DNA of 64,000 nt, taken from Enterobacter ludwigii. Its GTDB lineage: Bacteria > Pseudomonadota > Gammaproteobacteria > Enterobacterales > Enterobacteriaceae. Under the pieces are notes generated by a model. It saw nothing but the letters and a program-made list of their open reading frames with translations, was not told the origin of the DNA and made no database searches. Location: positions 1,550,001 to 1,614,000 of the forward strand of contig NZ_CP017279.1 in the NCBI RefSeq assembly GCF_001750725.1, given 5' to 3'. This document shows positions 1 to 64,000 of this stretch, piece by piece. The translations under genes were made by a program, and so were the position numbers. Position 1 is the stretch's first letter. Each line of letters begins with the position of its first letter.

Positions 1-1034
1 GCCTGATTACGACGGCGGTGCCCATAGAAAGGCACATCTTCTTCGTGATCGCGATCTTCCACAAGCTTGCGCTTTTTGCGCTCACGGTATTTATGGGTAG
101 CTCTGGCCGACTTCGCTTTTTGTACTTTGTCTGCAGCTAGAGATTCTGGCGTTGGGGCAGGCAGACAAAGTTGCGGCACGGGAATATCCAAAATAACGAG
201 CGCAGGGGGGGCTTTGGCCAAGTTAGTTTCGGCTTTCCAAATGTCAACTACCTCAGCGAGTTTCATACCGTGATACTTATCCGCTTGCTTCGAATACCAG
301 TCGTGATATGCCTCTAGGTGTTCCTCTGGTACCCCGTTTCTGCGATATCCCACGGCAATATTGTTTTCCGCAATTGGCTTTTTCACCTTCGCAGACTTAA
401 TCACGGAGGTAGGTTCTATTGCGGCCATGACCTCCGGTTCGGGCTGAGCGACAGCCTCCGCGGTCAGATTTCCCCAGAGCTTAATAGCATCAATCAGCGG
501 CTTGCCTTTAGACTGTTTGGGATTCTGCTTGTACCAGTCATGAAATGCCTGTTCGTCACCAAGGGGGACTCCTTTACTACGAAGCATAGCGAAATGTACG
601 GCCATGCCCTCGGTCTTGTTTTTCTTCGTCTTTACGGGCACAGGCGTGGTTGCTGGAACGGTTGGAATATCATTTGAGAAACCAGAAACTTTAACCGTGG
701 TCTTGCCGTTGTAGACTTTCACGCTATTTCCTTCAACCAACACCTGATTACCCTTTCTAACCTGATCATTGATGTAGTTATCAATCTGAGAGTAGTTAAG
801 GCCAGTCTGGCGCATCAGGGCCGCACGGAAGCCACGCGTTAGCTCACTATCACGATTAGACGTACAAGGAACGTTACGCACACGCCAAGCATTTTGGTAG
901 CGACCAAACACCGAGTAACCGAACTGATCCTGAATATTGGTCCAGCCCTTTGCATTTGAGCTGCGGTAAAGCTTACCATCACACACAAAGGTAAAGGGAG
1001 ACACGATTAGGTGTCCACGGACTTCAATAGGCAT
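1..1034 (-). CDS. Unidentified protein with duplicated HDWY motif, 3' end beyond window
   Basis: An open frame of at least 344 codons starts at ATG 1034 and runs off the left edge without a stop, so the protein is incomplete at its C-terminus. It begins MPIEVRGHLIVSPFTF. I do not recognise the family. The middle holds two diverged copies of a segment of about 40 residues, each with GVP, then HDWY, then a conserved Trp (HDWYKQNPKQSKGKPL... and HDWYSKQADKYHGMKL...). The visible C-terminal end is very basic (KYRERKKRKL). That could mean nucleic-acid binding, but this is inference. It lies at the edge of an island next to a recombinase gene, so a mobile-element function is plausible. The start follows an AGAGAG-type purine stretch. 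Confidence 0.6.
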   Translation of the reverse strand, partial: MPIEVRGHLIVSPFTFVCDGKLYRSSNAKGWTNIQDQFGYSVFGRYQNAWRVRNVPCTSNRDSELTRGFRAALMRQTGLNYSQIDNYINDQVRKGNQVLVEGNSVKVYNGKTTVKVSGFSNDIPTVPATTPVPVKTKKNKTEGMAVHFAMLRSKGVPLGDEQAFHDWYKQNPKQSKGKPLIDAIKLWGNLTAEAVAQPEPEVMAAIEPTSVIKSAKVKKPIAENNIAVGYRRNGVPEEHLEAYHDWYSKQADKYHGMKLAEVVDIWKAETNLAKAPPALVILDIPVPQLCLPAPTPESLAADKVQKAKSARATHKYRERKKRKLVEDRDHEEDVPFYGHRRRNQ

Positions 1035-1242
1035 ATTGTCTCTCTTTTACATTATCAAACTGGGCTACTACTTGAGTGCTTTGGTTAGAAGTTTGGTGAC
1101 CAGCATGGGAATAATAGACCAAGGCTTTTACTGATAGTATCCAACCTATTTACCAAAATAATTTTGAGGCCGAGCAATTAAATTGTCCGAAAACGACAAC
1201 TTCCGCCTCTGGCACAGGACTGCTGTTGCAGCCCTGGCAACC

Positions 1243-1845
1243 TTAGACTTCAATCGATTCAGAGATCTCTAACGCATCATCGACTTCAATGCCCAGATAA
1301 CGGACTGTGCTTTCCAGTTTCTTATGGCCTAACAGAAGTTGGATCACCCTGAGATTCTTAGTTTTCTTGTAAATCAGGTAAGGTTTTGTTCTTCTCAAGG
1401 AATGTGTACTGTAAAGCGAATCTTCGAGACCAAGTTTTGCTACCCACCTATGAAAAATTCGGTTGTATTGCCGGGTTGATATGTGTTGGTTAGTACCGAC
1501 CCGAGATCGGAACAAATAGTCTTTACTGCGTAAATTGCCAAGCTTTATCAATGCAGAAACAGCTTCTCTTGTCCCTTTGGTTATCTCAAATTGGACAGGG
1601 CTGCCGGTTTTCTGTTGTAGAACCGTAGCTCTGCTTGAAACAGAGCTACCATATGCAACATCAGATACTTTGAGTTTGACTAGATCACAGCCTCGAAGCT
1701 TACTGTCCAAGGCCATGTTGAACAGAGCTAAATCGCGCGTTTTACCTTCCAGTTCAAGTCGGATTCGGATACCCCAGATATGAGATATCTGAAGTGGTCT
1801 TTTTTGGCCTATGATACGGTCTTTGTTCCACGGTGACGTGTTCAT
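1243..1845 (-). CDS. Small tyrosine recombinase (catalytic domain only)
   Basis: A 200-residue tyrosine recombinase/integrase made almost wholly of the catalytic domain, similar in size to FimB/FimE-type recombinases and lacking an N-terminal arm-binding domain. All expected catalytic residues are visible, counted from the TTG two codons upstream: Arg53 (KLRGCDL), Lys81 (QQKTG), His150 and Arg153 (HSLRRTK), His176 (LLGHKK) and Tyr185 (TVRYL). I chose ATG 1845 because AGGAG lies 8 bases upstream; the in-frame TTG at 1851 would be too close. It probably cuts and rejoins DNA within the island or moves it, but the site it acts on is not evident. Its neighbours are an unidentified gene downstream and a degenerate integrase piece on the opposite strand. 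Confidence 0.85.
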   Translation of the reverse strand: MNTSPWNKDRIIGQKRPLQISHIWGIRIRLELEGKTRDLALFNMALDSKLRGCDLVKLKVSDVAYGSSVSSRATVLQQKTGSPVQFEITKGTREAVSALIKLGNLRSKDYLFRSRVGTNQHISTRQYNRIFHRWVAKLGLEDSLYSTHSLRRTKPYLIYKKTKNLRVIQLLLGHKKLESTVRYLGIEVDDALEISESIEV

Positions 1846-1961
1846 ACTCAAATCTCCTGCAATGTGGGAGATTTGAATATGGTTGTCCTTATGAGCGAGG
1901 CGCGGAAGCTCACTTTAGGGTAATCTAATTCACATGTCAGAGGATTTATAAAAAGAGAATA

Positions 1962-2207
1962 GTGCAGATTTTAGGGATACTTACACTTGCTATGGAATAC
2001 TTTTTGGGACCCCATCAGTTTAGGGATCTGAATCGCCACAGCTTTGGTAGGCACCTGCTTTATGGTCACGTGCACCCGAAGATCCTGCGGGTACACATGG
2101 GTCACGAAAAGTACGAGTCTACAGAAGTTAATTTACGGTTTTTTGCGCTCGATGTGGCTGCCAGCTACCAAGTCCAGTTTACACTGGATACAACTAACGC
2201 GCTGTAG
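1962..2207 (+). pseudogene. Degenerate C-terminal fragment of a second integrase
   Basis: About 80 residues resemble the C-terminal end of a plasmid-type tyrosine integrase: an H-x-F-x-R-like stretch (HSFGRHLLYG), then MGHEKYESTEV, then a tail (FALDVAASYQVQFTL) typical of that family. The position where the catalytic tyrosine normally stands (STEVY) is Asn (STEVN), and the N-terminal two thirds are missing. It is therefore almost certainly inactive. It lies between the intact small recombinase and the HEPN-like gene and records an earlier mobile element. Confidence 0.6.
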
Positions 2208-2240
2208 CAACTGCGTGGTGGAAGCTGATTAAAGGAGATA

Positions 2241-3344
2241 ATGATGTTCGATGTTGACGATACTGCACCCGATACTCCCGACCCCCGTGAACTCAGTCAG
2301 GATGTGCAGGCGCTGATCAACAATGGTCTGGATTTTCTGGATAAAGCCCGTGAAGAGTTGGAGGCCTCGAAGCCGAAGTTCTCCGTCGTCAGTTTCTGGA
2401 CTGCGGTCGAGATTTTACTGAAAGTTCCGCTGGCGCACGAACACTGGTCGTTGGTCTGCAGCCCGAAAAAGCCAATAAAAAAGCAGGCTTACCTAGCCGG
2501 TGATTTTCAGTCGGTGACCTACGAAGAAACCCGTGAAAGGCTTAAGGACGTACTTGAAAGACCCCTAGACAGAGAAACGGACAGTGCTTTTGATAAGGTC
2601 AGAAAGCACCGCAACCGCGTAGTTCATTTCTACCACCCCACTTTCACCGAGGCTGAACAACGTCAAATACTCAAAGAACAAGCTGACGCCTGGTTTGCCC
2701 TGAACCGGTTATTAAGGGATGAATGGAAAGTTATCTTCGGTGTCAAACATAATTGGAAGCTGGCTTTCGGTGAAACTCGTCTGATTAGGGGAAACAAATT
2801 TTATGCCGAGGTGCGGTTTAAACAGGTTAAGCCTGAACTCGAGCAGCTCTCTGAAAAGAATATTCAAATCGGTAACTGCAATGAGTGCCATCAGCATGCG
2901 ACGGTAACATGGACTGAAACGACCGGTAATGAAAACCGTAAGCTTGAAGTTACGCGGTGTAAGGTTTGCACCAGTGCTGTAAGGCAAATTACCCTAGTTT
3001 GTCCAGACTGCGAAATACCTCAATTGCTACCTGAGGGAGATAGTGATTTTGAATGCGAACACTGCGACTACACTTCGGATAGGTATAAACTGCTGGATGA
3101 GGAGTTGTTCCACAGTGTGGATGAACAGCTACTCTCCGTATTTCCTGCTGGATGTACCAATTGCATGACTCCTGAAAGCGTATGTAAATTTGGAGACGGC
3201 TATCTTTGCACTCAGTGTTTCATCTATTACACCGAGCTTCATGTATGTGGTTGTTGCGGTCACCTGAGCGATAGCGTTCCTGAACTGAGCCATATCCGAG
3301 GATGTGAATTTTGTGATGGTGACCAACGTTATTTTGATGACTGA
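2241..3344 (+). CDS. HEPN-like protein with C-terminal zinc-ribbon array
   Basis: A protein of 367 residues. The N-terminal half is helical and contains RKHRNRVVHFYH; R124-x4-H129 fits the R-x4-6-H motif of HEPN ribonuclease domains. The C-terminal half (about 213-367) carries eight CxxC pairs, including CNEC, CKVC, CPDC, CEHC, CTNC, CTQC and CEFC, as expected for several zinc ribbons. HEPN domains often act as RNases in toxin-antitoxin and anti-phage systems; that role here is inference from motif and island context. AAAGGAG precedes two adjacent ATG codons (2241 and 2244), and either could be used. No obvious antitoxin is adjacent. It could also be a non-catalytic nucleic-acid-binding protein. 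Confidence 0.6.
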   Translation: MMFDVDDTAPDTPDPRELSQDVQALINNGLDFLDKAREELEASKPKFSVVSFWTAVEILLKVPLAHEHWSLVCSPKKPIKKQAYLAGDFQSVTYEETRERLKDVLERPLDRETDSAFDKVRKHRNRVVHFYHPTFTEAEQRQILKEQADAWFALNRLLRDEWKVIFGVKHNWKLAFGETRLIRGNKFYAEVRFKQVKPELEQLSEKNIQIGNCNECHQHATVTWTETTGNENRKLEVTRCKVCTSAVRQITLVCPDCEIPQLLPEGDSDFECEHCDYTSDRYKLLDEELFHSVDEQLLSVFPAGCTNCMTPESVCKFGDGYLCTQCFIYYTELHVCGCCGHLSDSVPELSHIRGCEFCDGDQRYFDD

Positions 3345-3386
3345 ATTACCATACATAATCTAGGCTCTTCAGGGATGGGTTGGACA

Positions 3387-3410
3387 GTCCGCTCCTGGCA
3401 CAGAGCGGAC
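3387..3410. repeat. Hairpin repeat, copy 1 (GTCCGCTC...GAGCGGAC)
   Basis: Perfect 8-bp inverted arms GTCCGCTC and GAGCGGAC surround the loop CTGGCACA. Almost the same 24-base sequence recurs at 5369-5392, and its left half at 11118-11133. It lies just after the HEPN-like gene. Confidence 0.75.
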
Positions 3411-3428
3411 GATATCACTGAGCTGAAG

Positions 3429-3452
3429 GTCCGCTGAGAGCGAAGAGCGGAC
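3429..3452. repeat. Variant hairpin repeat next to copy 1
   Basis: Inverted arms GTCCGCT and AGCGGAC with a different 10-base loop, 18 bases after copy 1. The arms match the 3387 repeat, so the two form a small cluster in the 245-base gap between the HEPN-like and AbiTii genes. Confidence 0.6.
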
Positions 3453-3589
3453 ATAACATCCTCGGGATAGTGTGGGAATGGTGTTGTCCGGTTAACCGTT
3501 TCAGGCTGATGTTTTACTAGGCATAGTACTTTATGTCGATTGCTTATACATTTAAACTGGCAAAATAGGTTTTAATACGGAGATGGTCA

Positions 3590-4510
3590 ATGTCCCTGCT
3601 ACATCAGATTCAAGAGTCTGTGGTTCAAGATGGATCAAGCTTGGGTCCAATACTGCTCAAACTCCGACTCTTGGCAGCAAGATTAGGAAGTAACGATTTA
3701 GAAGAATGGGTCAAACATGAATCGGAAGGCTATCCTCAGGATGCTGTGCTTCCCGATTACAGAATAGTAGGAGTAACTTATAAAGGCACGTTTTCTGGCC
3801 CTTTTGGCTCTGGTATAAAAAATGCGCCTATCCCACCAATATTAATAAAAACGTTTGCAAATGATAGCTGGAATAACTACTCCGTCAGAGAGAGCATTGC
3901 TGCTGTTGACGAACTTGTTAAAGTTAGCGCAAAAGGTGGTTCTTTGGGGATTAATGCGTCAAATTTAATCCTTCTTCTACAAGGGAAGATATATGAAGAT
4001 TATGCTTGTAATGATATCTCTGGAAATATTTCAGTAGTGTCACTATCAGAAATTTCACAAGCCGTTCGCAATAGAGTTCTTGAATTAACAATTGAATTTG
4101 AAAAATCAATTCCCGCAGCAGCACACATCACTTTTGGTACTCAAGGTATGGATAAAGATAATGCATCAAAAGCACAGCAAATAACACAACAAATAATTTA
4201 TGGTAACGTTGGCAATGCCATCTCTAGTGGCAGCGAATCAACTATTAATGTAAGCATACAATCACACAATAAAGAATCGGTAGCAAACTATCTGAAAGAT
4301 TCAGGTATTTCTGAAGAAGATGCGCGTGATTTCTCACTGATTGTAGCGTCTGAAACACCATCAAGTTCTGAAGAACCTTTTGGGGAAGGTGCAAAAAATT
4401 GGATTGCATCAAATATAAGAAAAGCTGCCGATGGGACTTGGAAAGTCGGGATGGCAGTTGCAACCAAAGTTCTGACGGAGGCTGCACTGAAATACTATGG
4501 TTTGCAGTAA
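3590..4510 (+). CDS. AbiTii-domain protein (abortive-infection-like)
   Basis: A protein of 306 residues. The first ~190 residues match the AbiTii domain pattern: an N-terminal helix (SLLHQIQESVV), then KLRLLAARLGSNDLEEWVKHESEGYP, then a long helical region. AbiTii is named after a lactococcal abortive-infection protein, and its biochemical activity is not known to me. The C-terminal ~100 residues (QQIIYGNVGNAISSGSESTINVS, written here in part) look like a linker followed by helices, ending in KYYGLQ. GGAG lies 7 bases upstream of the ATG. The DNA is AT-richer than the core genes, which supports acquisition. A phage-defence role is likely but inferred from family and island setting. Confidence 0.7.
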   Translation: MSLLHQIQESVVQDGSSLGPILLKLRLLAARLGSNDLEEWVKHESEGYPQDAVLPDYRIVGVTYKGTFSGPFGSGIKNAPIPPILIKTFANDSWNNYSVRESIAAVDELVKVSAKGGSLGINASNLILLLQGKIYEDYACNDISGNISVVSLSEISQAVRNRVLELTIEFEKSIPAAAHITFGTQGMDKDNASKAQQITQQIIYGNVGNAISSGSESTINVSIQSHNKESVANYLKDSGISEEDARDFSLIVASETPSSSEEPFGEGAKNWIASNIRKAADGTWKVGMAVATKVLTEAALKYYGLQ

Positions 4511-4611
4511 GTCATGGGCCGCATTTTGCGGCCATATTTATATGTATAGTAAAGCTAAATGTTCATTCCAAAGTAGTTAGTGCCCCATTATGAAGATTTA
4601 GCCGTGTAATT

Positions 4612-5088
4612 TTATCTTACTCGGTAAGCATGTTCCAACACCAATCTAGCTAAATCAGTTTGTTGATTTGATAAATCGACTTCATACGTAAAACATAATA
4701 AAGATAATACTCTTGCAAATTTAACTCGTACTTTTTGCAAAGATTTATAAAAAAGTACTTCATCTGTCGAATTTTGATGCTTATATAATAACATTAAATT
4801 TTGACTTAGAGTGTGGATTAAATCTAATATTAAATGTTGCGCTTGCTTGGATTTTATGTCCAATCTTAGTTGCTCTGTTTTATCTTTGATTGATTCTAAA
4901 CTTTTGATTACTGCTTGGGAAACCTCTGAATCGAATGGTGCAGTTAAAACCTTTTTACCTTCAAGATAACTGAAATATTTCTCAAACAGTTTCTTATCCG
5001 GATCAGATATAAATGGAATCAACTCTTTAGCTGTGATGCCCGAGATGGATGCGACACTTGCTAAACCACCAATTATTTCTAAAAACAA
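4612..5088 (-). CDS. Small unidentified protein with TTG start
   Basis: A protein of 158 residues of unknown family. The N-terminus (LEIIGGLASVASISGI) is hydrophobic enough to be a membrane anchor or buried helix; the rest is charged and helical. The start is TTG at 5088, decided by a strong AGGAGG six bases upstream and no better ATG nearby. The DNA is clearly AT-rich. It converges with the AbiTii-domain gene, about 100 bases apart, and both lie between copies of the GTCCGCTC repeat. A joint role with AbiTii is possible but unsupported. Confidence 0.55.
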   Translation of the reverse strand: MFLEIIGGLASVASISGITAKELIPFISDPDKKLFEKYFSYLEGKKVLTAPFDSEVSQAVIKSLESIKDKTEQLRLDIKSKQAQHLILDLIHTLSQNLMLLYKHQNSTDEVLFYKSLQKVRVKFARVLSLLCFTYEVDLSNQQTDLARLVLEHAYRVR

Positions 5089-5677
5089 TTTCGGCCTCCT
5101 AGTGATAATTTAGATAATTAGACTATTTTTTAACTACTAAGTCTCGAAAAGTAGAAGTGTCCATTTGAGTTAGGATGTTATAGATAATACTACGATCGTT
5201 TGGAATGCACTACTACCAGATTTGCCACATTACGTAAATTTAGCTATCTAGATAAAACGGCTATAATCACTCAGTAATAATTTCAATACTAAACATCCCT
5301 ATGTTGCCCGACCAGATTGTGTTTATCACAATTCTTGGTATTAGGCTTTATTCCATTCATGAGTAAACGTCCGCTCCTGGCACAAAGCGGACTCCCGCGC
5401 TCAAGGCTCTGGCAACTAAGATATAGCTCCTACAAGCTTTGCCCTTCCCTTCCCAACAACCAAATCGCTTGCCTGGAAGCAGTGTTAGGGGATAACACGA
5501 TGCGCTCTGGAACGCGATGATTCTGAAGCGCGCTACGACCTCACCATCTCCTTCCATGTACCGGAGACCAGTGTCGATCTGCTGATTCCAGTACAGAGTA
5601 AAGTGGATACGCTCATCGCCAGTCAGGTCGAAATGATGTCCTGAAAAAAGTGTTAGACGCAACGCAATTTCGCCCTG
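5089..5677. other. Gene-poor junction with a 3' gene remnant
   Basis: No intact gene is seen. The left part is AT-rich and probably carries the promoter of the TTG-start gene. A hairpin repeat lies at 5369-5392. To its right, 5507-5644 on the plus strand reads as an open 45-codon tail (LERDDSEARYDLTISFHVP..., ending ASQVEMMS) in normal enterobacterial codons without a start. It looks like the 3' end of a lost gene that I cannot name. The GTPase operon ends against it from the other side. Confidence 0.5.
5369..5392. repeat. Hairpin repeat, copy 2
   Basis: Same 24-base repeat as at 3387 with one base changed (A for G in the right arm), giving arms GTCCGCT and AGCGGAC. It separates the AbiTii module from the GTPase operon. 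Confidence 0.75.
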
Positions 5678-6655
5678 TCAGGGAGTTAAATTTTTCCAGA
5701 TGTCATAGCCGATATAAGCTAGCGTTGAGGTAGCAAACAGGGCAAAAAAGATGACAACGTAGCGGAATCTACCCTGACTTGCGGCACTTTGCGCCTCCAG
5801 ATAGCTCTTTTGCTGGCTCACTGCCTCGGTCAACGCCTGCTGGCTGGTTTGCAGAGACTCAATTGCCTGGGTTAGTGGGGTCAAATGCTGCACCAGTGCT
5901 GCCGGGACGTCGGAAGACAACGTTTCAAGGCTGCTTAACACTTGCCTCCGATCGCTTTCCTGCCGTTCCGCGAGCATGGTTCGCGTCGTTTGCACTCCTT
6001 GGCTCACGCCCTTGAGCTGCTGGTCAAGTTCGCTTATCGACTGCTTTATTTGCTGTTGGGCCTGCATGATACTTTCCAGCCGTTCAGCCAACCGCTGGTC
6101 ACGCTCTCGTGTCGACTGTTGCTCGCTGGCATTCGCAGCGCAGGTTTCCTCCAGGAAGCGGTTAGCATTCAGCAGTTGCTGCAATAAGGCCTCAGCACTG
6201 TCGATACCCGTTTGCTGATACTGCTGTATTGCTGCCTGGACACTCTCATTTTGCTGGCCAAGAACATCCGACAGTTTTTCAAAGACCTCACCGGTCGCGG
6301 CTTTCAGCTGGCTATCATAGTGTGCCGATTGTTGGCTAAGCGCGGCACTAATATTCTGTTTTTTTTCTTCAACCTGCGTCGAAATAAAATCTCTCAGCTT
6401 ACTTATCGCCCCAGGGACATCGTCGTCTTGCAGCTCACGTAACGATTTTTTCAGTGGATTAATGATTTCTTCGGTGTTTGCACCTACCGCATTAATGGCA
6501 TCATTGATTTCTTCAACCTTATCTTTGGTGTCCAGAACCTCTGTGTTGAGTTTTTTTAACGAACTCTCAAGGGGGTTGAGCGGCTCCTTGAGTATTTTTA
6601 CCATTAACTCGGCGAGCGATTTTTCTTTATTTTTTATTTCACTGGTCACGTTCAT
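5678..6655 (-). CDS. Coiled-coil protein with C-terminal membrane anchor (GTPase operon gene 3)
   Basis: A protein of 325 residues. Almost the whole length is predicted coiled coil, rich in Gln, Glu, Ser and Leu, and resembling the helical rods of chemoreceptors without their conserved hairpin tip. A single hydrophobic segment near the C-terminus (YVVIFFALFATSTLAYIGY, about 296-317) is followed by DIWKNLTP, so it is probably tail-anchored with the rod in the cytoplasm. It is the last gene of a three-gene operon and starts 3 bases after the stop of the second GTPase. It could tether the GTPases to the inner membrane or act as their scaffold. No known family is recognised. Confidence 0.65.
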   Translation of the reverse strand: MNVTSEIKNKEKSLAELMVKILKEPLNPLESSLKKLNTEVLDTKDKVEEINDAINAVGANTEEIINPLKKSLRELQDDDVPGAISKLRDFISTQVEEKKQNISAALSQQSAHYDSQLKAATGEVFEKLSDVLGQQNESVQAAIQQYQQTGIDSAEALLQQLLNANRFLEETCAANASEQQSTRERDQRLAERLESIMQAQQQIKQSISELDQQLKGVSQGVQTTRTMLAERQESDRRQVLSSLETLSSDVPAALVQHLTPLTQAIESLQTSQQALTEAVSQQKSYLEAQSAASQGRFRYVVIFFALFATSTLAYIGYDIWKNLTP

Positions 6656-6658
6656 GCC

Positions 6659-8590
6659 TTATCCAGAATACTTTTCAGTTAAATTCATTAAATCTTCCCG
6701 CTGATTTTTCAACGCAACGCAGGAGAAAACTTGTAATAACGCATCACAATCATCACGTTCCTGAAAGACTGAATCCAGACGCGTACTTAATGTTTTGAGA
6801 TACTCTTCATCAAGAAAGTGAACAAACTGCTCGCAGCGGACAAGATCCTCTTGTGATTCAACAGCAATTCTCTTTAACTCGTCTTCGCACGATACGGCCT
6901 GTTGCTTAAGTGATATCTGTTTCTGAAGGGATTTATTCTGCTCTACCCGCAACTCCTCGAGAATTACCCCATCTTTGGTGAGTTCGCTTTTGTATTGATT
7001 ATGGACGTTCTCTGCGGCAGCCATCCATTGTGAGGTCCACAACTGAATGACTTCCACTTTGGCATTATCAGCGGCATGGATGACACTGTTTTTATCCGAT
7101 AAATAATTCGCAGAACTAAGATAGGTGTCGATCCAGTAGTCATTGAGCCTATAGCGAATAGCACTGAAGTTTTCATCAAGAATATCCTGAACCGCCTGTC
7201 TCGTAGGTTCAACTTTGTTACGGGCCACTTTTTGCCAGTAGACCGTCTTATTTTTCACATCCAGCTGGATATTTTTAATTTTAGAGCAATAGTCGGCGAT
7301 TATGCTATGTAAAGTGGTACATTTTTCACTGCTGTAACTTCCCTTCAATTTAAAGTTTGCGGCCTCTTCCGCAGCTTTATCGATAAGCCGTCGGCTGACA
7401 GGTAAACCGTTATCTTTTAATAACCTCTCCGTTTCTTTTAATTTCTGTTGCGTCTGAGTAATAGCGTTTTTCCAAACCGTCAGTTTATCTTTTGTCTCTT
7501 GTTGCTGTTTTTTTAGCCCCAGCAGTTCTCTTTCGATTGCCGCCGTTTTTTCCTCCTGGATATATTTAACGCTGAGGTGGGTATCCAGGGTACTTCGCAG
7601 CCGTCCGAGTGGGCTTGTCGATGTTGCAATTTGTTCCAACAGTTCGCTACGCAAGTGGCTGACCATGGGGGCAACCCGGGCGTAAAGGGCGGTATCGTTT
7701 TCGGCCATACTCAGCCAACTGCTGCCAAACTCGAGCGGAAAGTAGAGGTTCCGATCTTTCGCCGCGTCGCTCAGGTTGCTAAAGCGTTCAATCTGTTCAA
7801 TAAGGCGCTGACGTAACTGCGCGATATCGATAGCCGGATCGTTGCGAATCAGCGTCTTCACCGACTGCGCTGAGTAAGAATAGGTCGTCACTATACGAAA
7901 CCGATGCGGCATCGCCTGCCAGTCCTCAATACCCGGCAGGGTGATAACCTGTGGCAGCAGGAAGCTCAAATCGTCGCCACGACCAATCAGCAGGACCAAA
8001 TCAGCGAAGGGAAGATAGGTCTTCGCCATGTGATTTACATGCTTTTGCTCTTCCATATTGGCGGGATTATCACCAGGCAGATCCAGAATACGCACGCCAG
8101 GCGCTCCCGAAGTTTTTATCCTGAAAAAACGCCTTGGAATATGCACAATACAGGGAGAATCAACAACCAGTTCACCCCGTTCCATCTGCTTTCTGAGCTG
8201 CGCTAAGGTCTCTGTCATATCGTCGTCAGAGGCAAACCAGTGCGTTTTCGATTGCACAAACAATCCCCAGCGCTGGTCCGTTGAACGACGATATTCCATG
8301 GCGGTGGCGGTGGATGATTTTCCGGCTTCCCGCCCGCCGCGTAGCACGTGCGATAGCGTTGCCATCTGCTGCAGATCGATATCCATCAGGTCGAGCAGTA
8401 AGGTGGTTTTGCCGACCTGCGTCTTACCAAATATGACCACGTACGGTTCGGCATCGCTTTCCTTAAGTTGTATCCTTTCCTGAACGTCATGACTTAATGT
8501 CTTAATCAGCCGATCGTAGGCGCGAAAAGCCCACTCCGACTGCCGTGACTCTAACCGCTGCCAATAATCAATAACTTTCCCGGACGTCAT
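6659..8590 (-). CDS. P-loop GTPase with long coiled coil, dynamin-like (GTPase operon gene 2)
   Basis: About 643 residues. A P-loop near residue 55-65 (GKTQVGKTT), a later switch II-like DLPGDN and a preceding REAGKSST switch I region point to a TRAFAC/dynamin-type GTPase. From about residue 345 the protein is largely coiled coil (EEKTAAIERELLGLKKQQQE...), like the stalk of a dynamin-like protein. ATG 8590 is chosen because GGTGAG lies just upstream and it falls one base after the preceding stop; in-frame GTGs at 8602 and 8599 have no ribosome site. I could not see a clear TKxD base-recognition motif. It is co-transcribed with a second, different GTPase. Membrane remodelling is inferred from architecture only. 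Confidence 0.65.
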   Translation of the reverse strand: MTSGKVIDYWQRLESRQSEWAFRAYDRLIKTLSHDVQERIQLKESDAEPYVVIFGKTQVGKTTLLLDLMDIDLQQMATLSHVLRGGREAGKSSTATAMEYRRSTDQRWGLFVQSKTHWFASDDDMTETLAQLRKQMERGELVVDSPCIVHIPRRFFRIKTSGAPGVRILDLPGDNPANMEEQKHVNHMAKTYLPFADLVLLIGRGDDLSFLLPQVITLPGIEDWQAMPHRFRIVTTYSYSAQSVKTLIRNDPAIDIAQLRQRLIEQIERFSNLSDAAKDRNLYFPLEFGSSWLSMAENDTALYARVAPMVSHLRSELLEQIATSTSPLGRLRSTLDTHLSVKYIQEEKTAAIERELLGLKKQQQETKDKLTVWKNAITQTQQKLKETERLLKDNGLPVSRRLIDKAAEEAANFKLKGSYSSEKCTTLHSIIADYCSKIKNIQLDVKNKTVYWQKVARNKVEPTRQAVQDILDENFSAIRYRLNDYWIDTYLSSANYLSDKNSVIHAADNAKVEVIQLWTSQWMAAAENVHNQYKSELTKDGVILEELRVEQNKSLQKQISLKQQAVSCEDELKRIAVESQEDLVRCEQFVHFLDEEYLKTLSTRLDSVFQERDDCDALLQVFSCVALKNQREDLMNLTEKYSG

Positions 8591-8591
8591 C

Positions 8592-10796
8592 TCACTCACC
8601 ACGGCTGGTGATTAATACTTGCAGGCCCGTAGCCGATGAACCCAGCTCATTGCGCAGGTCGTCGATAAGGGCATTCACATCGGCGATGGCTTTCGCGAGC
8701 CGATCCTTGCGCATCAGCATTTCGTCCATGTGATAACGCGCACGTAACGTTTCGCTAATCCGCTTACGCGCCGCGCTCATCGTGTCATCGAATTGATTGC
8801 GTAAATGCTCAATATGGTGGTCATGAACACTGGCAAGCATGACGTGTGCCTGGCTGCTCGCTTTTTTCTCAAAAGTACGCATTCGCGTTACTGCAGCCGC
8901 GGTCACGTAGGCCGCCGCCACAACGGCTGTTACCGCAACGGCAGCAGGATGCATCATCACCGGTGCGGGGGGAAGAGGTGAACCCGTCGGGTCAGCAGAA
9001 GGCTTATCCTGGCCAAAGAGCGCGCCGAGGATATCGGAATCGCCATCGCTGACAACGTCAATCACCAGCACCGCGGCCAGTGATTTTATTGCGGTCTTGC
9101 CAAGATCAACCCCTGCGTTGAGAGTTTGAACCCCTTCTGCCGCGACGTTACCCGCGGATGTCTCGCCATCGTCCTGCTCAAGCGTTACGTAGGGCCGCAG
9201 CTCTTTGCAAATCTCAGGCATGGCGTACACAAGGCGGGTGTACTCTAGCGAGAGCACCGGGATCAATTCCACGCTCTTCCTCAGCTGTTTATTCACCACT
9301 GGGATGTTTTCCGCATTCGACGTGGCACCATGATTTAGCAACATTTTGATATTACTTATTTTTTCCGCATCCAGCTGTTCGTGTTGCACGGGCTGCCCGG
9401 CGCTATTCATATAGCCAAGTGCTACCAGCTTCTCCAGCTTCGGTGATGCAGGCAAGTTTGGGCGATCGTTGCCGTTTGGAATGGGCTTGAGTTTCGCCGC
9501 CGTCAATTGTTGCAGACTGTTCACATAGTCGTCGAAGAAATCAGCTGATGCGTCCTGCCATGAATCCTGAACCAGTTGCTGCAATTTGCCTTTTGTCTCA
9601 CTGGTGGTATCAAATGCATTCGATATCCAGTTGGCAAATCCCTCATGCTCCTTGACCAGCCTACGGTCCATATTAGCCTTCGCCGCCTCAAAAGTTTTAG
9701 CGATGCACATTTTTACCTTTTTGGTATGCTCCTCCCGCAGTTCCTGCACGGCAGTGTCAAACACTTCCAGAGCTTCGGCCAGCACCTGGCTGCCATCGTC
9801 CTGGCCGCCTTTATCACTGTGGTAATACAGACGTGACTGGGTACGGATCATATTCATGACGCGCGGCAGATCCTTACTAACAATCCCAGTAAGGTGGGTT
9901 AACTGGAGATAACGGTTGGTTTGTCCGGAAAAGTTAAGGTCGTCAATGGCCCGACGAAGGTGCGGCATCCATTCTGTTACGTATTCCGGATCGTCGGTGC
10001 CGGTTAAAATAATGTTGTTATCGGCATATTCGGCAGCGACATTGAAGGTTTCGGCCGCGCTTTTTCTTAATTCAGCTTGACGTTGCGGATTGTTGCGAAA
10101 CGCTTCTGTCTTGGAGATAACAATATAAGGTTTACAATTCTTAAGCTCTTTTTCCAGCATATCTTTGACGATTTCGAGCTGCTGCTGGTTTGCCAGTCGC
10201 GTCTCATCGGTCACGATAATACAACCGCCTGCCGCTATCATCGCCTGACGCATCAGTTCCTGCCACTCACGATTTTCACGCTCTTGTTTTTCATAACCAG
10301 GAAGCAGTAACCAGGCCTGGTTATTGCGGGTAAAATAACGCTGCGGTACCTTCAGTATCGGCAGTAAATCCCCGGCATCAGGATCGCAGACCGCGCGCTG
10401 AAACTCGTTGACGTCGACGTCGATATCATCCAGCGTCAAACCATTTCCAGTTTCGACCAGGCGGCGGACATAACCCTGCGCTACTTTAGTCTCACGACTC
10501 TCGAGGATCAGTACCGGCATTTTCTCGCCGCGTCCTTCATTACTGCGTAACCAGCCGCTATTGTCATGATGCAGGTTATACAGGCTCGCCATCAGCGTCG
10601 TTTTACCCGCCCCTTGCGAGCCGCCTATCGCCACGATCCAGGTATCGGCGAGCACCTCAGCAAGCAGCAGTCGTCGCATGACCTCAAGTAATTTTTCATC
10701 AAGCTCCTCACCGTCAAGTGCGGAACAGGCCCCACGTAAACGACGCAAAGCATTATTCAGAGCCTTGAGCTGAATTTCAGGTGATTCCATTGGCAT
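8592..10796 (-). CDS. Large P-loop GTPase with C-terminal hydrophobic segment (GTPase operon gene 1)
   Basis: A protein of 734 residues and first gene of the operon. The Walker A motif GGSQGAGKTT is at 58-67. A switch II-like LLPGYE stretch follows at about 175, and VISKTEAF near 240 fits the TKxD-like G4 motif. The middle is helical, and near residue 620 lies an alanine/valine-rich hydrophobic stretch (HPAAVAVTAVVAAAYV) that could insert into or touch membrane. A final helical region of ~100 residues follows. Together this suggests a bacterial dynamin-like or GIMAP-like GTPase. GAGG lies upstream of the ATG. Two unlike large GTPases plus a membrane-anchored rod resemble paired bacterial dynamins, but the exact system is not one I can name. 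Confidence 0.65.
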   Translation of the reverse strand: MPMESPEIQLKALNNALRRLRGACSALDGEELDEKLLEVMRRLLLAEVLADTWIVAIGGSQGAGKTTLMASLYNLHHDNSGWLRSNEGRGEKMPVLILESRETKVAQGYVRRLVETGNGLTLDDIDVDVNEFQRAVCDPDAGDLLPILKVPQRYFTRNNQAWLLLPGYEKQERENREWQELMRQAMIAAGGCIIVTDETRLANQQQLEIVKDMLEKELKNCKPYIVISKTEAFRNNPQRQAELRKSAAETFNVAAEYADNNIILTGTDDPEYVTEWMPHLRRAIDDLNFSGQTNRYLQLTHLTGIVSKDLPRVMNMIRTQSRLYYHSDKGGQDDGSQVLAEALEVFDTAVQELREEHTKKVKMCIAKTFEAAKANMDRRLVKEHEGFANWISNAFDTTSETKGKLQQLVQDSWQDASADFFDDYVNSLQQLTAAKLKPIPNGNDRPNLPASPKLEKLVALGYMNSAGQPVQHEQLDAEKISNIKMLLNHGATSNAENIPVVNKQLRKSVELIPVLSLEYTRLVYAMPEICKELRPYVTLEQDDGETSAGNVAAEGVQTLNAGVDLGKTAIKSLAAVLVIDVVSDGDSDILGALFGQDKPSADPTGSPLPPAPVMMHPAAVAVTAVVAAAYVTAAAVTRMRTFEKKASSQAHVMLASVHDHHIEHLRNQFDDTMSAARKRISETLRARYHMDEMLMRKDRLAKAIADVNALIDDLRNELGSSATGLQVLITSRGE

Positions 10797-10819
10797 TTCT
10801 TATCCTCAGCAGGTCTTAA

Positions 10820-11059
10820 TTATCCATCCTTATCGGTCGGCCCGTAGCCTGGTACGATAAGAACAACGGCGGTTGGTTTTGAAGTTGGAGTGAGTAACGT
10901 CCCTTTCAAAGAACCTTTTGTCCCAGCAGCATCCACGACAGTTTCGGAAAAGGTCACCGGCACAGCCACCAGTCGTACAAATGTACACGCGCTTAAAAAA
11001 GCAATGGAAGCGGTAATATGTATCGGTGATGTTCCTGTAATAATTAGCGCACCAGTCAA
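10820..11059 (-). pseudogene. 5' fragment of an exported alpha/beta hydrolase
   Basis: 79 codons that end LKGTLLTPTSKPTAVVLIVPGYGPTDKDG (quoted in part: LIVPGYGPTDKDG). This is the usual beginning of periplasmic alpha/beta hydrolases, whose next strand and GxSxG nucleophile should follow but are missing. A stop comes directly after the DG, 24 bases before the GTPase operon start. The N-terminus is hydrophobic (IHITASIAFLSACTFV), consistent with an export signal. The gene appears cut off by the arrival of the GTPase module or by a deletion. Confidence 0.6.
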
Positions 11060-11117
11060 TTTATATTAAAAATATGACCTGCTCTTCATGGATTAATACA
11101 TCAGCGGCGTTAGTAAA

Positions 11118-11133
11118 GTCCGCTCCTGGCACA
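11118..11133. repeat. Half copy of the GTCCGCTC repeat
   Basis: Sixteen bases, GTCCGCTCCTGGCACA, identical to the left half of the repeat at 3387 and 5369; the right arm is lost. It lies upstream of the hydrolase fragment, so the repeat occurs at both outer sides of the GTPase module. Confidence 0.65.
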
Positions 11134-11215
11134 CGTCAAAGGTCTCATCAGCATAGTCAAATGCGCCCTGAAGGGACCAGTCGCTCACAGGCTATATTTA
11201 GAAGCTTGTGTGTAG

Positions 11216-11605
11216 TCACTGTAGTTGCTTCAACGGATAAGAATTGGAGCTGCTGGAACCGTCGCTGTAGGCCTCAGTAATAATGATTTTTTTACCCTCA
11301 ACAGCATATCTGACCGTGCTGTCTGCAGGATCATCCCGCCAGCGACCGGTGCTGTCAGGATTGTCAGATGCCCACATCACTTGATTGCCGATAAGTTTGC
11401 ACTTGATGGCCCAGCGGGTTCCATCGTTATGTCGGATATAATGTACGTAAGCAATACCTGACTCGACTTTATCCAGCCGCATGATTTTGAGGTCACGACC
11501 GAACATTGCCGCAGAAACAGCCTTGCAAACCTGACCCACCGTCACTTCAGAAGCCAGTACCGGAGCAGCAAACACGAGCGGAACAAGAAGCAGCAGTTTC
11601 TTCAT
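11216..11605 (-). CDS. Small exported protein of unknown function
   Basis: A protein of 129 residues with a clear signal peptide (MKKLLLLVPLVFAAPVLA, cut before SEVTV). The mature part is about 111 residues, with two cysteines (VGQVCKAV and AIKCKL) that could form one disulfide, and a Ser-rich end (DGSSSSNSYPLKQLQ). I do not recognise the family; it looks like a periplasmic stand-alone beta-rich domain. It is a single gene with no operon partner. Confidence 0.6.
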   Translation of the reverse strand: MKKLLLLVPLVFAAPVLASEVTVGQVCKAVSAAMFGRDLKIMRLDKVESGIAYVHYIRHNDGTRWAIKCKLIGNQVMWASDNPDSTGRWRDDPADSTVRYAVEGKKIIITEAYSDGSSSSNSYPLKQLQ

Positions 11606-11765
11606 ATGGATCCATCCTTTTAGTTATGTTCTTGAATAACGCTTATCGTATATTTCGGCAACCTGAAGCATTTCTTGACGAATATTTAGCATTAGGATGA
11701 CAGGACTGACTAATAAAATCCCTGGCGTAATCTCACGCACTCCCTGACGGTTAGCCCTGCTCCTG

Positions 11766-12176
11766 CTATACATCCTCAGCGTGGTACGCGAACAAAACAT
11801 CGGGCATGAGGCCCGTTTTCTCTATGGTTGCCAGCACGGACTGCGTTGAAGCCTCAGCGATAACCTTCATCGCTTCATCACGAATTTCGACATACGCTTG
11901 GTCTTCACGGGGCACGAAAGGCTCAAGGAGGTGGGCGATGGCTTTACCGTTAACAGAAAGGCTGAACGTGCCAGCGGCACGATCCACATTCCAGATGTAG
12001 ATGAGTGGCCATAAACCCAGTTCGTCGCATTCGGCCTCACTGCGGATCCCCGGCAGATACACAGGCATTGACAGCTTTTCATCACTCAGCGTCAGCGCGA
12101 TAAACTGTTGCGCCGTCAGTCGGGAACCCTGCCCGGGCGCAGCGTCAGGTTTTTTCTTTTTAAAGAATCCGAACAT
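11766..12176 (-). CDS. Small cytoplasmic protein of unknown function
   Basis: 136 residues starting MFGFFKKKKPDAAPG. ATG 12176 is chosen because AAGGAAAG lies just upstream; a longer frame reaching 12254 has no ribosome site. The N-terminus has a short amphipathic, Lys-rich tail; the rest is a compact acidic domain (LTAQQFIALTLSDEKLSMPVYLPG...). No catalytic motif is visible and I do not know the family. Small acidic proteins of this kind near secretion effectors can be chaperones or immunity proteins, but nothing here proves it. Confidence 0.5.
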   Translation of the reverse strand: MFGFFKKKKPDAAPGQGSRLTAQQFIALTLSDEKLSMPVYLPGIRSEAECDELGLWPLIYIWNVDRAAGTFSLSVNGKAIAHLLEPFVPREDQAYVEIRDEAMKVIAEASTQSVLATIEKTGLMPDVLFAYHAEDV

Positions 12177-12968
12177 GGTCTTTCCTTGTTTATGATGAAT
12201 CGGAGGGATAGTCACTGTCTTACAGAGCGGATGAATCAGAGCGTCACGGACCACAGCGCAGACTCGCGGTAACTCTCATTCGGCAAAAGTGATTTTTACA
12301 CATTTCATGTCACCAGAAACGAGAATTACTTATCGCTTTTCCTGGCAAGATAGCCATGATGATGGCCAACACATTGCTGGCGTGGATGCTGGCACTATCA
12401 CGAAGAAACGAGGGAGATTCCTTCGATTACATATGCAGCATTATTGGTTGCCGTTTTATTGGGAAGTGGAGTCGTCACTTTTCTTAACGTCCTTCTGCCC
12501 TCTTCCGCCAGATCGAACCTCATAAAGTTGTTTAGAAATCAGCAGGTATTCAATGGCAGGCCATGCTGTGGTTCACGCTGCATTTCAAAGGCGTCACCAA
12601 CATCAGCAAATGCTCCGGACAAAGACGCGCTGTTCATGTGGGCCAGATGCCCAAACGTCCTCTTCCTGCTACTAACCAATCCTGTCATGCATCCATTTGA
12701 TATGGCCGCTTTGAGCGATAAGCGGGCCTAAATAAAAATGTGATATTAATCACGAAATCAGAAAAGCAGGCTCATGAACAAACAATCGCAATTTTGTATA
12801 AATTATGGCCCGATTTTCACACAGTTATGAACTCAAACTGAGTTCATAACTGTGTGATTTTGATTGTTTCATGAATAAAGTTATTTTAATACAGGATATT
12901 GCAAAATTTTTTGATTATAGATTTAGTTATGTAGCACCCGTAAACCCAGAATAGTTAAATTGACTATT
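12177..12968. other. Gene-free stretch with a long palindrome
   Basis: About 790 bases without a convincing gene on either strand. Short open frames exist but lack ribosome sites and family resemblance. The right third is AT-rich and carries the palindrome at 12818-12856; the promoter of the following effector-like gene should lie between that palindrome and 12960. Confidence 0.5.
12818..12856. repeat. Perfect 18-bp inverted repeat with 3-base loop
   Basis: Arms CACACAGTTATGAACTCA and its exact complement TGAGTTCATAACTGTGTG are separated by AAC. No run of T follows on either side, so a simple terminator is less likely than a protein-binding site or the remnant of a small mobile element. Confidence 0.85.
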
Positions 12969-13664
12969 ATGATCCATTCTTGGGCAACACTCATTACGCA
13001 ATCCTACCCTTTTCTAATTCCTACCTATTCTGGTTTTGCCTGTGGTGCGATGATCGTAACGTTGGTCATGGCGTTTGGTGCCGGTGCGGCAGTACCAATG
13101 ACTGCGGGAGGATCCGGGGTAATAGCTGCAATTAGTCTATCAGGTGCACTCGCGACCGGTGCGCAGTGCATGATTGGAGCTGGCAGACTGCTGGCTATTA
13201 ATAACGATCACGGATCCGATGTTGCCTGGCTGGACAGCCAGGACTGGTATATTGCCACTTCTACAGTCTTGGATGTTATTTCGCTGGCTGCTGCTGGAAC
13301 GGCACTGAAAGGTACATTAGAAACTTACAAGCTGATGAAAGCGGCTTCCTCAAGTAAAGTTATAACTTGGTTCCAGAGCCTTAGTCGTGCTGAGAGAAAA
13401 CGAATTACAGAAGAAATCATCAAAGCTCAGAATCCTGGCATCTCCAGTTCCGGAGTTAAGGCTGCAATTCGTGCAGGTGTTTATCCGAAACGATTCCCCA
13501 GCGAATCATTGCAAAAATCACTGCAGCGTGAGTTGGTTAATGCGGTAACCAATGCCTCGGCATTTGTTGGTAGTTCACTCACGGGCACCATTCGAAATCC
13601 ACAGAACACAGTCAAGTCTGGGCGCTATGTGGTAGGACTATTACAGTCATTTTCCCCAAATTAA
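12969..13664 (+). CDS. Candidate membrane-active secreted effector
   Basis: 231 residues from ATG 12969; an in-frame TTG lies 9 bases upstream and neither has a good ribosome site. The N-terminal third has hydrophobic Gly/Ala-rich segments (FACGAMIVTLVMAFGAGAAV, then VIAAISLSGALATGA); the rest is soluble and basic. A membrane protein gene follows after 15 bases. Size and pairing recall the pore-forming T6SS effector Ssp6 with its membrane immunity protein Sip6 of Serratia, but I cannot confirm homology. It might instead be the orphaned C-terminal part of a larger polymorphic toxin. No T6SS structural genes are in the window. Confidence 0.4.
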   Translation: MIHSWATLITQSYPFLIPTYSGFACGAMIVTLVMAFGAGAAVPMTAGGSGVIAAISLSGALATGAQCMIGAGRLLAINNDHGSDVAWLDSQDWYIATSTVLDVISLAAAGTALKGTLETYKLMKAASSSKVITWFQSLSRAERKRITEEIIKAQNPGISSSGVKAAIRAGVYPKRFPSESLQKSLQRELVNAVTNASAFVGSSLTGTIRNPQNTVKSGRYVVGLLQSFSPN

Positions 13665-13679
13665 GCGTAGAGTATTCAA

Positions 13680-14264
13680 ATGCTTAAAGAGCTATCCCGT
13701 CGTCTACAACACTGTAACGACATAGCGGTACGTATAAACAATGCCAACGCTTCACAGTTGCAAGAACTGAAAACGCAGTTGGTCCAGCAGATGGGTAAGC
13801 CCGTGGGGCTACATACTATGGGTATCCCTGCGGCAATCAGCACCCTCGGGGTGATTGTCAGTTTTGCTATTCCGCAGCTATGGTTGGGCTACGGCGTATT
13901 CGCCGTACTCAATCAGCCGGCAGAAAAGGTATTTGTGTGGGTAGTGCTGATTGCCCTTCTGTTCGCCGGCATCAACGGTCTGACGATGTTTATGATGGGT
14001 AAAGGCAGTATTCGCGCCGTGCGGGTACATCTTTCTCTGGCATTCATAAGCCTTCTGCTAACGGTCGTTTATCTGATTGCGGCTCTGAGCGGCACCATCT
14101 GGCCAGGCGTCAATTTAACAGCCGCACTGGTGAGTGTTGTCATGTTGCTGCTCAGCGGTTTCTGTATACGATCTCCTTCCTTCTATAAGATGCTGCTATT
14201 TACCCTTCATAACCGCGCCTGGCGCCAGCAAATCCGCCAGACACGCAATAACATGCAGCGTTAA
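13680..14264 (+). CDS. Multi-pass membrane protein, likely immunity partner
   Basis: 194 residues with an N-terminal cytoplasmic helix (MLKELSRRLQHCNDIAVRIN) and about four hydrophobic segments (near 47-65, 85-105, 118-138 and 142-160), then a basic cytoplasmic tail. It starts 15 bases after the preceding gene and is probably co-transcribed with it. A small multi-spanning protein right after a hydrophobic effector-like gene is the usual arrangement for immunity against a pore-forming toxin. Function is inferred from this arrangement. Confidence 0.5.
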   Translation: MLKELSRRLQHCNDIAVRINNANASQLQELKTQLVQQMGKPVGLHTMGIPAAISTLGVIVSFAIPQLWLGYGVFAVLNQPAEKVFVWVVLIALLFAGINGLTMFMMGKGSIRAVRVHLSLAFISLLLTVVYLIAALSGTIWPGVNLTAALVSVVMLLLSGFCIRSPSFYKMLLFTLHNRAWRQQIRQTRNNMQR

Positions 14265-14271
14265 ACACATT

Positions 14272-14289
14272 CCCGCCACTACTGGCGGG
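14272..14289 (+). terminator. Hairpin after the effector/immunity pair
   Basis: Arms CCCGCCA and TGGCGGG with a four-base loop begin 8 bases after the stop. No T-tract follows, so termination strength is uncertain; it may also serve the converging LysR fragment. Confidence 0.45.
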
Positions 14290-14313
14290 ACTTCGCCCTG
14301 TGACTGCGCAACC

Positions 14314-14898
14314 TTATCGCTCGGTCGCGGAGATCAGAAAATCAATCAGGGTTTTCACCCTTTTCGTTTTCCCCGCGTTTTTCGGGTAATAGAGATACAC
14401 TGGCGGATAGGTTTTCCAGAATCTCTCCATCACAGGTACAAATTGTTCCCGATCTGGCTGTAACCGCCAGATGGGTTCGAACAAGCGCCCAATTCCCAGT
14501 CCGTTACGAATTCCGTCTGCCATAACATCAATATCGTTGCTGATTAACTGTCCGGGCATCTCAACGGTTAACTGTTCTCCGCGATCGTTCAGGATCAACG
14601 GAAGGATGCGGTTGTTAGTGATAAAACGGTAACCAATCAATCGGTGATGACTGAGATCTGCCGGCACCTCAGGCATACCCTGTTCAGCGAGATAGGCAGA
14701 GGATGCGTATAACCCTTCACGAAACGGTTTCATTAACGGCCGTGCTACCACCCCACCCTCCAGAATATCGCCAAAACGAATCCCCAGGTCAAAACGCTCC
14801 TCGATAATATTCACGGTACCGTCGAAGACCGAAATTTCCAGTTGAATCCTTGGGTATTGCTGACAGAACGCGGCCATTGCAGGCTTGAGAATTAACAA
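14314..14898 (-). pseudogene. LysR-type regulator lacking its DNA-binding domain
   Basis: 194 codons match the effector-binding half of a LysR regulator (LKPAMAAFCQQYPRIQLEISVFDG, quoted in part: AAFCQQYPRIQLEI; then FDLGIRFGD, NGLGIGRLFEP). The whole N-terminal helix-turn-helix and linker helix are missing; the frame opens only at a TTG without a ribosome site. The break is at about 14,899, where a piece of another gene in the opposite direction begins, so it is a deletion remnant. Confidence 0.75.
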
Positions 14899-14899
14899 G

Positions 14900-15004
14900 G
14901 CGATCCGCTATCTGGAAGAATGCTATCAGCCCCACTTTCTGACGGGGGTTATGGCGCAAAATACGCCGCATACCAAAGACGTTAAGCAGGTGTGGACGCG
15001 GTAG
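14900..15004 (+). pseudogene. 3' remnant of an unidentified gene
   Basis: Thirty-four codons in enterobacterial codon style end in TAG (AIRYLEECYQPHFLTGVMAQ... TKDVKQVWTR). No start is present and the frame abuts the headless LysR gene at once. It looks like the C-terminal end of an enzyme encoded divergently from the LysR gene before a deletion fused the two. I cannot name the enzyme. Confidence 0.45.
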
Positions 15005-15033
15005 CCTGTCTCTGGTTTAGAAAAAGGATCATC

Positions 15034-15765
15034 ATGAAAAAGAGTCTCATGTTTTTAACTTTCCTGCTAATAAGCAGCCCTGCCTTTGCAAAAAGTCAGG
15101 GCATACAGGATACGCCCGTGATGAATATCGTTGAGATAAGCATCACGCCCGATCGGGACAGGCATTTTGATGAGGTTGCCAGGCAAACAATCACCGCTTC
15201 GGTTGATCATGAAGTGGGCACGCTGGCGATGTACGCGCTGAAACGCAGTGACAATGCGCGTCAGGCATATATGGTTGAGCTTTATGCAAGCGAGTTGGCC
15301 TACCGCAAACATCTGGATGCCTCTCCATACAAAGCGTTTGTTACTCAAGCACCTGATATGATTGATCGGAAGCTGAAAATCACACTCGTGCCGCAATTTA
15401 CGGGGGACAAACACATCATACCCGATGAGCGGACCATCAATAATCTGGTGGTAGTTGAGGTGAAGCCGGAATATCAGACTGAGTTCAAAAACATTGTCCT
15501 TCCTGAAATGGCTCAGTCGCTCAACATAGAAAAAGGCGTGCTTGCCATGTATGCCGCGACAGACGTAGATGATCCCCAGCGCTGGTATTTCTATGAGATT
15601 TACGCCAGTGAGGAAGATTATCAACTCCACAGACAGACGCCGCACTTTAAGTATTATCTAAAGCAAACGGCGCGCATGTGTACCCGTAAAACGTCTATTC
15701 CTGTCAAACCACTATTTCTGCGTAATAAAGGCGGGATAACCGCAGAAATCGCCCCTGGCGGCTAA
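15034..15765 (+). CDS. Exported protein with two ABM-type domains
   Basis: 243 residues from ATG 15034, preceded by AAAAGGA. A signal peptide (MKKSLMFLTFLLISSPAFA) is followed by two similar domains of ~100 residues, each beginning with a strand like MNIVEISITPDRDRHFDEV or LVVVEVKPEYQTEFKNIV and containing a GTLAMYAL / GVLAMYAA strand and a YASE...H...P-F turn. This is the antibiotic-biosynthesis-monooxygenase (dimeric alpha-beta barrel) pattern, so one chain can probably form the pseudo-dimer. Members act on quinones or haem, or have no known activity; a periplasmic version is uncommon. The substrate is unknown. Confidence 0.7.
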   Translation: MKKSLMFLTFLLISSPAFAKSQGIQDTPVMNIVEISITPDRDRHFDEVARQTITASVDHEVGTLAMYALKRSDNARQAYMVELYASELAYRKHLDASPYKAFVTQAPDMIDRKLKITLVPQFTGDKHIIPDERTINNLVVVEVKPEYQTEFKNIVLPEMAQSLNIEKGVLAMYAATDVDDPQRWYFYEIYASEEDYQLHRQTPHFKYYLKQTARMCTRKTSIPVKPLFLRNKGGITAEIAPGG

Positions 15766-15833
15766 AGCGTAGAAAAATGGCGTTTACGCAGGCCAGGTGT
15801 GATACATTCCGGGCGCTCTAATGACCACCACAC

Positions 15834-17045
15834 ATGACAGGTATGCAGAACATAACTCAACAATTTCGCTGGCTTCTGCTTGTTATCCCGTCACTGAGCG
15901 GTTGTGGCACCCTCTCGCAAATGTCCTCCCCGGCAGGAACACAGGAACTCCTCACCCATAAATCGCTGGACGGCGACGTTGATAGCGTGGTCCGTCACTA
16001 TATGGCGCAAAAATCCGTTCCCGGGATGACGGTTGCGGTGATCCATAATTACGGTTCTCCGCAGTTTTACAGTTGGGGCGTAACCGATGCGGCCAATCGC
16101 TACCCGATCGGGTCCAATACCTTGTTTGCCCTCGGTTCGCTCAGCAAAGGGATTACGGCGGAAGTGGTGGCTTGTCTGGTGAACGAAGGAAGGCTGAGTT
16201 GGGACGATAACCTGTCGACATTGCTGCCACCGGGTACGCCCTTAAGCGCAGATGCACAAAAAATTACTCTACTGGAACTGGTGACCCACACCTCTGGCCT
16301 GCCCCGTCAGAATATGGATGTTCCGATGCTGGGAAAATTCATCAGCTATTTAAGCAGTGGCGATAACTTTTATGGCGAACTGGATAGCGATAACGTATTG
16401 CGCTATTTAGCCAACTGGCATGCACCGCAGCATAAAATGCCGCAATACTCTAATACCGGCTATGCCCTGATTGGCTATATCCTGAAACACAAAACCGGCG
16501 AAGATATTCAGAGTTTAGCCTCGCGCTATATTTTTCAACCGCTGCAAATGGCTAACAGTAGTTTTACTCCCCAGACGTTAAAGGGATACCCACAGCGTGC
16601 GCTTGGCCACGCTGGCGATCAGCCCAAATTCATCCCGCGCGGGCAGCTGACGCCCGACTGGCATTTTTCCAACAACATGGTAGCGGCAGCGAGTTTATAC
16701 AGTAACGCCGAAGATCTGGCCGCGTATGCCCGCTATCACGTGGCGACAACCGACAATCGCTTATTGGATAGCGTCTTTGCTGAAGTCAGTAATACCGATA
16801 TTCAACGCCCCGACGGTGTACAGGGTATTGCCTGGACCACCGACTTTATCGGTCTGGAAAAAATTACTTATCAGGTAGGCTATATTGGCGGCTACTCAAG
16901 CTTTATCGGTTTCGATAAACAAAAAGGCAATGCGGTAGTCGTGCTTCAAAATGCATTTAACTGGAGTAACTATATTGGTATCGCACTATTGATGGATATG
17001 GCGAAGAACGATAGCCAGAGAGAAGAACATTCTCGCGCGCTGTAA
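15834..17045 (+). CDS. Class C beta-lactamase-fold serine hydrolase, lipoprotein
   Basis: About 400 residues. The N-terminus has a lipobox (IPSLSGC), so the protein is probably lipid-anchored in the envelope. The catalytic motifs of the penicillin-binding/class C family are visible: SLSK near 104 (nucleophile Ser and Lys), YSN near 213 (QYSNTGYALIG), and VGYIGGYSS late in the chain in place of KTG. Such proteins are D-Ala-D-Ala peptidases or esterases more often than true beta-lactamases. ATG 15834 and ATG 15843 are both possible starts. No ampR-like regulator is adjacent. Confidence 0.75.
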   Translation: MTGMQNITQQFRWLLLVIPSLSGCGTLSQMSSPAGTQELLTHKSLDGDVDSVVRHYMAQKSVPGMTVAVIHNYGSPQFYSWGVTDAANRYPIGSNTLFALGSLSKGITAEVVACLVNEGRLSWDDNLSTLLPPGTPLSADAQKITLLELVTHTSGLPRQNMDVPMLGKFISYLSSGDNFYGELDSDNVLRYLANWHAPQHKMPQYSNTGYALIGYILKHKTGEDIQSLASRYIFQPLQMANSSFTPQTLKGYPQRALGHAGDQPKFIPRGQLTPDWHFSNNMVAAASLYSNAEDLAAYARYHVATTDNRLLDSVFAEVSNTDIQRPDGVQGIAWTTDFIGLEKITYQVGYIGGYSSFIGFDKQKGNAVVVLQNAFNWSNYIGIALLMDMAKNDSQREEHSRAL

Positions 17046-17201
17046 CCTCGCCTGGTCATGTCTGCAAACCAACTGCAGCGCTTCTCCGTATCAGCATGAT
17101 ACTGCTCAGCGGTGGCTGCATCCTTACTGCGACCTTCTAAAAGATGCTGAAAACGCCCCTCACTCGAGGGGCGTATAGCCGTGACATCCACCACGCGCCA
17201 G

Positions 17202-17513
17202 TTAATTCGCCTGATTCATACGGCGATGTTTCTCTGCCTGTTGCTGATGAATAACAGAAGACTGCCCATTGTTCACCGTTTCATGCACAACGGCGGCCTT
17301 CTCATGCTCATTCATCGCAGAGAAAGACTTTGCCGATTCGGGAGTAGTATTACAGGGGCCAGCTTTGAGCATTTTCTTGTGCTTCTCAGCCATGGTTTGA
17401 TGCGCAGTTGCCTGAGCGTTATTAACCTGGTCGTGCATGTTGATCGTTTCTGCTGCCCAGCCAGATGATGTGACAGCCATAATGGTGACAATGGATAACA
17501 GGATCTTTTTCAT
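17202..17513 (-). CDS. silE: SilE/PcoE-family periplasmic metal-binding protein
   Basis: 103 residues with a signal peptide (MKKILLSIVTIMAVTSSGWA) and a mature region that closely resembles SilE: ETINMHDQVNNAQATAHQ, then AMNEHEKAAVVHE and HRRMNQAN. Repeated H-x-x-M motifs (HQTM, HKKM, HRRM) are typical Ag+/Cu+ ligands. The protein is shorter than plasmid SilE (about 143 residues) and seems to have lost one repeat unit. It probably sequesters silver or copper ions in the periplasm. It is transcribed separately from silCFBA, with a CusR/SilR-like site 126 bases upstream. Confidence 0.75.
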   Translation of the reverse strand: MKKILLSIVTIMAVTSSGWAAETINMHDQVNNAQATAHQTMAEKHKKMLKAGPCNTTPESAKSFSAMNEHEKAAVVHETVNNGQSSVIHQQQAEKHRRMNQAN

Positions 17514-17638
17514 GGTCGAATCTCCTAAGTTTACATGCTCTGCAATATCGCTGAATGAAAAGTCAGAGATAAATGCATCGGCGTCTGAATTATCATTGAT
17601 TATAAAAACCGACCTCTGTTTATCCCGTGACGGGCTGA

Positions 17639-17652
17639 TGACATTTCTGTCA
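17639..17652. promoter_or_regulatory. CusR/SilR-like box upstream of silE
   Basis: TGACATTTCTGTCA: half sites TGACA and TGTCA separated by four bases, the same spacing as in the perfect box at 24007. It would place silE under the same two-component system. Confidence 0.5.
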
Positions 17653-17693
17653 CTGGGCCATACGGGGAATAACCCCCTGCCCCATACGCATAA

Positions 17694-17718
17694 AAAAGGA
17701 CACTCCAGCGTGTCCTTT
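17694..17718. terminator. Bidirectional terminator after silA
   Basis: AAAAGGACAC and GTGTCCTTTT form a 10-bp stem with loop TCCAGC; the run of A on one side and T on the other fits. It lies downstream of silA (minus strand), just before the silE promoter region. Confidence 0.75.
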
Positions 17719-17734
17719 TAATATCGTCGCGCGT

Positions 17735-20700
17735 TTATTTATGTCTTCGCAGCCAGATTAATTTGTAGGCGGCCGGAATAATGAACAGGGATAACAGCGG
17801 AGCCGTAATCATTCCTCCAATCATCGGCGCGGCTATCCGGCTCATGACTTCTGAGCCCGCACCGGTTCCCCAGAGGATGGGCAACAGACCGGCAATGATA
17901 ACCGCTACGGTCATCGCTTTCGGTCTCACGCGGAGTACCGCCCCCTGATAAAGGGCTTCATCGAGCCCTTCCGCGGTAAAGGTTTCCCGCTGGGCAAGCG
18001 CCGGATGGGCTTCAATGGCATGACGCAAGTACATCAGCATCACCACGCCAAACTCTGCTGCCACCCCGGCCAGGGCAATAAAGCCGGTTCCGGTCGCCAC
18101 GGACATATGGAAGCCCTGCCAGTACAGGAACCAAATTCCGCCGACCAGGGCGAATGGCAGACTCATCAGAATAAGCAGTGCCTCATCAACACGACGGAAT
18201 GCCAGATATAACAAAATGAATATGATCATTACCGTCATCGGCACCATCAGTTTCAGTTTTTTATTGGCGTGCTCCAGCAATTCAAACTGTCCGGAGAAAG
18301 AGACACTGGTGCCCGGTCTTAATTTTACGTGCTGGCTGATAGCGGTTTTAATGTCGTTCACAACCGACACCATATCCCTGCCACGGGCATCAATATAAAT
18401 CCAGCTGGCAGGACGGGCATTTTCCGTTTTCAGCATGGTAGGTCCGGAAACGACACGAATATCAGCGACATCGCCCAGGGTAATTTGCTGTTTCATGGGC
18501 GTCAGAATGGGCATCTGTTTCAGTGCCTGTGGGCTGTTTCGGTAATCCTGAGGGTAGCGGATATTGATCGGGTAACGGGCTACGCCCTCAACCGTCTCGC
18601 CGGTTGTTGCGCCACCGATGGCTGATGAGACAAACAGCTGCACATCACCCACCGTCATTCCGTATCGGGAGGCTTTCTCCCGGTTGATATCCACATCGAT
18701 GTAGCGTCCGCCTTCCAGACGTTCTGCCAGGGCTGAAACCACGCCCGGCACGGTTTTAGCCACCGCTTCGATACGTTGTGCAGTGGCATCAATATCAGAC
18801 AAAACGGTGCCAGACACCTTGATACCGATTGGGCTTTTAATGCCGGTGGAGAGCATATCTATACGGTTACGGATCGGCGGTACCCAGAGGTTAGCCAGGC
18901 CGGGCAAACGCACGGTCTTATCCAGCTCATCAACGATCTTGTCAATCGTCATTCCTGGTCGCCACTGATCTTCAGGCTTGAGCTGAAGGGTGGTTTCGAC
19001 CATTTCCAGTGGCGCGGAGTCGGTCGCCGTTTCAGCCTTACCGGTCTTACCAAATACGGACGCCACTTCAGGGACGGTTTTGATTAATTTGTCTGTCGTC
19101 TGCAAGAGCGCGGCAGCCTCTGCCGGCGATACGCCAGGTAACGTTGAAGGCATGTACAGCAGATCGCCCTCATTGATCTTTGGCAGAAATTCCCCCCCGA
19201 CCTGACTCAGCGGCCATATGACCGTAAAAATAGTTAACGCCGCAACCAGCAAGGTCGTTTTCGGCCAGTGGAGCACGCGAAGCAATAACGGGTGATAGGC
19301 ATTAATCAGCAGTCGGTTCAGCGGGTTGCTGGTCTCCGCGGGGATTTTCCCTCTGATCCAGAACCCCATCAATATAGGAATGACGATGATTGCCAGCGCG
19401 GCCGCGCCCGCCATGGCATACGTCTTCGTGAAGGCCAGCGGCCCAAACAGGCGCCCTTCCTGTCCCTCAAGCGTGAAAATGGGGATGAACGACAAGGTGA
19501 TGATCAGCAGGCTGATAAACAGCGCCGGGCCCACTTCAACGGACGCATCGGTAATGACCTTCCAGCGGGTTGCGTTGTCTATTTGCTCCCCAGGGTGTTG
19601 ATGATCCCACTCTTCCAGCCGTTTATGCGCATTTTCAATCATCACAATGGCGGCATCCACCATCGCCCCCACGGCAATGGCAATCCCGCCCAGAGACATA
19701 ATATTGGCGTTTAGCCCCTGGAAATGCATGACGATAAAGGCAATGCACAGGCCAAGCGGCAGAGAAACGATCGCCACCAGCGCAGAGCGGATATGCCAGA
19801 GGAACAGCGCACAGACGATGGCTACCACGATAAACTCTTCAAGGAGTTTGTTACTCAGGTTATCAATGGCGCGGTCAATTAACTGGCTGCGATCGTAGGT
19901 GGTCACCACCTCGACACCCTCTGGCAGGCTGGCTTTCAGCGTCTCCAGTTTGTCTTTCACTGCGGTAATGACTTCACGTGCGTTTTTCCCCGAGCGCAGG
20001 ATCACGACGCCACCAGCAACTTCACCCTGGCCGTTAAGTTCTGCAATGCCGCGCCGCATTTCCGGGCCCGTTTGCACGCGGGCCACATCGCGCAGATAAA
20101 CCGGCACGCCGTTCTCGCCCGTTTTCAGGACGATATTATTGAAATCATCTATGGACTGAAGGTAACCGCTGGCGCGGACCATGTACTCCGCTTCCGCCAT
20201 TTCAATGGATGATCCCCCTGCTTCCTGGTTAGATGATTCAAGAGCCTGTTTAACGTCTGGCAGCGTGACACCGTACTGCGCCAGCTTCAACGGGTTAACC
20301 TGAATCTGATACTGCTTAACCACGCCGCCTACTGACGCAACCTCCGCGACGTTAGGGATGGTTTTCAGCTCGAATTTCAGGAACCAGTCCTGAAGGGAAC
20401 GCAGTTCTGCAAGATCGTGTTTTCCACTGTGATCCACCAGGGCATATTCAAATATCCAGCCGACACCGGTGGCATCTGGTCCTATTTCTGAGCTTACACC
20501 GGCAGGCAATTTGCCCTGAACCTGGTTCAGGTATTCCAGAACGCGCGAGCGGGCCCAGTACAGGTCAGTACCGTCTTCAAAAATGACGTACACATAGGAG
20601 TCGCCAAACTGGGAAAAACCACGCACGGTCTTTGCGCCGGGTACCGACAGCATGGTTGTCGTGAGCGGATACGTGACCTGATTTTCAACAATCTGCGGAG

Positions 20701-20869
20701 CCTGACCGGGATAGCTGGTTTTAATGATCACCTGCACATCAGACAGATCGGGCAATGCATCCACAGGGGTATTGATGATAGTCCATGTTCCCCAGACGCT
20801 GAGAAACAAAGCGCCCATCATCACCAGGAAACGGTTGGCGACGGAGCGCCGGATAATCCATTCAATCAT
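17735..20869 (-). CDS. silA: Silver/copper RND efflux pump, inner-membrane component
   Basis: About 1044 residues, the usual CusA/SilA length. The start [16 protein letters not shown] is the family N-terminus, with AAGGAGACG before two adjacent ATGs (20872 and 20869). Twelve membrane segments and two large periplasmic loops are evident; the family signatures [36 protein letters not shown] (part) and [15 protein letters not shown] are present. It moves Ag+ or Cu+ from the periplasm or cytoplasm into the SilB/SilC channel using the proton gradient. It is last in the minus-strand silC-silF-silB-silA operon, 10 bases after silB. Confidence 0.92.
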
Positions 20870-20879
20870 CATCGTCTCC

Positions 20880-22130
20880 TTAATGGCCCGAATGCGCGTC
20901 GTCAGTTTTTTCAGGATGACGCATGCGCTCCAATGCACCGCTAATATTGGCTTCGGAGTCAATCAGGAACAGACCGCTGACCACGACAGCATCGCCTTCG
21001 TTCAGTCCGCTGCCAATCGCGGACTGTTGCTGAGATTCATGCAGAACATGAATGTTTTTTGGCACAAAACGCCCTTCCGCATCGACCACAATCACCCGCT
21101 GTTCTTTGCCCGTATCAATCACGGCCTGGGATGGGATCAGCAGCATCTCCTGGCTCCTGGCGTTCAGTTTCAGGTAGGCGTTCATGCCGGGTTTCAGGCT
21201 TTCGTCTTTGTTGGAGACCTGCAGACGGACCTGCAGCGTGCGGGTAGTTTGATCCACGCTGGGGAGAATGTTCCATTTTTCAACGGCAAACGATTTATCC
21301 GGATACGCGGGCACTGAAATTTCAAACTGCGAGCTGTCTTTGAGAAGATACGCAATGGATTCCGGCACCGCCGCACTGATCCAGACCGGATCCATCCCCT
21401 GTATCTGTGCCACCACGTTATCTTTGGTAATGTTCATGCCCGTGCGCAGGTTAAACGCCGTAATCACGCCATCTATGGGGGCCTTGATAGTAAAACGGGT
21501 CTGGATACTCCGGGTCGCACGCAGACGTTGAACATCCTCTTCCGGCATGCCGGCAAGACGTAGTCGCTCCAGAACACCTTTTATCTGGGTAGGGGTTCCG
21601 CCGGTACCCGATAACAACAGGAACTCGCTTTGCGCTTCTACCCATTCCGGAATGGTGATATCGATAAGCGGCGTCCCTTTTTTAACATGATCGCCCACGG
21701 TCAGTGGGTACACTTTCTCGACGAAACCCTCAGAACGCGCCTGCACAATGACAAACTGATATTCGTTATAACTGACGTTGGCCGGTATGGTCTGGGCGTA
21801 ATTCAGCGATCCCCGCGTCACTTTCTGCGTTTTGAGTCCCAGGTTCTGAACCTGCGTCGGGTCAATACGAATACCCTCACTGCTTTTTTCGTCATTTTCA
21901 TCGGCATATTTCGGCACCAGATCCATATCCATAAACGGAGACTTGCCGGGTTTATCAAACCGGGTATCCGGCTTCATCGGGTCATACCAGAAAAGTACCT
22001 TTCTCTCCGTCGTGGTCTGTTCTGTTTTTTCTGCGGAATGCACAGACTGCCAGGCGATAACTGAAATCAGCCCTCCTGCAATAAGGCTGCCGAGGGTGAC
22101 GGCAGCAAATTTTATTCTTAAAGAGGCCAT
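20880..22130 (-). CDS. silB: Silver/copper efflux periplasmic adaptor
   Basis: 416 residues. An N-terminal membrane/signal segment ([19 protein letters not shown]) is followed by the CusB/SilB metal-binding start ([27 protein letters not shown]), then lipoyl-like and beta-barrel domains ([19 protein letters not shown]) and a His-ending tail (DDAHSGH). Many residues match SilB more closely than CusB as I remember them. It bridges SilA to SilC and receives metal from SilF. It lies 11 bases after silF. Confidence 0.9.
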
Positions 22131-22141
22131 GCTTTTTCTCG

Positions 22142-22483
22142 CTATTTAATGCTCTTGAGTAAAGAGATATTGCCCTGCTGAACAAACGTAAAATTAACGT
22201 GGCTGCCGGCTTTTAAGGCGAGAATAGTTTCGTCTGCCTGGACAAAGGTGAAACGCATGGTCATGGCGGGCCAGCCAATCGCTGGAATAGCATCGTGCGC
22301 GATAGTGATTTTTTTAGTGCTCAGATCAACCGCTTTCACCACGCCGGTTCCCGCGATAACCTGCTCTGGCGTGGCTTGTGCGGCTGTGCTCATCTCCCCG
22401 TGCTGATGTGTTTCAGCATGCAGGCCTGCAGAAAATATAACGGAGAGTGCACCCAGTACGACCGCGTTAAATAAACTGTTCAT
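22142..22483 (-). CDS. silF: Periplasmic silver/copper chaperone
   Basis: 113 residues with a signal peptide and the CusF/SilF small beta-barrel. The binding residues can be seen in HDAIPAIGWPAMTMRF: one His, one Trp that makes a cation-pi contact, and two Met. It hands Cu+ or Ag+ to SilB. It lies between silC and silB in the same operon. Confidence 0.9.
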   Translation of the reverse strand: MNSLFNAVVLGALSVIFSAGLHAETHQHGEMSTAAQATPEQVIAGTGVVKAVDLSTKKITIAHDAIPAIGWPAMTMRFTFVQADETILALKAGSHVNFTFVQQGNISLLKSIK

Positions 22484-22516
22484 TTTTTGATTTCCTGATG
22501 GAGTAATTAAAAGGAA

Positions 22517-23902
22517 TTACTCAACCCAACCGCCACCCAGCGCGGTGAATAAGTTAATTTCATTCACCTGTCGGGAATAGATAAGGTCGAGAATGGTTTG
22601 TTGTGTTGCAAAAAGAGAACGTTCAGCATCGAGCACTTCAATGTAACTGACCGCGCCACTGGAATATAAACCTCTGGCTCGCTGCAGGGTGATATGTAGC
22701 GAATCAAGATAACGCTGCTGGGCGTCGAGTTGCTGACTGATGCTGTCCCGCAATGCGAGCGCGTCGGCGACCTGTTTAAAAGCCGCCTGAATTTTTTGTT
22801 CGTAATTGACGATTGACTGCTGCTGGCGAATTTCAGCCAGTTTGAGGTTGGCTTTATTCCTTCCGGCATTAAAAACAGGAATGTCAATTTTCGGAATAAA
22901 ATTCCACATCCCGCTTCCTGCGGTGAAGAGGCTGGATAATTCCGTACTGCTTGCTGAAAGCCCGCTGGTTAGCGTAATGGACGGGAAAAAGGCGGCGCGC
23001 GCCGCGCCAATATTGGCATCAGCCGCTTTCAGTTGATACTCCGCTTCCATAATGTCCGGGCGCTGAAGCAATATTTCTGACGGCAGACGAGGCGGCAGTT
23101 TGACGGGTGTAATCTCATCGACGCCGCCTCCTTTCTCTGCCGGCAGCGCGCGATAGGTTCCCAGAACCTGCTGCAGGGCATTATTGGCCTGAGCCAGCTC
23201 GCCTTCTCTTTTCGCTATTTCTGCACGGGTACTTTCAATCTGCCCCCGGGCCTGTTCAAGTGCCAGAACGTTGGTGCTGCCCGTTACCAGCTGTTGTTCA
23301 ACAAAAGCCCAGGATTGTTGATAGTTCTTTAGCGTATCGCGGGCAATACGACGTTGTTTGTAGGCCAGCTGCTGGCTGAAATAGCTCTGCGACACGCTGG
23401 AGACGAGCAGGATATGCGCGGCACGGCGGGCTTCCTCGCTGGCAAAATAGTTCTGTCTGTCGGCATCACTCATATTCCTGAGCTTGCCGAAGAAATCGAG
23501 TTCGTAACTGAGGTTCAACCCTGCGTCGTACTGCTGTGTGGTCGGCTTGTCCGTTTTCAGCCCACCACTGTAGGTCACACCTGACGAGGCATTCACCTGC
23601 GGATACCGGTCGGCATCCGTCACGTTGAACTGCGCGCGCGCCTCTTCAACCTTGAGGGCGGCCATTTTTAAATCACGGTTGTTATTCAGGGCTTCGGCGA
23701 TCAGTGCTGCAACCTGAGGATCGGCAAAAAAGCTACGCCATCCGCTGTCGTGATACCCCGCTACCACCGGCGTGAGGCTATTGCGGGATAACGAGAACTG
23801 CTGCGGAACCGGTGCTGGCGGGCGCGCATATTCTGGTGCCAGCGAGACGCAGCCTGCCAGGAAAAATATTGTGCTAATGCTAAGTCGTTTTAATGTGCAC
23901 AT
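22517..23902 (-). CDS. silC: Silver/copper efflux outer-membrane channel, lipoprotein
   Basis: About 461 residues from ATG 23902, where MCTLKRLSISTIFFLAGC gives the lipobox of the CusC/SilC family; the longer open frame upstream runs into the promoter. Two OEP (TolC-like) repeats are present (RDLKMAALKVEEARAQFNV; LLQRPDIMEAEYQLKAADAN, in part), ending NEINLFTALGGGWVE. It forms the exit duct through the outer membrane for SilA-SilB and is the first gene of the operon behind the SilR box. Confidence 0.9.
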   Translation of the reverse strand: MCTLKRLSISTIFFLAGCVSLAPEYARPPAPVPQQFSLSRNSLTPVVAGYHDSGWRSFFADPQVAALIAEALNNNRDLKMAALKVEEARAQFNVTDADRYPQVNASSGVTYSGGLKTDKPTTQQYDAGLNLSYELDFFGKLRNMSDADRQNYFASEEARRAAHILLVSSVSQSYFSQQLAYKQRRIARDTLKNYQQSWAFVEQQLVTGSTNVLALEQARGQIESTRAEIAKREGELAQANNALQQVLGTYRALPAEKGGGVDEITPVKLPPRLPSEILLQRPDIMEAEYQLKAADANIGAARAAFFPSITLTSGLSASSTELSSLFTAGSGMWNFIPKIDIPVFNAGRNKANLKLAEIRQQQSIVNYEQKIQAAFKQVADALALRDSISQQLDAQQRYLDSLHITLQRARGLYSSGAVSYIEVLDAERSLFATQQTILDLIYSRQVNEINLFTALGGGWVE

Positions 23903-24004
23903 CACGCTTCTCGTCCAGGCAGGCCTGGTAAATGTTTCAAATGAAGTCCAGAGTATTACCAGGGTTACTCTACAGCGTGCTTCCTGTTTGCCTGGTGACA
24001 GGAT

Positions 24005-24022
24005 AATGACAATGTTGTCATT
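24005..24022. promoter_or_regulatory. CusR/SilR box between silC and silR
   Basis: AATGACAATGTTGTCATT is a perfect palindrome matching the TGACAA-N2-TTGTCA CusR box. It sits in the divergent silC/silR intergenic region and should control both operons. Confidence 0.85.
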
Positions 24023-24092
24023 CTTAACGTAAGTCATTGATAACGGTTTGAGGCTCTCTAGAATGTCCAGAGCAGCCAGTCAGGGGAGCAAG

Positions 24093-24776
24093 ATGAAAAT
24101 ACTGATCGTTGAAGACGAGATAAAAACCGGGGAGTACCTCAGCAAGGGGCTGACTGAGGCGGGGTTTGTGGTGGACCACGCTGACAATGGCCTGACCGGA
24201 TATCATCTCGCCATGACCGCCGAGTATGACCTCCTGATTCTGGATATCATGCTTCCCGACGTGAACGGCTGGGATATCATCCGCATGCTACGTTCTGCCG
24301 GGAAGGGAATGCCGGTTCTGTTACTCTCAGCCCTTGGCACTATTGAACACCGGGTGAAGGGTCTTGAACTGGGCGCGGATGATTACCTGATCAAACCCTT
24401 TGCCTTTGCGGAGCTTCTCGCCCGCGTCAGGACGCTTCTGCGACGGGGCAATACGGTGATCACGGAAAGCCAGTTTCAGGTGGCTGATCTGATGATTGAT
24501 CTCGTGTCCAGAAAGGTGAGCCGCGCAGGGAACCGCATCCTGCTGACCAGTAAAGAGTTCAGCCTGCTGGAGTTTTTTATGCGACACCAGGGGGAAGTGC
24601 TGCCCCGCTCCCTGATTGCATCCCAGGTCTGGGACATGAATTTTGACAGCGACACCAACGCGATTGATGTCGCCGTCAAACGGCTTCGCGCGAAAATAGA
24701 CAATGATTATGAACCGAAGTTGATCCAGACGGTCCGCGGCGTGGGGTACATGCTGGAGGCACCGGATGCGCGTTAA
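24093..24776 (+). CDS. silR: Silver/copper two-component response regulator
   Basis: 227 residues, OmpR/PhoB family. The receiver domain shows the acidic pair (EDE), phosphoacceptor Asp51 ([13 protein letters not shown]) and the Lys near 101 (LIKPF); the winged-helix domain follows ([12 protein letters not shown]... [10 protein letters not shown]). ATG 24093 is chosen because it gives the family start MKILIVEDE and has GGGAG upstream; the longer frame to 24048 is not needed. It binds the box at 24007 and turns on silCFBA and probably silE. Its stop overlaps the silS start by 11 bases. Confidence 0.92.
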
Positions 24777-26226
24777 ATTACCCAGACGCCCTTTTTCACT
24801 AGCCCTCAGGCTGACGTTTTTTATCAGCCTCTCCACGATACTGGCATTTTTCGCCTTCACCTGGTTTATGCTGCACTCCGTTGAAAAGCATTTTGCCGAG
24901 CAGGATATCAACGATCTGCAGCAAATCAGTACCGCGATGCACCGTATCCTGCAGTCCGCGGCAGATCCGGACGAGAAGAAAATCAGTAAAATCAAAGAGT
25001 CAATTGCCAGCTATCGTAACGTTGCGGTTCTTCTTCTCGACGCGCGTGGAGAGGTGTTGTTCAGTACGGCGCAGGGGGCAGCGTTACGCCCTGCCGTGAA
25101 CACGGCGGCATTCAGCACGCACAGCCGGGCACGGGATGTGTTTCTCTGGACGGTAGATGCCCCCACCCTGCAGCGTCATTCCGGCGCTGAGATGAAAAGT
25201 GACACGTACCGGATTATCGCCTCGTCAGGCACGGCAACGCTGCAGGGAAAAGCGCAGAATTACGTTATGCTGATCGGGCTTTCTATTAATTTCCATCTCC
25301 ATTACCTCGATGCGCTGAAAAAGAACCTGATTGCGATTGCCGTGGTGATCAGCCTGCTGATTATTCTTATCATTCGAATCGCGGTCCGTCAGGGACACCT
25401 GCCGCTGCGTAACGTCAGCAATGCCATTAAAAATATCACCTCTGAAAATCTCGATGCGAGGCTGGAACCGTCGCGCGTTCCGGTTGAACTGGAGCAACTG
25501 GTGATTTCGTTCAACCATATGATTGAAAAGATTGAAGATGTGTTCACCCGCCAGGCGAATTTTTCTGCCGATATCGCCCACGAAATCAGAACCCCCATCA
25601 CCAATCTGGTGACCCAGACTGAGATCGCACTCAGCCAGAACCGGACGCCGAAAGAGCTGGAAGATATTCTCTACTCAAGCCTTGAAGAGTATAACCGGAT
25701 GACCCGGATGGTCAGCGATATGCTGTTCCTGGCGCAGGCGGATAATAATCAGCTGATCCCGGACAGGGTGATGTTTGATTTAAGCGCGGAGGTCATTAAA
25801 GTCTTTGATTTCTTCGAGGCCTGGGCGGAAGAACGTCATATCGCGCTGACGTTTCACGGGATGCCCTGCCTGATCGAAGGCGATCCGCAGATGTTCAGAC
25901 GCGCAATCAACAACCTGTTATCCAATGCCCTGCGCTATACGCCGGAAGGCAAGACGGTGACCGTCTCAATCGACGAACGGGAAAACGATTTTGAGCTGAT
26001 GATTGCCAACCCCGGGAAACCTGTCCCGCAAGAACATCTACCCAGGCTGTTTGACCGTTTTTACCGGGTGGATCCTTCCAGGCAGCGAAAAGGCGAAGGC
26101 AGCGGGATTGGTCTTGCCATTGTGAAGTCAATTGTCACCGCGCATCATGGCAAAGTCCGCGTCGAATCGGATGCTCAGTCGACACGCTTTATCTTGTCCG
26201 TGCCTAAGCGGGTTACTCAGCACTGA
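24766..26226 (+). CDS. silS: Silver/copper sensor histidine kinase
   Basis: 486 residues. Two membrane segments ([20 protein letters not shown], and the [19 protein letters not shown] region near 188-206) border a periplasmic sensor domain; HAMP follows, then the H box ([14 protein letters not shown]) and the N, G1 and G2 boxes ([32 protein letters not shown]). It senses periplasmic Ag+/Cu+ and phosphorylates SilR. The 3' end overlaps the converging LysR gene by 14 bases. Confidence 0.92.
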
Positions 26227-27136
26227 GTGGTTGCTGCACAGCCCGACACACGTCCAGCACTTTCTCTCTCAGCCAGCGGTGCCCCGGATCCCTTTCCATT
26301 CGCGGGTGCCACATCTGCGATACCGTAATGGTTCGGGTTTTAAACGGCAGTTCAAAAACATGCACACTCTGCGCCATCGGCTGGTTCAGCAGATACAATG
26401 CCGGAACCATGGCGATCAGATCGGACGCCAGCGCCACGGATAGCGCCGTCGGGAAACCGGGCACGACGCTGGCAATTTTGCGCTTCATCCCCACTTCTGC
26501 CAGCGCATCGTCGACAAAGCCGTGTAGCGACCCGTCGGGCGCGGCAACCACGTGGCCCCAGGAAACATAATCGTGAAGGCTGACCGTGGGTTGTGCCGCC
26601 AGCGGATGTCCCTTACGCACCGCGGCAATGAACCGATCCTGAAATAATCGCTGCAGGCGTATTTCAGGTCCCATGTTGCTCTGCACGCCAATTTCCAGGT
26701 CAACCAGCCCTTCCCGCAGATAGCGTGACGTTTTCTCGGGCTTCGGCGAGAACCGAATACACACATCGGGCGCAGCTTCGGCCACGGCGGCAATCAGCAA
26801 TGGGCCAAATGCGACCACAAAACCATCATTGGCTCTGATGGTGAACAGCCGCTCGAGGTTTTCCACCTTCAGCGTTTCAGTGGAGGGCTGCAGTACGGCT
26901 CTTGCCTCATACACGGCCCCTCTGGCTCGCTCCCGGGTGGCCTCGGCCCAGGGCGTCAGCACCATATTACGCCCTGCCCGCACCAGGATCGGGTCGCCGG
27001 TCACCTCTCGCAGCCGGCTCAGGGTACGGCTCATGGCTGACGTACTCAGGTTTAAACGCCGCGCCGCGCCCGCCACGCTGGCTTCGGCCAGCAGGACGTC
27101 GAGGGCGACAAGCAAATTAAAATCCGGATCGGACAT
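26213..27136 (-). CDS. LysR-type regulator, probably of the adjacent MFS gene
   Basis: 307 residues. The N-terminal helix-turn-helix ([30 protein letters not shown], in part) and LysR substrate domain are complete. It is divergent from an MFS efflux gene with about 116 bases between the start codons, the usual place for a regulator that controls both. The ligand is unknown. Its 3' end overlaps silS by 14 bases, so the two are antisense at their ends. Confidence 0.85.
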
Positions 27137-27252
27137 GATGCATCCTCAGATAAGGCGTTATATGCAACTGAACAGTGCAACTGCTGCGTCTTCCGCCTTG
27201 TATATCCCATGATTATAGTTTCGTCATCAACATTCTTTCCGGAGTTACGACG

Positions 27253-28662
27253 ATGACGCTATTTTCAAACCAGCCCGGCGACGAAGGATTGCCCGGCCAT
27301 GAACGCGCCCGGGTGATGGCCGCGGTAATGACCACCACGCTGATGGGCGTTTTTGATGGCATCATGATCAACATCGCCTTGCCTTCGATGGCAAGCGCGA
27401 TGCAGGTGCCCGCGAATGTGGCCGTCTGGTTCGCCAATGGATATCTGTTGTCCGCGGCCATGACTCTGGCCATCTTCGCTGCCCTGGCGGCCCGCGTTGG
27501 CTACCGCCCGGTGTTTCTGACCGGACTTGCCGTCTTTACACTCACCTCGCTCGGCTGCGCGCTGGCCCGCACCCCGGACATGCTGATCGGGATGCGGATT
27601 TTGCAGGGGATTGGCGGGGCGGCCACATTGAGTATTGCCCCGGCGATACTGCGCGCCGTCTTTCCCGGTCGACTGCTTGGCCGCATTCTGGGACTGCACG
27701 CCCTGCTGATCGCCTCCAGCACGGCCATTGCACCCGTACTGGGCGGGACGATCCTGGACGTACTGCGCTGGCAGTGGTTATTCGCCATTAACCTTGTTCC
27801 CGGAACGATTGCCCTGCTGTTGGCCTGGAAGGCCTTACCACGACAACCGGCTTCAGATCCTTCTCCGTTCGATGCCCCGGGGGCACTGCTCTCCGCGGTC
27901 CTGTTGGGGGCGATGATCATGACGGCCAACAGTTTCCAGCATGCTTCGCACCACATCAGCCACGAGGCCATCAGCTGGGCGTTGCTCGCCACGATTAGCG
28001 CCATCACCTTTGTCTGGCATATTCGCCGCGCCCGAAGCCCCATACTGCCTCCCGTTATTTTCCACAACGGACGCTTTACGCTCGCCGCGCTCACGTCGCT
28101 GGCCTCGTTTGTGAGCCAGGGCATCACCTTTATCGCCCTGCCGTTCCTGTTTCAGAGCGTGTACGGCTACAGTCCGGTGGTCTCCGCGCTGCTGTTCACG
28201 CCCTGGCCGATAGGCATCGTACTGATCGCGCCGCATGCGGGCCGCTGGGCAGACACAATTTCAGCCCCGCTGATATCTACCCTTGGGCTATTCGTGTTTG
28301 TGGTGGGATTGATCCTGCTCGCGACACTGCCCGCCAGCCCTTCCGCTTGGAATATCTGCCTGCGAAGCCTGGTGTGCGGGATCGGTTTTGGTTGTTTCCA
28401 GAGTCCCAATAACCGGGAAATGCTCTCTAACGTGGTACGGGAGTATGCCAGCTACGCATCCGGCGTACTGGCTATCGTGCGGACGTTTGGACAATGCCTG
28501 GGGGCTGCCGTGGTCGGCGTTCTGCTGGCCACAACGCCGAATCAGCCGGCTTTTGACGATCGGGCCGTTCATTATGCACTGTGGATTGCGGTCATTGCTT
28601 CGGCGGTTTCTGTCGTGTTTAGCGTGAGCCGGCTGCGCGCCACGCGTCAGGCTACGGCATAA
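27253..28662 (+). CDS. MFS drug/proton antiporter, DHA2-type
   Basis: 469 residues from ATG 27253; the open frame further upstream lies in the promoter region. About fourteen membrane segments and the motif-C-like region (ATLSIAPAILRAVFPGRLLGRILG, in part) fit the 14-TM DHA2/EmrB family. It probably exports a toxic organic compound. No membrane-fusion partner gene is adjacent, so it may act alone. The substrate cannot be read from the sequence. Confidence 0.8.
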   Translation: MTLFSNQPGDEGLPGHERARVMAAVMTTTLMGVFDGIMINIALPSMASAMQVPANVAVWFANGYLLSAAMTLAIFAALAARVGYRPVFLTGLAVFTLTSLGCALARTPDMLIGMRILQGIGGAATLSIAPAILRAVFPGRLLGRILGLHALLIASSTAIAPVLGGTILDVLRWQWLFAINLVPGTIALLLAWKALPRQPASDPSPFDAPGALLSAVLLGAMIMTANSFQHASHHISHEAISWALLATISAITFVWHIRRARSPILPPVIFHNGRFTLAALTSLASFVSQGITFIALPFLFQSVYGYSPVVSALLFTPWPIGIVLIAPHAGRWADTISAPLISTLGLFVFVVGLILLATLPASPSAWNICLRSLVCGIGFGCFQSPNNREMLSNVVREYASYASGVLAIVRTFGQCLGAAVVGVLLATTPNQPAFDDRAVHYALWIAVIASAVSVVFSVSRLRATRQATA

Positions 28663-28697
28663 ACACGGAGCAGCGCACTACGCGCTGCACCTGTGAT

Positions 28698-29693
28698 TTA
28701 CTCCAGCGCCAGCAGCGCAAAACTCGCCAGCCAGTGTCCACCGCTGTAGTGGCTGCCCACCACATGCTCGACGCTTGCCGTCAGATGTCCGTTGACTGCC
28801 TCGCGCAGCGCCTGTTGTCCCGGATGGTTATCCGGCAACGCGCGGGCAATATGCTTCATGCACCAGGCGCGGCTGAGGTTTAACCCATCCAGATGGGCAA
28901 TTTTCGGGTCGGTACGATCGCTCACCTCTGCCGGGTGCATCAGGGCCGAAACAGACCCCACATCAGGAAGAAAGGCGTCAAACCACGTCGGGAAATGCTC
29001 CGCCACCTTACTCATCAACAGCGCTTCCGTCAGCGCGCCGGAAATATACTCATCACCACCCGGTTCATAGTGAGCCGGGTAATGCGTGTCAGCCAGATAA
29101 AAGCGCGTCGCCGCCGTCAGAATAGCCTGTTCAAGGGCGTTATCCTGCACTTCACGGGCGTAATCAATCCCCAGCGCCAGGGCAAAAGCGGTGTTGTAAT
29201 GCGTACCGACACGGATCGGATAGGTGAGCTTGCTGAGGTAATCCACCAGCCTGTCGCGAATGTCCTGCGTTAACGGCTGCAGTGTCTGATGCCAGCTGGC
29301 GGCCTGAGGTAACGCGGATTGCTTCAGCTCCTGCGCCAGCGCCAGAAGCCAGCCGTAGCCATAAGGGCGCTCGAACGAGGCGCGAAACGGTGCATTGAAA
29401 TAGGCCAGCTCTTTCTCCACCTTCTCCTGCGTGATGTGTTCATCAAACAGGGCGACAATTTCATCCCGGCACGACAGTTCAGGGTAAAGCCGCACGCAGC
29501 GCAGCAGCAGCCAGTAGCCGTGCACCGCCGAGTGCCAGTCGAAGCAGCCATAAAAAATGGGGTGCAGTTCGCGGGGTGGCAGGACATCACCGTCATCATT
29601 AAGCAGGTGCATAATGTGGTTCGGATATTCCTGGCGTAAATAGGTCAAAGGCATGCGGGCAAACGCGTCGGCCTGGTGTTGCGTTAATTCCAT
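28698..29693 (-). CDS. DUF2891 family protein
   Basis: 331 residues, recognisable as DUF2891 by its start (QADAFARMPLTYLRQEYPNH), the CFDWHSAVHGYW block and PAHYEPGGDEYISGAL. The protein is soluble, helical and probably an alpha/alpha-barrel enzyme; conserved His, Trp and Asp in FDWHSAVHG could be catalytic. It lies 26 bases downstream of a DUF969/DUF979 pair, with AAGGAG before the ATG. That association suggests a shared role in uptake and use of a small molecule, perhaps a 5-oxoproline-type compound. Substrate is inference. Confidence 0.75.
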   Translation of the reverse strand: MELTQHQADAFARMPLTYLRQEYPNHIMHLLNDDGDVLPPRELHPIFYGCFDWHSAVHGYWLLLRCVRLYPELSCRDEIVALFDEHITQEKVEKELAYFNAPFRASFERPYGYGWLLALAQELKQSALPQAASWHQTLQPLTQDIRDRLVDYLSKLTYPIRVGTHYNTAFALALGIDYAREVQDNALEQAILTAATRFYLADTHYPAHYEPGGDEYISGALTEALLMSKVAEHFPTWFDAFLPDVGSVSALMHPAEVSDRTDPKIAHLDGLNLSRAWCMKHIARALPDNHPGQQALREAVNGHLTASVEHVVGSHYSGGHWLASFALLALE

Positions 29694-29719
29694 ATCAGCT
29701 CCTTAGATCGTTGCCGCGC

Positions 29720-30706
29720 TTAGCGAAAAACGAGGAAATACATTAAGAACACGTTGACCACCAGCAGGGTTAACGCCGTTGGGATCTGGATCTTGATCAC
29801 CTGGTACTTATCTTTAAGCTCCAGCAGCGCGGCCGGAACGATATTAAAGTTGGCCGCCATCGGCGTCATCAGCGTGCCGCAATAGCCCGCGTACATGCCA
29901 ATCGCCAGCAGCGGTGCCGGGTTACCATGGTGAACGTTAATCAGGAACGGCAAGGCGATACCGGCGCTGAGCACCGGGAATGCCGCGAAGGCGTTGCCCA
30001 TGATCATGGTGAAAAGCGCCATGCCCACGCAGTAAATCACCACCAGCATGAACCGGCTATCGGGGTTCACAAACAGGCTAACGACCTTCTGGACTGACTC
30101 ACCGGTGTTCGCCACCACAAACACCCCGCCCAGCATGGCCAGCATCTGTGGCAAAATCACCGCCCAGCCAATGGTGTCGACCAGGCGCCGGGACTGGCGA
30201 ATAGCCTGCAATGGCGTGCCTTTTGTCAGCCACCAGCCGGTCAGGATCGCCGCCACACAGGCGACGCACAGTGCCGCCAGCGTGAGCTGTTTCTGGTCAA
30301 GAAGGAATACGCCCCCTATCGACACCCCTTTCAGGAATAATGTCCCGATCACCGTAACCACCGGGATCATCAGCGCAGGCAGGAAAAGCCAGTTTTTCAG
30401 CCGCGTTGACGAGGCTTCGCGCTCGGCATCGGTAGCCATTTTATAATGCCCCTTCCCGACCAGACCAAAGCCCGCCAGCAGAGCAATCACAATGACGCAG
30501 CCGCCGATAATTCGATAAGCAAGGGATTTGCCCAGCTCCTGCACCATCAGGTCGCCAAACAGGAAGATCCCGCCGAACAGGAACCAGAATAGCGCGGTGG
30601 TAAAACGTTTAGGATTCGCGCGATCGCGCAGGGTCATCACGACCAGCAGCATCACGACAAAGCCGATCAGGTAATACACGCGGTTAATGGTGATCAGGGT
30701 CATCAT
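29720..30706 (-). CDS. DUF979 family membrane permease subunit
   Basis: 328 residues with about nine to ten hydrophobic segments. Belongs to DUF979, always paired with DUF969 as a two-part permease. Its ATG overlaps the DUF969 stop by four bases (ATGA), so the two are translationally coupled. In other bacteria the pair occurs with 5-oxoproline or pyroglutamyl-peptidase genes, which suggests uptake of 5-oxoproline; no such peptidase gene is in this window. Confidence 0.75.
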   Translation of the reverse strand: MMTLITINRVYYLIGFVVMLLVVMTLRDRANPKRFTTALFWFLFGGIFLFGDLMVQELGKSLAYRIIGGCVIVIALLAGFGLVGKGHYKMATDAEREASSTRLKNWLFLPALMIPVVTVIGTLFLKGVSIGGVFLLDQKQLTLAALCVACVAAILTGWWLTKGTPLQAIRQSRRLVDTIGWAVILPQMLAMLGGVFVVANTGESVQKVVSLFVNPDSRFMLVVIYCVGMALFTMIMGNAFAAFPVLSAGIALPFLINVHHGNPAPLLAIGMYAGYCGTLMTPMAANFNIVPAALLELKDKYQVIKIQIPTALTLLVVNVFLMYFLVFR

Positions 30707-31425
30707 GGCGCGATCTCCTGTGTACCCTGCTCAGCGCGCCAGGACATAACGTCACGACGGATGCTGGCATCCAGACGCAACAGGCGCGTCATATGAATAA
30801 TCAACGCCGCGATGGCGGTCGGAATGGCCCACAGGCCGATATGCAACGGTTCAATGCCCTGTATCCCATTCTCTTTCAGGAAAGCGTCGATCAGCAGCAC
30901 CGCGCCAAACGCGATAAAAATATCTTCGCCAAAGAAAACCGCGATGTTGTCGCACGCCGCGGCATGCGCTTTGATCTTGTCCCGGATATGTTGCGGCAGT
31001 TCGCCATACTCATTGAGCGCTGCGCCTTCGGCCATCGGTGCCAGCAGCGGACGAACCGTCTGAGCATGCCCACCCAGCGACATCAATCCCAGCGCGGCCG
31101 TCCCTTCACGCGCCACAAAATAGAGCATCAGAATACGTGCCGAGGTGGCGCTGGCAATCTTTGCCACCCACGCCTGCGCCCGCTCTTTCAACCCGTAATA
31201 TTCCAGCAGGCCAATAACCGGCAGGATCAGAATAAAGGTCGCCAGGGAACGACTGTTGACGAACTTCTCGCCAAAGGTCTCCAGCAACATCCCAAAATCC
31301 ATGCCAACCAGCAGTCCGGTAGCCAGCCCCGCCACCACAACCACCAGTAGCGGGTTGAAACGCAGAGCAAAACCAATAACCACCACCGGTATACCGATGA
31401 GCGGCAACAGTGTCGAACCGTCCAT
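30703..31425 (-). CDS. DUF969 family membrane permease subunit
   Basis: 240 residues with about six hydrophobic segments (LLPLIGIPVVVIGFALRF, LLVVVVAGLATGLLVG). It is the first gene of the DUF969-DUF979-DUF2891 operon. The upstream region holds an elaborate inverted repeat at 31585-31635, probably the binding site of the divergent winged-helix regulator. Confidence 0.75.
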   Translation of the reverse strand: MDGSTLLPLIGIPVVVIGFALRFNPLLVVVVAGLATGLLVGMDFGMLLETFGEKFVNSRSLATFILILPVIGLLEYYGLKERAQAWVAKIASATSARILMLYFVAREGTAALGLMSLGGHAQTVRPLLAPMAEGAALNEYGELPQHIRDKIKAHAAACDNIAVFFGEDIFIAFGAVLLIDAFLKENGIQGIEPLHIGLWAIPTAIAALIIHMTRLLRLDASIRRDVMSWRAEQGTQEIAP

Positions 31426-31584
31426 AAACGTTTACCCTATCCAAAGTGAGCGTTGCGCGCCGGCGGCTATTTTTTTAATACTTCGCATCATGGCGAAGCG
31501 GGATGCAGTGCGGCGCGCGATGTTGTGTTTTGCGTCAGGCTCCGCAGAACCTGCACTAAAAAGCTATATCTGAACCACAAAAAC

Positions 31585-31635
31585 ATGTAAACAATTTATC
31601 AATAAAATGTTCTTATTTTATCGATGAGTTTACAT
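31585..31635. promoter_or_regulatory. Nested inverted repeat, likely operator
   Basis: Outer arms ATGTAAAC and GTTTACAT enclose inner arms ATCAATAAAAT and ATTTTATCGAT (10 of 11 complementary) around the loop GTTCTT. It lies between the divergent DUF969 operon and the winged-helix gene, 36 bases before the latter. Confidence 0.6.
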
Positions 31636-31670
31636 TTCCGGACCAACGTCACCCCCCCGTAAGGAACGTT

Positions 31671-32219
31671 ATGACTGCAAAGAAGAGTGCTGGATCATCA
31701 AATCACGACGATATAACCGATGGCCGTATCGTGTCCTCTCGCCATCTGGTATCGGAACGTTGCGCGGAATTATCAGAGCTGGAGTACGCGTTGATCATGA
31801 CCAGCAACGCGTTTAACAAATGGATGGTGCGCTGCATGACCGCCGCCGGTGAGCCAGATATGGGCGCTTTTGATGTCTCGCTTCTGCATCACGTGAACCA
31901 CCGCGACCGCAAGAAAAAGCTGGCCGACATCTGCTTTGTCCTGAACGTGGAAGATACCCATGTGGTGACGTATGCACTGAAGAAGCTGGTCAAGGCGGGC
32001 TACGTGACGAGTGAAAAAGCCGGAAAAGAGCTCTATTTCTCAACGACGGAGGAAGGGAAAGCGCTATGCATGAAATACCGCGACGTGCGGGAAGCGTGCC
32101 TGATCAATATCCATGCGGAGAGCGGGATTTCCGGAGCGTCTATAGGTGACACCGCGCAGCTGCTTCGGACCATATCTTCCCTGTATGACACCGCCGCGCG
32201 GGCGGCGGCATCACTGTAG
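31671..32219 (+). CDS. MarR-like winged-helix regulator
   Basis: 182 residues with a winged-helix core (ELEYALIMTSNAFNKWMVRC; DRKKKLADICFVLNVEDTHV; LKKLVKAGYVTSEKAGKELY, each in part), typical of MarR-like proteins annotated with the DUF969/DUF979 cluster. AAGGAACG precedes the ATG. Divergent from the permease operon across the inverted repeat at 31585, so it likely controls it. The stop touches the glgX stop with no bases between; no terminator was seen there. Confidence 0.75.
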   Translation: MTAKKSAGSSNHDDITDGRIVSSRHLVSERCAELSELEYALIMTSNAFNKWMVRCMTAAGEPDMGAFDVSLLHHVNHRDRKKKLADICFVLNVEDTHVVTYALKKLVKAGYVTSEKAGKELYFSTTEEGKALCMKYRDVREACLINIHAESGISGASIGDTAQLLRTISSLYDTAARAAASL

Positions 32220-34295
32220 TTAAGGGCGTCTGAAAAGCGAAATACTTCGTCCGGCCAGATGGTATTCCACGGCTTTGGTGATGACCGTCCCGGGGACAAC
32301 GTCATCCGCCGTGGAGAGTTCCAGTACCCATCCTCCTTCGCCAAACTGGGGGATCTGGAACGGCACGGTGCCTTCAAACGGGTTAAACAGCATCAGCACA
32401 TCGTGCCAGAGGCCCGGCTCCTGTCTGAGGTCCGGTCTGCTGATGGATACGCCGAGGGTTGAACCTTCATCCCACTGCTCATCCTGCTGCGGGCCGCCGC
32501 CGGCGTTAAACCAGCGGATCTCAAGCCCGTCGCGCCAGCTTTCACGCCGCAGCAACGGCTGTTTCGCGCGAAGGGCAATCAGATGGCGGGTAAAGTCGCG
32601 CAGAGCGGTGTCGTTTTCCGATAACCCCTTCCAGTCGATCCAGGAGATCTCGCTGTCCTGGCAATACCCGTTATTGTTGCCCTTTTGCGTACGGCCAAAC
32701 TCATCCCCGGCCAGCAGCATTGGCGTGCCATGAGAGAACAACAGCGTGGTGAGGAAATTACGCTTCTGCCGCTCCCGGGTAGCGATAATATCCGGATTCT
32801 CTGTCGGCCCTTCCTCTCCGTAGTTATACGACCGGTTATCGTTATGCCCGTCGTTATTGTCTTCACCATTGTCGGCATTATGCTTTTCGTTGTAAGACAC
32901 CAGGTCGTTCAACGTAAAGCCGTCGTGGGCGGTAATAAAGTTGATGCTGGCCCACGGACGGCGTCCGCGCAGGTCGTACAAGTCACCGGAACCTAGCAGG
33001 CGCGCGGCGAAGTCGTTAGACACGTTATCGCCCTTCCAGTACTCACGTACGGTATCGCGGTATTTGTCGTTCCACTCCCCCCAGCCTGGCGGGAAGCCGC
33101 CGACCTGATAACCGCCGGGGCCGATATCCCAGGGCTCACCAATCAGCTTCAGACGGGATAACACCGGATCCTGCGTGACGGCATCGAAAAAGCCACCGCG
33201 CGGATCAAAGCCTTCGGGCTCACGGCCCAGAATTGTCCCAAGGTCGAAACGGAAACCGTCAATATGCATCGATTCGGCCCAGTAGCGCAGTGAATCCATC
33301 ACCATCTGCAGCACTCTCGGGTGGGAGGTATTCACCGTATTCCCCGTGCCGGTGTCGTTAATGTAATACCGGTGTTGATCGGGTAAGGTGCGGTAATAGC
33401 TGAAGTTATCGATCCCCTTAAACGACAGCGTTGGGCCGAGCTCATTGCCTTCTGCTGTGTGGTTATAGACAACATCAAGGATCACCTCGATGCCTGCGTC
33501 ATGATAGGCGCGCACCATATCGCGAAAACCCTGGATCCCCGCCGGACCGTAATAGCGTGACGCCGGCGCAAAGAAGCCGAGCGTGTTGTAGCCCCAGAAG
33601 TTTTTCAGCCCCCTGTCGAGCAGGTGTTGATCGTCCGGGAACCAGTGAACCGGCAGCAGTTCAACCGAGGTGATGCCAAGGCTTTTGATGTAATCGACCG
33701 AGGCTTTGTGTCCCATCCCTTCAAACGTACCGCGAAGTTCAGGCGGGATCGCCGGGTTAAGCTGGGTAAAGCCCTTCACGTGGCTCTCATACACAACGGT
33801 ATTCGGCCACGGAATGGTTGGCCGGTTATCATCCTGCCAGTCAAAAGCATTGGGGTCGATGACCTTGCATTTTGGCGTGAACGGCGCGCTGTCGCGGGTA
33901 TCAAAACTGAGGTCAAGATCGTCATGACCCAGCTCATAGCCGAAATGGGCGTCGTTCCAGTCGATATCGCCCACCAGTTCACGGGCATACGGATCGATAA
34001 GCAGTTTATTGGGGTTGAAGCGATGCCCGTTTTCCGGGTCATAGGGGCCGTAAACACGATAGCCGTACAGCGTGCCAGGCTTCAGGTCCGGCACATAGCC
34101 GTGCCACACTTCATGGGTATATTCCGGCAGCTCCAGCCGGGCGATTTCGGTTTTTCCTGAAGGGTCAAACAGACAGAGCTCAACTCGCTCCGCATGTGCT
34201 GAAAACAGCGCAAAGTTGACCCCCTTCCCGTCATAATTTGCGCCTTGCTGCTGGCCATGACCGGCCCGAATTTCAAACGTATTATCCTTTGGCAT
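32220..34295 (-). CDS. glgX: Glycogen/maltodextrin debranching enzyme (GlgX/TreX)
   Basis: 691 residues, GH13 family. An N-terminal CBM48-like domain is followed by the (beta/alpha)8 barrel with catalytic motifs DGFRFD (nucleophile), IGEPWD (acid/base) and TAHDG. It hydrolyses alpha-1,6 branches and supplies linear maltooligosaccharides. It is the last gene of a treZ-treY-glgX operon, 16 bases after treY, so treX is an equally apt name. This is separate from the usual glgBXCAP operon, which is not in this window. Confidence 0.88.
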   Translation of the reverse strand: MPKDNTFEIRAGHGQQQGANYDGKGVNFALFSAHAERVELCLFDPSGKTEIARLELPEYTHEVWHGYVPDLKPGTLYGYRVYGPYDPENGHRFNPNKLLIDPYARELVGDIDWNDAHFGYELGHDDLDLSFDTRDSAPFTPKCKVIDPNAFDWQDDNRPTIPWPNTVVYESHVKGFTQLNPAIPPELRGTFEGMGHKASVDYIKSLGITSVELLPVHWFPDDQHLLDRGLKNFWGYNTLGFFAPASRYYGPAGIQGFRDMVRAYHDAGIEVILDVVYNHTAEGNELGPTLSFKGIDNFSYYRTLPDQHRYYINDTGTGNTVNTSHPRVLQMVMDSLRYWAESMHIDGFRFDLGTILGREPEGFDPRGGFFDAVTQDPVLSRLKLIGEPWDIGPGGYQVGGFPPGWGEWNDKYRDTVREYWKGDNVSNDFAARLLGSGDLYDLRGRRPWASINFITAHDGFTLNDLVSYNEKHNADNGEDNNDGHNDNRSYNYGEEGPTENPDIIATRERQKRNFLTTLLFSHGTPMLLAGDEFGRTQKGNNNGYCQDSEISWIDWKGLSENDTALRDFTRHLIALRAKQPLLRRESWRDGLEIRWFNAGGGPQQDEQWDEGSTLGVSISRPDLRQEPGLWHDVLMLFNPFEGTVPFQIPQFGEGGWVLELSTADDVVPGTVITKAVEYHLAGRSISLFRRP

Positions 34296-34311
34296 TTTTT
34301 GTTCTCCACGA

Positions 34312-36780
34312 TCATTCGCAGGTAAGCAGAACCATTAAGCATCCCGTTTCAGACGTTACATCCAGCGTCTCTTGCAGAACCCGGCTTTCACCGGTGAACA
34401 GATCCCGGTAGCGTTTTCCTGCCAGCGCATCGGGTATAGCAATAGTGGTATTGGCCCACAGTGCTTCATGGGTTGTCACGTCGAAGACCAGCCGCGGCAC
34501 GGCAACAATCAGCGCCTCCTCGTCTTTCACGCGTGCGTAAACAATCAGGTTCTCCGCCCGCTCGCCGCTCACCTTCAGCGGCAGCCAGTCACCGTAATGG
34601 AATAGCGCGGCATAATGCGGACGAAGACGTAACAGCGTGGCGGTGACATATTGCTTAACGCTTCCGTCTCGCCAGCATTCCGGGCGGGCAAACACCCCGG
34701 CATCCGCCGTGCTGAGGTGGTGCACCAGCGCGGGGAAATCCGGTTCCCGTCGGTTATCCGGGTCGACAAGGCTAAAGTTAAGCGCTTCGCAGCCCTGATA
34801 GATGTCCGGTACCCCGGGTGCGGTGAGTTTGATCACCGTCTGGCTGAGGCTGTTCATCAGCCCGGCACGGATAAAGGGCTGCATCGCCTCACTGAAATCC
34901 TTCAGGAACAGCGTGTTGTCCGGTGAAAGCAGATGCCGGGCATAGCTCAACACCACGCTCTCATAGCTTTCGTTGCTGTCTATCCAGTCTGTGCGTTGTT
35001 TGGCTTCGCGCAGCGCTTTCTCCAGGAAGCCGAGGAAGCGCTCTTCGAGTGATTTCAGCCCGTCGACATCGTCAGGTGACAGCGTGGCGGGCCAGACGCC
35101 GGCCAGAGCCTGATAAATCATCCAGGTATCGGCAGCGTTCGGCGCGGTACCGTCGCTCAGAAAACGCACGTGGGTTTGATTCATCTGCCGCCAGCGGGCC
35201 AGATTTTCGCCCCACTGTTCCGGCGCTTCCGTCAGGGTATAGAGGCGTGCCCGGGCATCTTCACCGCGCTTCGTGTCATGGGTGGATGTCCCGAGTAAGG
35301 CGTCAGGCTGACGGGCAAGACGGATGCGCATTTCCTGATGAAAACGCGATAGCGAAAAGGCGCGCGGCGTCGGGTCTGCCCCCACTTCGTTAAGCGCCAG
35401 CTCCAGGTTATGGCGAAAGAACAGCGTATCTTCCACGGATTTCGCCATCAGTGGCCCGGTGAGTTGCTGGAAGCGGGTTCTGAAACGTGCCGCGTCGTCG
35501 TGGCAATTTTCAGGAAGATCGCCGGTGAGAATGCACACGATCAGGCTCAGGGCCGCTTCAGAAGTGTTAACGCTTGCGACAACGCGATTGAGCAGCGCCA
35601 CGTCAGAGGCGGTTAATCCATCACGGGTGCCGTAGGTCCGATACACCGGAAACGCGATCAGCAACTCGCGCAACGCATGGTGGATCTCATCGGGTTGCAG
35701 TTCAACCGCATTGCGTCGGGCAAGATCGATGGCGATAGTTAACAGGGTAGTGAATTCGCCCTCAAAATTGCGATCGGTCATCAGCCCTTTGGCATCCCGT
35801 AACGCTGCAAACCGATCAACGGTTTCCCCGAGCGTGTCGTCATGGATTTTCTCCAGGCGGTCAAGGCGGCTGTCGTCCACCAGAACTTCCGCCAGCGAGG
35901 CAATAAACTCGTACCCCGTGGTACCGGAGACTGGCCATTCGACGGGCAGCTGTTCCCCTTTGGCGAGAATTTTTTCAACCGTGATGTAACACGCCGGTCC
36001 GGTTGCCTGGCGCAGACGCTGCAGATAGCCCAGCGGATCGGCCAGACCGTCGATATGGTCAATTCGCAGACCGTCAACGACGCCAGAATGAACCAGTTCA
36101 AGGATCAATCGGTGTGTATCATTAAATACCGACGCGTCTTCAACCCGCACGCCCACCAGGCCGGTGATTTCGAAGAAACGCCGCCACGAGAGCTGTTTCG
36201 GGGCTTCACGCCAGGACATCAGCCTCCAGCTCTGGGCCTCGTGCAGCGCCGCAATGCTTTTACCCTCCACAAAGGTGCCCGGGTTAAGAGGATAGGCGGT
36301 GTCGTAGTAGACCAGCGCTGCTCTGCCCGTGACAGGGTCACGTTTTACAGTGATGGCGCCCTTCTCAAGCTCCGCCTCAAAGGTGTCGCCCAGAAACGGC
36401 AGCGTAAGCGGCCGTGACCAGTCAATATCGAAATAGCGTGCGTAGCGGCTCTGTTTGCCATGCTCAATCACGTCTCGCCACCAGTGATTCTCCAGCGAGG
36501 TCGACATGTGGTTAGGCACAATATCCAGTATCAAGCCCATTCCCGCCTGCCTGAGCGCGGCCGCCATACGGTCGAATCCTTCTCGTCCGCCAATGGCGGG
36601 GTCGATTTTATTCGGGTCGGTCACGTCATAGCCGTGCGTAGAGCCGGTTGTGGCGGTAAACACAGGTGAGGCGTAAAGATGGCTGATGCCGAGATCTTTC
36701 ATATACGGCACCAGTTCCACGACACGGTCAAACGTCATGCCGTTGCGGAACTGAATACGGTAGGTCGCGGAAGGGATCAT
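34312..36780 (-). CDS. treY: Maltooligosyl trehalose synthase
   Basis: 822 residues, GH13 family. It converts the reducing end of a maltooligosaccharide to a trehalose unit. The start MIPSATYRIQFRNGMTFDRV is typical; catalytic motifs are DGLRIDHIDGL, ITVEKIL and TSTHDTKR. The ATG overlaps the treZ stop by four bases. Together with treZ it makes free trehalose from glycogen-derived glucans. Confidence 0.92.
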   Translation of the reverse strand: MIPSATYRIQFRNGMTFDRVVELVPYMKDLGISHLYASPVFTATTGSTHGYDVTDPNKIDPAIGGREGFDRMAAALRQAGMGLILDIVPNHMSTSLENHWWRDVIEHGKQSRYARYFDIDWSRPLTLPFLGDTFEAELEKGAITVKRDPVTGRAALVYYDTAYPLNPGTFVEGKSIAALHEAQSWRLMSWREAPKQLSWRRFFEITGLVGVRVEDASVFNDTHRLILELVHSGVVDGLRIDHIDGLADPLGYLQRLRQATGPACYITVEKILAKGEQLPVEWPVSGTTGYEFIASLAEVLVDDSRLDRLEKIHDDTLGETVDRFAALRDAKGLMTDRNFEGEFTTLLTIAIDLARRNAVELQPDEIHHALRELLIAFPVYRTYGTRDGLTASDVALLNRVVASVNTSEAALSLIVCILTGDLPENCHDDAARFRTRFQQLTGPLMAKSVEDTLFFRHNLELALNEVGADPTPRAFSLSRFHQEMRIRLARQPDALLGTSTHDTKRGEDARARLYTLTEAPEQWGENLARWRQMNQTHVRFLSDGTAPNAADTWMIYQALAGVWPATLSPDDVDGLKSLEERFLGFLEKALREAKQRTDWIDSNESYESVVLSYARHLLSPDNTLFLKDFSEAMQPFIRAGLMNSLSQTVIKLTAPGVPDIYQGCEALNFSLVDPDNRREPDFPALVHHLSTADAGVFARPECWRDGSVKQYVTATLLRLRPHYAALFHYGDWLPLKVSGERAENLIVYARVKDEEALIVAVPRLVFDVTTHEALWANTTIAIPDALAGKRYRDLFTGESRVLQETLDVTSETGCLMVLLTCE

Positions 36781-38564
36781 AACGATGCTTCTCCATCAGC
36801 AAAGCGAACAACAATACTGTTCGGCGGTAACACCTCGTTCACCTCCGGCCAGCTAAAGAGCGTTTCTCCTGCCAGTGCAGGCACATCAACAGCCTTACTG
36901 CCTGTATTGAACGCCAGAGACAACGTTCCGGTCGGGAATCGCCAGCTCACTGCAATCATGCCGGGCGCCGTCCTGATGACCTTGCCCTCCGCCATGACGC
37001 CCTTTCGCAGTAACGGAACGATATGACGATGGCGCAACGTCAGCAGCGTTCGCGTGAAGCGAAGCCACGTTTTACCGTCATCGGTGGCGACCTTATTCCA
37101 GTCAATTTTAGAGCGAACAAAGGTCTGCACGTCATTCGGGTCGGGGACGGACGCACCGTGCCCGGCATGGCCGGTAAACTCTTTTGCGCGCCCTTCTCGC
37201 ACGGCTTTGGCAAGCTCACCGTGAAAATCGGTAAAGAACAAAAACGGATTGGTTTCACCAAACTCTTCCCCCATAAACAGCAGCGGAATATGGGGCGAAA
37301 GCAGCAGTGCAGCAAGCAACACCCGTGTTTTATCGGCCCCCGCAAGGGCGATCAGTCTCTCTCCCTGAGCGCGGTTGCCGGTTTGATCGTGGTTTTGAAT
37401 AAAATCGACAAAAAACTGTGGCGGCTGCGTGTGACATTCCACGCCGCGCGATTTGCCGGTCTGGAGAGAAACCTCGCCCTGATAGACAAAACCTTCCGTC
37501 AGCGCACGGGCGAGTTTTTTCTCCGGTTCAAAGGCAAAATCCTGGTAGTACGCATGCGTTTCGCCGGTGGCAAAGACATGCGCGGCATTGTGAAAGTCAT
37601 CGTTCCACTCCGCGGTAAAAAGCGGTGTCGCACCGTGTGCGTCACGCGGATGCAGGAAGATAACGTTACGGCTGTCTTCGGTGGTGAGATGGATCTGCCG
37701 CCCGGGGATAGCCTCGCGAATGCGTTCGGCAATCTCCTGCAGGATATGTTTATCCGATGTGTCTTTAATCTGGTCGATGGCATCAAACCGTAATCCATCA
37801 AGATGGTATTCCGTCAGCCAGAACAGCGGGGCTTCGGTAATGTATTGCCTGACTGGCTCAGCCTCGTAAGCAATCCCGTTGCCCCAGGGCGTCATCCGTT
37901 CCGCGTCGAAAAACGCGGGTGACAGCACAGGCAGATAATTCCCTTCCGGGCCGAAGTGGTTAAGCACAATATCCAGCACGACAGAAAGCCCAAGCCCATG
38001 CGCAGCATCGATAAAGGCGTGGAAATCTTCTGGCGTGCCATAGGCAGCGTGCGGTGCATACAGCAATACCCCGTCATATCCCCAGCCGCGCGATCCGCCA
38101 AACTGTGAGACGGGCATGACTTCAATCTGGGTAATGCCAAGTTCAGCCAGGTAAGGCAGTTTTTCAATGGCGGCCCGGAAGGTGCCCTCCGGGGTAAAGG
38201 TGCCGATGTGCAACTCGTAAATCACCGTGTCTTCCCACCGCCGCCCTGCCCACTCCCGGTTGCCGGGCGGATACCGTCTGGCATCGATAACAACCGAGGG
38301 ACCGTTAACATCCCCAGCCTGGGCGCGCGACGCCGGATCGGGTACGGCCATGCCGTCCGGCAAAACATACTGATATTCTGTGCCGTGCGTGACGCCGGGG
38401 ACGTCAATCTGGAACCAGCCGCTGCCGACCGCCGTCATTGGCAAGTCGTTTTCTGCCAGACGTAGCGTAAGTTCTTTCTGTCCTTCTGCCCAGACGCGAA
38501 AACGTACAACGTCATTGGAAATAAACTCAGCACCCCAGTGTTTTTGAAATGTCCTGAATTCCAT
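36777..38564 (-). CDS. treZ: Maltooligosyl trehalose trehalohydrolase
   Basis: 595 residues, GH13 family with an N-terminal immunoglobulin-like domain (FRVWAEGQKELTLRL). The catalytic barrel shows DGLRFDAID, LTTEDS and IQNHDQTGN. It releases free trehalose from the maltooligosyl-trehalose made by TreY. First gene of the operon; the promoter should lie in the 132-base gap shared with the divergent GNAT gene. In enterics the pathway usually supports osmotic or desiccation tolerance. Confidence 0.92.
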   Translation of the reverse strand: MEFRTFQKHWGAEFISNDVVRFRVWAEGQKELTLRLAENDLPMTAVGSGWFQIDVPGVTHGTEYQYVLPDGMAVPDPASRAQAGDVNGPSVVIDARRYPPGNREWAGRRWEDTVIYELHIGTFTPEGTFRAAIEKLPYLAELGITQIEVMPVSQFGGSRGWGYDGVLLYAPHAAYGTPEDFHAFIDAAHGLGLSVVLDIVLNHFGPEGNYLPVLSPAFFDAERMTPWGNGIAYEAEPVRQYITEAPLFWLTEYHLDGLRFDAIDQIKDTSDKHILQEIAERIREAIPGRQIHLTTEDSRNVIFLHPRDAHGATPLFTAEWNDDFHNAAHVFATGETHAYYQDFAFEPEKKLARALTEGFVYQGEVSLQTGKSRGVECHTQPPQFFVDFIQNHDQTGNRAQGERLIALAGADKTRVLLAALLLSPHIPLLFMGEEFGETNPFLFFTDFHGELAKAVREGRAKEFTGHAGHGASVPDPNDVQTFVRSKIDWNKVATDDGKTWLRFTRTLLTLRHRHIVPLLRKGVMAEGKVIRTAPGMIAVSWRFPTGTLSLAFNTGSKAVDVPALAGETLFSWPEVNEVLPPNSIVVRFADGEASL

Positions 38565-38696
38565 TCATTGTCCTCGAATGACCCACATTTTACGCGGAAT
38601 GAAGTACAAGCTTAGTTCAGGATCAAAAGAGTGTTACGCCAGCGGTTTTAATGGCTTCATCTATTATTTATAAAAATATTCACCACAAGGAATACC

Positions 38697-39224
38697 ATGC
38701 AGATTCGAAAAGGATTAAATACCGACCTCGCACGTCTTGAATGCTGTGACTTTTCATTCACCGTCAGTCACGTTGCGCGGGAGCCTTTTATACATTGTGA
38801 TTTGCATATCGACGCTGTCGCCGTGCCTTATCGTAAAACGTATGAGCTCGATATGCAGACCCTTGAAAATCATTGCGTTAATCCGGATGCCATATTTCTT
38901 GTGGCCGAAACAGATGAGGGAGAAATTGCCGGTTTTATCACCGCGTCAATGAGCTGGAATAAATTTATCGCCGTTGACTATATTGCCGTTGAGCGCACGA
39001 AACGCAGAGCTGGCGCGGCGCAAAAATTGATGGCGGCCGCACACGTGTGGGCGCGTAGCGTCAACGCGGCTGGATTAAGGCTTGAAACCCAGAATGTGAA
39101 TGTATCTGCCTGCCTGTTCTACCGTCATTATGGCTTTACGTTAGGCGGATACGATCGTTTCCTCTACAACGCATTACCGGAAAAAGACGAAATCGCCCTG
39201 TTCTGGTATTACATGCTGATCTGA
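38697..39224 (+). CDS. GNAT family N-acetyltransferase
   Basis: 175 residues with a GNAT fold: the central strand and pyrophosphate loop (YIAVERTKRRAGAAQKLMAAA, in part) and the C-terminal NVSACLFYRHYGFTLGGYD. AAGGAATACC precedes the ATG. It likely acetylates an amine of a small molecule or aminoglycoside-like substrate, but the acceptor cannot be read from sequence. It is divergent from the trehalose operon. Confidence 0.75.
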   Translation: MQIRKGLNTDLARLECCDFSFTVSHVAREPFIHCDLHIDAVAVPYRKTYELDMQTLENHCVNPDAIFLVAETDEGEIAGFITASMSWNKFIAVDYIAVERTKRRAGAAQKLMAAAHVWARSVNAAGLRLETQNVNVSACLFYRHYGFTLGGYDRFLYNALPEKDEIALFWYYMLI

Positions 39225-39393
39225 CTCTGGCTCTAACGGATATTGGCGGACGAAAGCGATTTGTCTGAAAATTACCCACCCGGCGCGCAAGGGAATGTGC
39301 GTCAGAATATGACTCGCCTGCCTCCCTTCATTTTTCTGTCACTTAATTTCAATACGCTTACATGATTTTGACAATGACGTTAAGGAAAGAAGA

Positions 39394-40146
39394 GTGAATT
39401 CAATGGCTAAGGCATTACTGCTGGCATTACCTGTTATGAGCGCGACCGCCACGGCAGCCGACCACGAAATCTGTGAGCCGAAAGCGTATGAGATGGCGCT
39501 GCGCTATCAACAGAAATCGGCAGAAATCATGGCTCTTCAGCTGCAGACCTATCGTTTCGCCACCGAGCGTTTTAACGAAAAAATAAAAGGGCTGACTACG
39601 CCAGAGAATTATGCCGTTGTGATGGATCTTGATGAAACGGTGCTGGATAACACTCCGTTACTGGCGCGTGATGCCGAACAGTGCCACGACTACACGAAAT
39701 GGGACACCTGGAGTGACTGGGAAAAACAGGGAAAACCGGGATTAATTCCTGGTGCGAAGGCGTTTCTTGATCGCGTGAATCAAAGTAAGGTCCGTATTTA
39801 TTATGTATCTGACCGCATGCAGGAAAACAAAGCAGATACGCTCAATACATTAAAATCCCTTGGCTTACCGCAGGTTTCAGAGGATAGCGTTCTGCTCGAT
39901 ACGGTCAGTAAAGAAGCCCGCCGCCAGAGCATCCTGAAGAAACAGCAGATAATCATGCTCTTCGGTGACAGCCTGCCTGATTTCGCCGCGCAATTTAAAA
40001 ACAAAAAGCCGAGCGAAGCGCAGCGTGAACTCGTTGAGGCCAGCGCCGATCGCTTTGGCAGTGACTGGATTGTGCTGCCCAATGCCGCGTATGGCTCGTG
40101 GTCAAAAGCCACACTTGAAGGCTGGAAAGCCCCGCTGAAGCAATAA
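39394..40146 (+). CDS. Exported HAD-family acid phosphatase / 5'-nucleotidase
   Basis: About 250 residues from GTG 39394, or 247 from ATG 39403; AAGGAAAGAAGA precedes both. A signal peptide (KALLLALPVMSATATAA) is followed by the class B/e(P4)-type HAD phosphatase domain with the DLDET motif (VVMDLDETVLDN) holding the nucleophilic Asp, then IYYVSDR and LFGDSLPDF. No lipobox cysteine is visible, unlike lipoprotein e(P4). It should remove phosphate from nucleotides in the periplasm. Confidence 0.78.
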   Translation: MNSMAKALLLALPVMSATATAADHEICEPKAYEMALRYQQKSAEIMALQLQTYRFATERFNEKIKGLTTPENYAVVMDLDETVLDNTPLLARDAEQCHDYTKWDTWSDWEKQGKPGLIPGAKAFLDRVNQSKVRIYYVSDRMQENKADTLNTLKSLGLPQVSEDSVLLDTVSKEARRQSILKKQQIIMLFGDSLPDFAAQFKNKKPSEAQRELVEASADRFGSDWIVLPNAAYGSWSKATLEGWKAPLKQ

Positions 40147-40158
40147 CGTCTGGCTTGC

Positions 40159-40182
40159 CGGGTGGCACATTGCAGCCACCCG
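40159..40182. terminator. Hairpin after the HAD phosphatase
   Basis: Arms CGGGTGGC and GCCACCCG with an 8-base loop lie 13 bases past the stop. Few T residues follow, so it may instead be a repetitive extragenic element. Confidence 0.45.
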
Positions 40183-40288
40183 ACATTTGATCCGACCTAT
40201 TCATCCCGTTTATAGGTCCTATCATTATCAGGCGGGTTCATATAATTTTACGGAGAAGTAAGATGAGCTCTTTCTGAAGGAGACCCTT

Positions 40289-41275
40289 ATGCTGACCGTA
40301 AAAAAACTTGCCCTGACAACGCTGATTTCCAGTTCGTTATTGTTCTACCCTGCGCTTCAGGCTTCGGCAGAAACGCCCCAGCACGTGGTTAAACAGCCTG
40401 CCGGGGGGTACAGTGTGCAGGTTGGCGATATTATGGTGACCTCGTTTACCGACGGTACCGTGGCGCAAGACCTGCACAAATTACTTCGTCGGACGACCCC
40501 GCAGAAGACCGATGCGTTGCTCGCACAAAATTTCCAGACCAACCCGGTAGAGGCGTCCATTAACGCTTTTCTGATTGCGCTACCCGGCCACAAGATTCTG
40601 GTGGATACCGGCTCAGGCCAGCTTTTTGGCCCCGGTAACGGCGGGCGACTGATTGAGAGTCTGGCAACGCAGGGGATCGCGCCGCAGGACATCACCGAGA
40701 TTTTACTGACCCATGCGCACTCCGATCATGCCGGTGGCCTGGTCAAAGATGGTAAGGCGGTGTTTACCAATGCGCGCGTTTTTGTCGGCAAACCTGACAT
40801 CGACTTTTTCTTTAACAACGATAATCAGAAAAAAACCGGCTACGACCAGAACTACTTCGATGTCGCGCAGAAAACCTTAAAACCGTATCGTGATGCCGGC
40901 AAGGTGGTTCCTTTTTCCGGAACCTCGCAGCTTCTGCCCGGGATAACCGGCACGGTTCACCCGGGCCATACGCCTGGTTCGGCCTTCTATACGCTGGAAA
41001 GTAAAGGCGAGAAAATCACCTTTGTCGGCGATATTATCCACGTCGCGGCGGTACAGTTCCCGCAGCCCGCCGTGACCATCGCCTACGACCAGGATCAGGA
41101 CGGTGCGGCACGTGTCCGCCAGGATGCTTTTGCTGATTTTGTGAAAAACAGAGACCTTGTCGCAGCCCCCCACCTGCCGTTCCCGGGTATCGGTTACGTC
41201 ACGAAAGGCAAGCACGGCGGTTATGCCTGGGTGCCCGTCACCTACACCAATCGCGACAGCCACAGCGCAAATTAA
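40289..41275 (+). CDS. Exported metallo-beta-lactamase-fold hydrolase
   Basis: 328 residues with a signal peptide (LALTTLISSSLLFYPALQASA, in part) and the metallo-beta-lactamase fold; THAHSDHAGG gives the HxHxDH zinc ligands, with a second His in VHPGHTPGS and Asp in TFVGDIIHV. The overall pattern is closer to periplasmic lactonase- or quorum-quenching-type hydrolases than to antibiotic-degrading enzymes; the substrate is unknown. AAGGAG precedes the ATG. The LysR gene starts 13 bases later on the same strand, an arrangement that hints at shared regulation. Confidence 0.75.
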   Translation: MLTVKKLALTTLISSSLLFYPALQASAETPQHVVKQPAGGYSVQVGDIMVTSFTDGTVAQDLHKLLRRTTPQKTDALLAQNFQTNPVEASINAFLIALPGHKILVDTGSGQLFGPGNGGRLIESLATQGIAPQDITEILLTHAHSDHAGGLVKDGKAVFTNARVFVGKPDIDFFFNNDNQKKTGYDQNYFDVAQKTLKPYRDAGKVVPFSGTSQLLPGITGTVHPGHTPGSAFYTLESKGEKITFVGDIIHVAAVQFPQPAVTIAYDQDQDGAARVRQDAFADFVKNRDLVAAPHLPFPGIGYVTKGKHGGYAWVPVTYTNRDSHSAN

Positions 41276-41288
41276 AACGGATAACACG

Positions 41289-42200
41289 ATGACGCCCGTT
41301 GCTGAGATGGATATCGACCTGATCCTGACGCTGGATGCATTGCTCCAGGATCAGAACATCACCCATGCGGCCGCGCGGCTCGGCATCAGCCAGCCCGCGA
41401 TGTCCGCCCGTCTGGCGCGCCTGCGTTCACTCTTTGGCGAACCGTTGTTTATCCCTTCCCCACATGGACGTGGGGTGTTGCCCACGCCCAGAGCGGAGGC
41501 GCTAAGGCCGCAGGTCATGACCGTATTGCGGGGCATTAACGCGATGTTTGCCCCCACCACCTTTGATGCGCAAACCAGCCAGCGGACATTTGTGATTGCC
41601 CTGCATGAAAATCCGGCCCTGATGCTGGGTGCCGAACTGCTTAATCAGTTCCGGGCCCATGCCCCGGGGATCCGCTTGCGGTTCGCGCTGCCAGAAATGG
41701 CAACCCTGCCACAGCAGCTGGAAAAGGGTGATGTGGATGTCTATATCGGTGTGAGCGCCGGCGCGCACGACGGCTGGGTCAGACGTAAACTTTTCGATGA
41801 CCAGTTTGCAACAGCCCAGCGAAAAGGCCACCCCCGCGGTGTCGGGCCACTGGATCTGGAGCACTATTGCGCGCTCTCTCATCTGGTGGTCTCTTCAGAG
41901 GGTGACCCGTTTACCGGCTTTGTGGATCAAACCCTGGGCGGACTGGGCTATCAGCGCAACGTGGTGATGTCCACGCAGAGCTACGCCATGGCACCTCCGC
42001 TTGTCGCCAGCACGGACCTGCTCTGCACCTTACCGGAACGTATGCTGCAACGCTTTGCCTCGACGCTGGATATCTTTCCCCCGCCGCTGCCGCTGCAGCC
42101 GATTACCATCAGCATGTACTGGCACCCGAAAAACAGTCAGGATACGGCAAGCCTCTGGCTGCGCGAGCAACTGCTGCTGGCCGCGGGACGTCAGATGTGA
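41289..42200 (+). CDS. LysR-type regulator
   Basis: 303 residues from ATG 41289, just after the metallo-hydrolase gene; the longer frame upstream would lie inside that gene. The helix-turn-helix (ITHAAARLGISQPAMSARLARLR, in part) and effector domain are complete. Being on the same strand and close, it may be co-transcribed with the hydrolase. The 3' end overlaps the converging LysR gene by 10 bases. Confidence 0.8.
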   Translation: MTPVAEMDIDLILTLDALLQDQNITHAAARLGISQPAMSARLARLRSLFGEPLFIPSPHGRGVLPTPRAEALRPQVMTVLRGINAMFAPTTFDAQTSQRTFVIALHENPALMLGAELLNQFRAHAPGIRLRFALPEMATLPQQLEKGDVDVYIGVSAGAHDGWVRRKLFDDQFATAQRKGHPRGVGPLDLEHYCALSHLVVSSEGDPFTGFVDQTLGGLGYQRNVVMSTQSYAMAPPLVASTDLLCTLPERMLQRFASTLDIFPPPLPLQPITISMYWHPKNSQDTASLWLREQLLLAAGRQM

Positions 42201-43075
42201 TCGAGGGTGTGCAGAAATTTCTTTAACACCTCTGAGCGAATGATCCGGTGGCACACCAGCTTCAGTTCGCTTTCCCTGAGCCTGTCAATGATGTCGATGT
42301 ACACGACATTCTCCACGCTGACCGCCCTGGCGGAGGCCGGCAGTAGCGCCATGCCAAAACCCGCAGAGACCAGGCTGATGACAGTAGGTACGTCGGTGGC
42401 GTTTTGTACCACTTCAGGCTGGAAACCTGCGCCGTAACAAACGTCATAGAAGTACTGTTCGAGGCCCATTCCCTCCGGGTCGCGCAGGGAGATCCATTTT
42501 TCATCTTTCACCGAGGCGAGCGTAAGCGCGGACGATTTCGCCAGAGGGTGCTGCGAAGAGAGCGCCAGCACCGTTTTCTCGGACGTAAACGGGCGGCTTT
42601 GCAGGTCGTCTGGCAGAGACGGCAGCGGTGCCCGGATGATGGCCACATCCAGCTGGTTGCTTTGCACGGCGGTATAGAGCGTCTGCACATTCCCCGTCAT
42701 TAGCGACATGGTTATGGCAGGCCACCGACTGTGCATCTGGCGCAGCGCGGCAGGCAGCCTGGTGTCAAACATGGCGCTCGATACGCACCCGAGATTCAAC
42801 ACCCCTTGCTCCCCCCTCGCCGTTTGCCTGGCGTCCAGCACCGCCTGTTCCGTCAGGGCGATGGCCAGCCTGGCTTTCTCCAGGAAAGCTTCACCGGCCG
42901 GCGTCAGGGTTAAACGGCGGTTCGCCCGGCTAAAGAGCGTAACGCCTAACCGTTCCTCTAACGTTTTAATCTGCTGACTCAGCGCGGGTTGTGCCATGTT
43001 CAGGCGCTCCGCAGCCCGGTGCATGTGAAGCTCTTCCGCAACGACAATGAAATTACGCATCTGACGAAACTGCAT
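42191..43075 (-). CDS. LysR-type regulator of the divergent UbiD gene
   Basis: 294 residues with the LysR start (MQFRQMRNFIVVAEELHMHRAAERLNMAQPALS, in part) and a full effector domain. It is divergent from a UbiD-type decarboxylase gene with 115 bases between the starts, and an inverted repeat (43093-43118) lies between. The arrangement strongly suggests it controls the decarboxylase in response to its substrate, probably an aromatic or heteroaromatic acid. Confidence 0.85.
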   Translation of the reverse strand: MQFRQMRNFIVVAEELHMHRAAERLNMAQPALSQQIKTLEERLGVTLFSRANRRLTLTPAGEAFLEKARLAIALTEQAVLDARQTARGEQGVLNLGCVSSAMFDTRLPAALRQMHSRWPAITMSLMTGNVQTLYTAVQSNQLDVAIIRAPLPSLPDDLQSRPFTSEKTVLALSSQHPLAKSSALTLASVKDEKWISLRDPEGMGLEQYFYDVCYGAGFQPEVVQNATDVPTVISLVSAGFGMALLPASARAVSVENVVYIDIIDRLRESELKLVCHRIIRSEVLKKFLHTLDHI

Positions 43076-43092
43076 AACGCTTCCCCGGATTT

Positions 43093-43118
43093 TTTGATAA
43101 CAAATTTATTATCAAAAT
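43093..43118. promoter_or_regulatory. Inverted repeat in the LysR/UbiD intergenic region
   Basis: TTTTGATAA and TTATCAAAA, 9-bp perfect arms, 8 bases apart. An AT-rich dyad in this position is typical of a LysR recognition site. Confidence 0.65.
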
Positions 43119-43190
43119 AGCAGTAATGATGCAATTGATGCTATGGGCTATTGCCATAAAAATGGAGGCATGCAAACACGGGAGGAAAAA

Positions 43191-44681
43191 ATGGAAAGCC
43201 CAGTCAACGATCTCAGAAGTGCCATCGCGTTACTGCAACGCCACGAAGGACAGTATATTGAAACGGATCATCCGGTGGATCCCAACGCGGAGCTGGCGGG
43301 TGTTTATCGACACATTGGTGCGGGCGGCACGGTGAAACGCCCTACCCGAACGGGCCCGGCCATGATGTTCAATAACGTTAAAGGTTATCCGGATTCGCGT
43401 ATCCTGGTGGGCATGCACGCCAGCCGGGAAAGAGCGGCACTCCTTCTGGGATGTGAACCCTCGACGCTCGCGCAGCACGTCGGTCAGGCCGTGAAAAACC
43501 CGATCGCGCCGGTTGTTGTCCCGGCATCGCAGGCCCCTTGCCAGGAGCAGGTATTCTACGCTGACGATCCTGATTTTGATCTGCGTAAACTGCTTCCGGC
43601 CCCGACCAACACGCCGATTGATGCTGGCCCGTTCTTCTGTCTGGGGCTGGTACTGGCAAGCGATCCGGAAGACAGTTCGCTGACTGACGTCACGATTCAC
43701 CGTCTCTGCGTTCAGGAGCGCGATGAGCTTTCCATGTTCCTGGCCGCGGGGCGCCACATTGAGGTCTTTCGTAAAAAGGCTGAAGCAGCCGGAAAACCGC
43801 TGCCGGTGACGATCAACATGGGGCTCGACCCGGCGATTTATATCGGCGCCTGCTTTGAAGCGCCCACGACGCCGTTTGGTTATAACGAACTGGGCGTTGC
43901 CGGGGCGCTGCGTCAGAAACCGGTCGAACTGGTACAGGGCGTGGCGGTAAAAGAGAAAGCGATCGCGCGGGCTGAAATCATTATCGAAGGCGAACTGCTG
44001 CCAGGCGTGCGCGTTAGAGAAGATCAGCACACCAACAGTGGCCATGCGATGCCGGAATTTCCGGGCTACTGCGGCGAGGCAAATCCTTCTTTGCCCGTCA
44101 TCAAAGTGAAAGCCGTCACCCTGCGTCACCAGGCAATCCTGCAAACGCTGGTGGGGCCAGGTGAAGAGCACACCACGCTCGCAGGCCTGCCAACGGAGGC
44201 CAGCATCCGCAATGCCGTTGAAGAGGCCATTCCGGGCTTCCTGCAAAATGTCTATGCGCATACCGCGGGCGGCGGTAAGTTCCTCGGCATTCTGCAGGTG
44301 AAAAAACGCCAGCCATCCGATGAAGGACGTCAGGGACAGGCGGCGCTTATCGCACTCGCGACCTATTCCGAACTGAAAAACATCATTCTTGTCGACGAAG
44401 ACGTGGATATTTTCGACAGTGACGACATCCTGTGGGCGATGACTACCCGCATGCAGGGAGATGTCAGCATCACCACTATTCCAGGGATCCGCGGTCACCA
44501 GCTGGATCCGTCGCAGTCGCCGGATTACAGCACGTCGATTCGCGGAAATGGCATTTCCTGTAAGACCATCTTCGATTGCACGGTACCCTGGGCGCTGAAG
44601 GACCGCTTCGAACGCGCGCCGTTTATGGAGGTTGACCCACGTCCGTGGGCACCAGATTTGTTTGACGCAAAACACGACTAG
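43191..44681 (+). CDS. UbiD-family prenylated-flavin decarboxylase
   Basis: 496 residues from ATG 43191, which has GGGAGGA seven bases upstream; the frame further upstream lies in the control region. UbiD features are visible: the prFMN/metal-binding region (VTIHRLCVQERDELSM), ALRQKPVELVQG, and the Glu-rich catalytic loop AMPEFPGYCGE. It reversibly decarboxylates an aromatic or heteroaromatic acid and needs prFMN from UbiX, whose gene is not nearby. Its length matches PA0254/HudA pyrrole-2-carboxylate decarboxylase, a likely but unproven assignment. A strong terminator follows. Confidence 0.85.
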   Translation: MESPVNDLRSAIALLQRHEGQYIETDHPVDPNAELAGVYRHIGAGGTVKRPTRTGPAMMFNNVKGYPDSRILVGMHASRERAALLLGCEPSTLAQHVGQAVKNPIAPVVVPASQAPCQEQVFYADDPDFDLRKLLPAPTNTPIDAGPFFCLGLVLASDPEDSSLTDVTIHRLCVQERDELSMFLAAGRHIEVFRKKAEAAGKPLPVTINMGLDPAIYIGACFEAPTTPFGYNELGVAGALRQKPVELVQGVAVKEKAIARAEIIIEGELLPGVRVREDQHTNSGHAMPEFPGYCGEANPSLPVIKVKAVTLRHQAILQTLVGPGEEHTTLAGLPTEASIRNAVEEAIPGFLQNVYAHTAGGGKFLGILQVKKRQPSDEGRQGQAALIALATYSELKNIILVDEDVDIFDSDDILWAMTTRMQGDVSITTIPGIRGHQLDPSQSPDYSTSIRGNGISCKTIFDCTVPWALKDRFERAPFMEVDPRPWAPDLFDAKHD

Positions 44682-44693
44682 CGCGTTCGCGAT

Positions 44694-44737
44694 ACAGAAG
44701 AGCGTATGGCTTTCGGGTCATACGCTCTTCTGTTTTT
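44694..44737 (+). terminator. Strong terminator after the UbiD gene
   Basis: ACAGAAGAGCGTATG pairs fully with CATACGCTCTTCTGT around a 10-base loop, and TTTTT follows. Confidence 0.92.
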
Positions 44738-44834
44738 CATCGCAGGCAAAAAGGGAAATTGCCGCTTCCCCTGCTTTCTTGTACCCTTTCGTCGTTAACC
44801 CCAACCCCACAAGAACTGAGACATCCGGACGCTT

Positions 44835-45122
44835 ATGACTGCACACCTTTCTAAAGACCCTTTACATGGCGTAACGCTGGAGATGCAGGTCAATGCCCTG
44901 GTTGCACGATATGGCTGGAGTGAGTTGGGCGATCGAATCAAAATTAACTGTTTCAGAAAAGACCCAAGCGTTAAATCGAGCCTGAAATTTCTGCGCCGCA
45001 CGCCCTGGGCTCGCGCAGAAGTTGAAGCCCTGTATCTTGATTCCCTGAATGATGAGGGGATCGCAGAACCGGACGAACCCGCCTTTAACCCCTGGGCTAA
45101 CAGTCGGATAACCAAGAGCTAA
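44835..45122 (+). CDS. VF530 family DNA-binding-like protein
   Basis: 95 residues of the VF530 (DUF2132) family, recognisable by [36 protein letters not shown] and [13 protein letters not shown] (each in part). The small helical fold has been compared to helicase-associated DNA-binding domains; its function is unknown. It ends 7 bases before digH and is probably co-transcribed with it. Confidence 0.75.
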
Positions 45123-45129
45123 AACGCAA

Positions 45130-46422
45130 ATGACGCGACATGTAAAACGGATTGGTGCGCTGACTGCCTGTGCACTTTTACTTGTTAGTTGCTCCTCAAA
45201 ACCACCAAAATCACTGGTAACGCCTCTCCCGACCGCGAGCAAACCGACCCAGCAGGCTAACGAGCCGATGCGTGGGATCTGGCTGGCAACCGTCTCACGC
45301 CTGGACTGGCCCCCGGTGGCCTCAGTGAATGGTCGCGATGCGCAAGACCGTATCGCGATGCAAAAACAGGCCCTGACGAACAAGCTCGACAAGCTTAAGC
45401 ACCTCGGTATTAATACCGTGTTTTTCCAGGTCAAACCGGACAGCACGGCGCTCTGGTCGTCTAAAATTCTGCCGTGGTCAGATATGCTCACCGGCAATAT
45501 CGGCGAGTACCCGGGCTACGATCCGCTGCAGTTTATGCTCGATGAAGCGCACAAGCGCGGCATGAAAGTCCATGCCTGGTTCAACCCTTACCGCGTTTCA
45601 ACCAATACCAAACCGTCGACCATTGCCTCGCTGAACCGCACGTCGTCATTGCAGCCTTCCAGCGTTTATGTCCAGCACCCGGAATGGATCCGTATTGCCG
45701 GCGATCGTTTTGTGCTCGACCCCGGCATTCCGCAAGTGCGTGACTGGATAACGCAGGTGGTCACCGAAGTGGTTGCGCACTATCCCATTGATGGCGTGCA
45801 GTTTGACGACTATTTCTATACCGAATCACCGGGATCCGCGCTCAATGACGCGCAGACTTTCAGACAATACGGTCAGGGATTTGCCTCTAAAGCCGACTGG
45901 CGCCGCCACAATACGCAGCAGCTGATTGTGCAGGTTTCCCGGGCCATTAAGCAGACGAAGCCTGGCGTGGAGTTTGGTGTCAGCCCGGCTGGCGTATGGC
46001 GTAACCGCTCATTCGACCCGGCAGGCTCAGACACGCGCGGTGCCGCAGCCTACGATGAATCCTATGCCGACACGCGTCAGTGGGTGCAGCAGGGTCTGCT
46101 GGACTATATCGCGCCACAAATTTACTGGCCTTTCTCCCGGGATGCGGCGCGTTATGACGTGCTGACGAAATGGTGGGCAGAGGTGGTGAAACCGACGCAT
46201 ACCCGCCTGTATATCGGCATTGCGTTCTACAAGGTAGGTGAACCGTCGAAAAATGAACCGGACTGGACGGTTCAGGGCGGCGTGCCGGAGCTGAAAAAAC
46301 AGCTCGATCTGAACGATTCACTGCCCAACGTGAATGGCACGATCCTGTTCCGCGAAGATTATCTTAACCAGCCGCAGACACAGGAAGCCGTCAGCTACCT
46401 GCGCGGACGCTGGGGTAGCTGA
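45130..46422 (+). CDS. digH: Peptidoglycan glycosyl hydrolase DigH (YddW)
   Basis: 430 residues. A lipobox (LLLVSCSS) indicates an outer-membrane lipoprotein. The rest is a GH10-like (DUF187) barrel: RGIWLATVSRLDWP, VFFQVKPDSTALWSS, MKVHAWFNPYRV and DGVQFDDYFY. DigH of E. coli cuts denuded glycan strands at the division septum. The 3' end faces dsbG across a shared terminator. Confidence 0.85.
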   Translation: MTRHVKRIGALTACALLLVSCSSKPPKSLVTPLPTASKPTQQANEPMRGIWLATVSRLDWPPVASVNGRDAQDRIAMQKQALTNKLDKLKHLGINTVFFQVKPDSTALWSSKILPWSDMLTGNIGEYPGYDPLQFMLDEAHKRGMKVHAWFNPYRVSTNTKPSTIASLNRTSSLQPSSVYVQHPEWIRIAGDRFVLDPGIPQVRDWITQVVTEVVAHYPIDGVQFDDYFYTESPGSALNDAQTFRQYGQGFASKADWRRHNTQQLIVQVSRAIKQTKPGVEFGVSPAGVWRNRSFDPAGSDTRGAAAYDESYADTRQWVQQGLLDYIAPQIYWPFSRDAARYDVLTKWWAEVVKPTHTRLYIGIAFYKVGEPSKNEPDWTVQGGVPELKKQLDLNDSLPNVNGTILFREDYLNQPQTQEAVSYLRGRWGS

Positions 46423-46434
46423 CCGGTCAACATC

Positions 46435-46468
46435 AGGCAGAAACACCCTGTTTCTGCCTGTTTTTTTT
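46435..46468. terminator. Terminator between digH and dsbG
   Basis: GGCAGAAACA pairs with TGTTTCTGCC around CCC, and eight T follow. It ends digH directly; the converging dsbG stops right at its edge, so dsbG may need it too. Confidence 0.88.
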
Positions 46469-46469
46469 A

Positions 46470-47228
46470 CTACGGCTTCGGCCCAAACATCGCCTCAAGC
46501 TGTTTCTCATCAGGCATGCCGACCACCTGCTGAAGCTCATTATCAGCATTCAGATAATAAATGGCGGGCGTAGCGTTCGCGCCCAGGTTGTCCATTAACG
46601 TCTGGTGTTTTTGCAGTATGTCGACGGTTTCACGGGATGCAGTGCCCTGTGGTTTTGGCAATTTTTTCCCGCCAGAAAGCTCGTAATCACGCCAGGCCGA
46701 AACGGGATCTTTCGCATTCAGGATAGCGGAGGCATTACGCCCACTGTTAGGGTTGAGAAACGCCACCAGCAGCGTATTAAGCTGCACCTTGCCCGCCTTC
46801 ACCCACGGCTGCGCCTCGGACCAGAATTGCTTGCAGTACGGGCAGAACGGATCGGCGAAGACGAAGACTTTGCGCGGAGCGTTATCCGCTCCCTCTTTCA
46901 GGGGATGCGCCGCGTTCAGTTGCTTCCACATTTCGCGTCCCATCGGGGCGTAGATCTCTTTCTGGAAATAGTCTTCACTCAGGTTTTTTCCTTTTTCATC
47001 GTACAAATAGCCAGAAATTACGTGCTTGCCGTCAGGGGTTAAAAACAGCGTAACGCCCATATCCTGATACTGCCCCAGCCAGGCCGGCGCGCCCCCTGGC
47101 GCATCAATTTTCTTAATGATTTTGATATTCTGCTGCTCGCTGAAGAGCTTCACCACATCCGGTATCGCTTCAGCGGCCTGCGCCAGCCCTGACGTTGCCA
47201 GCACCGACAGTAACAGTAATTTTTTCAT
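46470..47228 (-). CDS. dsbG: Periplasmic disulfide isomerase/chaperone DsbG
   Basis: 252 residues. Signal peptide (KKLLLLSVLATSGLAQA), DsbC/G-type dimerisation domain, then a thioredoxin domain with the catalytic CPYC (FADPFCPYCKQFW) and the cis-Pro loop NATPAIYY. DsbG keeps single periplasmic cysteines reduced. It is the last gene of a scsA-scsB-scsC-dsbG operon, 42 bases after scsC, in the place where Salmonella carries scsD; electrons probably come from the DsbD-like ScsB. Confidence 0.82.
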   Translation of the reverse strand: MKKLLLLSVLATSGLAQAAEAIPDVVKLFSEQQNIKIIKKIDAPGGAPAWLGQYQDMGVTLFLTPDGKHVISGYLYDEKGKNLSEDYFQKEIYAPMGREMWKQLNAAHPLKEGADNAPRKVFVFADPFCPYCKQFWSEAQPWVKAGKVQLNTLLVAFLNPNSGRNASAILNAKDPVSAWRDYELSGGKKLPKPQGTASRETVDILQKHQTLMDNLGANATPAIYYLNADNELQQVVGMPDEKQLEAMFGPKP

Positions 47229-47270
47229 TTTCCGCTCCGGGATTATTGGGGGCGAACCGCCCCCTTCACG

Positions 47271-47882
47271 TTAACGATTTTTCAGTGCGTCACTGACCAT
47301 TTCATCGAACTGTTCAAAAGGAACCCAGCCCGGGAGTAACCCTTCGCCAATCAGCGTGGCCGGTGTTCCCTGGATCCCCATCTTTTCGGCGATGATCAGG
47401 CTGCGTTTGATCGTCACCAGGCTCTCATCATCAGGCGTTGTGACGTTCACTCCGGCCCGTTTTTGCGCCTCCTGAATGCTGGCGTCATCGTGATATCCCT
47501 TTTTAGCCATCAGGGTATGGTTAAATTTCATAAATTGCTCAGGATGCGCGCGCCAGACGGTTAAGGCATCGCGTGCTGAGGTCAGTGAACTTTCCGACCG
47601 GAAAGGCAAAAACTTAAATACCACCGCCACATCCGGGTGTTTTTCGACGATCTTTTCCAGGTAAGGATCGAATTTCTTGCAGTACGGGCAGTTGTAATCC
47701 GTAAAGACCACCAGGGTGAGCTTCGGATCCTTAGCGCCAATGCGCGGCGAGTCGGGGTCGTTAAACAGAAAGTCATAAACCATCTTCTGTGCACGTTGCT
47801 CCTGTTCCGGCGTCATGGTCTGCGCCGCCATCACCTGCGCTGAGGTCAACAGTAGCAGAAGCGTAATAAGGATTCTTTTCAT
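47271..47882 (-). CDS. scsC: Suppressor of copper sensitivity, thioredoxin-fold protein ScsC
   Basis: 203 residues. A signal peptide is followed by a DsbA-like domain with CPYC (TDYNCPYCKKFDPYL) and cis-Pro loop QGTPATLIGEGLLPGW. The short helical N-terminal arm (MTPEQEQRAQKMVYDFL) is like the oligomerising arm of Proteus ScsC. Kept reduced by ScsB, it protects envelope proteins from copper-induced disulfide damage. Starts 7 bases after scsB. Confidence 0.88.
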   Translation of the reverse strand: MKRILITLLLLLTSAQVMAAQTMTPEQEQRAQKMVYDFLFNDPDSPRIGAKDPKLTLVVFTDYNCPYCKKFDPYLEKIVEKHPDVAVVFKFLPFRSESSLTSARDALTVWRAHPEQFMKFNHTLMAKKGYHDDASIQEAQKRAGVNVTTPDDESLVTIKRSLIIAEKMGIQGTPATLIGEGLLPGWVPFEQFDEMVSDALKNR

Positions 47883-47889
47883 AATACAT

Positions 47890-49923
47890 TTAGCCTTTAG
47901 CGTTGTTCAGGGTGGCAATAAGCGTGTCTTTATCCAGCAGCGGCGAAAGCATCTCCCCCTCAGGGAAGCCCGGGCCGTACACCTCGTTAAACGGGATGGC
48001 GTAACGGTTTCGCTTTTCAAGGAATTCGGCGATAAACGCTGAAGGCTTGCTCCAGTCGCCACGCAGCGCCACCACGTCCGGCTGGCTAAGCGCGGCAATA
48101 ACGTCAGGCTGGTTCAACACCCGATGCTCGTTTACCTTGCAGGTAACACACCAGTCCGCGGAGATATCCACGAAGACCCGTTTGCCCTGCGCAAGGGCAC
48201 CCTGAATAGCGTCTTCACTTAGCGGTTGCCACGGGATTGCTTGAGCGACGCTTGCGGTGTTTGTTACAGGCGGTGAGGTAAGCAACCCGCGCAGCTGGTA
48301 CCCGCCAAAGGCTGACAGCGCGATCACCACGCACCAGAACAGCGGCGAGGTTTTCTGCCCGGTCATCGCAAGCAGTGCGATAGCGACGACGATAAGCACT
48401 AACATCACGCTCTGGCTCACCGCCTCACCCAGATGCGGGCTAAGCAACGTCACCAGCCACAGGCTGGAAGCCAGCATCATCAGGCCAAGAATAATCTTCA
48501 GGCCGTTCATCCAGCGACCAGGTTTTGGCAGCAGCATGGCGGTTTTTGGAACCAGCGCAACGAACAACCACGGCAAACTCATCCCCACGCCGAGCATCAG
48601 GAAGATAAGCCACAGGGAATGCAGCGGTGCGCCAAGGGCAAAGGCCACCGCCGTGCCGAGGAACGGCGCAGAACATGGTGTGGCCAGCAGCGTGGCAAAC
48701 ATCCCTTCGCAGAAACTGCCGGCAAGCCCCGTTCCCCCTGCCGTTGCCAGCCGTCCTGCGGCGGCAGAAGGCAGCAGCATCTCAAACGCCCCGAACAGAT
48801 TGAGTGCGAAGAGGAAGGTCACCGCGACCATCAGGCCAATAAACCACGGATTCTGGAACTGAATACCCCAGCCCAGCGAGGCACCGGTCAGCTTAAGCGC
48901 GGTCACCATTGCGGCCAGCAGCATAAAGGAGACCAGGATCCCGGCACTGGTTGCCAGAAAGCGTAGCCTGATCATCCGTCTGTCTGAGCCCGCATGGAGC
49001 ACGCTGTTGAGCTTCATGCCCATCACCGGCAGCACGCAAGGCATCAGGTTCAGGATCAAGCCGCCCAGTAGTGCAAAGAGCACCATTTTGCCGGTTCCCT
49101 CAGACACGCCCGCCGCTGACGGTTCCGCGGGCGTTGCCCCGACGGTCATCACGGTTTGCTGCGCTTTATCGCCATTGGTTAGCACAAACGACAGCGCTTT
49201 TCCCTGCAGTGAAGTGGGTTTATCTCCCCACTCATCGGTCACGGGCACCGTTACCCGAAGCTGATTGCCGTCGGCTTTGAGGGTCGGTTCACCGGGAAGA
49301 ATGTCGCCTTCCAGCGGGTCAAAATAGATCCCCGGCTTGTCCCATTGGCCTTGTGTGGTTCCCGTAATGATCAGCTTGTCGTCTGATAACCAGGCTGACA
49401 GGTCTGCGGACACGCCAGATGTCGCGGGAATGGCCTGCATCGCGCGTTTAAACGCGTGGCTGAATCCCTCATCCACCGGCTGGTTAAAATCAAGATGCAG
49501 CTTATAGTCCGTCAGCAGACAGACATTACTGCACGTGGACAGGGTAAGCGTCCCGTCGAGCGCATCCCCCGCCGCACCGTCGAGGGTGATGGGGATGATG
49601 ACCTTATCGTGATAGCCCTGGGTGGTCATCCCGGAAATATCAAAGCGCGAAGGCACCGGCCAGTGCCAGTCATCCGTTACGCCAGCCGGCCAGGTGATTT
49701 TCGGGGCTACGCCGCCCTCGCCAGGTGAACGCCAGTAGGTTTTCCAGCCGGGCTGCAGCTCAACGGTGAGCAGCGCGAGGATGCGGTTTTGCTCCCTTTC
49801 CGCCTGAACGCGGATCCGGGCATGATCGTTTTGCGGGGAAACCAGCCAGCCTGTATCCGCCGCATGGACAATGCCGATGCAGGACAGCCACAGGAAGACG
49901 AATCCCCTGAAGAGGTTAAACAT
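47890..49923 (-). CDS. scsB: Suppressor of copper sensitivity, DsbD-like reductase ScsB
   Basis: 677 residues. A signal peptide and a long periplasmic N-terminal domain are followed by about eight membrane helices carrying paired cysteines (LNLMPCVLPVMGMKL; TLLATPCSAPFLG), then a thioredoxin domain with CVTC (ISADWCVTCKVNEHRVL). It passes electrons from the cytoplasm to ScsC and probably DsbG. Second gene of the operon. Confidence 0.9.
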   Translation of the reverse strand: MFNLFRGFVFLWLSCIGIVHAADTGWLVSPQNDHARIRVQAEREQNRILALLTVELQPGWKTYWRSPGEGGVAPKITWPAGVTDDWHWPVPSRFDISGMTTQGYHDKVIIPITLDGAAGDALDGTLTLSTCSNVCLLTDYKLHLDFNQPVDEGFSHAFKRAMQAIPATSGVSADLSAWLSDDKLIITGTTQGQWDKPGIYFDPLEGDILPGEPTLKADGNQLRVTVPVTDEWGDKPTSLQGKALSFVLTNGDKAQQTVMTVGATPAEPSAAGVSEGTGKMVLFALLGGLILNLMPCVLPVMGMKLNSVLHAGSDRRMIRLRFLATSAGILVSFMLLAAMVTALKLTGASLGWGIQFQNPWFIGLMVAVTFLFALNLFGAFEMLLPSAAAGRLATAGGTGLAGSFCEGMFATLLATPCSAPFLGTAVAFALGAPLHSLWLIFLMLGVGMSLPWLFVALVPKTAMLLPKPGRWMNGLKIILGLMMLASSLWLVTLLSPHLGEAVSQSVMLVLIVVAIALLAMTGQKTSPLFWCVVIALSAFGGYQLRGLLTSPPVTNTASVAQAIPWQPLSEDAIQGALAQGKRVFVDISADWCVTCKVNEHRVLNQPDVIAALSQPDVVALRGDWSKPSAFIAEFLEKRNRYAIPFNEVYGPGFPEGEMLSPLLDKDTLIATLNNAKG

Positions 49924-49970
49924 GTTTTACTCCGTGAATAGTGAAAATTATCGTGTGGTGACGATGCTTT

Positions 49971-50342
49971 TCATTCACGGAAAACGCAGTTTTTGAGGTG
50001 TATTCGGGGAGGCGGTGCCTGAACGGGCTGTTCTCTCGGAACGCATGCCCGCCCTTGCGTAAACAACTGAAGTAGCGCGAAGAAGATGATAATCGCCGGT
50101 AGCGCACCATCAAAGAACAGTGGCTGAGCACAAAGCAGCGAGTGTGCGCCTAACTGACACGGCGATGGCCCGGACGGCTCAGCGTCGCTGGTTTGAGCCG
50201 GGGCATCAGCAATCAGGGTCGTTTGCGGATCCAGTCCCTGCAAAAAATGGTTGAGATAAACCGCACGCTGCACCAGGCAAATAGCCATCGCCAGACACGT
50301 GATTATCAAAAGCCATTTTCCCAGAAGCTGACGGTTGCGCAT
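49971..50342 (-). CDS. scsA: Suppressor of copper sensitivity membrane protein ScsA
   Basis: 123 residues with two hydrophobic segments (LLIITCLAMAICLV; LPAIIIFFALLQLF) and a cysteine-containing loop (SPCQLGAHSLLCAQPLFFDG). The start QLLGKWLLI and the end RIHLKNCVFRE match ScsA of Salmonella as I recall it. Its role is unclear; a link to peroxide or copper tolerance is reported for the operon. First gene of scsABC-dsbG, 47 bases before scsB. Confidence 0.75.
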   Translation of the reverse strand: MRNRQLLGKWLLIITCLAMAICLVQRAVYLNHFLQGLDPQTTLIADAPAQTSDAEPSGPSPCQLGAHSLLCAQPLFFDGALPAIIIFFALLQLFTQGRACVPREQPVQAPPPRIHLKNCVFRE

Positions 50343-50429
50343 AACGTTCCAAATTTACCAGACGCCCCGATCATAAACGATAGTGATGAATCTACAAGTC
50401 CTGACAATGTAAGGTTTTGTCTGTCGGCG

Positions 50430-50999
50430 TTAGTCACCGGTCAACGCATCATAGACGTCCCGCAGTCGCGTGCGCAGGAAAAGCACCGCCTTGTGCTTAC
50501 GCGATAACAGCGCCTGCTCGCTGGCCCCGGTTTCCTCTGCCAGCATTTTAATGCTGTAGCCCTGGAGCTCCGTTTTTTCAAAAACCTCGCGCTGTGGCGG
50601 CGGAAGTTCAGACAGCGCCTGACCCAGTTCTTCCCACAGCAGCGTTTTGAGGTACTCCTCCTCCGGCGTATGCGGGACACCGAACAGGGTTTCCGCCAGT
50701 TCATCTTCGGGGAAGTCCTCATCATCATCCCCGGTAAAATATCCTGAAAGAGAGACCTCACGCTTTTTCCGCGCCCGATCGGTCATCTCATTACGTGCCG
50801 CGCGAAACAGCCAGGCGGCGACGTTTTCGACCGGCTGCTCCACTTTCATCAGCTGATAGGTAACTTCCTGCAAAATATCGTCGGCATCATCGCGCACGGA
50901 CGTTCGTCCGCGGATAAAGGCTTTCAGCCGGGCGCGGCAGGCATTAAGCGCCGACATCAGCAATGACTCTCCCGCCAGCCCGGTTTTCATATCGCTCAC
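50430..50999 (-). CDS. ECF-type RNA polymerase sigma factor
   Basis: 189 residues with sigma region 2 (RTSVRDDADDILQEVTYQLM... NVAAWLFRAARNEMTDRARK) and region 4 (LPPPQREVFEKTELQGYSIKMLAEETG, in part), joined by an acidic linker of about 40 residues (GDDDEDFPEDELAETL), longer than usual. Its start overlaps the stop of the upstream membrane protein gene by four bases. The regulon is unknown. It lies just upstream of scsABC on the same strand, so it could control it, but the 87-base gap shows no obvious promoter motif that proves this. Confidence 0.82.
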   Translation of the reverse strand: MSDMKTGLAGESLLMSALNACRARLKAFIRGRTSVRDDADDILQEVTYQLMKVEQPVENVAAWLFRAARNEMTDRARKKREVSLSGYFTGDDDEDFPEDELAETLFGVPHTPEEEYLKTLLWEELGQALSELPPPQREVFEKTELQGYSIKMLAEETGASEQALLSRKHKAVLFLRTRLRDVYDALTGD

Positions 51000-51415
51000 T
51001 CTGCTTCCGGCGTTTTCGGCGCGCTGTCGTCGCGTTTATCTTCGCGATGACCGTGCCAGCCGCAATGCCCGCGACCATGGCGACCAAAGCCTTCGCGACG
51101 CTGCTGAATAAACGCCTCACGCTGTTCGGGGGTCATATTCATCCAGCGTTCGTGCATACGACGGTGCGCGCCGAACATCCCCGGGCGGAAACCCAGCCCG
51201 CCGAACAGGATCCGGCTTAATACCAGAATTCCCAGCGCCTGCCAGAAACCGATGGCTTTCACGCCAAGAATGGCCGGGAGTAAGGCATTCCACAGGGTCA
51301 TGACCACCAGTCCCAGTACAAGGACGATTACCGCGCCTATCACCAGCCCTTTACCCATACGGTGGCGGCCAAACCCGCGTCCGTGCCCTCTTCCGTGCAT
51401 ATCGAAATCTCTCAT
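50996..51415 (-). CDS. His-rich membrane protein, likely partner of the ECF sigma factor
   Basis: 139 residues from ATG 51415, with GAGGTAAACACC upstream; longer frames upstream lack a ribosome site. The N-terminus is Gly/His/Arg-rich (MHGRGHGRGFGRHRMGKG), two membrane segments follow (LVIGAVIVLVLGLVVMTLW; FWQALGILVLSRILFGGLGF), and the C-terminus has TPEQREAFIQQRREGFGRHGRGHCGWHGH. The TPEQREAF stretch resembles the LTxxQ signature of the Spy/CpxP stress-chaperone family. Co-translation with the sigma gene suggests an anti-sigma-like or sensor role; the His clusters suggest metal sensing. Both are inference. Confidence 0.6.
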   Translation of the reverse strand: MRDFDMHGRGHGRGFGRHRMGKGLVIGAVIVLVLGLVVMTLWNALLPAILGVKAIGFWQALGILVLSRILFGGLGFRPGMFGAHRRMHERWMNMTPEQREAFIQQRREGFGRHGRGHCGWHGHREDKRDDSAPKTPEAE

Positions 51416-51552
51416 GGTGTTTACCTCATTTACAGTGATTGAGTATGGCTTGTGATGAGGTAGACGGATGAGGCGGGGAAATATTGCTGGGGAAATGGGA
51501 AATTTTTTGAGGCTTGTGGAAACGCGGTTTTTGCCGGGTGACACAACGCTTA

Positions 51553-51613
51553 CCCGGCTTACGAAATACAATTTCGCAAGTTAGCCGGGCATCACTCAGG
51601 CCCCCCTGAGTGA
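51553..51613. repeat. Two adjacent hairpins downstream of the toxin/immunity pair
   Basis: First stem CCCGGCT / AGCCGGG (51553-51559, 51583-51589) with partly paired inner bases ACGAAAT/ATTTCGC. Second stem TCACTCAGG / CCTGAGTGA with loop CCCC (51592-51613). They lie between the sigma operon promoter and the end of the accessory pair, and resemble a REP-like unit or a terminator plus an operator. No T-tract. Confidence 0.5.
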
Positions 51614-51692
51614 CACTGGCGGGGTCAGCAAAAACGGCGTTAAAGTATCTGCAAACTCGTGCACCTGATGCATGCACAACTAACATTCAAAA

Positions 51693-52133
51693 TTAATTTG
51701 CCCAATTAATGATTTCGTCCAGCCCTAAAAGTAGTGCAGGAAAGTAACTTTCATCCAGCCCAAGACTATCGTTAACAACTACACTTTCGGCAGGGTTTTC
51801 CGGTCTGAGAGTTAATGTCAAAAGCACACCCCGACCAACAGATGAGGGTGAAAATATCAGGTTTAACTGGTTCTCCGTACTATCAAAAACCACGTCCTGC
51901 GCTTTAACGCCATTAACTAAATTCGCATGTAAATTTTTGAGCTTATCTTTTAAAGCTCTAAGTTCACCGACATTAAAAGAAGCCTTATATTGAGCCTTAA
52001 GCTCTGGTAGCTCATACTCTACATAAGTTTGTATCCAGTCATACGCTGGGGCTTCGGGTGTATTTTCCCGCTCAAAGGGGGTAATCCGAAGTACTTTCCT
52101 GTCGCTAATTATTTCAATCATATTCAGTTCCAT
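51693..52133 (-). CDS. Candidate immunity protein
   Basis: 146 residues from ATG 52133, which overlaps the toxin stop by one base (TGATG); an in-frame ATG five codons later (MIEIISDRK) is also possible. The protein is acidic, soluble, and without known motif. A small acidic protein translated directly after a toxin-like gene is the classic immunity arrangement. The family is not recognised. Confidence 0.5.
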   Translation of the reverse strand: MELNMIEIISDRKVLRITPFERENTPEAPAYDWIQTYVEYELPELKAQYKASFNVGELRALKDKLKNLHANLVNGVKAQDVVFDSTENQLNLIFSPSSVGRGVLLTLTLRPENPAESVVVNDSLGLDESYFPALLLGLDEIINWAN

Positions 52134-53083
52134 CACTTGTATAGAAAGTGAGTTATTGTCCAGTCTTTTTCACGCACCAACACCTCTAGTGTGTATTTTT
52201 TATAAATATAGGTGCCCTTTTCTGCCCGATTCTCTACGAGTTTATATATTTCTGATTCGTAACGAAAAAGCCCAGGAACCTTTTGAGGGTCAGGAGTTCT
52301 TTTTCCGTAGCGAATAACTTTTTCCTGAAGTTGCAAAGGAACATAGCGCCCGGGATTAAGCATATGTTTAGCAGGGGTTTCAGTCATTTTAAGAGACTGT
52401 GCAGATAAGCCCATTTTCAGGCGTCCACGCAAGAGACTGATGGTAGCCTCGCTGAGTCTCACAGTTACGGCGGTTTTGACACCACTCTCCAGTAATGCTT
52501 TACCTGCGCGGAAAAGACGAAATGCGCCAAAGGCAATTAAAGCGAGGTCAGTTGGATCAATCAGAGGGGCTTCTAATGGCGCTTCTTCCAGCCTGATGAA
52601 CACACCATCAGCATCATATATCTGCCATAAACCGGGCGCCTGAGCGACGGAGTAGCCAATACACATTCCACTCTCATCATCTACGATAGGCTTAGAATTC
52701 AGTGGAGGATTGCGAGGTCGAAACTGGAAGTATTCACCGGAGGGTAAATTTGACTGGAAGGTGTAGTAGCGTCCGGGCTCGTCTGTAGCCAATCCAACAG
52801 TCATTAGCATGATTTCCTTTTGACTTAATCTTGTGGTCATCATAATTGACGTTTTCGTTTCATTCCACTTTTCATGACTTGAGCTTAAGTCGCATTTAAC
52901 GCTAACGCCTCGTTCAACCTCGCCAATACTGAAAGCAAATTTCTTCAGCGCCGACGGCAACTTACTGTCGACAAGCGTTATCAGTGGAAAGGTATGGGGT
53001 TTGCCGAACAGGCCGAGGTCGTCCGGGCGTTGACCAAGAAATACACCGTCGATTGTATCTGCATCAATTCGTGAAAAGCGCAT
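52133..53083 (-). CDS. Candidate polymorphic toxin
   Basis: 316 residues. The first ~180 form an unknown domain (MRFSRIDADTIDGVFLGQRP). A hydrophobic stretch follows (LALIAFGAFRLFRAGKALL), then a C-terminal domain of about 85 residues (NPGRYVPLQLQEKVIRYGKR; RTPDPQKVPGLFRYE; YTLEVLVREKDWTITHFLYK, each a separate piece) that matches a common toxin-tip pattern of enterobacterial Rhs, CdiA and T6SS effectors, probably an RNase of the BECR type. There is no secretion tag such as PAAR or VgrG in the window. The gene abuts a phage portal remnant, so it arrived near a broken prophage. The name is inferred from the C-terminus and partner gene. Confidence 0.55.
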   Translation of the reverse strand: MRFSRIDADTIDGVFLGQRPDDLGLFGKPHTFPLITLVDSKLPSALKKFAFSIGEVERGVSVKCDLSSSHEKWNETKTSIMMTTRLSQKEIMLMTVGLATDEPGRYYTFQSNLPSGEYFQFRPRNPPLNSKPIVDDESGMCIGYSVAQAPGLWQIYDADGVFIRLEEAPLEAPLIDPTDLALIAFGAFRLFRAGKALLESGVKTAVTVRLSEATISLLRGRLKMGLSAQSLKMTETPAKHMLNPGRYVPLQLQEKVIRYGKRTPDPQKVPGLFRYESEIYKLVENRAEKGTYIYKKYTLEVLVREKDWTITHFLYK

Positions 53084-53089
53084 AAGCGT

Positions 53090-53730
53090 GACCGGTCAGT
53101 TCATGAAGCTGGAAACCTCACCGGCCAAATACACTCGCAGTGGCGTTGAGGATGGCGTTTACTGGTACGTGTCGGACTATACGCACCCGCACCAGTTCGC
53201 CCCGGTTCGGTGTTTCTTCTGCCTGAGCCTGAGATCAATCAGGAGCTCTACAGGATGCCGGAATACCTGAGTGCTCAATTCCGCCTGGCTGAATGAATCC
53301 GCCACGTTGTTTCGTCTAAAGTATTACCAGAACGGCGCGCACGCGGGCTATATCATGTACATGACCGACGCTGTGCTCCGCGATGCGCGACTCGAAAGGT
53401 CTCGGGAATTTCAAAAACCTGTTTTTCTACGCCCCGAACGGGAAACCGGATGGCATCAAGATTGTGCCGCTGAGTTAAGTCGTCACGAAGGATGATTTTT
53501 TTAACATCAAGAAAGTAAGCGCCGCTGACCTGCTCGACGCGCACCGCGTGCCGTTCAAGCTCATGGGTGGCAAGCCTGAAAATATCGGCTCGATGGGCGA
53601 TATCGAGAAGGTGGCGCGGGTATTTGTGCGTAACGAGCTGACGCCGCTGCAGGATCGGTTTAAAGAGATTAACGATTGGTTATGAATGGAGGTGATCCGC
53701 TTTAAGGATTACAGCATCGAGACCGACTAA
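53090..53730 (+). pseudogene. Q: 3' remnant of a P2-type phage portal gene (Q)
   Basis: The C-terminal part of a P2 gpQ-like capsid portal protein can be read across several frames: LETSPAKYTRSGVEDGVYWY, then LNSAWLNESATLFRLKYYQN and GAHAGYIMYMTDAVLRDA, then HRVPFKLMGGKPENIGSMGD (each a piece), and finally MEVIRFKDYSIETD. The first half is missing, frameshifts occur near 53,200, 53,400 and 53,470, and TGA at 53683 interrupts the last part. It is dead. Orientation puts its 3' end toward the cos site, as in phage P2. Confidence 0.85.
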
Positions 53731-53832
53731 ACCCCGCCTCCGGGCGGCACATTCTGAGAGCAAGCCAGACGCCGCACACGCGACGCAAGCTTGACCGACT
53801 TCACATCACAGCGCGCCACCACGACGCGCACA

Positions 53833-53851
53833 GTGCTATCCCCGCCTCGCC
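53833..53851. other. P2-like cos site
   Basis: On the minus strand the sequence is GGCGAGGCGGGGATAGCAC, one base different from the 19-base P2 cohesive end GGCGAGGCGGGGAAAGCAC as I remember it. It lies about 100 bases beyond the 3' end of Q, the position of cos relative to Q in P2. Confidence 0.75.
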
Positions 53852-53870
53852 TGCCCGCTAAATGGGGCGG

Positions 53871-53892
53871 ATGTCATGAAATTGCATGACAT
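53871..53892. repeat. Perfect inverted repeat between cos and the ABC operon
   Basis: ATGTCATG and CATGACAT separated by AAATTG, directly beside the operon terminator. It could be a phage packaging or regulatory element or a regulator site. Confidence 0.6.
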
Positions 53893-53893
53893 G

Positions 53894-53920
53894 AAAAAAG
53901 CCCGCCAAGCCTAGCGGGCC
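53894..53920 (-). terminator. Terminator of the ABC-3C-like operon
   Basis: Read on the minus strand, GCCCGC and GCGGGC form a stem around an 8-base loop, followed by TTTTTT. It is 76 bases downstream of the SMC-like gene stop. Confidence 0.82.
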
Positions 53921-53995
53921 TCAGATATACAGAAACTGAATTTAGTCATGCAGAATCATGCAGCATGGCAATGCCACGAGCTAATACTTCAACCT

Positions 53996-55942
53996 TCAAG
54001 CGCCATCCAGTAGATTGGGTGTAACACCAACGTAACGAACGTCTAAAGAACGAGCAGATGGATTGTAGTATCTACCAACAGTTAACTCAGTATCCTCATA
54101 ATCAGGATTGATCTCTGATGTTGCAAAGATTAGCTGAAAATCATGCTCATAATTAGCAGTTTCATTGACTATTATTTTTTGCAGGTTGTGACTTCGCCCT
54201 TTTTCCATACCTCCGTCATCTATTCCATCGAGCATCATAAAACGTGGAAGTCTCATATATGGTTTTTTTAAACTTGTAGTTAATAGTGCCAAATGGAAAA
54301 GATGTCGTAAAATAACCGCTGAGCTTTCTGAAAAATTCTTCGAGCCGTTGACATATACAGTATTATCTTCAAAGCTGAATTTGACTTGTTTGGGATCTAT
54401 AAACTCTGCTTGAAGATGGAAATCTTGCTTCAAAAGCCTAATGGTTGTAGATTCTATTTCATCCGAGACATCCGACTTAAGTTGTTCTTCTTTAGACTCG
54501 AGAAATTCTATATAACTTTCCAGCCTTTCCTTCTCGGATTGGAGTCCATCTCTTGACCGTTGAAGATCCTCAATTACCGAATTAAGTTTCTGATGCTCAT
54601 AGGCCTGATCTATTGCTGCATCAATAGCGCCCAATTCCCTTGAGATGTTTTCGAACTCAATTTCATAAACAGTCTGCCAATTATTAGAGACGGAATTATA
54701 TTCTTCAGTTAAATTTTTAAAATTTTTCTTTAATACTGGTGAGTTTTTCTTTAACTTTTGAAGCTCTTTATTTTTGTGCTCTAATAAAAACTTTGACTCT
54801 TTTAGCTGAATAGCTATTTCATTCTTCATTCTTAATAATTTAGACGCACCATCTCCATCATCTAAATCAGACTTGCATAAATGACAACTAGCATCATTCT
54901 CCGAGTGAAGTTCACTTAGACAACTCGGACAAAATTGAAATTGCACTCCATTAAAATATTCTCTAGCCTTGCCAGATTCATTGAGATTGCGCAACCTAGA
55001 CTCTAACTCAGCTATAAACATGTCCGAATCAGAAATATCAAATGTAAGACGATCTATTTCGTCTCTATTTTTAAGCTCAAGAGATTTTGCTTTATTGAGG
55101 GCCTTTCTTAACGCTTCTGTTTTTTCTTTATCATCCTGTAAAGCATCACTTCTGTCCACCTTACCGAATTTAATCTCATTAAGCTTTGTAAGCAGTTCTT
55201 CTTTTTTTATTTTTAAATCTTGAATACGTTCGTCAATAAAATGAATGTTTTCAGACTGCCCAGAACGACCTAAAACTTTAAATATACTCTTAAGTTCACC
55301 AATGCTTTTAGTTAAATCAGAATCAACCTGCTTCAACCGAATCTGAGAAGTATACAACTCATCATCATAAATACCACAGAGATAATCGCCAACAGTTTCA
55401 CGAGTCAAAGCTCGATCAAAACTATCCACACGAAATATAGGACTATGAAGCGATGGTTGATCAGCATATAAAACACGCAAGATCTGATGCATCGTCAGTA
55501 TCGAAGCACCATCCCCTTGGGCTAATGGCATACCTAATAAGTTGAAAATTACTTGAGAAAAACTTAATGATTTCTCAGAACGTTTGAAGGGGTGCTTTTG
55601 CCACTCACTAGGTGCTGATTTCAATGCTGATTCAATTCCACCCATATAAAAAACAATGGGTTTTTGATGTTCATTAGCAACTAACTCTCGCTTGAAGCAT
55701 ACAGGAACATCATTAAGATAGACTTCAGTTAATGTTTCAGTACAGAGTAAAGCCTCCGGTTTCCATGGGATATTTTCGGCCCCCAAGGAATAAGCAAGCA
55801 AATCCATAATAGTAGTTTTGCCTGAGCTATTACGACCACGAAGGACATTAACACCTTTATGAAATTTACAACTAAATGCCTGATGTCCCTTTTGAAAAAC
55901 CCTTAGTTCACTGACTCGAAATGTTGGACTAAGAAAAGTCAT
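53996..55942 (-). CDS. SMC/Rad50-like ATPase with central zinc hook (ABC-3C-like operon gene 4)
   Basis: 648 residues. Walker A at 36-44 (GRNSSGKTT); coiled coils at about 200-330 and 365-510 flank a zinc-hook-like pair CPSC (338-341) and CHLC (353-356); a signature-like SESSAVILRHL and Walker B MMLDGIDDGG near the C-terminus complete an ABC-type head. Such ATPases sense or bind DNA ends or phage structures in Lamassu and ABC-three-component systems. Its start overlaps the preceding gene by 14 bases. The DNA is strongly AT-rich compared with the core. It is the last gene of the operon behind the P2 cos site. A defence role is inferred from family and location. Confidence 0.75.
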   Translation of the reverse strand: MTFLSPTFRVSELRVFQKGHQAFSCKFHKGVNVLRGRNSSGKTTIMDLLAYSLGAENIPWKPEALLCTETLTEVYLNDVPVCFKRELVANEHQKPIVFYMGGIESALKSAPSEWQKHPFKRSEKSLSFSQVIFNLLGMPLAQGDGASILTMHQILRVLYADQPSLHSPIFRVDSFDRALTRETVGDYLCGIYDDELYTSQIRLKQVDSDLTKSIGELKSIFKVLGRSGQSENIHFIDERIQDLKIKKEELLTKLNEIKFGKVDRSDALQDDKEKTEALRKALNKAKSLELKNRDEIDRLTFDISDSDMFIAELESRLRNLNESGKAREYFNGVQFQFCPSCLSELHSENDASCHLCKSDLDDGDGASKLLRMKNEIAIQLKESKFLLEHKNKELQKLKKNSPVLKKNFKNLTEEYNSVSNNWQTVYEIEFENISRELGAIDAAIDQAYEHQKLNSVIEDLQRSRDGLQSEKERLESYIEFLESKEEQLKSDVSDEIESTTIRLLKQDFHLQAEFIDPKQVKFSFEDNTVYVNGSKNFSESSAVILRHLFHLALLTTSLKKPYMRLPRFMMLDGIDDGGMEKGRSHNLQKIIVNETANYEHDFQLIFATSEINPDYEDTELTVGRYYNPSARSLDVRYVGVTPNLLDGA

Positions 55943-56429
55943 ATCGATACTCCATTAGCTGTGTTCTATCCTTTAAACCATCCTTACCTAGCAGATGAAA
56001 CTGTGAAAGTTTATCAATGATAAAATCATATATTTTTGGTTTTTCATTTAGGAAACTTTTCATTTCAAGCAATAATCCATCAGGTATTTCCATTTGAGTT
56101 CTAATAATAACACCATGCTCTAACTTTTCCATATCTATAAGGCCAGCTGCCGCAAGACACTTAAGCGCAGAGATTTGAATTTGATGCATATCACGAAAAG
56201 TTGCCAATGGGCTTATTGGATCTCTATACTCATTAATATACTTCTTAGCCTCTGCTTTAGCATCATTATGAGTTGCAGGCATTCTAATCTTTGATACTAA
56301 TGAAGGGAAAATCATATAAAAATCCAAAATGCGTATTTTTTCTACTTCAACTGTATTTAAATGATCACTAAGCGCGATCATGCGAAATAGACAATGATAT
56401 GCATCAAATGCAGGATGATAAATTAACAT
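55929..56429 (-). CDS. ABC-3C middle-component-like protein (gene 3)
   Basis: 166 residues, helical, with a likely winged-helix core (SPLATFRDMHQIQISALKCLAAAGL, in part; GVIIRTQMEIPDGLLLEM). The size and position, between a CTD-like gene and an SMC-like ATPase with overlaps of 7 and 14 bases, match the middle component of ABC-three-component systems described by Krishnan, Burroughs, Iyer and Aravind. Without a search I cannot fix the MC subtype. Confidence 0.6.
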   Translation of the reverse strand: MLIYHPAFDAYHCLFRMIALSDHLNTVEVEKIRILDFYMIFPSLVSKIRMPATHNDAKAEAKKYINEYRDPISPLATFRDMHQIQISALKCLAAAGLIDMEKLEHGVIIRTQMEIPDGLLLEMKSFLNEKPKIYDFIIDKLSQFHLLGKDGLKDRTQLMEYRYDFS

Positions 56430-57007
56430 TTATCCCACCTTATATGACAATTTCCACCAAGAAAGAATAACAGACCCAATAAATCAATAGCTGTTAGCTC
56501 GAGAAGATTCTCGCCTAATGTTGAATAAAGGGAGTCAATGATCTGACTTATTTTATCATCGACTGTAATTCTATCGCTGTCACCTTGTATTAGTGGGGTA
56601 ACCTTTAATAGAAAATCAAAATATATGCGATCAAGTAATAATACAAATATTCTTTGTGCTGTTTTAGAAGTTTGTCGCTTCATAATGGCTTTGGTCGCTT
56701 GCTCTTTCATAAGCTTCGCAGCCATTAATAAATCATTACGATCACCATCAGCTAGCTTAGCATCAAGTCCCCTGACGTCAGTTTCAGTCTGTGGCGTCAT
56801 GTAATGATTAAGTTTTTCACAAAACTCAACGCTACGCTCACCAACACCATCTATCTTTAAGCGTTCATATAAATCAAGGAGCTCTCTACTTATACCTTGA
56901 TGTGCATAAAAATGATTATGCTGGTCACGGCCGACAATACTTCCGCCGCCATCGACTTTATTGCCTTTCTGTTGCGTAAGTTGCTCTGATTGGTGAGAGG
57001 TGAACAC
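56423..57007 (-). CDS. ABC-3C C-terminal-domain-like protein with GSIVGRDQ motif (gene 2)
   Basis: 194 residues. A short N-terminal region holds NKVDGGGSIVGRDQHNHF, then a helical domain of ~160 residues (ISRELLDLYERLKIDGVGER; TELTAIDLLGLLFFLGGN-like end) that fits the ABC-3C C-terminal domain. In most systems an effector domain is fused to its N-terminus; here only the short motif stands there, and the same motif ends the small membrane protein upstream (57019). This suggests the effector is a separate chain recruited through the motif. The start is ATG 57007. Confidence 0.6.
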   Translation of the reverse strand: MFTSHQSEQLTQQKGNKVDGGGSIVGRDQHNHFYAHQGISRELLDLYERLKIDGVGERSVEFCEKLNHYMTPQTETDVRGLDAKLADGDRNDLLMAAKLMKEQATKAIMKRQTSKTAQRIFVLLLDRIYFDFLLKVTPLIQGDSDRITVDDKISQIIDSLYSTLGENLLELTAIDLLGLLFFLGGNCHIRWDKC

Positions 57008-57018
57008 AACCTAACCTC

Positions 57019-57213
57019 TTAATGATGAGAATCAGATTGATCACGACCAACAATGCTACCGTTCGATACTTTGTTTCGGTTTTGACTCACGTTGTAGTTA
57101 TTGTCGTTTGATTTAACCTCAACAGCGGTTTTACGAGATGTATAGACAACACGAAGAGTCCAACCAGCCCCTAAACCAGCTAAAAGAGTAATGATGTGAG
57201 TAACCCATTCCAT
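57019..57213 (-). CDS. Small membrane protein with C-terminal GSIVGRDQ motif (gene 1)
   Basis: 64 residues: one membrane helix at the N-terminus (VTHIITLLAGLGAGWTLRVV), a short Lys/Asn-rich linker and a C-terminal NKVSNGSIVGRDQSDSHH. The last part is nearly the same as the N-terminus of the next gene, 11 bases away. Small single-helix proteins in defence operons are often membrane-damaging effectors. AAGGAG-like bases (CTTATAGGG on this strand) lie upstream. It is the first gene of the operon. Confidence 0.6.
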   Translation of the reverse strand: MEWVTHIITLLAGLGAGWTLRVVYTSRKTAVEVKSNDNNYNVSQNRNKVSNGSIVGRDQSDSHH

Positions 57214-57863
57214 TCAAAAAGTCCCTATAAGGAGTTAAAGTCACAGAACATCATAGAGATTATCAATAACATGCACAACAATAAGACGAATGGATATTCT
57301 ATAATTTTTGATATTGTGATTCCCCACACCCAAACCACTGTTTAAATATACAGTTGATATCATTTTTTTTCTATACCTATCTTACAAATTTTACAAATTT
57401 CACATAACAAATTGATTTTAAATCATTTTTTTTGCTTTGTGTTCCACTATTCAGTATGAAGCTTTAGCCCTGACGATTCCAATCTCCTGCTACTACCTGA
57501 ACATTTTGCTGCAATGTGCCACGGTTCAATACACTCCTGAGCACCGTCACAACTTCCGTGTCATCCCATCCCACAACTCAACTATCAACCAAATTTAATA
57601 CCGCTGCGGCTTGCCCAGAAAGCGAACACGCCATAACTGGATAGCCATCGCTGGTGAGCTTTCCACAGTTATTAACAGGACTCCGAGGCGCGGCCATGCC
57701 GCTTTTTAAAGTCAAAGGCTCAACAACCAAAAACTGTGGAACGATGCGTCATTCGACTACTCAGGTAATTTGTACCAGCTCGGAGTCCAAATGCTGGCCG
57801 TAAATGCCCCCACGCTTTCCCTCGCAGGAGTGCTTCCACAGATTTCCATTTACACCAGACATT
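57214..57863. other. AT-rich gene-free stretch upstream of the ABC-3C-like operon
   Basis: About 650 bases. The left 230 are very AT-rich with T-tracts and should carry the operon promoter. The right part has enterobacterial composition but no convincing gene on either strand; it may be residue of the lost prophage. I see no attachment-site repeat matching the other side. Confidence 0.45.
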
Positions 57864-57884
57864 AAAAAGGCTCCCTCAGGAGCC
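57864..57884 (-). terminator. Terminator of the chemoreceptor gene
   Basis: On the minus strand GGCTCC and GGAGCC (loop of four bases) are followed by TTTTT, 12 bases beyond the stop. Confidence 0.85.
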
Positions 57885-57896
57885 TCTCATTATCAA

Positions 57897-59447
57897 TCAC
57901 GCCTGCGCCGGCAAACTAAAGCTCGAAATACTCCTCGAGAGCTGTTGCGCCTGCTCTTCCAGGGAAGCGGCGGCTGCGGCGGATTGCTGAACCAGCGCGG
58001 CGTTCTGCTGGGTCACGCCATCCATCTCTGTCACCGCCTGTCCGACCTGGCTGATCCCACGGCTTTGCTCTTCAGAGGCAACGGAGATCTGCTCCATCAA
58101 CGTATTCACTTTATTCACGGAACTGATAATAGAATCAATGACCTCGCCTGAGCGGTTCACCAGTTCAGCACCGTTTTTGACGCTGGAAACCGACTGGGCA
58201 ATCAGGCTTTCAATGTCTTTCGCGGCAACCGCGCTTTTCTGCGCAAGGGTGCGCACTTCACTGGCCACCACGGCGAAGCCGCGTCCTTGTGTGCCGGCGC
58301 GTGCTGCTTCAACCGCGGCGTTGAGCGCCAGAATGTTGGTCTGGAAAGCAATGCTGTTGATGACGCTGGTGATGTCCTCGATGCGCTTAGAGTTCGCCGC
58401 GATGGTATTCATCGTTTCGATCACTTCGCGGGTCACGGCCTCACCGGTGTGCGCATTGTTCACCGCGTCCTGCACCAGTTTTCCTGCCTGATGAACGTTA
58501 TCGGTGTTATTCGCCACGGTCGCGCTCAGCTCTTCCATGCTGGCCGCCGTCTGGGTTAACGCGGAGGCCTGCTGCTCGGTGCGTGAAGCCAGATCGATAT
58601 TCCCGGAAGCAATTTCCTGCGCGGCGTGGGTGACGGTTTGGCTCGCGTCACGCACCTGGGCGATAGTCGACAGAAGCGCCTGGCGCATCTGCTCCATTGA
58701 GCCCATCAGGTGATCGATTTCATTGCCGGAGGTGCCTTTTACCGGCACTGGAATGTCCAGTTTACCGGCGGCAATCTGGCTGCAGTGCTCGCGTGCCAGG
58801 TTGACCGGTGCGAAAACAAAGCGCTTCATCAGCAGGCTGACGGCAACAATCACGATTACAAACAGGAAAGCAATCGCCGCAATGATCGCCAGACCGGAGA
58901 TGAAATTACTGCTCGCATCCTCGTTCAGGGTTTTGGCATATTTCTGGTGAACGGCAAGTACCTGGTCGAGAACGATTTCATACTGACGGTCGAGGCGGGA
59001 CACCTCCGGGATAAGCGCATTAAACTTTGCGACATCGTGCGCAGCGGCGGCATCAATCAACGGTGCCAGCCCCTGGTTACGGTAGTTTTGCCAGGCATCC
59101 TGATACGCACTCACCAGCGGCGCTTCATCCGACAGGCGCGGAGACGCCATAAACGCCGCAAAAGCATGATCCGCTTTTGTGAGGGCCTCTTTAACCGCGG
59201 AAAGTTTCGCTGACTCATCAGCCGAGTTCCCCGCTTCCACCATCTTCACGTACTCCATCACCCTGACGCGCAAGGTACGGCTGTGGTTGATGGGGTCAAT
59301 GATCGACAGCACAACCTGGATTTCTTTGTTCACATTATCCAGGGAATTATTACTTTTAATGATGAGGCCAACGCTGGTAATGGTGCTGACGACAAAGAAG
59401 AAAAGCAGAGCAAAAAGGACAATCAGGGATGATTTTTTTAACGACAT
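57897..59447 (-). CDS. Methyl-accepting chemotaxis protein
   Basis: 516 residues from ATG 59447; GAGG lies 9 bases upstream, whereas the TTG at 59462 coincides with that ribosome site. Two membrane helices border a four-helix Tar-type periplasmic domain; HAMP follows, then the signalling rod with the conserved tip ([27 protein letters not shown], in part). The C-terminus ends SFSLPAQA and lacks the NWETF pentapeptide that tethers CheR/CheB, so adaptation must rely on other receptors. The ligand is unknown. A strong terminator follows. Confidence 0.88.
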
Positions 59448-59544
59448 GGACCGATACCTCAAGAATAAACATTCCCTATCGTTATCGGCCGATCCAAAAC
59501 TTAAATTAATTAAAGTTATTAACGTTTCCCTTCAACAGCCAGGG

Positions 59545-60561
59545 CTATGCTTTCGCTTTATAGCGCCGCTGCAGGGTGGCATCCAGTTTTCGCTGTAACG
59601 GTTGTGGCGTTTCGCCGTCGATCAGTTTGCCAATCAGATCAAAGCAGTGCCACGCCAGCTGGCGGTTATCCTGGCGAATGGTATCAACCGGAATGGTGAG
59701 CGAGTCGTAGAGGTAGTGATCGTCAAAGCTGGCTAACCGGATATCACTTTGCATCAGGTTATGCTGACCCATATAGCGCAATACCCCTTCCAGCAGACCA
59801 CAGGCGGCAGTGAACAAGGCTTTTGGCGGGCGTCCCAGGCGGGCGCACAGCTCGGCGAACATCTCGTAGCCGGAGCTCGGGTGATAGTTGCCGTGAATGA
59901 TCCACTCCGGGCGCAGCGCCACATTGGCCTCTTGCAGCCCTTGCTTAAACCCTTCCAGACGATCGCGCGTCGGGGAAAGCCGCGGCTGCCCGCCAAGGAA
60001 GTAAATTTCATCAGGATGCTGGCGCGCAATGTCGGCCACCAGTTCCGCCGTCGGGGTAATGGAATCGGTGATCACCAGCGGCAATGTGCTGTCGTTCATA
60101 TGGCGGTCAAAAAGGACGACCGGCAGCTGTTCGCTCAGCTTCTGGTAGTCGGCATCATTGAGCATACTGGAGGCCACAATCAGCCCGTCCACCTGACGCG
60201 CCACCATGTTATTAACCACCACCGTCTCCTGGCCCGGGTTTTCATCACTGCAGGAGATGAGCAGTTGAACGCCTGCCTCACGGCACAGTGTCTCCAGTTC
60301 GTGAGAAAACACCGCAAAGCCGTAGTTAGTGATCTCCGGCACCACCAGACCGAGGGTGTGGCTACGGTTATCACGCAGCGAGCGCGCGTGAATGCTGGGC
60401 TGGTAGTGATGCTCTTTCGCAATCGCCAGCACGCGCTCACGCGTCTCTTCCGCCACGCGAAGCTCTTTGCTGCGCCCGTTCAGTACCAGGCTGGCGGTGG
60501 CTTTTGAAACCCCCGCCAGTTCCGCGATGTCTTTAATTGTGACGCGTTTTGTTTTTCTCAC
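59545..60561 (-). CDS. scrR: Sucrose operon repressor (LacI family)
   Basis: 338 residues with a LacI helix-turn-helix ([24 protein letters not shown], in part) and a periplasmic-binding-type effector domain. It represses the scr genes and is released by fructose or fructose-1-phosphate in known homologues. It is the last gene of scrYABR, 28 bases after scrB. The operators should lie upstream of scrY/scrK, outside this window. Confidence 0.9.
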
Positions 60562-60589
60562 AACGACTTAGATCCGGCTGCCAAAACCC

Positions 60590-61996
60590 TTATTCTACCA
60601 TGCAGCCGCGCAGCGACCAGTAGCGTAATGTGATGTCGGACCCACCTTCGAATCGCACCCGTGCCGGATGGTCAGGAAAATAGCGGCTGCTCATCACCCC
60701 TTCGCCATGATTGATGAAAATTTCAACGCTGGAGCTGTCACACAGAATGCGTAAATGATGAACGTCGCCCCGCCAGTAACGGGTCAATGTCTCCCCGGTT
60801 TTCAGGCTGGTGCGTTCCAGACGCAATCCGCTGTCCTCGACGATAAGGCGCAACGCACCGGCGAAATCCACGGTTACTGAAGATGAGGTGAGTTCGAACT
60901 CAAGGCGCGTCGCATCAAGAGCCGGGGCATCGCTGGCGTTACCCTGCCAGCGACATTCCTCTTCGCGCAGTGCGTGCAGTTCGCGCACCGGCGTCTGCCA
61001 CAGTTTGCCGTCACGGAAGTGTAATTCTCGCGGACAGGTCATCTGATGGATCCACCCTTGCGCCCGTGTGGGCTGAAGCATCTCTTCTCCGTCCGGCACG
61101 CCCATCCAGCCGATCAGGATCCGCCGTCCGTCTTCCGCCACCGTGGTTTGGGGAGCGTAGAACTCGAAACCGGCGTCCAGCTCGTGCAACTCGCCATGTT
61201 CAAACGAAGCGCGGGTATGGTCGAACGCCCCGCTCATCCACGTGGCCGGATAAGTATTGAGATAGCGATGCGGTTCGCGCGCCAGCCCCTGCGGGCAGCA
61301 GATCAGTACGTGTGTCCCGTCGAGGGCAAACAGGTCCGGGCACTCCCACATGTACCCCGCCTCGGTCAGGCCGTTCACGCCATGACCGGCAATCTCTCCG
61401 CAAGACGCCCAGTGGTGCAAATCGGCAGATGTGAACAGCAGCACCTTGCCGCGTTTTTGCAGATCCTGCGCCCCCAGTACCATGTACCACACCCCGTCGT
61501 GCTGCCACACTTTCGGGTCACGCACGTGGCCGGTGTAGCCTTCCGGCAGCGCAAGAACCGGACCGAGTTTTTTGAACGTACCGTCAGCCTGTTGCGTGGC
61601 AAGGCACTGCCAGGCGGTGCGGCTGCCATCATCAAATTTCACGTTACCGGTATAACACAGCGTCAGGACACCGTTGTTATCGACGGCGCTGCCGGAATAG
61701 CAGCCGTTGCGGTCATACTCCTCATCGGGCATCAGCGCCATCGGTTCATGCTGCCAGTGCACCAGGTCTGCGGAGCTCCAGTGTCCCCAGCACTTATAGC
61801 GATGGTCGCAATCCAGCGGATTCCACTGATAGAACAGGTGGTAGCACCCGGCAAACCAGATAAACCCGTTAGGATCGTTCATCAGCCCCGTCGCCGGTGC
61901 CGGATGCCATTGCGGATAATGGCTGTCGGCGTACGCACGCGGCTGGCCTTTCATGACGGCCTGCAGGATTGCAGGCCAGCGGGAAGGTAACGTCAT
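60590..61996 (-). CDS. scrB: Sucrose-6-phosphate hydrolase
   Basis: 468 residues, GH32 family. Catalytic motifs are visible: MNDPNG (nucleophile Asp), RDP (HVRDPKVW) and EC (MWECPDLF). It splits sucrose-6-phosphate, made by ScrA, into glucose-6-phosphate and fructose. Its ATG overlaps the scrA stop by one base. Confidence 0.92.
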   Translation of the reverse strand: MTLPSRWPAILQAVMKGQPRAYADSHYPQWHPAPATGLMNDPNGFIWFAGCYHLFYQWNPLDCDHRYKCWGHWSSADLVHWQHEPMALMPDEEYDRNGCYSGSAVDNNGVLTLCYTGNVKFDDGSRTAWQCLATQQADGTFKKLGPVLALPEGYTGHVRDPKVWQHDGVWYMVLGAQDLQKRGKVLLFTSADLHHWASCGEIAGHGVNGLTEAGYMWECPDLFALDGTHVLICCPQGLAREPHRYLNTYPATWMSGAFDHTRASFEHGELHELDAGFEFYAPQTTVAEDGRRILIGWMGVPDGEEMLQPTRAQGWIHQMTCPRELHFRDGKLWQTPVRELHALREEECRWQGNASDAPALDATRLEFELTSSSVTVDFAGALRLIVEDSGLRLERTSLKTGETLTRYWRGDVHHLRILCDSSSVEIFINHGEGVMSSRYFPDHPARVRFEGGSDITLRYWSLRGCMVE

Positions 61997-63366
61997 TATT
62001 CAGAATCCGTTTTATATTTCAGCAGCAGCGAGACGGTAAACGCCACGCCGAAGGCAATCACCATGCCGATAATATAGTTGAGCAGCGAGCTTGCCTGCAC
62101 GATCGCCATGCCCGGGATGGCAGTCAGCCCGACGGCGGTCATATAAACATGTACCGAGACCACCCACGCCCCGCCTGCCGCACCGCCAATCAGCGCGGCG
62201 ATAAACGGTTTCACGAAACGCAGGTTGATACCAAATATTGCCGCTTCGGTAATACCCAGCATGGCCGAAAACGCAGACGGTAACGTAATGGCTTTAATTT
62301 TCGCGTCTTTGGTTTTAAACCAGACCGCCAGACAGGCTCCCCCCTGCGCCACGTTGGCCATCGCCCAGATAGGCAGCAGGAAGTTAACGCCAATCGACGG
62401 ATTCCCCAGCAACCCGGCTTCAATGGCATGGAAACTGTGGTGAATACCGGTGATAACGATAACCGAGTAAAGCCCGCCAAATAACAGCCCGGCCAGCCAG
62501 CCCGCATGGGCGATCAGGGTGCTCAGAACAAAGGAGATGCCATCCCCTAACGCACGCCCGGCCGGGCCAATGATCAGCAAGGCAATAAAGCCGGAGAGAA
62601 TAACGGTGAGGAACGGCGTCAGGATCAGATCTAACGCATCCGGAATAATACGGCGCAGGTTTTTCTCCACGATACTCATAAACCAGACGGCCAGCAGCAC
62701 CGGGAACACCGTTCCCTGATAGCCAATCATGGCGATCTCAAGGCCGAAGAAGTTCATGGTGTGGAAGCCAGACGCCACGCCCCAGGCGTTTGTCAGCGCC
62801 GGGTGCGTCAGAATGCCGCCGAGGGTCGCCCCCAGATATGGGTTACCGCCAAATTCACGCGCGGCCGTGAAGCCAATCAGGATCGGCAGAATGATAAACG
62901 CCGCTGAGCTGCACATATCCAGCATGATATAGAGCGCGTTATCGGCATTGACCCAGCCGTAGGTTTTGACCATCCCGAGCAGGCCCATCAGTAAACCGGA
63001 GGCCACAATCGCTGGAATGATCGGCACAAAGATGTTTGAGAGCAGTCGGGCAATGCGCTGGAACGGGTTCAGCTTGCGTGCCGCCAGGTCAGCCGCTTCG
63101 GACTTGCTGGATTCGCTAATCCCTGCCGCCTGGATAAACGCAGCGTAGACCTTGTTAACCACCCCCGTACCAAAAATCACCTGCATCTGCCCGGCGTTGC
63201 GAAAACAGCCTTTTACGCCGTCAACCTTGCCGATGGCCTGCTGATCGGCAAGCGTGTCGTCGACCAGCACCAGTCGAAGACGCGTTGCGCAGTGCGCCGC
63301 ACTGGCGATGTTCTCTTTGCCACCGAGCAGCGGAATGAGCGCGCGGGCGATATTATCAAAATCCAT
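61996..63366 (-). CDS. scrA: PTS sucrose-specific EIIBC component
   Basis: 456 residues. The N-terminal IIB domain has the phosphorylated Cys in HCATRLRLVL; ten or so membrane segments of the IIC domain follow. It imports and phosphorylates sucrose, taking phosphate from a separate IIA-Glc (crr). No IIA domain is fused, as is usual in enteric ScrA. It is preceded by the scrY-scrA hairpin. Confidence 0.92.
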   Translation of the reverse strand: MDFDNIARALIPLLGGKENIASAAHCATRLRLVLVDDTLADQQAIGKVDGVKGCFRNAGQMQVIFGTGVVNKVYAAFIQAAGISESSKSEAADLAARKLNPFQRIARLLSNIFVPIIPAIVASGLLMGLLGMVKTYGWVNADNALYIMLDMCSSAAFIILPILIGFTAAREFGGNPYLGATLGGILTHPALTNAWGVASGFHTMNFFGLEIAMIGYQGTVFPVLLAVWFMSIVEKNLRRIIPDALDLILTPFLTVILSGFIALLIIGPAGRALGDGISFVLSTLIAHAGWLAGLLFGGLYSVIVITGIHHSFHAIEAGLLGNPSIGVNFLLPIWAMANVAQGGACLAVWFKTKDAKIKAITLPSAFSAMLGITEAAIFGINLRFVKPFIAALIGGAAGGAWVVSVHVYMTAVGLTAIPGMAIVQASSLLNYIIGMVIAFGVAFTVSLLLKYKTDSE

Positions 63367-63404
63367 AGATACCTCTGCCTGACTGTATTTTTATGATGTG
63401 AAAA

Positions 63405-63427
63405 ACGCTCCCGCACTGCGGGAGCGT
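63405..63427 (-). promoter_or_regulatory. Intercistronic hairpin between scrY and scrA
   Basis: ACGCTCCCGC and GCGGGAGCGT, a perfect 10-bp stem with a 3-base loop, just after the scrY stop, with a weak T stretch. It probably protects scrY mRNA or reduces transcription into scrA, as in other porin-transporter operons. Confidence 0.7.
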
Positions 63428-63433
63428 AAAAGG

Positions 63434-64000
<567 letters not shown>

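Follow-up and report, generated by a model that had tools for sequence, protein, structure and literature searches.

Results

An intact four-gene cassette in a P2-like prophage remnant

The window, by which we mean the whole 64,000-nucleotide stretch of Enterobacter ludwigii DNA that was analysed, carries four genes on the minus strand between positions 53996 and 57213, all with intact reading frames and transcribed in the order gene 1, gene 2, gene 3, gene 4. Gene 1 (57019..57213, minus strand) codes for a 64-aa single-pass membrane protein, the candidate effector; gene 2 (56423..57007, minus; GTG start) for a 194-aa ABC-3C CTD9 protein that is LmuA-like without a catalytic domain; gene 3 (55929..56429, minus) for a 166-aa LmuC-like middle component of the MC5 type; and gene 4 (53996..55942, minus) for a 648-aa Rad50/SMC-like, LmuB-like ATPase. 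An earlier note on this DNA had described an AT-rich operon of four genes with overlaps. The reading frames lie where it had placed them and the GC content of the operon (33-42%) is lower than that of most flanking windows (50-62%; 40-50% at about 51.5-53.2 kb), while the overlaps were found at only two of the three junctions (7 nt between genes 2 and 3, 14 nt between genes 3 and 4), genes 1 and 2 being separated by an 11-nt gap. All four proteins matched phage protein families over nearly their full length, and the same four genes occurred in the same order in 17 of the 17 related viral loci found in a first search for viral relatives, which indicates that the cassette is more than a chance assembly.

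On the low-coordinate side of the operon lie a terminase (P) fragment (52973..53071, plus strand; a 33-aa match, 4e-06), a broken P2-type portal (Q) gene with pieces in different frames (53073..53727, plus) and a P2-type cos-like sequence (53813..53870, plus; blastn 86% over 58 bp to phage pro483), and on its other side there is a fragment of a P2-type replication gene A (57497..57808, minus; 62.5% over 104 aa). The surrounding prophage is thus a decayed remnant, a point on which the earlier note was silent. The operon sits between the gpQ and gpA remnants, beside the cos-like site, in agreement with the old/tin position beyond Q and cos that had been proposed for it. This slot is the P2 defence hotspot between gpA and gpQ, as described in passages of PMC9122126 and PMC9519451. 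The same note had suggested a survey of Q-cos loci for the same four genes: 17 of 26 related viral loci were flanked by both P2-type A and Q genes and three by one of them, and neither was seen beside the other six within the sequence stretch examined. Among 53 genome loci, P2-type A, Q or terminase genes were near only one (L032). The cassette is still intact inside this decayed P2-like remnant and, because the phage genes have decayed and the cassette has not, this suggests, without proving it, that it has been retained for its own use. In PMC9122126, the section on hotspot systems names no SMC cassette among those giving protection; since TM and SMC labels are given a meaning in the legend to Figure 4 of that paper, its catalogue may already include a cassette of the present kind.

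Genes 2 to 4 resemble the Lamassu/ABC-3C core

Profile searches matched the gene 3 product to ABC-3C MC5 (1.4e-52) and the gene 2 product to ABC-3C CTD9 (6.7e-28; domain at 56435..56770, minus), as expected from the description of these proteins as middle-component-like and CTD-like. Gene 4 matched the PADLOC model for LmuB (3e-45, residues 5-574), AAA_23 (6.1e-06) and PHROG 1637 (1.4e-200), and the features on which it had been called an SMC-like ATPase could be located: Walker A at residues 36-44 (55811..55837, minus; from an alignment of ATPases), two central CxxC pairs, CPSC...CHLC, at residues 338-356 (54875..54931, minus), whose four cysteines are invariant in 51 of 51 ATPases, and a Walker-B-like stretch at residues 569-578 (54209..54238, minus) with Gly after the Asp. 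This Asp is invariant, and the next residue is Gly or Asn in 48 of the 51 and never Glu, the other three having a gap there. Both the Walker A and the cysteine hook of LmuB-type ATPases are conserved in gene 4. Structure prediction gave folds resembling the LmuA C-terminal domain for gene 2 and LmuC for gene 3. The three core parts of Lamassu/ABC-3C systems (LmuB ATPase, LmuC/MC middle component and LmuA C-terminal docking domain/CTD) are thus represented, and by profile and predicted fold the cassette is a member of this superfamily; families, folds and P2 flanks all fit the proposal of a phage-borne defence-type system.

The N-terminal effector domain of LmuA, by contrast, was not found on gene 2 with Pfam, PADLOC or NCBIfam, and PADLOC named no LmuA among genes 1-3, so that gene 2, as far as these profiles tell, is LmuA-like without the catalytic part. 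Searches with Pfam, PADLOC, NCBIfam and phage family profiles returned no other effector domain in any of the four proteins. Relatives of gene 2 are sparse, being present in 5 of the 394 genomes covered from the order, as is CTD9 (6 of 398 genomes of the phylum, five of them over the cut-off). Motif-type loci, described below, occur in what we take to be Pseudomonadota, Bacteroidota, Acidobacteriota, Verrucomicrobiota and Desulfobacterota.

Gene 1 and gene 2 carry a matching motif

Gene 1 has one hydrophobic segment in a hydropathy scan (residues 7-23; 57145..57195, minus), predicted to be transmembrane, matches PHROG 17975 (4.5e-24) and has homologues in Salmonella and Morganella. Its C-terminal tail carries at residues 47-59 (57037..57075, minus) the sequence NKVSNGSIVGRDQ, and the N-terminal head of gene 2 carries at residues 16-29 (56921..56962, minus) the sequence NKVDGGGSIVGRDQ; gene 1 ends in NKVSNGSIVGRDQSDSHH and gene 2 starts with ...NKVDGGGSIVGRDQHNHF, the two sharing the motif NKV..GSIVGRDQ. 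The presence of this matching motif in the gene 1 tail and the gene 2 head is what is new here. It was absent from the earlier note, and the pairing with gene 2 supports the claim made there that the effector has been split off as a 64-residue membrane protein. When relatives were compared side by side, the motif was found to vary across loci and to agree inside each locus, as in the pairs GDMSAGDMN/GDMAARDIN (L018), GDIFIG/GDIFIG (L023), NGDYTGRDK/NGDYVGRDK (L108), HNGDNHF/HNGDNIF (L021) and GPYAGRD/GPYAGRD (L043). Relative to the CTD core, Asn, Gly and Val are enriched in the motif, and Leu, Glu, Pro and Cys are depleted. Three published BASS/RHIM peptides, a set of three only, did not score clearly above their own shuffles against the motif profile. 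By eye, a second motif-like copy is present in gene 1 of L023, L041 and L066.

Genes of this kind are easily overlooked. Gene 1 is annotated as a hypothetical protein in 12 E. coli records among the matches listed. An E. coli relative of the operon is present, for example, in record NZ_LR134239.1, and in the RefSeq annotation of an E. coli version genes 2 and 3 bear the ABC-three component label while gene 1 is called hypothetical. None of the PADLOC models hits gene 1.

The motif matches within loci more closely than between them

Relatives were sought with a conserved C-terminal peptide of the CTD only, which yielded 53 loci in genomes and 26 in viruses (the first 17 included), and they were therefore not selected for the motif. 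From 104 loci, a figure in which some viral loci are counted twice, 63 representatives with less than 85% CTD identity were kept, the window included. An upstream ORF on the same strand, adjacent and with a hydrophobic segment, was available in 57 of the 63; L024, L050, L056, L073, L078 and L079 had no hydrophobic upstream ORF and were left out of the permutation test. In seven of the 57 (L036, L047, L054, L064, L065, L072 and L083) this rule chose the wrong gene or none fits, and keeping them biases the test against the pairing result. When the 40 C-terminal residues of gene 1 were aligned locally with the 70 N-terminal residues of gene 2, the mean score was 53.6 for own pairs and 27.3 for cross pairs (z 20), and the own mean was reached in none of 10,000 permutations, the highest of which was 33.2. 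The own partner was the best in its row in 22 of 57 loci and among the top five in 42, since related loci share motif types. Two controls showed no such effect: the 35 N-terminal residues of gene 1 aligned with the gene 2 head (own 17.3, cross 17.7) and the gene 1 tail aligned with the CTD core (own 19.4, cross 20.2). The difference was also present among 17 loci with less than 40% CTD identity (47.5 against 23.6), and when partners were exchanged between the two loci of each of 1,596 pairs, the summed score fell in 1,564, rose in 28 and stayed the same in four.

A tally of the 63 representatives by hand gave 49 clear pairs (by rule, at most 5 of 200 shuffles scoring as high), one borderline pair (L077), six pairs recognised on a second look (L036, L054, L056, L073 and L078 by score, L047 by eye), five CTDs with long N-terminal extensions and two loci with nothing, so that after the second look a matching pair was present in 56 of 63. 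At the 49 clear-pair loci the same codon was used at 209 of 558 identical degenerate residues, fewer than the 238.7 expected from codon usage; the likeness of the motifs is thus held at the protein level, and recent DNA duplication or conversion was ruled out as its source. The resulting picture, a matching short motif at the effector C-terminus and at the partner N-terminus of adjacent genes, is that of BASS-type pairs. Homotypic pairing of the two motifs is likely, judging from this within-locus agreement. The same agreement would also be predicted if both copies docked in one groove on a third partner, the ATPase or the middle component, with gene 1 competing with or replacing gene 2, because two similar peptides would then change together with the core proteins, and gene 2, like LmuA, presumably contacts the core.

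We consider such a shared groove quite unlikely in view of the motif's occurrence elsewhere. A DNA scan of viral contigs for GGDVVGRDK-like sequences returned 10 stretches. L116 and L121 are additional four-gene loci, and L115 and L123 come from the same contigs as L107 and L110. L119 has, close to the end of its contig, a gene 1 similar to the one of L110, and at L120 the motif stands close to the end of a TM-like ORF; no ORF carries the motif at L118, and L122 is one protein with an internal motif for which no pair was found. At L117, in neighbouring genes, and at L124, in genes separated by a third, the motif stands at the C-terminus of one protein and the N-terminus of another, with no detectable CTD9, MC or ABC gene in the 5.7 and 3.9 kb around them. 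These stretches are short, and within them the pairs make it less likely that the motif serves for docking on the ATPase or the middle component. A groove on the core would furthermore be expected to serve the five extended CTDs, which presumably sit on the same core and have no motif pair.

Five loci without a motif pair carry long CTD extensions

The five CTDs with long N-terminal extensions and no motif pair are L050, L064, L065, L072 and L079; L024 and L083 have neither motif pair nor long extension. The extension of L065 matches profiles of defence HNH/endonuclease effectors on a CTD9-MC5 core, with a patatin-like gene upstream, and L079 resembles it, with a weak HNH_2 match. The extension of L050 resembles the N-terminal region of LmuA (1.2e-09); L064 and L072 resemble L050, and a gene of metallo-beta-lactamase fold lies upstream of L064 and, by resemblance, of L072. 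Pfam named no trypsin domain in L050 or L072. The motif-bearing anchors, on the other hand, are diverse: at BLAST E 1e-3 they form clusters of 17, 14, 7 and 2 and leave 12 singletons, the number of hydrophobic segments being one in some and two in others, and L073 and L082 have yet another upstream family in common. Diverse anchors on one conserved core suggest that the motif acts like a plug for exchangeable upstream proteins, and most likely it replaces the covalent link that ordinary Lamassu has between effector and docking domain.

Being a small membrane protein in its own right, with a tail similar to the gene 2 head, gene 1 could also be an inhibitor, antitoxin-like or conferring self-immunity, held on the complex by motif mimicry until infection. 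We regard this as highly improbable, given that gene 2 of the window, which bears the motif, itself lacks a toxic domain and that no upstream motif partner was found at the five extended-CTD loci.

Discussion

A proposed model of motif-coupled membrane clustering

We think it reasonably probable that the locus is a Lamassu/ABC-3C-type defence cassette with a split-off effector, in which motif pairing takes the place of fusion and leads to clustering in the membrane. By analogy with their families, the LmuB-like gene 4 and LmuC-like gene 3 proteins would sense foreign DNA and hold gene 2, the LmuA-like docking and oligomerisation domain of the core complex. LmuA is reported, in the addendum to PMC12409362, to be set free when the system is activated and to assemble into a homotetramer, by which its nuclease is turned on. 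Gene 2 would likewise be freed on sensing and oligomerise, clustering its N-terminal motif copies, which would then bind the matching motif in the gene 1 tail; the within-locus matching supports the pairing of the two. Homotypic, possibly amyloid-like assembly of the BASS/RHIM type could in turn cluster gene 1 in the inner membrane, and the clustered protein would presumably damage this membrane, leading to abortive infection. Amyloid-like templating by the motif, which is suggested by analogy, is a tentative part of this model.

A simpler arrangement would be a peptide-peptide tether of the resting complex to the membrane, without polymerisation, in which gene 1 is an anchor or localiser and not the killer. 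The motif is short, and gene 1 of the window has a single, weakly hydrophobic helix, both of which would suit a tether. Something else would then have to kill, and the profile searches of the four proteins turned up no further effector domain; in addition, the second motif-like copy seen by eye in gene 1 of L023, L041 and L066 fits multivalent assembly. We therefore hold a mere tether to be unlikely and prefer motif-driven clustering of gene 1.

The recurrence of tag pairing in distant bacteria suggests that these tags stick together to pass on an alarm. More broadly, the loci might represent a class of NLR-independent amyloid-like signalosomes in which SMC-type sensors are coupled to interchangeable membrane effectors via a self-templating motif, in several phyla, in P2-like phages and in other phage gene pairs, a generalisation that we put forward as possible rather than probable. 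They point to a way in which a membrane effector could be driven by a Lamassu sensor, and suggest that effectors may be swapped by means of a detachable tag and not by gene fusion. Among the matches listed, no paper linked Lamassu/ABC-3C with amyloid or motif-coupled membrane effectors, an earlier mention being possible, and a search of the literature from 2022 combining amyloid, transmembrane and Lamassu gave no match. Whether bacteria have signalling amyloids in NLR-independent pathways is a question raised in the review PMC7889193, for which the present loci offer a concrete, small candidate.

Comparison with known systems

The cassettes of Rousset et al. 2022, as described in parts of PMC9122126, occupy the same gpA-gpQ (old/tin) slot beside cos as the present one, which differs in lying in a decayed prophage. 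Lamassu type II/ABC-3C systems (LmuA-LmuC-LmuB; DdmABC) have the same ATPase, middle component, LmuA-type C-terminal domain and gene order, but carry a catalytic N-terminal domain on LmuA, where the present cassette has a motif and a separate small membrane protein. Among Lamassu variants, trypsin-MBL pairs are reported in sections of PMC12799240, and L050, L064 and L072 appear similar to them, while L065, with its HNH-effector-like extension, is similar to HNH-effector variants, as is L079 through its resemblance to L065; in both kinds of variant the effector is fused to the CTD, unlike in the present cassette, where the motif would join the two. Lastly, the BASS architecture, proposed in the text of PMC7889193 for two-gene NLR signalosomes (Bell effector and NLR), has one motif copy at the C-terminal end of the membrane-type effector and a matching one at the N-terminal end of its partner, in adjacent genes. 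Motif placement and gene adjacency are the same here, whereas the partner, an NLR in the BASS systems described there, is in the present loci a CTD9 protein that comes with MC5 and an LmuB-like ATPase.

Copies of the operon and neighbouring genes

The whole four-gene operon was also present on NZ_CP159690.1 (hit H46), an E. coli record of 4,312 bp that either represents a small circular molecule or arose as an artefact of assembly; the chromosome of this strain is a separate record and likewise carries the operon. In a Pseudomonas locus the middle component was matched as two separate ORFs (L033:8459-8972) and is possibly broken. In the window, the portal remnant is adjoined by two minus-strand ORFs (51693-53083), one of which encodes a WapI-like immunity protein (PF24716, 8.6e-15). 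The 316-aa protein encoded by the other gave no convincing family match and may be the partner of the WapI-like protein.

Alternative effectors and motif sharing

Five related loci (L050, L064, L072, L065 and L079) appear, from their sequences, to combine the same core with alternative effectors. Their CTD9 proteins bear long N-terminal extensions that are HNH-like or, by resemblance, trypsin-like, and the CTD9 gene is preceded by an MBL-fold gene in L064 and by a patatin-like gene in L065.

Motif sharing was also found in two viral gene pairs, L117:3156-3829 and L124:2525-3743 (the latter with one gene in between), where a GD(V/M)VGRDK/GDMVGG-like motif lies at the C-terminus of one protein and the N-terminus of the other; no ABC-3C genes were detectable in either viral stretch examined.

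Lastly, the upstream genes of two further loci, L082:7516-7851 and L073 (about 7517-7876), encode one family of roughly 111 aa (KIGEGTSRKIGEDIW) whose tails bear the motif. This family differs from the small TM anchors and might be a Bell-like effector, Bell being an effector of BASS amyloid signalling systems.
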